35,861 bases of DNA from an uncultured Erysipelotrichaceae bacterium. GTDB taxonomy: Bacteria; Bacillota_I; Bacilli_A; Erysipelotrichales; Erysipelotrichaceae. The position numbers were made by a program, and so were the translations under genes. Below the pieces are notes generated by a model. The model did not search any database. It was not told the DNA's origin and was given only the letters and a program-made list of their open reading frames with translations. Positions 1 to 35,861 of this stretch are shown in pieces; position 1 is the first letter of the stretch, and each line of letters starts with the position of its first letter. The stretch lies in assembly GCA_945877405.1 (NCBI GenBank), contig CAMCSA010000022.1, positions 1 to 35,861 of the forward strand. Reading direction: 5' to 3'.

Positions 1-97
1 TCGGCTGGCTTTAAACATGTTTATGGTAGGCTCGACCATATGTTATTGGGATCGGAAAAACCGCTAACCATATATAGTTTTAAAGCGTCTTTATCAT

Positions 98-3000
98 TTA
101 CAGAATCGCAAGCAGATCATCTCTTGTTAAGGAGCTGGAGGAAATACCATCTCCTGAAAGGATTCCTTCGGCAAGGTCCTTCTTCTGATTCTGCATTTCG
201 ATGATTCTTTCTTCAATCGTATCTTTCATGATCAGACGATATACGGATACGACGTTTGTCTGTCCGATTCTGTGTGCTCTGTCTGTTGCCTGGTTTTCGA
301 CTGCTGTATTCCACCATGGATCGTAATGGATGACAACATCAGCAGCCGTCAGATTCAATCCTGTGCCTCCTGCTTTTAAGGAGATGCAAAAGACAGGGAT
401 ATCATCATCCTGGAAGGAACGGACCATCTGTGCACGCTGTTTCTGCGGTGTAGAGCCGGTCAGAAGGTGATAACGGATACCTTTTTCTTCCATCAGGGAA
501 GTCAGTTCATCCAGCATCGTTGTAAACTGAGAGAACAGCAGAATCTTATGTCCTGCATCCACGGCTTCCTGGATCATATCCAGACACATGTCTTTTTTAT
601 TGGAGTTGCCTTTGTATTTGTCATACAGAAGGGAAGGCTCACAACATAACTGACGGAGTTTTGTCAGTTCCGCAAGGACAACCATCTTGTTTTCCTTGAA
701 CTGTTCATCTGTCTGTTTTGAAAGAGAATTCTTTAGCGATGCAACTCTGGAATCATACAGTTTCTTCTGTTCGCCTTCCAGTTTTGCATAATATACCTGT
801 TCGAGCTTGTCAGGCAGATCTTTGAGCACATCCTTTTTGAGTCTGCGCAATATGAATGGAGAAATCATGGATGTCAGATCCCTTTGGACAAGGTCATCCT
901 GATCTTTTGTGATCGGGTTTTCATACATCTTGCGGAAATGATTGTAGGAGGAGAAGAAACCAGGCAGGATGTAATCGAAGATGGACCACAACTCAGAGAG
1001 TCTGTTTTCAATCGGTGTGCCCGTCAAAGCAATACGGAAGGAAGCAAGAATGGATTTGACAGAGCGTGATGCACTGGTACCTGCATTTTTGATATACTGG
1101 GCTTCGTCAATGATTTCAATGTCAAAGCGCAGGTTTTCATAATGCTGGATATCACGTTTGAGCATGTCATAGGATGTGATCAGGATTTCATCTTCTTGGG
1201 ATTCTTTAATCAGTGATTCTCTTTCCTTTGCAGTGCCGGAGATAATGCGTGTTTTCAGCATCGGCATGAACTTGTGGATTTCACTGTCCCAGTTATAGAC
1301 AAGGGATGCAGGACACACAACAAGGCATCTGCCATTACGCAACGATGAGCCCATCAGAGTAATGACCTGTAACGTCTTGCCAAGTCCCATCTCATCTGCC
1401 AGCAGTCCGCCAAAACTGTTATCCTTAAGTGCAGACAGCCAACGGAAGCCATCTTCCTGATATGGACGCAGTTTTACAGTCAGTCCCTCTGGCAGATCAT
1501 ATTCCTTTTCGGATATGCTGTTGATTTTGCGAAGGAGTGCCTCAAAGGAGTTGTCCTTCGCCATCTCCATGGATACCTTTTCACTCAGCTGATTGAGATA
1601 CATGGCACGGTAGAATGGAAGTTCAGCCTTGCCTTCTACAAGATCCTTTGCGGATATGTTCATATTTTCACTCATTTCGTACAGATCTTCAAAAGAGTCA
1701 TCCGTTTGAATGATCGTGCCGTTTCTGAGTTTATAGAACTTTTTCTTCGGTGTGTATTTATTCAGAATTTCAATGATTTCATCATTGGACAGGTCTGTGG
1801 AAAACAACTGCAGTTGCAATAAATCCACACCTGTAGAAACACCAAGAGATATGCCTTTTGTCTGACGGACCTTGAGTCTTTTCAATCGGTCCGAGATGAA
1901 GACTTCGGCTCTTTCCTGCAGAAATGGAATGCCGTCTTTCATGAAGTTGTATATTTTATCTTCATTGAAGATGACCGGTTTTCCAAAGATGTGATCTGTT
2001 CCATCAAACCATGGCATGATGGAATCCATCATCTTCTTTTCAAAGCGGATATCACGGGATGCTCTGTTTTCTTCATATCCATGTTCCAGATGATACCGGT
2101 TGTCCGGGTATACAGCATCGATTCGAGCATCAATGATATCCTTTTCTTCCATATCCAGATAGATTTCAAAATAAGGACGGGCAGGAATGTACTGAGCAGG
2201 ATCATAGCCGTCATTTGTCACATTGCAGTTTTCGCTTACGGCAGGCCATGCATTTGTTGTGAAGGCTGGAAGATCCTTATCCGCAATAAAGACGGGACGA
2301 CCGGAAGAGGCTGAGCAGAAATCAAGAATCCTTTTCATGGAAGAGGATTTCTTCAGTTTCTGTACAGAATAATCACTGATCAGATACAGATATTCCTGGC
2401 CTTCCATATATGGTGTGGCTTCGGAAGAAAACAGAATACCATCAGAACTTTTCCGGATGGAAACACGAGGTGGAATGCACTCATCACTGATCTGAGAAAG
2501 CGGTCCATCCAAAGACATATATGTGGAGTATGGTTTCAGGGCTTCAAAGAACCGGTCCAGATAGATTCCTTTGAGTGTCAGATATCGTTTCAGAGAATCA
2601 TTGTCATCATAGTACCATGTGGAAAGATAGCTGCGGATGGATGGACGGAATGAGTCGATATCTTCGCATAGGCTCATCAGAAAATCAATCATCGGCTGGC
2701 ACTGTTTTGCAAAAGCGGATCGGGAATGTACAAAGTCCAGTGCCTTACCATAACGGAATGATGTGTTATGGACGATGCGATCACACAGTTCCTGAATGTT
2801 TTTGATGACATAGGATGTTTTCGGAGGCTCACAGATTCTGAATTCCACCTGCATGGAATGATCTTTGTCTCCATAGCCAAGATATACAGGAATCAGGAAA
2901 ACTTTTCCATTCCCTTCATCCATCTGCTGTGATACATCTTCCATATCGCAAAGAAACTGAAATGCCTGTGGATCGGACTGGTGTTCGATTTCCAGACTGA

Positions 3001-3319
3001 CAGGGTCATAACCATCTTCATCAATGTGGCAGTATGCATGCAGAAGCGCAGCAATATGCTTACAGGAACTCATGTTTGACTCGTAATACGGGCAGTTGCA
3101 GTTTTCATCGAGAATCCACTGTTCATCTTTAGAAAGGACAACCTGGCAGTCATAGTCAATTAAAAAATCACTCTGACTTTCCACTTCAGCTGAAATTCTT
3201 GTATAACTCTGTTCCTTCTGGACAGATAAGCCGAATACATGACCTGCTTCAAACAGTCTTTTTCCCCTGGAAGACATCGTTTTTGAGGTCAGTTTGTCAA
3301 TCATTTCTGGTTTTATCAT
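98..3319 (-). CDS. SWIM zinc finger SNF2-family DEAD/DEAH-like helicase
   Basis: Predicted ATP-dependent DNA translocase of the bacterial SNF2 (RapA/HepA-like) group, about 1073 residues. An N-terminal SWIM zinc finger is visible near residues 75-93 as CNC followed by CKH. The C-terminal half has the helicase motifs in order: Walker A LLADEMGLGKT, Walker B-type IIDEAQ (DEAQ as usual for bacterial SNF2), TGTPIENRLSELWSIFDYI region, and motif V/VI GLNLTAADVVIHYDPWWN followed by DRAHRIGQ. Start chosen at the ATG at 3319 because AGGGG lies 5 bases upstream; an in-frame GTG at 3325 overlaps that site. It stands alone, divergent from the methyltransferase gene. Its substrate in cells is not deducible; these proteins remodel protein-DNA or RNA polymerase complexes. 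Confidence 0.93.
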   Translation of the reverse strand: MIKPEMIDKLTSKTMSSRGKRLFEAGHVFGLSVQKEQSYTRISAEVESQSDFLIDYDCQVVLSKDEQWILDENCNCPYYESNMSSCKHIAALLHAYCHIDEDGYDPVSLEIEHQSDPQAFQFLCDMEDVSQQMDEGNGKVFLIPVYLGYGDKDHSMQVEFRICEPPKTSYVIKNIQELCDRIVHNTSFRYGKALDFVHSRSAFAKQCQPMIDFLMSLCEDIDSFRPSIRSYLSTWYYDDNDSLKRYLTLKGIYLDRFFEALKPYSTYMSLDGPLSQISDECIPPRVSIRKSSDGILFSSEATPYMEGQEYLYLISDYSVQKLKKSSSMKRILDFCSASSGRPVFIADKDLPAFTTNAWPAVSENCNVTNDGYDPAQYIPARPYFEIYLDMEEKDIIDARIDAVYPDNRYHLEHGYEENRASRDIRFEKKMMDSIMPWFDGTDHIFGKPVIFNEDKIYNFMKDGIPFLQERAEVFISDRLKRLKVRQTKGISLGVSTGVDLLQLQLFSTDLSNDEIIEILNKYTPKKKFYKLRNGTIIQTDDSFEDLYEMSENMNISAKDLVEGKAELPFYRAMYLNQLSEKVSMEMAKDNSFEALLRKINSISEKEYDLPEGLTVKLRPYQEDGFRWLSALKDNSFGGLLADEMGLGKTLQVITLMGSSLRNGRCLVVCPASLVYNWDSEIHKFMPMLKTRIISGTAKERESLIKESQEDEILITSYDMLKRDIQHYENLRFDIEIIDEAQYIKNAGTSASRSVKSILASFRIALTGTPIENRLSELWSIFDYILPGFFSSYNHFRKMYENPITKDQDDLVQRDLTSMISPFILRRLKKDVLKDLPDKLEQVYYAKLEGEQKKLYDSRVASLKNSLSKQTDEQFKENKMVVLAELTKLRQLCCEPSLLYDKYKGNSNKKDMCLDMIQEAVDAGHKILLFSQFTTMLDELTSLMEEKGIRYHLLTGSTPQKQRAQMVRSFQDDDIPVFCISLKAGGTGLNLTAADVVIHYDPWWNTAVENQATDRAHRIGQTNVVSVYRLIMKDTIEERIIEMQNQKKDLAEGILSGDGISSSSLTRDDLLAIL

Positions 3320-3394
3320 AAACACCCCTGTTCGTTATCAAACGCTATTTTACCATGAATCAATGTTTTCTTTCCGGATTTGATGAAATATGTG

Positions 3395-3400
3395 TATAAT
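3395..3400 (+). promoter_or_regulatory. TATAAT -10 box placing the start codon at +1
   Basis: A perfect TATAAT lies 7 bases before the ATG at 3408. A transcript starting at the usual distance would begin at or next to that ATG, leaving no leader and no ribosome binding site. No convincing -35 hexamer is visible. Confidence 0.5.
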
Positions 3401-3407
3401 CTTTTGG

Positions 3408-3995
3408 ATGAATGAACAGTTGCAGAAGATACATGATCAGGCAAGGCAGAAAGATGTGCCGATCATGCTGGATGGCGGTATGGAATTCCTGCTTGCCTAT
3501 ATCAGAGAACATGAAAACATCAGGGATATTCTTGAAATTGGAACGGCAGTAGGATATTCCAGTATCCGTATGGCATTATTGCGATGGGATATGCAGATTG
3601 ATACATTGGAAATCAACCCTGACATGGCAAGACAGGCAGTTGAGAATATAGCGCGTCATGGCCTTTCTGACAGAATTCATGTACACCTGATGGATGGTGC
3701 ACAGTTTGAGACAGACAGGATCTATGATCTTGTTTTCGTGGATGCGGCCAAGTCGCAATACCGCAGATACATGGAGCATTTTCTGCCTAATACAATGAAA
3801 GGAAGTGTATTCATCTTCGATAATCTGGCATTTCATGGCATTGTGGATAATGAAGCATTGAGCACAAACCGCAGTACGATTCAGATGATGCACAAGATCA
3901 GAAAATTCCGGGAGCATCTTCTTGAAGATGAAAGATTTGATACCATCTATTATCCTGATATCGGTGATGGCATCGCCGTAGCAAAGGTAAAGTGA
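3408..3995 (+). CDS. trmR: O-methyltransferase, TrmR-like (tRNA 5-hydroxyuridine methyltransferase family)
   Basis: Class I SAM-dependent methyltransferase of about 195 residues, of the YrrM/TrmR family, which methylates 5-hydroxyuridine at the tRNA wobble position in B. subtilis. SAM motif I is visible as LEIGTAVGYSS, followed by the acidic LEINPD ribose-binding turn and FVDAAKSQY (metal/substrate loop typical of COG4122). The upstream ATG at 3390 would sit inside the -10 box and adds residues not typical for the family, so 3408 is preferred; no Shine-Dalgarno precedes it. A terminator follows immediately. Assignment to TrmR rather than another COG4122 O-methyltransferase is moderate. Confidence 0.85.
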   Translation: MNEQLQKIHDQARQKDVPIMLDGGMEFLLAYIREHENIRDILEIGTAVGYSSIRMALLRWDMQIDTLEINPDMARQAVENIARHGLSDRIHVHLMDGAQFETDRIYDLVFVDAAKSQYRRYMEHFLPNTMKGSVFIFDNLAFHGIVDNEALSTNRSTIQMMHKIRKFREHLLEDERFDTIYYPDIGDGIAVAKVK

Positions 3996-3996
3996 A

Positions 3997-4034
3997 AGGC
4001 TGACATGGAGTAAGACATGCCAGCCTGTTTTATT
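3997..4034 (+). terminator. Rho-independent terminator after trmR
   Basis: An 11-bp stem (AGGCTGACATG with CATGCCAGCCT, one G-U pair) closes an 8-base loop and is followed by GTTTTATT. It starts two bases after the trmR stop and its tail reaches the stop codon of the convergent PHP gene. Confidence 0.8.
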
Positions 4035-4902
4035 AAAGTGTATGGAACACCGGTTTCATATGATCAAATGTTGTAATTTCCGTAAAGCCGATTTCATCTT
4101 TGAGGATGGCATAGGCATCTTTGATATGATCAGCCAAATACTTTGTGCTGTGGGCATCAGAACCGACTGTAATGATTTTGCCACCAAGGTCTTTGTACAG
4201 CTTCAGTATCTTTCTGGATGGTTGTGTATCGGATAAACCATAATGCCAGGAAGATGTGTTGACCTCAATTCCTTTTCCATCGGTAATGGCCTGTTTCAGG
4301 ATTTCCGCAATGATATCCTGTACTTTTTCAAACGGATAGATACCGGCTTTATCATAACGGACAAGCAGATCCAGATGAGCCAGTACGGAGTAGTTTTGAA
4401 ACAGCTTCATGGTCTTCAGGATTTCTCTGTAATACAGTTCATTGTATTCCTGTTGTGTTTTGCCTTCCTGAAACTGCTGGTTCCAGAATTCCTGGTTGTT
4501 GACCTGATGCATGGAAAAAAGAACAAAGTCAAGTTCATTCCGGTACTGCGCAAACAGCTTTTCATACTGTTCCACAGTAATGGATTGGATACCGAATTCA
4601 AGGCCAGAGCGAATGGAAATCCTTGAGCCATAGGTTGCCCGCATCCGTAAAAGCTTTGCGAAATATTCCGGATAGTTGACATTGGCTAATGGGGCTTTGT
4701 CTTCTGCAGATGAGGACATTCCATCTCCACCACGCCAATGGATTCCACTTGGGTCATCCCAGTCTTTTTTGATGCCATAGTCAACATGATCTGTAAAGCA
4801 TATTTCATCCAGTCCGAGTTCAATGGCTCTTGCGATCTGGGTTTCCATGGATTCTCTGGAATCATCAGAGAATTCACTGTGCAAATGATAATCTGCGTAC
4901 AT
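4033..4902 (-). CDS. PHP-domain histidinol-phosphatase-type phosphoesterase (HisK-like)
   Basis: About 289 residues, the usual length of the PHP histidinol-phosphatase family. The N-terminus carries the metal-binding motif YADYHLHSEFSDDS (HxH plus downstream D). Further family landmarks are CFTDHVDYG, the GLEFGIQ strand, FVLFSMHQVNN, LAHLDLLVRYD and, near the end, VGSDAHSTKYLADH. The start has GGAGG five bases before the ATG and a TATAAT at 4933-4938 upstream. No other histidine genes are near, so a general phosphoester role is equally possible; many PHP proteins annotated as HisK act on other substrates. Confidence 0.85.
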   Translation of the reverse strand: MYADYHLHSEFSDDSRESMETQIARAIELGLDEICFTDHVDYGIKKDWDDPSGIHWRGGDGMSSSAEDKAPLANVNYPEYFAKLLRMRATYGSRISIRSGLEFGIQSITVEQYEKLFAQYRNELDFVLFSMHQVNNQEFWNQQFQEGKTQQEYNELYYREILKTMKLFQNYSVLAHLDLLVRYDKAGIYPFEKVQDIIAEILKQAITDGKGIEVNTSSWHYGLSDTQPSRKILKLYKDLGGKIITVGSDAHSTKYLADHIKDAYAILKDEIGFTEITTFDHMKPVFHTL

Positions 4903-4932
4903 ATGTTACCTCCACTTTGTTATCGTAATATG

Positions 4933-4974
4933 ATTATATCGTTCTGTATCACGGAATGATATGCACAATTCCGT
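4933..4974 (-). promoter_or_regulatory. PHP gene promoter with overlapping inverted repeat
   Basis: On the minus strand a TATAAT (4933-4938) serves the PHP gene. Directly upstream, ACGGAAT (4951-4957) and ATTCCGT (4968-4974) form a perfect 7-bp inverted repeat with a 10-base spacer that covers the expected -35 position. This arrangement is typical of a repressor operator. It also lies just ahead of the AraC-type remnant on the other strand. Confidence 0.45.
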
Positions 4975-4995
4975 CATATTAAAAAAAGGTGTTTC

Positions 4996-5133
4996 ATGGC
5001 AATCAGCAGATGTGATGTACATGCGGATCCATCCAGGATGGAAATACCACAGCATGGCAGTCTTCTGCTTGTCTTTTATGAAGATGACATGGAACCCATG
5101 GATGTTCCAATGCACTGGCATGAGAAAATGGAA
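4996..5133 (+). pseudogene. Remnant of an AraC-type regulator (N-terminal cupin fragment)
   Basis: Reading from the ATG at 4996, which has AAAGGTG four bases upstream, the first ~46 codons give a sequence containing HGSLLLVFYEDDMEP and VPMHWHEKMEY. This resembles the start of AraC-family regulators, where a cupin begins with an HG(S/T) element, a hydrophobic strand, an acidic 'YxDD' turn and the HWHEExE metal-binding-like motif. The match stops right after HWHEKMEY: what follows is the A-tract of the opposing terminator and the antisense of the TPM gene's glycine-rich tail. No sensor remainder or HTH domain is present. I read it as a truncated pseudogene; a chance resemblance cannot be excluded. 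Confidence 0.4.
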
Positions 5134-5151
5134 TATCGGAAAACAGAGCAG

Positions 5152-5176
5152 AAAAAAACAGTGTGTTTCCACACTG
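5152..5176 (-). terminator. Rho-independent terminator of the ydjI-G-H-like operon
   Basis: On the minus strand CAGTGTG-GAAA-CACACTG forms a perfect 7-bp stem with a GNRA-type loop followed by seven T, two bases beyond the stop codon of the TPM gene. Confidence 0.88.
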
Positions 5177-5178
5177 CT

Positions 5179-6015
5179 TCAGAAATGGCCTCCGCCAGAA
5201 TGCATGCCGCCAGAGGAAGAAAAACCTCCTCCACCTCCACCATGGTCATCTTCATGGTGGATTTTTGTGCGGGATTGCGTACTGTACAGATACATGTCGG
5301 TGTGACGTGTCAGGCGTAACTGACCATAGGATGGGATGTATTCCGCCGCATCCGTTGCGGTATGCTTTGTTCTGTGTTTTGAGGCATTGACTGCCACAAC
5401 AATACACGCCACAACAAATGGAATGATGACAGCCAGAATTAATGCAAAGCCGGACACGGATCTGCCGGTTTTCGGGTCATAGTACACGGCTCCATCGGTC
5501 TGGTTACTCCATGGATAATCGTGCTGGCTGTAATAGGCAAGATGCTCCTGCGTTTTATCCAGGAATGTATCAATTGCTTCGTAATAGTCGTGATCAAACA
5601 GGCCATCTTCTGCGTCGTCCTGGATATCCTCAAGCCCGTCAATGGTAAAGTATGACTGGTTGGACAGGGCAGGAATGTAGATGTCATAGCTGCCACCCTG
5701 TGATGACTGGGTAATCAGAAACAGAATACCATCGCTTGTATTTTCATAACCGAGATCCTGATCTGCATAATACTGTTCAATATAACTCCAGATATCATCA
5801 TAGGATGCATCATCATACAGGATGTGGGCATAGACACCAAACTGGTATTCATCTGAGATCTGTTGTGCTTTTGCGTTTAATGCATTGACTTCTTCTTGAC
5901 TCAATACACCATAGGTATCACTGACATAAACATCACTGCCGGCATGGATGGAAAGTGGTGTGATTGTAAGCAGGCATAACAGGAAGGCTGTGATGATATG
6001 AAGCATTCTTTTCAT
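5179..6015 (-). CDS. ydjH: TPM-domain membrane protein (YdjH-like)
   Basis: About 278 residues. An N-terminal signal sequence (MKRMLHIITAFLLCLLTITP, cut probably after IHA) is followed by a TPM domain: VSDTYGVLSQEEVNALN, the central YADQDLGYENTSDGILFLI and later DGLEDIQDDAEDGLFDHDYYEA. One membrane helix lies near residues 190-211 (FALILAVIIPFVVACIVVAV) and the C-terminus is a Gly/Ser/His-rich tail ending SGGGHF, as in other TPM proteins. Its start is one base after the zinc-ribbon gene's stop, with GGGAGG inside that gene. Context and architecture match B. subtilis YdjH, part of the YdjGHI membrane complex. TPM domains also act in photosystem repair or phosphatase roles elsewhere; none is implied here. 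Confidence 0.85.
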   Translation of the reverse strand: MKRMLHIITAFLLCLLTITPLSIHAGSDVYVSDTYGVLSQEEVNALNAKAQQISDEYQFGVYAHILYDDASYDDIWSYIEQYYADQDLGYENTSDGILFLITQSSQGGSYDIYIPALSNQSYFTIDGLEDIQDDAEDGLFDHDYYEAIDTFLDKTQEHLAYYSQHDYPWSNQTDGAVYYDPKTGRSVSGFALILAVIIPFVVACIVVAVNASKHRTKHTATDAAEYIPSYGQLRLTRHTDMYLYSTQSRTKIHHEDDHGGGGGGFSSSGGMHSGGGHF

Positions 6016-6016
6016 T

Positions 6017-7108
6017 TCAGTTGCCTCCCTTCATATATAACGTAAACAGGATGGCAGCTGATATGGCAAGACCGATCAGCAGAATGAGAAGAAACTGCTT
6101 TGCCATCTTCATGCCATCTTTCGGTAATGTATCACCGATCATCTTTCCTGTCTGACCATTCATCGCAAACAGATAGTTTTTATCTTTATATTTTGTGGAT
6201 AACATCCATACAGGGAGGAATGCATAATGCACATTTCCTGGTAGCAGGTCAACATGTTCATCTTCTGTTAATACACCGGTATACCCGATGATGGTAGAGC
6301 GGAGCTGATCCTCCATCGTATTTTTCATGCGCAGATTGACGCGAGATTCATCCTCTTCATGACTCACATCATATCTGTCTGCCAAATAACCGGGCAGATA
6401 TCCCATTTCAAAAGGGACAAGCTTTGAAAAATCATAAGGTTCAATGGAATCCATGAAATCATCTGGCATGTGACTGGATGCATCGGCTGGTACTTTCTCA
6501 AAACGCAGTCTGCCATCTCGTACAACAAGATAATGTGTTGTTGTGGTAACCTGATAATCGCCTTCCACATGGGAATGCGTCCTTGTGCAATGTGCACGGA
6601 TGTGCCCTTTTGCGGATGAATCATACAGCCAGAACGGAACATAGACGCCTTTGATTTCCTCAATGTGGTTTTCGTCTGTAAACGCATCTGGTAGGTATGG
6701 CATCGTTTTATAGAATTCCTGCAGTTTTGCGATAGCGTCCTTTTTTTCCAGCTGGAATGGAATGATATAGTCAGGTCTGTAACTGTCGGAAAACTGGGAT
6801 GGTACAACGGCATTGTTACCACAGTATGGACACGCAGTGGCTCCGGTGGTGATATCGGTGATCAGCTGTGCCCCACAGGCAGGACAGTCAAATGCCTGCA
6901 GCATGTTTTTTTCACCTTCATCCCATACTGGAATCGTGACCGCTTCCTGCGCGATTTCATCATCTTCTTCCGGTCTGTAATATTCGTCAATCTGCTCTGT
7001 TGTATATGTGGAACCACAGTTATCGCATTTGAGTTTCTGTGCTTTGGCATCAAAGTGGAGTGGTCCATTACAGTTAGGACACTGGTAGAGAGTCAGTTCT
7101 TCTGCCAT
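6017..7108 (-). CDS. ydjG: Zinc-ribbon membrane protein (YdjG-like)
   Basis: About 363 residues. Two N-terminal zinc ribbons are visible: CPNCNG...CDNCGS (residues ~9-32) and CPACGA...CPYCGN (~75-98). The long middle domain has the family signature PFQLEKKDAIAKLQEF and the VYVPFWLYD strand, and the protein ends with one transmembrane helix (FLLILLIGLAISAAILFTLY). This matches proteins annotated as TFIIB-type zinc-ribbon containing, including B. subtilis YdjG, which partners with YdjH and YdjI at the membrane. AAAGGAAA lies upstream of the start, after the 43-residue gene. Zinc binding is inferred from the eight cysteines. Confidence 0.85.
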   Translation of the reverse strand: MAEELTLYQCPNCNGPLHFDAKAQKLKCDNCGSTYTTEQIDEYYRPEEDDEIAQEAVTIPVWDEGEKNMLQAFDCPACGAQLITDITTGATACPYCGNNAVVPSQFSDSYRPDYIIPFQLEKKDAIAKLQEFYKTMPYLPDAFTDENHIEEIKGVYVPFWLYDSSAKGHIRAHCTRTHSHVEGDYQVTTTTHYLVVRDGRLRFEKVPADASSHMPDDFMDSIEPYDFSKLVPFEMGYLPGYLADRYDVSHEEDESRVNLRMKNTMEDQLRSTIIGYTGVLTEDEHVDLLPGNVHYAFLPVWMLSTKYKDKNYLFAMNGQTGKMIGDTLPKDGMKMAKQFLLILLIGLAISAAILFTLYMKGGN

Positions 7109-7126
7109 GAATGCTGTTTCCTTTCT

Positions 7127-7258
7127 TTATCTGTGTAATGCACCTGCAAGCACCCAAAGGATGATCACAAGCGCAATCGTGGAAAGACACAGAAGAATGC
7201 CGATCAGATTGTTTGTCTGAACCTGTCTTCTGTATCTTTCTGTGTCAAAGTCTTTCAT
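7127..7258 (-). CDS. 43-residue single-pass membrane protein in the ydjI-G-H-like operon
   Basis: A short gene whose ATG shares one base with the TAA stop of the upstream SPFH gene (TAATG), so translation is almost certainly coupled. The product begins MKDFDTERYRRQVQTNN, a charged segment, and continues as one hydrophobic helix (IGILLCLSTIALVIILWVL) ending LAGALHR. It ends 18 bases before the zinc-ribbon gene. Codons, strand and spacing fit the operon. I do not recognise a family. As a small membrane partner between SPFH and zinc-ribbon proteins it could be a structural subunit of that complex; this is inference from position only. Confidence 0.75.
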   Translation of the reverse strand: MKDFDTERYRRQVQTNNLIGILLCLSTIALVIILWVLAGALHR

Positions 7259-8424
7259 TATGGCTTCTTTGTGCCACAGGAAGAACAGAAGTTACCCTGA
7301 TTGACACTGCCGCATGTCGGACATTTCCATGAAGCATTTGCCGGCTTCTGTGTTCCACATACTGAACAGAAATTACCCTGATTTACAGCGCCACACTTTG
7401 GGCATGTCCATCCTTGAGATGAAACTGCTGCCTGCTGGTACAGTGCATTGGCATTGACGCCACCTGCATTCATTGCGGCATTCATTCCCATAAATCCTGT
7501 CATTGCACCGGCTGTATTATTAGCCGCATCACGCATTGCCTGCGCCTGGGCACCGGTTAAGGCTGCAGCACCCAGGGAAGGATTGACATAGGCTGCATCT
7601 TTCTGCATGTCACGGATGATCTTTTCATCTTCTGCATCTGCCTTGATGGAGCTCATGCCGAAGGATACGATTTCAATACCACGCAGATCTTTCCATTTTG
7701 CGGAAAGCTGGCTGTTCAGAAGCTCTGTCAGTTCAGATGTATGAGCCGGGAGCTGGGAATAGCGGATACCTTTTTCACTGATTGCCGCAAAGGCAGGCTG
7801 CAGGGCAGTGAGAAGTTCAGAACGGAGCTGACCTTCCATTTCACTGATGCAGTAACGCTGTGCCTGGTTGGCACATACATTTGTGTAGAAAAGAACCGGA
7901 TTGGTTACACGGATGGAATACTCACCAAATGCCTTGATGCGGATATCCATATCGATACCTGCTCTTGGATCAATGACACGGAACGGTACAGGAGCGGCTG
8001 TTCCATATTTCATGCCTGGAAGTTCCTTTGTGTTGAAGTAGTAGATGCGCTGATCTGTGGCAGAAGTTCCACCGAATGTAATACGCTTACCGATTTCTGC
8101 AATGGTATTTCTGATGCCATCGGAAAGAGGACCATTGAATACGGAAGGCTGTGTAGTGGAATTAAAACGGTATTCACCCGGTTCAGCACAGATGTCAATG
8201 ACCTGTCCCTGTTCAACTACCATGGCACACTGTCCATCCGCTACGGCAATGATGGAACCTTCTGTAATGATATTATCATTGCCACGGTTACCGAATCCTT
8301 TTGTTTTCTTTGATGCTTTCTGGCAGATGACATCTGCACCGAGTGAATCACAATAGAAATATTCTTTCCACTGATCGGATAATGTTCCGCCCGCAGCGGA
8401 AATGACTGCTGAAATGAATCCCAT
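7258..8424 (-). CDS. ydjI: SPFH-domain protein with tandem C-terminal zinc ribbons (YdjI-like)
   Basis: About 388 residues. The N-terminus (MGFISAVISAAGG) and the SPFH core match the 'virion core protein/YdjI' branch of SPFH proteins: EGSIIAVADGQCAMVVEQG, EPGEYRF, and the RISVTNP-like stretch EYSIRVTNPVLFY. A helical region rich in alanine follows, then two near-identical zinc ribbons (CPKCGAVNQGNFCSVCG and CPTCGSVNQGNFCSSCG). The start at 8424 is set by AAAGGAGAT nine bases upstream; an earlier in-frame ATG at 8460 lacks such a site. It is first in an operon with the 43-residue protein, YdjG-like and YdjH-like genes. In B. subtilis YdjI recruits PspA to membranes; no pspA gene is in this window. 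Confidence 0.88.
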   Translation of the reverse strand: MGFISAVISAAGGTLSDQWKEYFYCDSLGADVICQKASKKTKGFGNRGNDNIITEGSIIAVADGQCAMVVEQGQVIDICAEPGEYRFNSTTQPSVFNGPLSDGIRNTIAEIGKRITFGGTSATDQRIYYFNTKELPGMKYGTAAPVPFRVIDPRAGIDMDIRIKAFGEYSIRVTNPVLFYTNVCANQAQRYCISEMEGQLRSELLTALQPAFAAISEKGIRYSQLPAHTSELTELLNSQLSAKWKDLRGIEIVSFGMSSIKADAEDEKIIRDMQKDAAYVNPSLGAAALTGAQAQAMRDAANNTAGAMTGFMGMNAAMNAGGVNANALYQQAAVSSQGWTCPKCGAVNQGNFCSVCGTQKPANASWKCPTCGSVNQGNFCSSCGTKKP

Positions 8425-8458
8425 AATAAGATCTCCTTTACATTGTATTGATGATTTC

Positions 8459-8510
8459 ATTCTAGCACGTTCATACCGGTTTGAAAATAAAGCTTTGACC
8501 TTCGGTCAAA
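8459..8510 (-). promoter_or_regulatory. Promoter and upstream palindrome of the ydjI-like operon
   Basis: On the minus strand TAGAAT (8464-8459) is a plausible -10 with a weak TTTCAA/TTTTCA -35 sixteen to seventeen bases upstream. Just beyond it lies a perfect inverted repeat, TTTGACC-GAA-GGTCAAA (8494-8510). Its position immediately upstream of -35 suits an activator site; it could equally act as a second hairpin behind the terminator of the upstream gene. Confidence 0.45.
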
Positions 8511-8536
8511 ACGAAAAAGCCGTGGCTAACGGCTTT
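8511..8536 (-). terminator. Rho-independent terminator overlapping the clostripain-like gene's stop codon
   Basis: Minus-strand AAAGCCGT-TAGCC-ACGGCTTT forms an 8-bp stem followed by TTCGTTTT. The TAG stop codon lies in the loop. The adjacent TTTGACC palindrome could extend the termination signal. Confidence 0.75.
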
Positions 8537-10598
8537 CGGTAAGAGGAAAAGTGAGCATCTGTGAAAAGATGGATGTACCCTGATCATCCTTGAGCTGAAT
8601 GGACAGCAGTAATGGCTGATCTGTTTCCTCATACTTCAGATAGAGGTTATCGGATAAGGTAATCGAAGGGAAACATGTGTAAGTGCCACTGAATGTTCCA
8701 TCCTGTCCATACATGTCATACAGGAATGTGATCTGATCCCCTTTGTGTAACGTACGCATGCCTTTTGGGGAAACTGTGCTGTCAGGATACAGCACATATG
8801 CACCAGACAGTTCCATGCGGAATCCGAAGCGGTCCTGACATGCTACAAGCAGTACTTCCTGATCATTGAGCATGGCGTGGATATAACCGATCGTGTTGCC
8901 GGAAGGATCTGTGTAAAAGGAGGTAAATGGCACAGGCTGTCCTTCATAATAATACCATTGTGCCTCCGATGGAAAACGTGGGATGTGATTGGAAGTGACA
9001 GTGGTGGAAGCTGTGGCTCCAAGGGAAAGATATGCAGATCCATATGGCAGAAAACATGCCATATTCGCATTCTGAATGTGTGTGGTATCACTTTGGTTCA
9101 TATTTAGAATATACTGATCATTGCGACGGGTAATCTGTAAAGAAGTGGAAGAAACAGAGGCATCGATAACCTGCTTTGCTGCGGCAAGCACGGTTTCCTG
9201 ATCATATAGATCGGTATTCCATGAGACGGAAGAAGTCAGCAGTTCAGGTGTGATGGGCTCAATAATCTGTGTTTCCTGATGGGTGAGTCGATCAGATAAC
9301 GATGGGAAGACAAGTGAAGTGTAAGCATCCCTTAAAGAGGTAAACAGGGCAAAGGTCTGCAGGAAATCCCGATAGCCCTGTGGAAGTAAGATGGAAGAAG
9401 TGGTGTATGGACAAGTAAAGCTGAGGCCATACATGTTTGCAGTAGATGAGGTACGCCTGTATTTGATCATCTGTGTGATGGCATCAAACAGATCCTGAGC
9501 TGTATCCAGTGAGAAGCGATGGGCAAAATGTGCCAGATCGATTCTTGTCCTGGAAAGACGGGTAGTGGAGGAAAGAACATCGCATAGAGTCTGATATGTA
9601 CCGTTTGCCAGAATGGTATTCAGCTCTTTGCCGAATGCATCCAGTACGTTTTCATGAAGATAACGGATCTCACTCAGGTCCAATAAGGAAAGAACATAGG
9701 CATCCTGCATGCCTTTCTGGGCATGGTTGATGGCATAGGAGTCAACCAGCAGTTTTCCAAGGGATAACGTAGAAACCGATGTGTTTCTGGCAAGAGAAGT
9801 CAGGAAACTCTGATACAGCATGCCTTCACTGGAAACAGATGTTTCAAAGGCTGTCAGATAATCGGTGTATGGTTCAAGCAGAAGTGCATTTTCGTATGTA
9901 CCGGCAAATGGCGCATCCAGACAGATCATATCAAAGCTGGAATGGATACGGCTGAGTACACCGGCAATCTGGTTGTAGGAAAGATCGGTATGAATACCAT
10001 CCGGATCATAACCGAATGACAGACTGCTTCCACTACCTGATAAAAACAGGAATGTACGATCGGATGGATATTGACTTACTCCATACTTAATAAAGTCATA
10101 CAGCGTATCCGGATCACACATGGATGAGGCATCCGGATGTGACATGGATGGTACAAGTTTCTCATTGTCCACAGTCCATCTTTGAATCGTGTCATCTTCC
10201 AGAATCTTTGAATTCCATGAGGAACTGCCGCCGGTCTGAACGACAATATTCATGCGGTCACTATCGGATGCATACAGAATGTTATTCAGAGTGTTGATGG
10301 TTGCTGAGGCACTGGATGGCTCATCACTTCCAATCAGATAGAACAGAACTGTTACGGTATCCTTTCCGTTTCCTTTCGGTTCAGTATATTTATCTCGTGC
10401 ATGTACGGATACGGATTCATTCAGTTCCACAAAGGAGTGGTCCGTATAGTCGTTATCCTGCAGGGAATCAGAACCATAGAAATAGGTGCTGATCCGGGCT
10501 GGCATCAGCATGCTCACCGCAAAATGACCACTGAACATCAGGCACATACAGACAAGCAGAATCCGTATGATCTTTTCTTTCTTCATGGCAAACATCAT
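8526..10598 (-). CDS. Exported clostripain-fold (C11) protein lacking both catalytic residues
   Basis: About 690 residues with an N-terminal signal anchor (IIRILLVCMCLMFSGHFAV). Residues ~80-250 follow the clostripain C11 pattern: VTVLFYLIGSDEP, NIVVQTGGSSSWNS, IQRWTVD, DPDTLYDFIKYG, YPSDRTFLFLSGSGSS, FDMICLDAPFAGTYENALLLEPYTDYLTA. In active C11 enzymes the last two elements read WxHGGG (catalytic His) and DACLMxxxE (catalytic Cys). Here the His position is Ser189 and the Cys position is Pro230 (codon CCA at 9911-9909). The beta-rich remainder is unassigned. Start uncertain: Met at 10598, or 10586 (MKKEK), neither with a clear ribosome binding site. It is divergent from the Pel operon. Probable pseudoenzyme, perhaps a binding or scaffold protein outside the membrane. 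Confidence 0.8.
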   Translation of the reverse strand: MMFAMKKEKIIRILLVCMCLMFSGHFAVSMLMPARISTYFYGSDSLQDNDYTDHSFVELNESVSVHARDKYTEPKGNGKDTVTVLFYLIGSDEPSSASATINTLNNILYASDSDRMNIVVQTGGSSSWNSKILEDDTIQRWTVDNEKLVPSMSHPDASSMCDPDTLYDFIKYGVSQYPSDRTFLFLSGSGSSLSFGYDPDGIHTDLSYNQIAGVLSRIHSSFDMICLDAPFAGTYENALLLEPYTDYLTAFETSVSSEGMLYQSFLTSLARNTSVSTLSLGKLLVDSYAINHAQKGMQDAYVLSLLDLSEIRYLHENVLDAFGKELNTILANGTYQTLCDVLSSTTRLSRTRIDLAHFAHRFSLDTAQDLFDAITQMIKYRRTSSTANMYGLSFTCPYTTSSILLPQGYRDFLQTFALFTSLRDAYTSLVFPSLSDRLTHQETQIIEPITPELLTSSVSWNTDLYDQETVLAAAKQVIDASVSSTSLQITRRNDQYILNMNQSDTTHIQNANMACFLPYGSAYLSLGATASTTVTSNHIPRFPSEAQWYYYEGQPVPFTSFYTDPSGNTIGYIHAMLNDQEVLLVACQDRFGFRMELSGAYVLYPDSTVSPKGMRTLHKGDQITFLYDMYGQDGTFSGTYTCFPSITLSDNLYLKYEETDQPLLLSIQLKDDQGTSIFSQMLTFPLTESR

Positions 10599-10676
10599 AT
10601 CATTGACTGCTCATCCATGCATCATAAAATCATTTGTCACAAGATGATATGGATGGTTCTTTTCAGCGGTTGCCTT

Positions 10677-10700
10677 TATAATAAAAGGAAAGGCAGGAGG
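10677..10700 (+). promoter_or_regulatory. Pel operon -10 box and ribosome binding site
   Basis: TATAAT at 10677-10682 is followed by AGGAGG at 10695-10700, four bases before the ATG. The expected leader is only about 16 bases, too short for a riboswitch. The -35 region is poor, so an activator may be needed. Confidence 0.55.
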
Positions 10701-10704
10701 TATC

Positions 10705-12822
10705 ATGAGCGATCTTTTCATAGGTGAATGGGATTGTGCAGGAGCGCATACAGCGGACAGAATGATCCGTGAAGGACATGATGTATGCTGGATCACAAAA
10801 ACCCCATCCAGGATGTTATGGAGCGAGCGGTTTAAGGGAAAGGTCTATCAGGACATTCATTCCAAGGATGAATTTCATCGGATTCTCCATTCCAACTCGG
10901 TTGAAAACGTATTTTTCATGACCGGAGATAACAGAGAGACAGCTCTGTATGGAAATGCGAATATGAGTGATTCTGATTATCTGTCCATCGTCATGGAATA
11001 TCTGCGGGATTATCAGCTGAACTGTTTTGTGCTGTTTTCCTCCATTGAAGCAGATGCAACCTCCATCAATACTCCATCCATTGCCAGAATCCGCAACCAG
11101 GAACAGATGGCACAGGCTTATGGCACAACCTATCAGATGCCTGTTCTGATTCTTCGCTTACCACCGGTATTCTCTTCCCGAATGTCGGAAAATGACTGTT
11201 ATATTTCCTGGGCAATGAAACAGATCAGAAGTCAGAAAACCATTCAGTGTCCCTTTCCATCGGATGCATACATGGATGCTCTGGAAGGAGAAGATATTGC
11301 CAGTGGTGTATATGCATTGTTGAAAAACGGATATACCGGCTTATACAGGATGACGAGCGGTCATCCGATCCGCATGGATGACTTCTACCGGATTCTTTCA
11401 GAAGTTGCAGAGAAAAAAGCGGATGTCATATATGACAGCTATGGGCTTCGGATTCCATCTGAGTGGTACAGGAATGATCGCAGAATCAAGGATGAAACAG
11501 GATGGATGCCATTTCATCTGTTACAGGAAGAAAGTGGAATTGAAATACTCAGAGCTTCTTTGTTGAACGGGGAAAAGAACATCACGGAAAAGAAATCCTT
11601 TCTGCAAAGATTCAGAAGCAGTTCAGGCAACACAGCTGTGATTGCTGTGGTGGAAACACTTGGGTTATATGTGATCATGGAACTTCTTCTGAAAGTGACT
11701 CCATCCGTCTCTGATCTGAAATATGTGGATGTCAGGCTGATGTTTGTTGCGATCTGCTGCAGCATGCATGGTATGGCAACAGGCGTGTTTTCAATCATTC
11801 TGGCTTGTGCCTCCTATATCCTGCATCTGTATCTGGCACATGTGGATGTTGCCTATTTTCTGTATCAGATTGATTCATGGATTCCATTTGCGTGTTATAT
11901 TGCGATGGGTGGCGTGATCGGATATATGTCAGATGTGCTGCACGATGAAAAGCAGGCATTGCAGGAAAAAAACCAGCTGCTCAATGAAAAATACATGTTT
12001 CTCAAGAAAATCCATCAGGAAACACTGCAGATCAAAAAGCAGCTGCAGAAACAGATTACGACTTCCTCCAACAGCTTCGGCCATGTATATGAAGTGACTT
12101 CACAGCTGGATACACTCAATCCGGAAGAAATTCTTGTGCATGTCATCGATATTCTGGAAGATGTCATGCAGTGTCATCAGGCAGCTATTTTCCTGCTTGG
12201 GAAAGACTATGCCAGAAGAAGGGCGTGTTCACCGGATCTGAAAGCACAGCTTGGAACTTCGCTCAAACTGGAAGAAGTTCCTGAGCTGATGCAGTCCTTC
12301 CGGGAAGGGGAAGTTTTTGTCAATACGCAGATGCTTGTGGATTATCCGGATATGGCATCCCCGATTTATGCCCATGGAAAGCTGTATGGATTTGCGGCAG
12401 TATATGATCTGCCACCTGAAAACTTCACTGTTTTCTATCAGAATCTGCTGCGGATCCTGACAAGCCTGATTGAGAAAAATCTTGGTAAGGCACTGCAGTA
12501 TGAGGAAGCAAGAAGATCGGAAATGTATGTGGAAGGAACTGAATTGCTGCATCCGGATGCCTTCAGGCAACAGTGGAAGCTTCTGACACAGATGGATGAG
12601 AATGGCTATGTTGACTGCATGAAATGTCATGTGAAACCACTTGTGCCGATGAGTACGGAACAGATTGCGGAAAGAATGCAGTCTGTGATCCGTAATAACG
12701 ACTTTATGGGTATGGATGACGATGCATATGCAGTGGTATTGATGAATATGAATCCATCTTACCTGGATCAGATCAGAGAAAGGTTTGCCGCAAAAGATCT
12801 TTCGATTGAGGTGGTAAAATGA
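10705..12822 (+). CDS. pelD: PelD-type c-di-GMP receptor fused to an N-terminal SDR/epimerase-like domain
   Basis: 705 residues in four parts. Residues 1-290 follow an extended SDR sugar-epimerase (VFFMTGDN, FVLFSSIEAD, VLILRLPPVF), but the glycine motif reads GEWDCAG and the YxxxK positions appear to be Ser125 and Ile129, so catalysis is unlikely. Residues ~310-410 hold about four membrane helices. A charged coiled coil (~412-450) leads to a GAF-like domain (~460-595). The end is a degenerate GGDEF domain: the active-site motif is DDDAY (671-675), while RNND (663-666) sits where the c-di-GMP inhibitory site RxxD lies in GGDEF proteins. The helices-GAF-GGDEF order is that of PelD, which switches on Pel export when c-di-GMP binds. 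First gene of the operon; overlaps pelE by ATGA. Confidence 0.85.
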   Translation: MSDLFIGEWDCAGAHTADRMIREGHDVCWITKTPSRMLWSERFKGKVYQDIHSKDEFHRILHSNSVENVFFMTGDNRETALYGNANMSDSDYLSIVMEYLRDYQLNCFVLFSSIEADATSINTPSIARIRNQEQMAQAYGTTYQMPVLILRLPPVFSSRMSENDCYISWAMKQIRSQKTIQCPFPSDAYMDALEGEDIASGVYALLKNGYTGLYRMTSGHPIRMDDFYRILSEVAEKKADVIYDSYGLRIPSEWYRNDRRIKDETGWMPFHLLQEESGIEILRASLLNGEKNITEKKSFLQRFRSSSGNTAVIAVVETLGLYVIMELLLKVTPSVSDLKYVDVRLMFVAICCSMHGMATGVFSIILACASYILHLYLAHVDVAYFLYQIDSWIPFACYIAMGGVIGYMSDVLHDEKQALQEKNQLLNEKYMFLKKIHQETLQIKKQLQKQITTSSNSFGHVYEVTSQLDTLNPEEILVHVIDILEDVMQCHQAAIFLLGKDYARRRACSPDLKAQLGTSLKLEEVPELMQSFREGEVFVNTQMLVDYPDMASPIYAHGKLYGFAAVYDLPPENFTVFYQNLLRILTSLIEKNLGKALQYEEARRSEMYVEGTELLHPDAFRQQWKLLTQMDENGYVDCMKCHVKPLVPMSTEQIAERMQSVIRNNDFMGMDDDAYAVVLMNMNPSYLDQIRERFAAKDLSIEVVK

Positions 12823-13727
12823 ATCCGGTAACTGCAGTGATGATGATTCTGTATGTATGTACAGCTGTATTTCATGCCTGGCTGACTCTGGTGCAGGGAA
12901 AGGGTATGATCAAAGGTCTGTATGTGCTTGTCATGGATCTTGCATTACCAGGATTCGGATTCTTCTTCCTGTGGTTCTGCGATATTCTTTCTGTCAAAAG
13001 CAGGAAAAACGGATTTGAAGAAATGAGCGAGAACCGGTACTACGATGAAGATAATCTGCAGCTTATGCAGGCACCTGATTCAAAAAGTGAAATGGATCGG
13101 GTATCGATGAAAGAGGCACTGCAGTTCAATTCGTATGGTTACCGCAGAAATATGATCATGCAGATACTGATGGAAGAGGATCCTCTGCAGTATCTGGATG
13201 TACTGCAGCAGGCACTCAATAACGATGATACGGAAACTTCCCATTATGCCAGCACCATTATCATGGAACTGCAGAGAAAGATGCAAGAAGAAATCTCAGC
13301 TGCCAGATTTGCCTTTGAAAGAGATCCAGAAAACATGGAAAAGGCTAAGGCAAGTGAGCAGATTCTGTATCGGGTCGTGATGAGTGAGCTGTTTGATGAA
13401 CATAACAGAGCTTTGCTTGTACATGAGTATCAGGATGTCATCCATGCCATCATGGATCATGGAGCGATGAATGAGACCTGTTACAGGCATGATCTGGATG
13501 TGCTGATTGCGATGAAAAACATGACAGAGGCAGATCGGATATCGAAACTCTATATGGAACGGTATCCGGAAAGTGAAGATGCACTGGCATATGTGATGAA
13601 ATGTCTGATCGCTTCAAGAAATGGGGCGGGCATGCAGGAACTGATCCGAAAGCTGCCATCATTGCCGGTGACATTGACACAGAAAACACTGCCGTATGTG
13701 CGCATGTTTTATAGGAGTGTTGAATGA
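12819..13727 (+). CDS. pelE: PelE-like membrane protein with helical repeat domain
   Basis: 302 residues. Two N-terminal membrane helices (TAVMMILYVCTAVFHAWLTL and GLYVLVMDLALPGFGFFFLW) are followed by a cytoplasmic all-helical region (~80-300) with TPR-like spacing, for example SHYASTIIMELQRKMQEEIS and MTEADRISKLYMERYPESEDALAYVMKCL. This is the PelE layout, and its place between PelD and PelA is the conserved order in Gram-positive pel operons. PelE is thought to bridge PelD to the synthase. Starts within the ATGA of pelD and ends in an ATGA with pelA, so the three are translationally coupled. Sequence similarity in PelE is low, so the call leans on order and topology. Confidence 0.75.
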   Translation: MNPVTAVMMILYVCTAVFHAWLTLVQGKGMIKGLYVLVMDLALPGFGFFFLWFCDILSVKSRKNGFEEMSENRYYDEDNLQLMQAPDSKSEMDRVSMKEALQFNSYGYRRNMIMQILMEEDPLQYLDVLQQALNNDDTETSHYASTIIMELQRKMQEEISAARFAFERDPENMEKAKASEQILYRVVMSELFDEHNRALLVHEYQDVIHAIMDHGAMNETCYRHDLDVLIAMKNMTEADRISKLYMERYPESEDALAYVMKCLIASRNGAGMQELIRKLPSLPVTLTQKTLPYVRMFYRSVE

Positions 13728-15562
13728 AAAGAAAGCATGAAAAAAGACTGATCATCGTATTTGTTGTGTGTCTTGTGTGCTCCATGATTGTTGTACAGGC
13801 AAATTCGGATTACAGACTGAAGGCACAGCTGGCAGATGAACAGGTGGTTGTAATGCGAACGGATGTGGATGAACCTGCCATCCTTACAGATACGGTCATG
13901 CATGCCCTGGTGCTGTATGGAGACGAAACGACAGATGAAAAACTGCTTGAAAATACGGAAACAGTCATGGAACATATGCGGATTGATTGTGATCTGCTGC
14001 AGATGGAACGGTGTGACAGTGTTGATCTGAACAGATATGATCTTGTTGTGATTGCTTCGGATCAGCTGGAAGAGAAGCTGAATATTCCAATGAATAACAT
14101 CCTGTCCTGGGTGGAAAAAGGGGGAAAGCTGTTCTGGGGCATTATCCCATCTTCACTAGGACCACAGTTCTACAGTGTATATCGGAAACTGGGAATGCTG
14201 GAATGCAGTGGATACATGCAGTATGAAGGAATGCAGTTTGAAAAGGAGCTGATTCCAGGAACCGGAAATGAAAGTTTTACCGGAGAGTCGTTTGTGGATG
14301 TGGGATTGACTGTGAATCTGGCGGACAGTGCAGTCGTATCCGTTACTTCAGAAAACGATGGAAAAACGGTGCCGGTTGTATGGTCAAATCAGGTTGGTGA
14401 AGGCAGAACCGTGTTTTATAACGGAACTTCTTTGAAAGGTGATTTCTGGAGAGGATTTCTTGCTGGGTGCATCAATGCACTGTTTGAGGTCAATATGTAT
14501 CCTGTGATCAATGCTTCCTGCATATTCATTGATGACTTTCCTTCTCCACAATACGAAAACACTTCCGATGTGACAAAGAAGGAATATAACCGTACGGTAA
14601 AGGAATTCTATCGTGATATATGGTGGCCTGATATGCAGAAAGTGGCAAATCGGTATGGTGACCGTTATGTCGGGCTGTTTATCGCAACATATAACGATAT
14701 TGTTGATCCGGATGAATTTACCTATGAGGAGCCATCCATGGAACAGTATTATGGAAACTCTCTTCTGAAAGCAGGACACGAAATGGGTGCACATGGCTAC
14801 AATCACCAGTCACTCACTCTGGCAGGCGGTACGCCAGAGGAAATGGGATATCAGCCATGGGAAAATACAGCTGATATGGCTGCTTCATTAAAGGAACTGG
14901 ATGAAATCAGGCAACGACTGTTTCCATCTGTTACCTTCAGAACGTATGTACCACCATCCAATTATCTTTCATCACAGGGAAGAGAAGCTGTAAAGAAGGC
15001 ATTCCAGGATGTTCGAATCATCTCTGGTACGCTGTCCTCAGAAGGGGAAGAAGGCGAGGTATGCCGGCAGGATTTTGAAACCGGAAAAGATGGTATTGTT
15101 GATTTTCCAAGAATCACATCCGGTATGATTCTGGATGATTTTGGAAGATTCCAGATGGTAAACGGGATTGGTTTATATGGAGTCATGTCTCATTTCATTC
15201 ATCCGGATGATCTGTTTGATGCTGAAAGGGGACAGGGAAAAACATGGCAGCAGCTGTATGAAAGCTATTGTCAGATGATGGAGTGGTATCATTCCAGTTA
15301 TCCGACCATGCGTTCCTTAACAGCTGTGATGGCTGCAGATGCGCTTCAGGTGTGTGAAAATGCAGTGCCTCATATCATCTATGGTGAAGATGAGATTACC
15401 GGCAGTATTGAAAATTTTACAGGGGAAAGTTTTTTCTGGCTGAGATGTGAAAGTACGCCGGTTGTATTGGATGACAGCTGCCAGATTACAAGGATGGATG
15501 AAGGAGAATACTATATGGTTACTGTGAAATCCACCAATTTCAGGATCGGGTTACGCTCATGA
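13724..15562 (+). CDS. pelA: PelA-type polysaccharide deacetylase (membrane-anchored)
   Basis: 612 residues with an N-terminal membrane anchor (LIIVFVVCLVCSMIVVQA). Residues ~55-250 form an alpha/beta domain of the DUF2194 type. The deacetylase domain then shows its metal-binding elements: CIFIDDFPSP (Asp270/271), and HGYNH (His357 and His361) inside GAHGYNHQS, then RTYVPPSNY and IVDFPRIT. These are the CE4-like residues of the PelA deacetylase that removes acetyl groups from the Pel polymer. The hydrolase part of Pseudomonas PelA is absent, as in the short Gram-positive version. Located outside the membrane by its anchor. Overlaps pelF by ATGA. Catalytic residues look intact. Confidence 0.85.
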   Translation: MKRKHEKRLIIVFVVCLVCSMIVVQANSDYRLKAQLADEQVVVMRTDVDEPAILTDTVMHALVLYGDETTDEKLLENTETVMEHMRIDCDLLQMERCDSVDLNRYDLVVIASDQLEEKLNIPMNNILSWVEKGGKLFWGIIPSSLGPQFYSVYRKLGMLECSGYMQYEGMQFEKELIPGTGNESFTGESFVDVGLTVNLADSAVVSVTSENDGKTVPVVWSNQVGEGRTVFYNGTSLKGDFWRGFLAGCINALFEVNMYPVINASCIFIDDFPSPQYENTSDVTKKEYNRTVKEFYRDIWWPDMQKVANRYGDRYVGLFIATYNDIVDPDEFTYEEPSMEQYYGNSLLKAGHEMGAHGYNHQSLTLAGGTPEEMGYQPWENTADMAASLKELDEIRQRLFPSVTFRTYVPPSNYLSSQGREAVKKAFQDVRIISGTLSSEGEEGEVCRQDFETGKDGIVDFPRITSGMILDDFGRFQMVNGIGLYGVMSHFIHPDDLFDAERGQGKTWQQLYESYCQMMEWYHSSYPTMRSLTAVMAADALQVCENAVPHIIYGEDEITGSIENFTGESFFWLRCESTPVVLDDSCQITRMDEGEYYMVTVKSTNFRIGLRS

Positions 15563-16980
15563 GAGTGTGTCTGATTGCGGAGGGATGTTATCCCTATGTG
15601 GCTGGTGGTGTATCATCATGGATTCAGATGCTTGTCAAAGGGCTTCCTGACTATGAGTTTGTCATCTATGCCATCGGAGCAACAAAAAGCCTCAAAGGTA
15701 TCTATAAATATGAAATCCCTTCCAATGTCAGTGAAATCCATGAAGTATTTCTGGACCAGTTTGCGGATACGGGCAGTCGACATGTGGAAGGAAAGCATCT
15801 GAAGGAAGAAGAAAGGCTGGCTCTGATTTCCTTACTGAAAGGAGAACTGGAAGACTGGTCTGTTCTGTTTGAACTGTTTGGGGAAAACGGAAGAATGAAG
15901 GCAAATGATTTCCTGATGTCAGATGATTACCTGGATATCATCATGACTCTTGCTGCAGATGAATTCCGCAATGTTCCATTCAAGGATGCATTCTGGACAA
16001 TCCGTTCCATGCTGATACCGCTATTAAATCTGCTTTCCTGTAAACCTGTGGAAGCGGATGTCTATCATACGGTAGCTACAGGTTATGCAGGTGTGCTTGG
16101 TTCTCTGTTCCATCATCAGACAGGCAAACCGTTTATTGTAACGGAACATGGTATCTATACAAGAGAAAGAGAAGAAGAGATTCTCAAAGCAGACTGGGTA
16201 TCCGTTTATTTCAAGAAATCATGGATCAGCTTCTTTACATCGCTTTGCCGGTGTGCCTACCACAGTGCGGATCGGATTGTTTCTCTGTTCTATGGAGCAA
16301 GGAAAATTCAGATCAGCCTTGGAGCACCAGCGGAAAAATGCTCAGTCATACCAAATGGAGTCAATGTGGATCGTTTTGCTCATATTGAACCATTGCCTTT
16401 ACAGAGCGATACCTTCAGCATTGGGGCGGTCATCCGTGTTGTGCCGATCAAGGATATCAAGACGATGATCTACAGTTTCAATCTTGTCCGCCTGAAAAGA
16501 GCAGATGCAAAGCTGTATCTGATCGGACCGACGGATGAAGATGAGACTTATTATCGGGAATGCACAGAACTGATTGAAAACCTTGGTTGTGAGAATATCG
16601 AATTTGTCGGCAGAGTGGATGTGGCAAAGTGGCTTGGAAAACTGGATCTGCTGATTCTGACAAGTATTTCGGAAGGGCAGCCGTTTGTCTTACTGGAAGC
16701 AATGGCGGCACATCGTCCGGTACTTTCCACCAACGTCGGTTCCTGCAGTGAAATCATCAATGGGTTTCCGGATGAGTTTGGAAAGTGTGGCAGGGTTGTG
16801 CCTGTCATGAATCCTTCTGCCATTGCCCAGGGCATACTGGAAATCGGTAAAAGCAGACAGCAGATGAGAGAAATGGCGGAAAACGGTTATCACAGAGTCA
16901 ACAGATATTATCGGGATGATGATTTTCTGAAGAATTACAGAAGCCTGTATGAAGAAGTGAGGCAGGAATGGCAGGAGTAG
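15559..16980 (+). CDS. pelF: PelF glycosyltransferase (GT4)
   Basis: 473 residues, the normal PelF length. The N-terminus MRVCLIAEGCYPYVAGGVSS is characteristic (glycine-rich donor loop), followed by VTEHGIYTREREEEI, VIPNGVNVDRF, and the C-terminal nucleotide-binding ISEGQPFVLLEAMAAHRPV with the paired glutamates of GT4 enzymes. PelF is the soluble cytosolic transferase that polymerises UDP-GalNAc/GlcNAc into the Pel chain, working with PelG. Overlaps pelG by 13 bases. Confidence 0.92.
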   Translation: MRVCLIAEGCYPYVAGGVSSWIQMLVKGLPDYEFVIYAIGATKSLKGIYKYEIPSNVSEIHEVFLDQFADTGSRHVEGKHLKEEERLALISLLKGELEDWSVLFELFGENGRMKANDFLMSDDYLDIIMTLAADEFRNVPFKDAFWTIRSMLIPLLNLLSCKPVEADVYHTVATGYAGVLGSLFHHQTGKPFIVTEHGIYTREREEEILKADWVSVYFKKSWISFFTSLCRCAYHSADRIVSLFYGARKIQISLGAPAEKCSVIPNGVNVDRFAHIEPLPLQSDTFSIGAVIRVVPIKDIKTMIYSFNLVRLKRADAKLYLIGPTDEDETYYRECTELIENLGCENIEFVGRVDVAKWLGKLDLLILTSISEGQPFVLLEAMAAHRPVLSTNVGSCSEIINGFPDEFGKCGRVVPVMNPSAIAQGILEIGKSRQQMREMAENGYHRVNRYYRDDDFLKNYRSLYEEVRQEWQE

Positions 16981-18446
16981 GGTTTGAACTCAAAAAAGTA
17001 TTCAGAGAAAATGGCGGACTGCTGAATTCACTCCGTGGTTTTTCTTTGACCGCTGTCATTACGGAAGGTCCGATGATCTTGACGATGGTCATGTTGTGGG
17101 GAAACAGAATGCTGCTGAAGATGAACCATGGAACATTCAGGCAGGAAGAAATCTATCTGTTTTCCATTACCTATGTCATGATCTTTTCGCTGATTCTTTC
17201 CAATTCCGTACTGATGTTTGTGGACAGATTCATATCCGACTGCATCTATCAGAAAAAGATAGACAGCATACTGCCATCCTTCTTTGGGATCATACTTGTA
17301 CTGAATCTGATCGGTGTTCCTGTATCCTTGCTGTATCTTTCAACCATACCAATGTCAGTTGTATGGAAAGCTGCTGTTCTGACATGTTTTTCCACAATGC
17401 TTATCATATGGGTACAGATGGCATATCTTTCTGCCATTCACCAGTACAGTTATGAGCTGCTTGGATTCTTTGCGGGAAGTATTGTATCTCTTGGGGGATC
17501 ATTGATTCTGGTGAGACTTGGTGTGGATGGGCTGTTATCTGTTACATGTGGTACAGCGTGTGGCTTTCTTGTCATGTTATGCATGTTCATGACAGAACTG
17601 ATTGCCTTTTTTCCGCTTGAAAACTTTGATATTCTTTGTTTTCTGCCATCGCTGGATCATTATCGGATTCTGATTGTGATCGGTATTCTGATGGCGCTAG
17701 GCTTGTATGGGCATAACTTTGTGTTCTGGCTGTCTGAATATGCAGACCATGTATTTCAAACCGGTGTATTCTGTACCAGATATGATGTACCGACCTTTTT
17801 TGCAACACTGACAATCATTCCATTGCTTGTGCGGTTTGTTGTGTCTTTGGAAACATCATTTTCCGTCAAGAATAAGGCATATTTTTATACGATTCTTGCT
17901 GGAGGCAGGTTTGATGATATCATGGCGGCAAAAAAAGACCTGATCAATACGCTGTATCGTGAGCTGGTAAGAACGATGGAATCACAGCTTGTCTTTACAC
18001 TTCTTGCGGTCATCTTTCTCGGGAATGTTCTTTCTTCCAGTGGCCTGGATGAAGCAATGCTTGGAATCTTCCGCACTCTGTGCTTTGGCTACTGTATCTA
18101 TGGAATGGTCAAGTCAATGACAATCATTCTGCTTTATTTTGATGATCGCAAAGGGGCATGTGTCGCAGCAGCTCTATTTACGGGGACAACCATTACCTTC
18201 TCTTTGGTTACGCTGTTTCTGCCGGTATCGACATGGGGTGTGGGATTTCTGACAGGGAATGCAATTGCGTTTGTCTGGCTGATGATCCGCATCCGGTATA
18301 TGATGGAACATCTGGAATACAAGGTGTTCTGCCAGCAACCGTTATTTGTTGATGATCATATCGGCACATTTGAAAAACTGAAGAAAAGGATTGACAGAAA
18401 GGAAGAGGAATATCGCAGCAGGAGGAAAACCCATGAGAAAAGATAA
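16968..18446 (+). CDS. pelG: PelG polytopic membrane protein (Pel export)
   Basis: 492 residues beginning MAGVGFELKKVFRENGG, the conserved PelG start, with about twelve hydrophobic segments (e.g. SLTAVITEGPMILTMVMLWG, IDSILPSFFGIILVLNLIGV, LLAVIFLGNVLSSSGLD). PelG belongs to the MOP-type flippase-related family and forms the inner-membrane polymer transporter with PelD, PelE and PelF. The C-terminus is a short basic tail that overlaps the cotH-like start by 14 bases. Overlap at both ends argues for strict co-expression. Confidence 0.92.
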   Translation: MAGVGFELKKVFRENGGLLNSLRGFSLTAVITEGPMILTMVMLWGNRMLLKMNHGTFRQEEIYLFSITYVMIFSLILSNSVLMFVDRFISDCIYQKKIDSILPSFFGIILVLNLIGVPVSLLYLSTIPMSVVWKAAVLTCFSTMLIIWVQMAYLSAIHQYSYELLGFFAGSIVSLGGSLILVRLGVDGLLSVTCGTACGFLVMLCMFMTELIAFFPLENFDILCFLPSLDHYRILIVIGILMALGLYGHNFVFWLSEYADHVFQTGVFCTRYDVPTFFATLTIIPLLVRFVVSLETSFSVKNKAYFYTILAGGRFDDIMAAKKDLINTLYRELVRTMESQLVFTLLAVIFLGNVLSSSGLDEAMLGIFRTLCFGYCIYGMVKSMTIILLYFDDRKGACVAAALFTGTTITFSLVTLFLPVSTWGVGFLTGNAIAFVWLMIRIRYMMEHLEYKVFCQQPLFVDDHIGTFEKLKKRIDRKEEEYRSRRKTHEKR

Positions 18447-20157
18447 TCGCACGTTATATATCGGATTCATACTTGTTCTTGTTGTGACGGTAGGGCTTTC
18501 GATTGTCCGTTATGACATGATGCATCATCAGGATGAACAGGGAACCATACAGCAGGTTACAGTCAATAAAGAGAACTCATCGGAAGGTGATATGAAAGAG
18601 GATACATCTGTTTATGATCAGGATGACCCAGGCAGTGTAGTCTGCTTCTATGTGACTGTCAGAAGGGGTGATAAAGGAAGTGATACGGATCACAGCTTTG
18701 CGGATGTGAATAACGTTGTGAGATTTGTTAATGATACACATGTTGCCCAGGATGTATATGCAAGGGCACTTGTGCAGGTTGGAGACGAAAGTGGACCTGT
18801 TATGGGGATGCTTGGTTATGGCACAACGGAAACCAATGCGCGTATCCGCATCCGAGGTAATTCTTCGTCCGTCAGACCTCAGAAATCATACAAGCTGGAT
18901 CTGGATGATGAGGCAGGTCTTTGGAGAGGACAGAGTAATATTGCACTGAATAAAAGTGTTTTTGATGTGACGAGAATCAAAAACAAGATGTACTTTGATC
19001 TTCTGAAAAATGTACCGGATGTACCATCCATCCGGACACAGTTTGTACATCTTTATATTAAGGATGAGACGTCAGGTTCTGAAACATTTCAGGATTATGG
19101 ATTCTATACACAGGCGGAAGTACCATCGAAAAAATACCTGTCCAACCATGGATTTGATCCAAATGGATATCTGTATAAGGCAATCAGTTTCAATTTTGAA
19201 ATGTCGGATGAACTGAAAACGGTGGATGATCCATCCTATGATCAGGCTGCATTTGAAACAGTGCTCAGCTGCAAAGGCAGAGAAGACCATACAAAGATTT
19301 TGAATCTGATCGAAATGATCAATGACCGTTCCATGGATATCAACGATATCATTGGGACCTATATTGATCGGGACAATTATATTACATGGCTTGCCTACAA
19401 TATTTTGATGGCAAACATTGATACGACCATGCAGAACTTCTATCTGTACAGTCCACTCAACAGTGATAAATGGTATTTCATACCATGGGATGGAGATAAT
19501 ATGCTGCATGTGAAGGAAGATGAGATGGAAGGATTGACGTCTGCCTATGGCTCATACCAGCATGGAATATCCAACTACTGGGGTATCATCCTCCATCAGC
19601 GGTTTCTGAAAGTGGATTCCAATCGGAAAGAACTGGAAGAAAAGGTGGATGAGCTGTACCAGACAATCAATCCGCAAAGTGTACAGGCAATGGTGGATGC
19701 ATACAATCAGACGGTGGAGCCGTATGTCCTTTCCAATCCTGACTATTATTATCTTGGTCATACAAAGCAGGAGCGTGATCAGATTGTAAACGGCCTTGGA
19801 AAGGAAGTAGAAGATTCGTATCTGGCGTTCAAAGCAAGTCTGCATGAACTGATGCCGATGTATGAAACTGCCAGAGATAATGGAAATGGAAATGTGACAC
19901 TGCTATGGACAGAAGCCTATGATTTTGACAATCAGGATGTCAGCTATCACGTTACCGTATCAGAGTATCCAGATATGAGGAATCCGATCATCGATCAGGA
20001 TGAAGCGCTGACACAGATTGATGTTCAGCTGCCAGTGGGCACATATTATCTGCGTGTGACAGCCTGTACTTCAGATGGCAGAAACAGTGAAGCAATGGAT
20101 AAAATCAATGTCAATGATGTGTATTATCCAGGGGTCATCCGCTTTGAGGTAAAATGA
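18433..20157 (+). CDS. CotH-family kinase-like protein, membrane-anchored
   Basis: 574 residues from the ATG at 18433, chosen because AGGAGG lies seven bases upstream inside pelG; an upstream in-frame ATG at 18391 lacks one. One N-terminal membrane helix (LYIGFILVLVVTVGLSIV) places the rest outside. The CotH kinase domain is recognised by RIRIRGNSSSVRPQKSYKLDL, GYLYKA, NYITWLAYNILMANIDTT and the Asp-containing YFIPWDGDNM that corresponds to the metal-binding WDxD motif. A C-terminal fibronectin-III-like beta domain (~485-570) follows. CotH kinases phosphorylate spore-coat proteins in Bacillus; here, with Pel genes, an extracellular matrix protein or polymer is a possible target (inference). 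Confidence 0.85.
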   Translation: MRKDNRTLYIGFILVLVVTVGLSIVRYDMMHHQDEQGTIQQVTVNKENSSEGDMKEDTSVYDQDDPGSVVCFYVTVRRGDKGSDTDHSFADVNNVVRFVNDTHVAQDVYARALVQVGDESGPVMGMLGYGTTETNARIRIRGNSSSVRPQKSYKLDLDDEAGLWRGQSNIALNKSVFDVTRIKNKMYFDLLKNVPDVPSIRTQFVHLYIKDETSGSETFQDYGFYTQAEVPSKKYLSNHGFDPNGYLYKAISFNFEMSDELKTVDDPSYDQAAFETVLSCKGREDHTKILNLIEMINDRSMDINDIIGTYIDRDNYITWLAYNILMANIDTTMQNFYLYSPLNSDKWYFIPWDGDNMLHVKEDEMEGLTSAYGSYQHGISNYWGIILHQRFLKVDSNRKELEEKVDELYQTINPQSVQAMVDAYNQTVEPYVLSNPDYYYLGHTKQERDQIVNGLGKEVEDSYLAFKASLHELMPMYETARDNGNGNVTLLWTEAYDFDNQDVSYHVTVSEYPDMRNPIIDQDEALTQIDVQLPVGTYYLRVTACTSDGRNSEAMDKINVNDVYYPGVIRFEVK

Positions 20158-20158
20158 T

Positions 20159-20845
20159 ATGTACCGTCATGAACTGAAATTTCTGATTACCAATGTGGAT
20201 AAAACAGAACTGCGTAATATACTGCAGCATTTCTGCCATCATGACAGACATGCCATTGATGGATTCTATTCCATTTCATCTCTGTATTTTGATGATATTT
20301 ATCACACAGCATATCAGGAAAAGCTGGATGGTGTGGAAATCAGAAAGAAATACAGAATCAGGATCTATAACTGCAGTGATTCTGTCATATCACTGGAATG
20401 CAAGTATAAAAACGGGCAGTATATTCACAAGGAATCTGTCAGGCTGACACGTGATGAGTATGACAGCATTCTGGAAGGAAACGTCTCATTTCTGCTTGAA
20501 AAGAAAGAACCTCTGGCGAAGGAATTCTATGTGGATTATAAAACAGCACTGTTACGGCCATGTGTCAATGTGGTATATGAACGTGAACCGTTCATATATG
20601 ATGCAGGAACTGTACGGATCACCTTTGATGAAAACATACGTGCTGCCAGATGTACAGATGATCTGTTTGATCCATCTGCACCATCCTGGGCAGTTTTGCC
20701 ACCAGGACAGCTTGTTCTGGAAGTGAAGTTTACCGGACTGTTACCGGAAAGAATTCGAAGAATCTTTCTGAAGTATGGATATGTACAGAGCCAGGCATCC
20801 AAATTCTGTATGTGTCTTGAGAAGATCAATGGTCTGTTGCGATAA
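20159..20845 (+). CDS. VTC-domain polyphosphate-polymerase-like protein
   Basis: 228 residues covering a single VTC domain. Residues lining the polymerase tunnel of the yeast Vtc4 family appear present: YRHELKFLI (Glu5, Lys7), RIRIY (Arg66, Arg68), LECKYK (Glu80, Lys82), Lys91, VRITFDENIRA (Arg153) and VLEVKFTG (Glu188, Lys190). No membrane helix, so cytosolic, unlike the eukaryotic Vtc complex. Starts one base after the CotH-like stop codon. It is followed directly by the DUF4956 membrane gene, which may supply a membrane channel. Polyphosphate or another phosphate polymer as product is inferred from family only. Confidence 0.85.
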   Translation: MYRHELKFLITNVDKTELRNILQHFCHHDRHAIDGFYSISSLYFDDIYHTAYQEKLDGVEIRKKYRIRIYNCSDSVISLECKYKNGQYIHKESVRLTRDEYDSILEGNVSFLLEKKEPLAKEFYVDYKTALLRPCVNVVYEREPFIYDAGTVRITFDENIRAARCTDDLFDPSAPSWAVLPPGQLVLEVKFTGLLPERIRRIFLKYGYVQSQASKFCMCLEKINGLLR

Positions 20846-20857
20846 GGAGGAATTGAA

Positions 20858-21547
20858 ATGATTTACTATGATACAATCACATTTACGGATATTTTCAAAA
20901 AGTCCATTCTGAAGCTGATGCCGGAAGCAATTGATCCGCTGGTTCTGTTTCTGACCATCGCAATCGCATTTCTTGTCGGACTTGGTATCTTCTTTGTCTA
21001 TCGCAAAAACTTTCTTGGTGTGGTATATGACCATTCCTTCAATATTTCTCTTGTGATCATGACAATGCTGACAGCGGTGATTATTGTGACGATCAGTACC
21101 AATATTACGTTGTCGCTTGGTATGGTCGGTGCACTTTCCATCGTCAGATATCGAACGGCTGTAAAGAATCCTTTGGATCTGATGTTCATGTTCTGGGCGA
21201 TCGCATCCGGTATCGCAATCGGTGCACAGTTCTACTACATTGCTGTAATTACTCTGTTTCTTGTGGCACTGGCATTATCTGCACTGCGGCGTATCCGCAA
21301 TGATGATCATCTGTATCTGCTGATCATCAACTATGATGCGGATTCAGATCTTGAGGAAAACATTCTGCGCCAGCTGGAGAAACGCAGACCGAAGCTCCGC
21401 TCCAAAATTGTGAAAAAAGGAATGTGCGAGCTGACACTGGAAGTGTATCTGAAAACAGAAAATATAAATCTGACATCCGAAATCTCTGCATTAAACGGTG
21501 TAAAGGATGTGACTCTTGTGCAGTATCGCGGATCTTATGAAATCTGA
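20858..21547 (+). CDS. DUF4956 membrane protein
   Basis: 229 residues with about four membrane helices between residues 25 and 145 (PLVLFLTIAIAFLVGLGIFF, ISLVIMTMLTAVIIVTIS, the conserved LGMVGALSIVRYRTAVKNP loop, and IAVITLFLVALALSAL), followed by a soluble C-terminal alpha/beta region ending LNGVKDVTLVQYRGS. The SIVRYRTAVKNPLDLMFMFWAI stretch is the hallmark of DUF4956. AAGGAGG precedes the start. The family regularly sits beside VTC and CotH genes, which suggests a joint function, still unknown. Last gene of the operon; no terminator is visible before tRNA-Asn. Confidence 0.88.
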   Translation: MIYYDTITFTDIFKKSILKLMPEAIDPLVLFLTIAIAFLVGLGIFFVYRKNFLGVVYDHSFNISLVIMTMLTAVIIVTISTNITLSLGMVGALSIVRYRTAVKNPLDLMFMFWAIASGIAIGAQFYYIAVITLFLVALALSALRRIRNDDHLYLLIINYDADSDLEENILRQLEKRRPKLRSKIVKKGMCELTLEVYLKTENINLTSEISALNGVKDVTLVQYRGSYEI

Positions 21548-21562
21548 TTTTTGAAAAAACAC

Positions 21563-21591
21563 TTGCAAGGGCAGGACAACAGTGGTATTAT
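21563..21591 (+). promoter_or_regulatory. Promoter of the first tRNA-Asn
   Basis: TTGCAA, a 17-base spacer and TATTAT, ending nine bases before the mature tRNA start. Confidence 0.7.
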
Positions 21592-21600
21592 CCTGTTGTT

Positions 21601-21676
21601 GCCTTAATAGCTCAGTCGGTAGAGCACTTGGCTGTTAACCAGGGTGTCACAGGTTCGAGTCCTGTTTAAGGCGCCA
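21601..21676 (+). tRNA. tRNA-Asn (anticodon GTT), copy 1, CCA encoded
   Basis: A full cloverleaf folds: acceptor GCCTTAA/TTAAGGC, D stem GCTC/GAGC, anticodon stem CTTGG/CCAGG (one G-U) around CTGTTAA, T stem ACAGG/CCTGT around TTCGAGT, discriminator G then CCA. Identical over all 76 bases to the copy at 24927. Confidence 0.97.
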
Positions 21677-21680
21677 TATC

Positions 21681-21707
21681 AACCACATCTGATGATGTGG
21701 TTTTTTT
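21681..21707 (+). terminator. Terminator after tRNA-Asn copy 1
   Basis: AACCACATC-TGAT-GATGTGGTT forms a perfect 9-bp stem running into seven T. It may also end transcription of the Pel operon, which has no terminator of its own. Confidence 0.9.
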
Positions 21708-21723
21708 GTGCTATTATGGAATC

Positions 21724-22178
21724 ATGAGAGATGTGTTTTATATCAACAACCGCAGAACGGTTTCACTGGAAATGATGGCAGATCATTGTGAAACAAATGA
21801 TGATTTTGAAAAGATGGTTTCTGAGGAACTGCTGGATGAAGGATGTCCGATCGGAATGTATCAGAGCTGTTATGGAAATATGATAAGGCAGCTGCAGCTG
21901 TTTCTCTTGAAGCGGGTCTTGCCAGATCCTACGTCGGCAATATCATCAACGGAAAAAAGAACAATCCTGGAAGAGATGCACTGATCAGTATATGCCTTGC
22001 GATCGGAACGGATCTTTGCGAAGTACAGTATCTGTTGCGCTATGGTGGTCAGGCACCATTATATGTACGGCGAAAAAGAGATGTTGTGATCTGGTTTGGT
22101 TTCAGAAAGAAAAGGACGCTTATGCAGGTGGATGAAGATCTGTACAATCATGGATTCAGAACATTGACGAAACAGTGA
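21724..22178 (+). pseudogene. Frameshifted XRE-family helix-turn-helix regulator
   Basis: Two frames join into one protein of a familiar HTH family. The first, from the ATG at 21724, gives a ~40-residue N-terminal arm (MRDVFYINNRRTVSLEMM... to EELLDEG). The second, open from 21840 with an ATG at 21843, gives the HTH (LARSYVGNIINGKKNNPGRD) and the family's conserved tail (LYVRRKRDVVIWFGF and YNHGFRTL). Loss of one base near 21840-21850 explains the switch. A TGA in the second frame at 21837 rules out one long frame. Alternatives are separate translation of the 111-residue second frame, or a sequencing error. The first ATG has no ribosome binding site but an extended -10 (TGCTATTAT) ends six bases before it. 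Confidence 0.6.
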
Positions 22179-22180
22179 AA

Positions 22181-22197
22181 TGCTACTGGCAGTAGCA
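22181..22197. promoter_or_regulatory. 17-bp perfect palindrome, candidate operator
   Basis: TGCTACTG-G-CAGTAGCA is perfectly symmetric around one base. It sits between the broken HTH gene and the 257-residue gene, 54 bases before the latter's start, with no T-run behind it, so an operator is likelier than a terminator. Confidence 0.45.
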
Positions 22198-22250
22198 CAT
22201 GGAGATGGTTTTGCCTGTCATACTTTCATCATACACAGGAGGTATGAAGT

Positions 22251-23024
22251 ATGTTTGGTAAAAAAGATCTGAGAAGTTGTGATGTTGTCGTACTGAGAGA
22301 TGGTTGGCTCGGCATTGTTGTAGAGAGTAGAAACGAGCTTGTTATCGTATATCAGACTGGTGGATTTGACACACTGGATGAGTTTGATGATGATCTTCTG
22401 AATGCAACGCATTTTGAAGATGAAAAACAGTTTGACATCATGGCTGTATACAGAAGCCCTGGTGTCGGAAATGGCTTTGAACTGTATTATGAAGAGGAAA
22501 TGGTATTCTGCAGGGATGAAACATGGGAAGATCCGAATATCCCGATTCTGGAAGAAAAGCACAGAAAGGAAAGAGAAATATACGATGTACAGCGTGCTGC
22601 AAAGTATGCCGCTATGCCAAAGGTGGAAAAGCCGAAGCAGGATGTGATTCATGTCATGGCTCAGGCATTTTATGGAAATCGTGTAATTACCATGGTGGAT
22701 GCGAAGGATGTTGATCGGCTGATCCATGGCGATCTAACGTATATGGATATGAAAGTAGACAGAAAGACGATCCATATACCTGATCATGAAAATCTTGTAA
22801 TTCTGTATGATGCAGGAGAAGAAAAAAGACTGCGGGGGAGATTTGCAAAGCTGATGAAGGAACGTGTGACAGAATCAGGTGGACCAAAGCCATTATGTGT
22901 GATTCCGCAATATGATGTGCAGATTTACAGCAGACCGCTTGCCTGCAGAATGGATGAAAACGGAAAACTGCTGAGTATTGAAGAAGAGGATATTGAAATC
23001 ATCTGCAGATATTTTGTGGAATGA
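22251..23024 (+). CDS. Unrecognised 257-residue acidic protein
   Basis: I do not recognise a family. GGAGG lies eight bases before the start. Residues ~10-45 (CDVVVLRDGWLGIVVESRNELVIVYQTGG) look like a small beta-barrel module as in some phage and mobile-element proteins. A charged helical linker (~105-125) joins a second alpha/beta half. No signal peptide or membrane helix, so cytosolic. The last 21 codons and stop are duplicated at 24807-24874 with three mismatches, suggesting the 3' end served as an insertion site. A strong terminator follows at 23086. Confidence 0.7.
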   Translation: MFGKKDLRSCDVVVLRDGWLGIVVESRNELVIVYQTGGFDTLDEFDDDLLNATHFEDEKQFDIMAVYRSPGVGNGFELYYEEEMVFCRDETWEDPNIPILEEKHRKEREIYDVQRAAKYAAMPKVEKPKQDVIHVMAQAFYGNRVITMVDAKDVDRLIHGDLTYMDMKVDRKTIHIPDHENLVILYDAGEEKRLRGRFAKLMKERVTESGGPKPLCVIPQYDVQIYSRPLACRMDENGKLLSIEEEDIEIICRYFVE

Positions 23025-23028
23025 TTTT
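22961..23028 (+). repeat. 68-bp direct repeat, left copy
   Basis: Covers the last 21 codons, stop and TTTT of the 257-residue gene. Matches 24807-24874 at 65 of 68 positions; mismatches are at 22963, 22977 and 23021. Two of the three fall at third codon positions or change Ile to Val. Confidence 0.92.
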
Positions 23029-23085
23029 CACGATAATCAGATAAACAACGAATTGTATGAGCACACATTAATGAATCAGTTTTAT

Positions 23086-23126
23086 AAAAGTTTTCAAAAT
23101 AACTTTGGGTTTTGAAAACTTTTTTA
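23086..23126 (+). terminator. Long-stem terminator after the 257-residue gene
   Basis: AAAAGTTTTCAAAA and TTTTGAAAACTTTT form a perfect 14-bp stem with a 10-base loop and a T-run. It lies just inside the candidate element and would insulate its genes from upstream transcription. Confidence 0.88.
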
Positions 23127-23200
23127 TTGATGAAATATCTCATAATATTATCTGATTCAGAAATGCAACAGTCTTTATTTATCGTATGGTTGCTGCATGA

Positions 23201-23255
23201 TATAATAACCGTAAACACGGATATTAAAATCATTATATACGGATAAATATACGGA
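23201..23255 (+). promoter_or_regulatory. Promoter and repeated ACGGATA boxes upstream of the XRE gene
   Basis: TATAAT at 23201-23206 is followed by ACGGATA at 23217 and 23239 and ACGGA at 23251. Direct repeats between promoter and start codon suggest autoregulation by the encoded XRE protein. Confidence 0.35.
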
Positions 23256-23274
23256 AAGGATGAAGGAGAAAATC

Positions 23275-23661
23275 ATGATTATCAGTGAGCGGATATTTTA
23301 TGTGATGGAGCAGAAGAATATAACGCAGTTAGAACTCTCGAGAAGAACCGGAATAGCAACGAGTAACATCAGCGACTGGAAAAAGAAAAAGACGAATCCG
23401 AAAACAGATTGCCTGCTGTCCATATGTGATGCATTAGATATCACTCCTGAACAGCTTTTAACAGGGAAAGGAATTGATCCGGAATACAAAGATACAGATA
23501 TAAATTATGAAGTCACCAGAGCGGATATCAGAATGTTAAAACAAATACACAGTCTGGGTGATGAGCAGTATAAAAGACTGATGGCGTATATAAAGGCTTT
23601 ACAGAAGTTGGAACAGTTGGAGAGCTTTATGGAAAATCCAAAAGAAACAACATCTCTTTAG
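23275..23661 (+). CDS. XRE-family transcriptional regulator
   Basis: About 128 residues. The N-terminal HTH is clear: ITQLELSRRTGIATSNISDWKK followed by PKTDCLLSICDALDITPEQLL. The C-terminal ~60 residues are helical (DIRMLKQIHSLGDEQYKRLMAYIKALQKLE), probably for dimerisation. Start at 23275 is chosen because AAGGAG sits seven bases upstream; the in-frame ATG at 23260 would overlap that site. It precedes the ORF6N gene by 110 bases on the same strand and is the likely controller of that gene and itself, as in phage- or toxin-like pairs. Confidence 0.88.
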   Translation: MIISERIFYVMEQKNITQLELSRRTGIATSNISDWKKKKTNPKTDCLLSICDALDITPEQLLTGKGIDPEYKDTDINYEVTRADIRMLKQIHSLGDEQYKRLMAYIKALQKLEQLESFMENPKETTSL

Positions 23662-23771
23662 CCTGCGTTTACATTCTGGAAGAAAAAGGAATTGAACCTT
23701 GAAACAAGATCTTTGAATTTGCAATTTATGATATCAGGAGAAGTAATAGAAATAACAATCTGGAGGGGCGA

Positions 23772-24806
23772 ATGGGTGAGTTTGTGGGAAGCAGGGGAGA
23801 AACAAAAGAATTGATTACTACAGATAATATTCGCAGTAAAGTATATATCATTCGTGGACAGCAGGTTATGCTTGATAAAGATCTGGCAGAGATTTATGGG
23901 TATGAAGTCAAACGATTGAATGAGCAAGTAAAGCGAAATATCAGTAGATTCCCAGAGGATTTCATGTTTCAGCTGAATAAAGAGGAAATACCGGAGAGAT
24001 TTTCAAAGTCGCAATTTGCGACTTTGAACGAAAAGAATAATAAACAGGGATCGAACGTGAAAAAGATGCCTTTTGCGTTTACAGAACAAGGAATCTATAT
24101 GTTGGCGACAGTACTTCGTGGAAAAATGGCGGAACAGCAAAGTATTTTCATAATGCGAGCCTTTAGAGAAATGCGGCATTATATTGAACAGAATAGGCAA
24201 TTTGTAACAAAAACGGAAATGGAGTTACTCTCAGCTAAGGTAGTTGAAATATCAGCAAAGACTTCTGGGTTAATAGATCAACAGAAGCATACAGACCAAA
24301 AAATGGATTTACTTCAAAAAAATATTGAGCAGCTAAGTGATAATTTTATTTCGGAAAAAGATGCCAGGAATTTTGTGATTTATAAAGGGCAGAAGTTCGA
24401 GGCTGACATTGCTTACATTGAAATTTATCAACAGGCAAAAAAATCCATTTATGTTGTGGATGATTATCTGAACGCAAAGTCGTTACAGCATCTTTCTCAG
24501 AAGGGTGATGGGGTGGAAGTTGTTTTATTCACAGAAAATGGAAAAGGCAGGAAGGGATTTCTTACACATTCTGTAGTTACAGATTTTCAGAATGAATATC
24601 CATCTCTTCGGATTAAACCAAATCCCGAGTGCCATGACAGGTTAATTGTACTGGATTATGGTGAGGAAACAGAACGGGTATATCACTGCGGAGCATCTAG
24701 TAAGGATGCAGGAAAAAAGCTTTGCGCAATTAATCAGATTTCAGAAAATGCAATGATACACCCGGTAATCGATCGATTACTTTTGTTGCCGGATAAACAG
24801 ATATAA
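23772..24806 (+). CDS. ORF6N-domain DNA-binding protein with C-terminal PLD-like domain
   Basis: 344 residues. Residues ~18-110 are an ORF6N domain as in phage antirepressors (GQQVMLDKDLAEIYGYEVKR, RFPEDFMFQL, PFAFTEQGIYMLATVL). A coiled-coil-like stretch (~140-200) links to a C-terminal domain (~205-340) with a phospholipase-D-like fold signature: the key motif reads HDRLIVLD, so the usual HxK is HxR, followed by YHCGASSKDAGKK. Nuclease activity is therefore uncertain. GGAGG sits five bases before the start. The stop codon abuts the right 68-bp repeat. Such proteins occur in prophages and accessory islands; antirepressor, regulator or defence roles are all possible. Confidence 0.85.
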   Translation: MGEFVGSRGETKELITTDNIRSKVYIIRGQQVMLDKDLAEIYGYEVKRLNEQVKRNISRFPEDFMFQLNKEEIPERFSKSQFATLNEKNNKQGSNVKKMPFAFTEQGIYMLATVLRGKMAEQQSIFIMRAFREMRHYIEQNRQFVTKTEMELLSAKVVEISAKTSGLIDQQKHTDQKMDLLQKNIEQLSDNFISEKDARNFVIYKGQKFEADIAYIEIYQQAKKSIYVVDDYLNAKSLQHLSQKGDGVEVVLFTENGKGRKGFLTHSVVTDFQNEYPSLRIKPNPECHDRLIVLDYGEETERVYHCGASSKDAGKKLCAINQISENAMIHPVIDRLLLLPDKQI

Positions 24807-24874
24807 CGAAAAACTGCTGAGTGTTGAAGAAGAGGATATTGAAATCATCTGCAGATATTTTGTGGAGTGATTTT
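24807..24874 (+). repeat. 68-bp direct repeat, right copy
   Basis: Starts at the base after the ORF6N stop codon and repeats the 3' end of the 257-residue gene in a frame that still encodes its last residues, with Ile to Val at one site. It has no start codon of its own and is followed by the tRNA-Asn promoter. Confidence 0.92.
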
Positions 24875-24888
24875 GGAAGAAAAAGTGC

Positions 24889-24917
24889 TTGCATGATGAA
24901 GGCTATGATGGTAATAT
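24889..24917 (+). promoter_or_regulatory. Promoter of the second tRNA-Asn
   Basis: TTGCAT, a 17-base spacer and TAATAT, ending nine bases before the tRNA. It differs in sequence from the promoter of copy 1 although the tRNAs are identical. Confidence 0.65.
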
Positions 24918-24926
24918 TTTGTTGTT

Positions 24927-25002
24927 GCCTTAATAGCTCAGTCGGTAGAGCACTTGGCTGTTAACCAGGGTGTCACAGGTTCGAGTCCTGTTTAAGGCGC
25001 CA
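24927..25002 (+). tRNA. tRNA-Asn (anticodon GTT), copy 2, CCA encoded
   Basis: Identical in all 76 bases to the copy at 21601, with only about ten further identical bases upstream. The two form a 3.3-kb direct repeat around the accessory segment. Confidence 0.97.
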
Positions 25003-25008
25003 TAACTG

Positions 25009-25038
25009 AAATCCCTTGAGAAATCATGGGATTTTTTT
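25009..25038 (+). terminator. Terminator after tRNA-Asn copy 2
   Basis: AAATCCC and GGGATTT pair around a 12-base loop and run into seven T. Confidence 0.85.
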
Positions 25039-25111
25039 GTTGTAGAGAAGGATTGCCTTTTGGGAAATGCTACAATTTCGGATAATACAGTTTTCATTTC
25101 TTTCATATACG

Positions 25112-25226
25112 ATGTAAATAATTACATATTACGTGAATGAAACAGTCAAAAAACATTGGTCTAAATGAAATGAATCATATATCATTATTAACAAGACTGT
25201 CGCAATACTGGGGGATTGACCGACAG
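25112..25226 (+). promoter_or_regulatory. dapA upstream region: inverted repeat, promoter and leader hairpin
   Basis: The 249 bases between the tRNA and dapA contain an inverted repeat ATGTAA-ATAA-TTACAT (25112-25127), a possible promoter (TTGGTC near 25156, TATATC about 16 bases on), and a hairpin just upstream of the ribosome binding site (CTGTCGCAAT at 25197-25206 with ATTG-AC-CGACAG at 25215-25226). I see no lysine riboswitch core or T-box. Confidence 0.4.
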
Positions 25227-25251
25227 AATACATGATCAAGGGAGAGAAAAA

Positions 25252-26142
25252 ATGAAAGAGCAGACAATATTTCAGGGCGTTGCTACGGCGATTGTTACCC
25301 CGATGAATGAAAATGGCGTTGATTACGATGCATTTGGAAAGCTGATTGACTGGCAGATTGAACAGGGAATCAATGGTCTGGTCGTTGCAGGAACAACTGG
25401 TGAAGGCTCTACGCTTTCGGATGAAGAACATAGAGAAGTACTTGCCTACGCGGTGAAAAAAATTAATGGACGTGTACCATGTATTGCCGGAACCGGCTCC
25501 AATGATACAGCCTATGCGATTGAACTGACACAGTATGCATGTTCCATTGGCTGTGATGCCATGCTTGTTGTTACACCTTACTACAATAAGGCAACACAGA
25601 AAGGACTTGTGAAAATGTTCAATGCGATTGCGGATGCATCCACAAAGCCGATTATCGTATACAACATTCCATCTCGAACAGGTGTCAATATTGAACCGGC
25701 TACATTTGTAGAACTGGCAAAGCATCCACGTATTGCAGCAATCAAGGAAGCAAGCGGAAATCTTTCAAAGATGGTAGAAGAGTTTGCACTTCTGGATGGA
25801 AGCCTGGATATCTATTCCGGCAATGATGATCAGATTGTTCCGACTCTTTCCATGGGAGGCAAGGGTGTCATCTCTGTTCTTTCCAATATCATGCCTAAGG
25901 AAACAGTTGCGATGTGCGATGCATTCTTCGCAGGTGATGTAGCCAAAGCTGCAAAGATGCAGTGTCAATATCTGCCTTTGATTCAGTCGCTGTTCTGTGA
26001 AGTGAATCCGATTCCTGTTAAAGCTGCGCTTGCCGCAATGGGAAAAATGGAAGGTTATATCAGACTGCCATTAACAGAAATGGAAGAAGAACACAGAGAA
26101 AAGATGGTCTCCATCATGCGTGATTTTGGATTAGTGGATTAA
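25252..26142 (+). CDS. dapA: 4-hydroxy-tetrahydrodipicolinate synthase
   Basis: 296 residues, the usual length. It condenses aspartate semialdehyde with pyruvate, the first committed step to diaminopimelate and lysine. Family motifs are present: GTTGEGSTLSDEEH, VTPYYNKATQKG, VYNIPSRTGVNI (active-site Tyr) and AAIKEASGN (Schiff-base Lys). The ATG at 25252 is chosen for its GGGAGAG site seven bases upstream; the in-frame ATG at 25216 has none. First gene of a six-gene operon, 11 bases before dapB. Confidence 0.96.
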   Translation: MKEQTIFQGVATAIVTPMNENGVDYDAFGKLIDWQIEQGINGLVVAGTTGEGSTLSDEEHREVLAYAVKKINGRVPCIAGTGSNDTAYAIELTQYACSIGCDAMLVVTPYYNKATQKGLVKMFNAIADASTKPIIVYNIPSRTGVNIEPATFVELAKHPRIAAIKEASGNLSKMVEEFALLDGSLDIYSGNDDQIVPTLSMGGKGVISVLSNIMPKETVAMCDAFFAGDVAKAAKMQCQYLPLIQSLFCEVNPIPVKAALAAMGKMEGYIRLPLTEMEEEHREKMVSIMRDFGLVD

Positions 26143-26153
26143 GAGGATCAGAA

Positions 26154-26909
26154 ATGAAGGTACTATTATTCGGCGCAGGTGGCGCTATGGGAAAAAAGGT
26201 TGCTGCCTTGCAGGAAACGCGTGATGACTTTGAAATTGTGGCATCCGTATCACAGGAGTTTGTTACGGATGAGAAAAAGAAACAGTATGCATGTCTGGAA
26301 GAATTTACAGGACAGGCAGATGTGCTGATTGACTTTTCCTTTCATACAGCTGTTAAGCAGATTCTGGAATACTGCATCAGAAGGGATCTTCCTGCGGTGA
26401 TTGCGACAACTGGTCATACGGAAGAAGAAAAAGAACTGATTCATAAAGCAGGCGTATCGATTCCGGTTTTTTACAGTGCCAATATGTCTGTTGGTGTTGC
26501 GGTAACATGTCAGCTGGCAAAGCAGGCAGCATCTGTATTCCCACAGGCAGATATCGAAATTGTGGAAACACATCATCATCGTAAGATGGATGCGCCAAGT
26601 GGAACTGCACTGATGCTTGCAGAAGGAATTCGTGAAGTTCGTCCGGACGCTGTGATCACAACAGGCAGAAGCGGACAGGGGAAAAGAGAAGCCAATGAGA
26701 TCGGCATTCAGTCGGTAAGACTTGGTAATGTTGTTGGTATTCATGAGGTGATGATTTCTACAGGTAATGAAACGATTACCATCCGGCATGAAGCATCAGA
26801 TCGCGGGCTGTTTGCCGATGGTGCTGCTGTTGCGGCTGAGTGGCTGATCGGGCAACCTGCAGGAGTATACAACATGAATGATTATATGAATCAGGGGGAA
26901 GAAAAATGA
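26154..26909 (+). CDS. dapB: 4-hydroxy-tetrahydrodipicolinate reductase
   Basis: 251 residues. The NAD(P)-binding loop [10 protein letters not shown] opens the protein, and the substrate-binding signature [18 protein letters not shown] lies near residues 140-157. It reduces the DapA product to tetrahydrodipicolinate using NAD(P)H. The stop overlaps the dapH start by ATGA. Confidence 0.96.
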
Positions 26910-27598
26910 ACGCACAGGAAATCATTAATTATATTAAAACGGCGGAAAAGAAAACGCCGGTAAAACTGTACGTAAAGGAAAAGCAGCCTGTAAATTACGG
27001 AAGTGCAAAAGTATTCGGCTGTGGGGATAAGATCGTATTTGGTGACTGGAAGGATCTTTCTGGCATCCTGGAAGAAAATAAAGACAGAATTGAAGATGTT
27101 GTGATTGAAAATGACTGTCGCAACAGTGCCATTCCAATGCTGGATCTTCTGGATATTCCTGCCCGTATTGAGCCAGGTGCCATCATCCGTGAACAGGTTG
27201 AAATCGGAGCCAATGCGGTCATTATGATGGGAGCCATCATCAATATCGGTGCTGTGATTGGAGAAGGTACCATGATCGATATGGGTGCTGTACTGGGTGG
27301 ACGTGCAACAGTTGGTAAAAACTGCCATATCGGTGCTGGTGCAGTGCTGGCGGGTGTTGTTGAACCGGCTTCTGCAGTACCGGTCATTGTAGAAGATGAT
27401 GTACTGGTTGGCGCCAATGCGGTTGTGATTGAAGGATGTCATATCGGTAAGGGTGCTGTTGTGGCGGCGGGTGCTGTTGTTACACAGGATGTACCGGATT
27501 ATGCGGTTGTTGCGGGATGCCCAGCAAGAGTTATCAAGATGAAAGATGAAAAGACAACAATGAAGACAGCTTTGGAAGCTGATCTAAGAGCACTCTAG
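26906..27598 (+). CDS. dapH: Tetrahydrodipicolinate N-acetyltransferase
   Basis: 230 residues. A DapH-type N-terminal domain (~1-75) precedes a left-handed beta-helix of hexapeptide repeats ([50 protein letters not shown]) and the closing CPARVIK. Length and the N-terminal domain point to the acetyl-CoA enzyme (DapH) rather than succinyl-type DapD. It defines the acetylated branch of DAP synthesis, consistent with the aminotransferase and deacetylase downstream. Confidence 0.95.
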
Positions 27599-27607
27599 GA
27601 GGTTGGT

Positions 27608-28879
27608 ATGAAAAACCTCCCTTTTACAAAAGATCAGGTGGAAACATGGGTAAAAGAAATCCCGACACCGTTTTATGTTTACGATGAGCAGGGAATTGCG
27701 GATACTGCCAAAGATCTGCAGCAGGCATTTGCCTGGAATCCTGGATTCCGGGAATATTTTGCGGTAAAAGCGACGCCGACACCTGCTGTATTGCGACTGT
27801 TGGAAAGCCTTGGCTGTGGGGCGGATTGTGCATCGATTGCGGAAATTGAGCTGGCAAGATGTTCTGGTATTACAGGGAAAAGAATCATGTTTTCTTCTAA
27901 TGAAACATCTGCAGCAGAATACCGCAGTGCATATGCAGCAGGGGCAATCATCAATCTGGATGATCTGACGCAGATTGAAAACATGGAAGAAGCTCTTGGC
28001 TGTATTCCGGATACGATCTGTGTCCGTTATAATCCAGGGCAATTTGGAACATCCAATGAAATTATCGGACATCTATATGATTCCAAGTTCGGTATGACGC
28101 ATGATCAGCTGATCGAAGCAATCTCTGTTCTCAGGGACAAAGGGGTCAAGAAGTTCGGTATCCACGCGATGCTTTCTTCCTGCAGCCTGAATGAAGATTA
28201 CTATCCTTCTTTGGCAAAAGAACTGTTTACCTTAGCTCAGGAAATCAGAACTGCAACAGGTGTCTGTCTTTCGTTTATTGATCTGTCTGGAGGAATCGGT
28301 ATTCCATATAAACCGGAAGAAAAGAAAGTGGATATCATCAGAGTCGGTGCACAGGTAAAGGAAGTCTATGACAATATTTTTACTGATGATGCACTGCGTC
28401 CATCTCTACGTACAGAGCTGGGAAGATTTATGACAGGTCCTCATGGATATCTTGTGACACGAGTGATTGGGAAGAAACACATCTATAAGGAATATATCGG
28501 TGTAGATGCTACGGCGAGCTGTCTGATGAGGCCTGCCCTGTATGGCGCATACCATCATATCACGGCAGTTGGCAAGGAGAAGGAAGAACCAACCGGTATA
28601 TTTGATGTGGTTGGCTCCTTGTGTGAAAACAACGATAAGTTTGCGATTGACCGTCCTCTTCCCTCTCTTGAAAAAGGGGATGTACTTGTGATTCATGATG
28701 CAGGTGCACATGGTCATTCCATGGGTTATACCTATAATGGCAAGCTGCGCCCTGCAGAATACATGATGAAACCAGATGGATCATTACAGATGATCCGCCG
28801 CAGTCAGTCTTTGGATGATTATTTTGCAACTTTGGATTGTGATGAAACCTTTACACAGGTATGGAGGAATCATGATTGA
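27608..28879 (+). CDS. lysA: Diaminopimelate decarboxylase
   Basis: 423 residues, fold type III PLP enzyme. The PLP lysine lies in YFAVKATPTP; GCGADCASIAEIELA, the glycine loop DLSGGIGIPYKP and GSLCENNDKFAID are family signatures. It converts meso-DAP to lysine. AGGAGG precedes the start nine bases after dapH. The last eight bases overlap the aminotransferase gene. Its placement in mid-operon, before two DAP-forming steps, is unusual in order but not in content. Confidence 0.94.
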   Translation: MKNLPFTKDQVETWVKEIPTPFYVYDEQGIADTAKDLQQAFAWNPGFREYFAVKATPTPAVLRLLESLGCGADCASIAEIELARCSGITGKRIMFSSNETSAAEYRSAYAAGAIINLDDLTQIENMEEALGCIPDTICVRYNPGQFGTSNEIIGHLYDSKFGMTHDQLIEAISVLRDKGVKKFGIHAMLSSCSLNEDYYPSLAKELFTLAQEIRTATGVCLSFIDLSGGIGIPYKPEEKKVDIIRVGAQVKEVYDNIFTDDALRPSLRTELGRFMTGPHGYLVTRVIGKKHIYKEYIGVDATASCLMRPALYGAYHHITAVGKEKEEPTGIFDVVGSLCENNDKFAIDRPLPSLEKGDVLVIHDAGAHGHSMGYTYNGKLRPAEYMMKPDGSLQMIRRSQSLDDYFATLDCDETFTQVWRNHD

Positions 28880-30026
28880 TCATCTCAACAGTGCTGTGTA
28901 TGGCATACAGCGCAGTGCAATCCGTGAATATTCCGCTCTTGCGGCAAAAACGCCAGGATGTGTTGCTTTGACTCTTGGAGAACCTGACTTTGATACGCCG
29001 TCTGTTGTGATTGAACAGGCGTGTCAGTCATTGCACCATAGCGAAACACACTACATCCCAAATAGTGGAAACAGAGAACTTCTGGAAAAGATTTCTGCCT
29101 TTGAAAAACAGCACAATGGTCTTGACTACAGTGCGGATGAAATCATTGTGACATCCGGTGCAACGGAAGGACTGTTCATTACTCTGTTTGGAATTTTGAA
29201 TCCAGGAGATGAAGTGATCATCCCAACCCCGGCATTTGGCCTGTATGAACAGATTGTCCGCTTATGCAGAGGCATACCTGTGTTCCTGGATACATCTGAT
29301 GATCATTTCCAGATCTCAAAGATGAAACTGCGGGCACTGATCAATGACAGAACAAAGGCAATCATCATCAATACCCCAAACAATCCGACTGGCTGTATCT
29401 ATGATGGTGAAAGTCTGCAGGCAATCTGCAATGCGATTACAGGTAAGAATATCTTTGCGGTCTGCGATGATGTATACCGCCAGCTGATCTATACACAGGA
29501 CTATCATTCCTTTACGGAAATGACACGACTGAAGGATCAGATCATTGTTGTCCAGAGTTATTCCAAGCCATATGCCATGACAGGATGGCGTATGGGATAT
29601 GTCATGATGCCATATGCTATCAAGGAAAGGGTTGAACTGATTCATCAGTACACGGTTGTTTCTACTCCTGCTCCATTTCAGAAGGCATGCATGGAAGCTT
29701 TGGATTGCGATGTTACGGAAATGAAGGACACATATGCGAAAAGAAGAGCGTATGTGATGAAAAGGCTGCAGGATATGGGACTTTCCTTTGTGACACCACT
29801 GGGTGGGTTCTATGTATTTCCTTCCATAGAAAAGTATGGGATGACATCGGATCAATTCTGTAGAAGACTGATTGAAGAAGGTGGACTTGCCTTAACACCA
29901 GGCAGTTGCTTTGGGTGTGAAGGTTATGTGCGTCTGACATACTGCTACAATGATGGGCAGTTAAAGGAAGGTCTGGATCGACTGGAAGGGTTTATCGGTA
30001 AACTGGAAGGTAACAGTCATGAATAA
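28872..30026 (+). CDS. patA: Class I aminotransferase, probable N-acetyl-LL-diaminopimelate aminotransferase
   Basis: 384 residues from the ATG at 28872, which has GGAGG five bases upstream inside lysA. PLP-binding motif SYSKPYAMTGWRMGY gives the catalytic lysine; TLGEPDFDTP, NTPNNPTGCIYD and the terminal arginine region (YVRLTYCY) are class I landmarks. It transfers an amino group to N-acetyl-2-amino-6-oxopimelate. The specific substrate is inferred from position between dapH and the deacetylase; family members act on many amino acids. Confidence 0.88.
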   Translation: MIDHLNSAVYGIQRSAIREYSALAAKTPGCVALTLGEPDFDTPSVVIEQACQSLHHSETHYIPNSGNRELLEKISAFEKQHNGLDYSADEIIVTSGATEGLFITLFGILNPGDEVIIPTPAFGLYEQIVRLCRGIPVFLDTSDDHFQISKMKLRALINDRTKAIIINTPNNPTGCIYDGESLQAICNAITGKNIFAVCDDVYRQLIYTQDYHSFTEMTRLKDQIIVVQSYSKPYAMTGWRMGYVMMPYAIKERVELIHQYTVVSTPAPFQKACMEALDCDVTEMKDTYAKRRAYVMKRLQDMGLSFVTPLGGFYVFPSIEKYGMTSDQFCRRLIEEGGLALTPGSCFGCEGYVRLTYCYNDGQLKEGLDRLEGFIGKLEGNSHE

Positions 30027-31164
30027 GCGGATGATTCCGGAAGAGATTCTGGATAAAACAACAGAACTGCGTAAACAGATCCATGAAAACCCGGAACTTG
30101 GGAATCAGGAATATCAGACTGCAGAGCTTGTGGAACGGGTTCTGCAGGATAGTGGTATTGAAACAAAGAGATATCTTGATACAGCGGTAATCGGTATACT
30201 TCACTGTGGTCGTGGTGGGAAAACCGTCGCATTGCGTGCGGATCTGGATGCATTACCGGTGGAAGAAAAAACGGGCTGTTCCTTTTCTTCTGTCAGAACT
30301 GGTGTCATGCATGCCTGCGGTCATGATGTTCATACGGCTTCTCTGCTTGGTGCGGCAATGGCGTTATCCAAAGAAAAAGAAAAGCTGAATGGCACGGTTG
30401 TATTCATCTTTCAGCCGGATGAAGAAGGAAATGGCGGTGCACAGAGACTGATTGATGAAGGGGCACTGGATGGCGTGGATGCAGTATTTGGATGCCATGT
30501 GGCTCCAGATTTACCGGAAGGTGCTGTTGGAATCCGTTATGGCAAGTTCTACGCCGCAAGTGACATGTTTGATGTGACAATCAAAGGTAAGGCTTCCCAT
30601 GGTGCTCAACCGGAAAAGGGAATTGATGCATTGGTTACAGCCGCCAAAGCCATCTGTGCTATTGACGAAATTCATCGCGGTGAAACAGACAAATGTGCTG
30701 TGTCTGTTGGTATGATGCGGGCAGGTACTGTCCGCAATACGATTGCGGATGATGCCTGTTTCAGCGGTATTATCCGCTCACTCGGAAAAGAAAACAGAGC
30801 TCATCTGAAACAGAGAGTTCAGCAATGTGTGGCTGATGCATGCAAAACCAGTGGGGCATCCTTTGAAATTGCCATGAAGGAAAGCTATGGTGGTATTGTA
30901 AACACAGATAGGGAAACAGCTGTTGCACAAAAAGCTGCTGAATCTGCATTTGGAAAAGACAATGTTGTTGAAATACAGGAACCTTTGATGACAACAGAAG
31001 ATTTCGGCTGTTATGTGGATTATTCCTGTGGCAGTTTTTACCATATTGGTGCAGGTTGCGAATATTCGCTACATTCGCCATATTTCATACCGGGTGAAAA
31101 AGCATTGGAAACAGCTGTTATCATGCATGTATCCGTTGTAAAGGAGTATCTGAAGCAGGATTGA
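30019..31164 (+). CDS. dapL: N-acetyldiaminopimelate deacetylase (M20 family)
   Basis: 381 residues of the M20D amidohydrolase family. Metal-site signatures are visible: MHACGHDVHTA (His/Asp region), FQPDEEGNGGAQ (paired glutamates), GCHVAPDLP, and MTTEDFG near the end. It releases acetate from N-acetyl-LL-DAP to give LL-DAP. The epimerase DapF needed to make meso-DAP is not in the window. Overlaps the aminotransferase by eight bases; a terminator overlaps its stop codon. Substrate call rests on operon context. Confidence 0.88.
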   Translation: MNKRMIPEEILDKTTELRKQIHENPELGNQEYQTAELVERVLQDSGIETKRYLDTAVIGILHCGRGGKTVALRADLDALPVEEKTGCSFSSVRTGVMHACGHDVHTASLLGAAMALSKEKEKLNGTVVFIFQPDEEGNGGAQRLIDEGALDGVDAVFGCHVAPDLPEGAVGIRYGKFYAASDMFDVTIKGKASHGAQPEKGIDALVTAAKAICAIDEIHRGETDKCAVSVGMMRAGTVRNTIADDACFSGIIRSLGKENRAHLKQRVQQCVADACKTSGASFEIAMKESYGGIVNTDRETAVAQKAAESAFGKDNVVEIQEPLMTTEDFGCYVDYSCGSFYHIGAGCEYSLHSPYFIPGEKALETAVIMHVSVVKEYLKQD

Positions 31165-31183
31165 TAAGAATCCTGTTTTTCTT
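31156..31183 (+). terminator. Terminator of the dap/lysA operon
   Basis: CAGGATT-GATAAG-AATCCTG forms a 7-bp stem followed by TTTTTCTTT; the TGA stop codon lies at the stem-loop boundary. Confidence 0.85.
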
Positions 31184-31323
31184 TCGGTTAATTAAAATGA
31201 CGAAAAGACATAAATATGAACAGTTGCATTTATTTGCTTATTGAAATATATGTAAATGACGTTCTTTTTGAAGTAAATAAAAAATGACTGATAGACATTT
31301 AATCGGTTATGTCAATGGTTCAC

Positions 31324-31382
31324 CCTCCATGTATTATCAGAGTGGATCTCATCTGATAGGATGTTGATGCAATACATGGAGG
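31324..31382 (+). promoter_or_regulatory. Two-tier hairpin sequestering the radical SAM gene's ribosome binding site
   Basis: CCTCCATGTATT (31324-31335) pairs perfectly over 12 bp with AATACATGGAGG (31371-31382), whose end is the GGAGG ribosome binding site. Nested inside, TATCAGA (31335-31341) pairs with TCTGATA (31352-31358), leaving a 12-base bulge. The leader upstream is long (a TTGCAT/TATATG promoter can be placed about 100 bases earlier), so this is a candidate translational switch rather than a terminator; no T-run follows. Confidence 0.65.
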
Positions 31383-31390
31383 TATCGATG

Positions 31391-32875
31391 ATGTCAGTAT
31401 TGGAAAACACAAAACATGCAGTGGAAAGAGCTGCTGTGGAAAAAATGGCGGATGAGCTTATCAAGAAACTTAATCAGGCAGGTGACTATGAGAGCAGATC
31501 GGAAATCTACGTGAAGATTGTGGATCTGGCAGAAAAGTTTTACACGGATGCATCGCATGAAACATTTGAACGTGTCAGAACATATGTATCCAATCCTGAA
31601 AACAGATGGGTCAGAATGATCAATCATGTTCTGGATGAAGCAGATCCGGAATATGTGAAGTCAGTTCTTCTGAACCTTGGATATGAAGCATTTTTCTGTG
31701 GTACAAAGAAAATCAGAGAAAACAGAAAGAAATATGACTGTAATATTCCATGGCTTATCCTGTTTGACCCTACGATGGCATGTAACATGCATTGTAAAGG
31801 CTGCTGGTCAGGTACATATGGTCATAAGTCATCGTTAACTTACGAGCAGATGGATAAAATTGTTACGGAAGGAAAGGAACTTGGTGTTCATCTGTATATG
31901 CTGACAGGTGGTGAACCAATGGTACGTAAGGATGATATATTCAGGCTTTGTGAAAAGCATCATGACTGTTTCTTTGCGGCTTATACAAATTCCACTCTGA
32001 TTGATGAAGCGGTATGTGAAAGAGTCAGAAAGCTTGGTAATCTGACATTCATGTTAAGCATTGAAGGCAGCGAGGAAACAAATGATGCACGAAGAGGGGA
32101 AGGACATTATCAGTCTGCTATGAAGGCGATGGATCTTCTGAAAAAGCATGGCATTATATTTGGTACATCCATCTGTTATACAAAAGATAATATCGAAGCT
32201 GTTACATCAGATGCATTCTTCAACATGCTTGTGTCCAAAGGCGCACACTTTGGATTCTATTTCCATCTGATGCCGATTGGCACAAATGCCGTACCGGAAC
32301 TGATGCCAACTCCAGAGCAGAGAAAATATATGATCCAGCGAATCCGTGAAGTACGAAGTGAAACATGTAAGATCGAATTCTTCCCGATGGATTTTCAGAA
32401 TGATGGAGAATATGTTGGTGGCTGTATAGCCGGAGGCAGAAACTATTTCCATATCAATTCCAATGGAGATGCCGAACCATGTGTCTTTATTCATTTCTCG
32501 AATTGTAATATCAAAGACTGTTCCATTCTTGATATACTGCAAAGCCCTTTGTTTAAAGCATTCCATGAAGGACAGCCTTTCAACCGGAATCATCTGAGAC
32601 CTTGTCCAATGCTGGAAAATCCACAGCTGATCAAAGAAATGGTACATGCCACAAAAGCGCATCAGACAAATACAGAATCACCTGAGGAAGTGGAAGAACT
32701 GATTGCCAAAACAGAAGCGTATGCAGAAAAGTGGGCACCGGTTGCAGAAGAAATATGGAACGAAAAGAAACATCCTCAGCCATCTTATGAAAACTATACG
32801 AAGGAAAAAAGAGAGCATCCTGAACTTGCTGGGTTTGACCATCCGGATGGCACACATTCCATTGACCTGAATTAG
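31391..32875 (+). CDS. Radical SAM protein with C-terminal SPASM-like cysteines
   Basis: 494 residues from the ATG at 31391, eight bases after GGAGG; an adjacent ATG at 31388 is equally in frame. A helical N-terminal domain of ~115 residues precedes the radical SAM core: CNMHCKGC (Cys131, 135, 138) for the 4Fe-4S cluster, TGGEPMVRKDD for SAM binding, and LSIEGSEETNDARRG. A second set of cysteines (GGCIAGG, EPCVFIH, CNIKDC, RPCPMLEN) resembles a SPASM auxiliary cluster domain. The C-terminal ~90 residues are helical and charged. Similar proteins are widespread in anaerobes, but I know no assigned reaction. Single-gene unit with its own leader and terminator. Confidence 0.85.
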   Translation: MSVLENTKHAVERAAVEKMADELIKKLNQAGDYESRSEIYVKIVDLAEKFYTDASHETFERVRTYVSNPENRWVRMINHVLDEADPEYVKSVLLNLGYEAFFCGTKKIRENRKKYDCNIPWLILFDPTMACNMHCKGCWSGTYGHKSSLTYEQMDKIVTEGKELGVHLYMLTGGEPMVRKDDIFRLCEKHHDCFFAAYTNSTLIDEAVCERVRKLGNLTFMLSIEGSEETNDARRGEGHYQSAMKAMDLLKKHGIIFGTSICYTKDNIEAVTSDAFFNMLVSKGAHFGFYFHLMPIGTNAVPELMPTPEQRKYMIQRIREVRSETCKIEFFPMDFQNDGEYVGGCIAGGRNYFHINSNGDAEPCVFIHFSNCNIKDCSILDILQSPLFKAFHEGQPFNRNHLRPCPMLENPQLIKEMVHATKAHQTNTESPEEVEELIAKTEAYAEKWAPVAEEIWNEKKHPQPSYENYTKEKREHPELAGFDHPDGTHSIDLN

Positions 32876-32882
32876 CAGAACG

Positions 32883-32918
32883 GAAACCTCTGCTGAAAAT
32901 GAGGTTTCTTTCTTTTTT
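32883..32918 (+). terminator. Terminator after the radical SAM gene
   Basis: GAAACCTC and GAGGTTTC form an 8-bp stem around a 10-base loop, followed by TTTCTTTTTT. Confidence 0.9.
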
Positions 32919-33052
32919 CTGAAACAAGATACAGGGAAGCGTGGTATTGATGCAAAAAACGGTTATTTGTGAAAAAATGATCTTTATGGTTTCCTGCAGA
33001 TCCTCTAGAATGAAGATATACAAATACATCATTTAAAAGGAGATTAATCATT

Positions 33053-34141
33053 ATGGAAAGAAAAGTCACATTCGTGCAGTATGGCTGCGGGAAAATGGGT
33101 AAGTACCTGATGCGTTATGGCATTGAAAAAGGTGCTGAACTTGTGGGTGCATTTGATATGAACGCTGCAATTTTGGGCAAGGATGCCTGTGAAATCATTG
33201 GAAACAAATGGCCTGAAACAGGTGTTAAAATTGCGGATGCAAAGACGGCAGGGGAATTCTTTGCTCAGCATCATCCGGATGTCTGCATCATTGCGACAAG
33301 AAGTACGGTTGCGGAACTGGAAGATATTCTGACAGCGTGTGCAGAACATGGTGTCAATGCCATCACAACATGTGAAGAAGCTCTGTATCCATGGAATTCT
33401 TCACCAGAGCTGACAAAGAAACTGGATGAGCTGGCTAAAAAGGGTAACTGCACATTAACGGGCGTCGGTTATTGTGACCTGTACTGGGGAACAATGGTAA
33501 CCAACTTCATGTGCTCCCAGGCAAACATTACAAAGATCGTCGGATCCAGCTGGTATAACGTAGAAGACTACGGTATCGCTCTTGCGGAAGGTCATGGCGC
33601 AGGTCTTACAATCGAAGAATTCAATAAGACGATTGGTGCCTACAACGACTACTCTTCTGAAGAAATCAGAAAGGTTGTTGAAAGTGGTGAATATGTACCA
33701 TCTTATATGTGGAATCAGAATGGCTGGCTCTGTTCAAGACTTGGTCTGCATATTACATCACAGACACAGAAGTGCCTGCCGACAACATGTGATCACGATT
33801 TGGAATCTTCTACCCTTGGATTTACAATCAAGGCAGGAGATGCAACCGGTATGCGTGCCATTGTGACAACAGAAACAGAAGAAGGAATTACATTTGAAAC
33901 AGAATGTGTCGGTAAGGTGTTTGACAGTGACGAGTATGACAAGAATGAATGGACGCTGGTTGGTGAACCAGAATCCACTCTCATCTGTAACAGACCTGCA
34001 ACGGTAGAACTGACATGTGGTACGATCATCAACCGTATTCCACAGCTGATTGATGCCCCTGCCGGTTATGTTACAACAGATCAGTATCCTTACAACATTT
34101 ACTGCATAAAACCGCTGAACGAATACGTCAAGACAAAGTGA
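33053..34141 (+). CDS. DapB-fold amine dehydrogenase-like protein (2,4-diaminopentanoate dehydrogenase family)
   Basis: 362 residues. The N-terminal nucleotide-binding motif is FVQYGCGKMGKYLM, followed by the DapB-like strands LVGAFDMN and DVCIIATRST. It lacks the HHHxxKxDAPSG signature of true DapB. Overall it matches the family of 2,4-diaminopentanoate dehydrogenase, an NAD(P)-linked amine dehydrogenase of clostridial ornithine fermentation, with GVGYCDLYWGTMVTNF in the middle. No ornithine aminomutase genes are nearby, so the substrate is unknown; an amino-acid-derived amine is likely. AAAGGAG lies ten bases before the start; terminators on both sides make it a single-gene unit. Confidence 0.75.
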   Translation: MERKVTFVQYGCGKMGKYLMRYGIEKGAELVGAFDMNAAILGKDACEIIGNKWPETGVKIADAKTAGEFFAQHHPDVCIIATRSTVAELEDILTACAEHGVNAITTCEEALYPWNSSPELTKKLDELAKKGNCTLTGVGYCDLYWGTMVTNFMCSQANITKIVGSSWYNVEDYGIALAEGHGAGLTIEEFNKTIGAYNDYSSEEIRKVVESGEYVPSYMWNQNGWLCSRLGLHITSQTQKCLPTTCDHDLESSTLGFTIKAGDATGMRAIVTTETEEGITFETECVGKVFDSDEYDKNEWTLVGEPESTLICNRPATVELTCGTIINRIPQLIDAPAGYVTTDQYPYNIYCIKPLNEYVKTK

Positions 34142-34153
34142 AAAATGAAACAG

Positions 34154-34187
34154 GAAGGAATGAAAAAGAAAATTATTCCTTCTTTTT
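34154..34187 (+). terminator. Terminator after the amine dehydrogenase-like gene
   Basis: GAAGGAAT and ATTCCTTC pair over 8 bp around a 13-base A-rich loop, followed by TTTTTG. Confidence 0.8.
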
Positions 34188-34204
34188 GTCAGAATCACAC
34201 TGTA

Positions 34205-34228
34205 ATGGAAGGGTTTCCATAGTATACT
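34205..34228 (+). promoter_or_regulatory. Candidate operator and -10 box of the GH1 gene
   Basis: ATGGAA-GGGT-TTCCAT (34205-34220) is a perfect 6-bp inverted repeat ending two bases before TATACT (34223-34228). A repressor there would block the promoter, as expected for a sugar-inducible gene. Confidence 0.45.
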
Positions 34229-34240
34229 TATAAGTAATAA

Positions 34241-35755
<1,515 letters not shown>

Positions 35756-35768
35756 TCAAACAGACTTT

Positions 35769-35795
35769 CGTGGCTATGCCATGGAAGTTTTTTTT
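35769..35795 (+). terminator. Probable terminator after the GH1 gene
   Basis: CGTGGC-TAT-GCCATG forms a short 6-bp stem (one G-U pair), then four bases and eight T. The gap before the T-run makes it a weaker call. Confidence 0.5.
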
Positions 35796-35861
35796 ACTTT
35801 CTGACATTTTTTTGACTGAATTTGTATCATTTTCAAAAAATGCGTGAATAACATATATGCA

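Follow-up and report, generated by a model that had tools for sequence, protein, structure and literature searches.

The closest described relatives of this locus are the Gram-positive pelDEADAFG operons. Whitfield et al. (2020, PMC7112168) reported genes for CotH, a polyphosphate polymerase, DUF4956 and DUF4832 contiguous beside pelDEADAFG in streptococci and clostridia, as well as a variant of this accessory gene group at pel in bifidobacteria, and hypothesized that CotH regulates Pel via protein phosphorylation. The arrangement of accessory genes next to pelG is not new, as the adjacency was published in 2020. The function of these genes has also been probed in S. intermedius, where a 2025 study (PMC12345266) deleted them singly and found that Pel was still produced. 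Loss of CotH resulted in less Pel and loss of DUF4956 in more Pel; aggregation in artificial sputum fell by more than half in both mutants, and the study does not highlight any such change for its VTC mutant. The authors of that study state that the CotH-VTC-DUF4956 trio was not found outside Pel loci. A literature search found no polyphosphate, phospho-sugar or kinase assay for the CotH-VTC-DUF4956 module.

Organization of the Locus

The DNA analyzed here (the window) is a 35,861-nucleotide stretch of contig CAMCSA010000022.1 from an uncultured Erysipelotrichaceae bacterium. The list of open reading frames places eight co-directional genes on the + strand between positions 10705 and 21547, in the order pelD, pelE, pelA, pelF, pelG, cotH, VTC and DUF4956. 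The features of the locus are as follows:

10603..10630, + strand: promoter-like site TTGACT-16-TAAAAT upstream of pelD (consensus scan, weak)
10705..12822, + strand: pelD; N-terminus resembling an epimerase, with membrane helices, a GAF-like part and a putative degenerate GGDEF
12819..13727, + strand: pelE; two membrane helices and a soluble part, assigned by its place in the operon and by the corresponding gene of another locus (L067)
13724..15562, + strand: pelA, reduced to a deacetylase; carries one helix at its N-terminus, DUF2194/DUF2334 and the motifs FIDD and HGYNH
15559..16980, + strand: pelF, GT4 glycosyltransferase, Pel polymerase; Pfam DUF3492 and GT4, NCBIfam PelF NF038011 (3e-119)
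16968..18446, + strand: pelG, polytopic exporter-like protein; Pfam PF16933 (8e-111)
18433..20157, + strand: cotH-like kinase with N-terminal membrane anchor; Pfam PF08757 (8e-62)
20159..20845, + strand: VTC-domain protein (polyphosphate polymerase family), soluble; Pfam PF09359 (5e-37)
20858..21547, + strand: DUF4956 membrane protein with putatively MgtC-like membrane part and C-terminal ACT-like domain; PF16316 (1e-9)

The preliminary description of this DNA had reported eight co-directional genes separated by tight overlaps or gaps, with pelG running into the cotH-like gene, and the gene calls bear out both points. Overlaps of 4 bases are found at pelD/pelE, pelE/pelA and pelA/pelF, followed by 13 bases at pelF/pelG and 14 at pelG/cotH, and gaps of 1 and 12 bases separate cotH from VTC and VTC from DUF4956. 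The 14-base overlap applies to an ATG at 18433, which is the most likely start of cotH; the frame as listed begins upstream, at a TTG at 18391. This spacing suggests that all eight genes would share a single transcript. The number of promoter-like sites does not exceed that in shuffled sequences, and the promoter/terminator consensus scan is weak evidence either way. A tRNA-Asn at 21601 comes after DUF4956 in the window.

The family assignments from Pfam and NCBIfam, together with the published gene order, identify a genuine Gram-positive Pel arrangement, as initially described. PelF, a DUF3492 GT4 protein, and PelG are encoded by adjacent genes in the window, as in other Gram-positive Pel operons. 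Pfam matches the epimerase family in PelD, finds no meaningful match in PelE, and matches PelA to DUF2194/DUF2334 with no hydrolase domain, such that PelA consists of the deacetylase domain alone. A Pel-type polymer is the best explanation for the predicted product of the operon. The domain layout of PelD follows that given in PMC7112168. Its putative GGDEF part has no Pfam match; it carries an I-site-like R663-x-x-D666 ahead of a degenerate DDDAY, plus R691 and R693. This RxxD motif and the 12 GGDEF domains encoded in the source genome make control by c-di-GMP plausible.

The Accessory Proteins

The cotH product had been described as a kinase that faces outside, and a predicted N-terminal membrane anchor agrees with this orientation. 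Alignment and spacing match Asp330 and Asp353 of the window protein to the catalytic Asp228 and Asp251 of B. subtilis CotH, changes at which inactivate the kinase. These catalytic residues are kept in 64 of 65 and 65 of 65 aligned proteins, respectively; a strict text pattern for the catalytic motif recovers 32 of 64 proteins, and proper alignment shows the residues to be kept. About a third of the CotH proteins at other loci contain a lipobox.

The VTC protein is predicted to be soluble and has intact catalytic residues, in keeping with the cytosolic enzyme originally proposed. The VTC profile matches yeast Vtc4 (E 2.6e-22) better than any other VTC subunit, and the residues aligned with Vtc4 K200, R264, R266, R361, R373, E426 and K458 are conserved in the window protein. 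The R264A/R266A/E426N combination corresponds to an impaired yeast VTC complex. These Vtc4-like residues make the protein a candidate polyphosphate maker. The draft source genome contains no PPK1 match, in a search that covered PPK1 alone. The idea that VTC generally takes the place of PPK1 is not supported, as PPK1 co-occurs with DUF4956 above chance, in 15 of 62 DUF4956 genomes against roughly 8 expected (a comparison made by hand for PPK1 alone).

The DUF4956 protein is predicted to contain membrane helices, an invariant or near-invariant SIVRxR stretch within the membrane part, and a C-terminal ACT-like domain. The structural model has a mean pLDDT of 87, which drops to about 67 in a re-entrant segment around residues 81-100. 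Sequence comparison with the PDB gave no match for DUF4956, and fold searches gave none that was usable for its membrane part, since the matches listed were taken up by the ACT-like domain. The best Foldseek matches of the ACT-like end include the C-terminal domain of MgtC (2lqj), and sub-threshold Pfam matches to MgtC (E 0.002-0.009) recur in 4 of 5 DUF4956 proteins. This likeness suggests a part in regulation or ion homeostasis in addition to transport. One could propose that VTC-DUF4956 serves phosphate or magnesium homeostasis in the manner of MgtC and that its placement in the Pel operon reflects shared stress regulation, a proposal consistent with the weak but repeated MgtC matches, with the ACT-like domain and with the presence of SigI/RsgI-type regulators near some trios. 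We consider this improbable, as it leaves unexplained both the constant pairing of the unit with secreted partners and the PelG-CotH frames described below.

Distribution of the Trio

The eight-gene order recurs in two other loci (L067 and L098), in genomes G127 and G303 and in 24 named Pel-linked loci, so it is not due to chance. The preliminary description had named confinement to this strain as the finding that would count against it; the gene-neighbourhood survey found the opposite. Three congeners of the source genome (G092, G327 and G377) have no PelG, which would favor a chance adjacency confined to the source strain, but this recurrence, together with the published genomes, has already refuted that explanation and leaves it a negligible probability.

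The trio is also recurrent, as initially suggested, with dozens of loci identified, and most of these have no Pel genes. Within the same class, DUF4956 is present in 62 of 198 genomes and PelG scores above the cut-off in 2; 60 of the 62 DUF4956 genomes are without PelG. Across the phylum, PelG exceeds the cut-off in 3 of 392 genomes. VTC adjoins DUF4956 in the same run at 57 of 60 loci drawn from the class. In 23 of these 57, CotH accompanies the pair in the absence of Pel; a Cthe_2159 protein takes the place of CotH in 16, the pair stands by itself in 17 and Pel is present in 1. Among 80 DUF4956 loci from named genomes, 24 are Pel-linked (23 with CotH), a number inflated because the scan kept the proteins most closely related to that of the window, and 36 are trios without Pel, a few of which lie near contig ends where Pel genes may be out of view. 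The other named loci include 8 with Cthe_2159, 6 with the pair only and 4 of other kinds, and 2 of the 80 adjoin a different PelF-like polysaccharide cluster; VTC adjoins DUF4956 in nearly all of the named loci. SigI/RsgI-type regulators adjoin some trios. In the Paenibacillus order (248 genomes), DUF4956 is found in 170 genomes and PelG above the cut-off in 40, and 138 of the 170 have no PelG (overlap counted by hand). The whole genomes of Paenibacillus lactis (L157) and of L178 contain the trio and give no PelG match.

Results from these surveys show that the trio is a portable module that mostly occurs without Pel, which corrects the distribution given in PMC12345266. Because the accessory genes form a portable module rather than a Pel specialty, a function deduced solely from Pel loci is too narrow, and because most trios have no Pel genes nearby, Pel cannot be the general substrate.

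A Constant Pair with an Exchangeable Partner

Closer examination of these loci shows that VTC-DUF4956 is the constant core of the module and that it is paired, outside the cell, with CotH or with Cthe_2159, a carbohydrate-binding protein by its Pfam name. In a tree of VTC and DUF4956 from 132 loci, Pel-linked modules fall in few clusters with 7 label changes, and 6 changes occur between CotH and Cthe_2159 partners; these counts are approximate, owing to a short search, long-branch warnings and some labels taken from short contigs. By this tree, the two partners appear to have been swapped repeatedly. A VTC-CotH fusion in one locus (L061) was rejected, as the joined frame crosses a run of N letters in that contig.

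The type member of Cthe_2159 binds polygalacturonate, a polyanion. This raises the possibility that exported polyphosphate is itself a polyanion that binds cationic, deacetylated Pel, and that CotH or Cthe_2159 anchors or trims the polyphosphate. The carbohydrate-binding alternative partner and the yeast VTC complex, a precedent for membrane-coupled polyphosphate export, speak for such a role. It is nonetheless doubtful, given that the S. intermedius VTC mutant had no reported loss of aggregation and that most modules lie outside Pel loci.

PelG-CotH Single Frames

Five named genomes, from four Paenibacillus and Rummeliibacillus stabekisii (loci L106, L108, L110, L125 and L163), encode the PelG and CotH domains in one protein of 1029-1088 residues with no N in the sequence. 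Both single-frame proteins tested with Pfam contain both domains. Of the 45 PelG frames that pass the cut-off in the Paenibacillus order, 20 exceed 1000 residues; all 14 of the long frames fetched as loci contain CotH, and one more is that of the L110 genome. In the Clostridium order, 195 genomes yielded 9 PelG frames that pass the cut-off, and none is of this length. The fused proteins form one group in the VTC and DUF4956 tree. No mention of a PelG-CotH fusion was found in the main texts of the mostly open-access papers examined that discuss both proteins.

Where the two domains meet, all 19 sequences checked carry a lipoprotein box along with basic residues and a hydrophobic segment; the box reads L-S/T/A-A/G/S-C in 18 and T-T-A-C in one. 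Such an internal lipobox would place CotH outside the cell, and in the Paenibacillus group the chain may be cut loose at this site. The alternative that these frames yield two proteins via an internal start was rejected: in none of the 19 sequences did a simple motif scan find, ahead of the lipobox, an in-frame start codon accompanied by at least 4 bases of Shine-Dalgarno match, and 9 of the 19 lack any in-frame start there.

Proposed Role of the Module

The preliminary description suggested that the trio acts together with Pel, and its idea that the module might phosphorylate Pel or supply it with an anionic polymer is kept here as a hypothesis. The link between pelG and cotH is stronger than that description knew, because the two share one frame in many genomes; the trio itself is not specific to Pel, being mostly Pel-free, and S. 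intermedius makes Pel without any single accessory gene. Our leading reading, held tentatively, is a c-di-GMP-controlled Pel operon joined to a portable VTC-DUF4956-CotH module that modifies Pel rather than making it. PelF would polymerize Pel, PelD, PelE and PelG would export it, and PelA would deacetylate it. VTC would make polyphosphate at the inner membrane face, and DUF4956 would serve as its membrane partner, probably taking the chain as the membrane part of yeast VTC does. CotH, held outside at the exporter, may phosphorylate the polymer as it emerges, or else a protein of the cell surface. The outcome would be a change in how much Pel is kept on the cell and in cell sticking, not in whether Pel is made. 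Gene order, protein families, catalytic residues, the recurrent VTC-DUF4956 link and the PelG-CotH single frames are the directly supported components, and the single frames support the action of CotH at the exporter. We infer that polyphosphate is exported and that VTC is coupled to CotH, and likewise what the kinase uses as substrate and donor.

The three S. intermedius mutants have no shared phenotype, and CotH and DUF4956 have opposite effects on Pel, which argues against one linear pathway. The difference between these two mutants speaks for a rival reading, in which CotH alone regulates Pel by protein phosphorylation, as Whitfield et al. proposed, and VTC-DUF4956 handles phosphate as a unit of its own, linked to CotH by co-transcription only. 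The single frames, which tie CotH and not VTC to the PelG exporter, and the loci where VTC-DUF4956 occurs without CotH fit this division as well. We nevertheless regard it as unlikely. The trio is found together in dozens of Pel-free loci, which links CotH to VTC-DUF4956 independently of Pel, and a kinase outside the cell has no obvious supply of ATP.

A bolder form of the module favored above is much less probable. In this form, VTC-DUF4956 would be a bacterial plasma-membrane polyphosphate synthase-exporter that delivers phosphate to exchangeable surface partners on the outside, where little ATP is available; the partner would be either a CotH kinase with polyphosphate as its donor or a Cthe_2159 polyanion binder, with the Paenibacillus kinase made in one chain with the Pel exporter and maybe released at the internal lipoprotein site. 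If VTC-DUF4956 does export polyphosphate, this would explain how an extracellular bacterial kinase is supplied with a phosphate donor. The PelG-CotH frames provide a direct physical reason to seek the substrate of the kinase at the exporter mouth, as well as a simple test system.

Comparison with Known Systems

The yeast VTC complex and the window share Vtc4 catalytic residues and a polymerase coupled to a membrane part. Unlike the yeast complex, the VTC protein of the window has no SPX domain, and its membrane partner is encoded as a protein of its own with a weak likeness to MgtC. Similarly, the window CotH resembles the B. subtilis / B. cereus spore-coat kinase (5jd9) in its kinase domain and both catalytic Asp residues; in contrast to 5jd9, CotH proteins of the module are membrane-anchored or lipoproteins, have an extra C-terminal part and occur in a non-spore-coat context.

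A module of this kind without Pel genes appears to be present in C. perfringens NELoc-2 (PMC2879425, 2010), which encodes a VTC protein, a small membrane protein, CotH, a HEAT-repeat protein and a glycosyltransferase, with gene order and lengths matching three of the loci identified here (L062, L064 and L075). The small membrane proteins, labelled tubulin/FtsZ in that paper, are probably DUF4956, and NELoc-2 looks like the same module as the trio, placed beside a glycosyltransferase.

The S. intermedius genes SIR_1591-1594 (PMC12345266) are similar to the window in having CotH, a polyphosphate polymerase and a membrane and ACT protein beside Pel; the present survey differs from that paper in its many Pel-free trios and in the PelG-CotH fusion, which the paper does not mention. 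The operons of PMC7112168 share with the window the core genes, their order, a PelD with an epimerase-like N-terminus and accessory genes straight after pelG. Unlike those operons, the window lacks a DUF4832 gene downstream of DUF4956 or elsewhere contiguous with the trio, a position at which the published set varies and at which L067 does have DUF4832. The window is a further example of this published operon type, to which the present analysis adds the distribution of the trio, its exchangeable partner and the PelG-CotH frames.

Genes flanking the operon in the window

The 5' side of pelD is adjoined by a divergently transcribed gene for a clostripain-family (C11) peptidase (8526-10598, minus strand). 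Downstream of the operon are two tRNA-Asn genes of identical sequence (21601-21676 and 24927-25002), spaced 3.3 kb apart. The segment between these two copies has a reduced G+C content (0.383) and contains a gene encoding an ORF6N-domain protein (23772-24806), and is possibly an inserted element.

Arrangements of the trio in other genomes

Among the Pel loci of named genomes with DUF4956, cotH is present in two copies in L105, L109, L117, L170, and L175. In the Pel locus L128 (7767-10681), pelG is followed directly by VTC-DUF4956, without cotH. In L100 (8916-10633), a DUF4956 gene whose product shares 62% identity with that of the window lies directly after a 382-residue PelD fragment, and this junction is a deletion or an assembly fault. 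SigI/RsgI-type regulators precede the trio (CotH-VTC-DUF4956) in L072, L074, L077, L078, L079, and L090, which come from relatives of the window's genome.

In L107 (7589-18269) and L112 (7453-18997), the neighbor of the trio is a PelF-like GT4 cluster that lacks PelG; unknown proteins are also found in both regions, as is an HD-domain protein in L112. In L064 (3453-11782), the trio is followed by a 692-residue protein, a HEAT-repeat protein, and a chitin-synthase-like GT2, the same arrangement as that of the published Clostridium perfringens locus NELoc-2 (PMC2879425).
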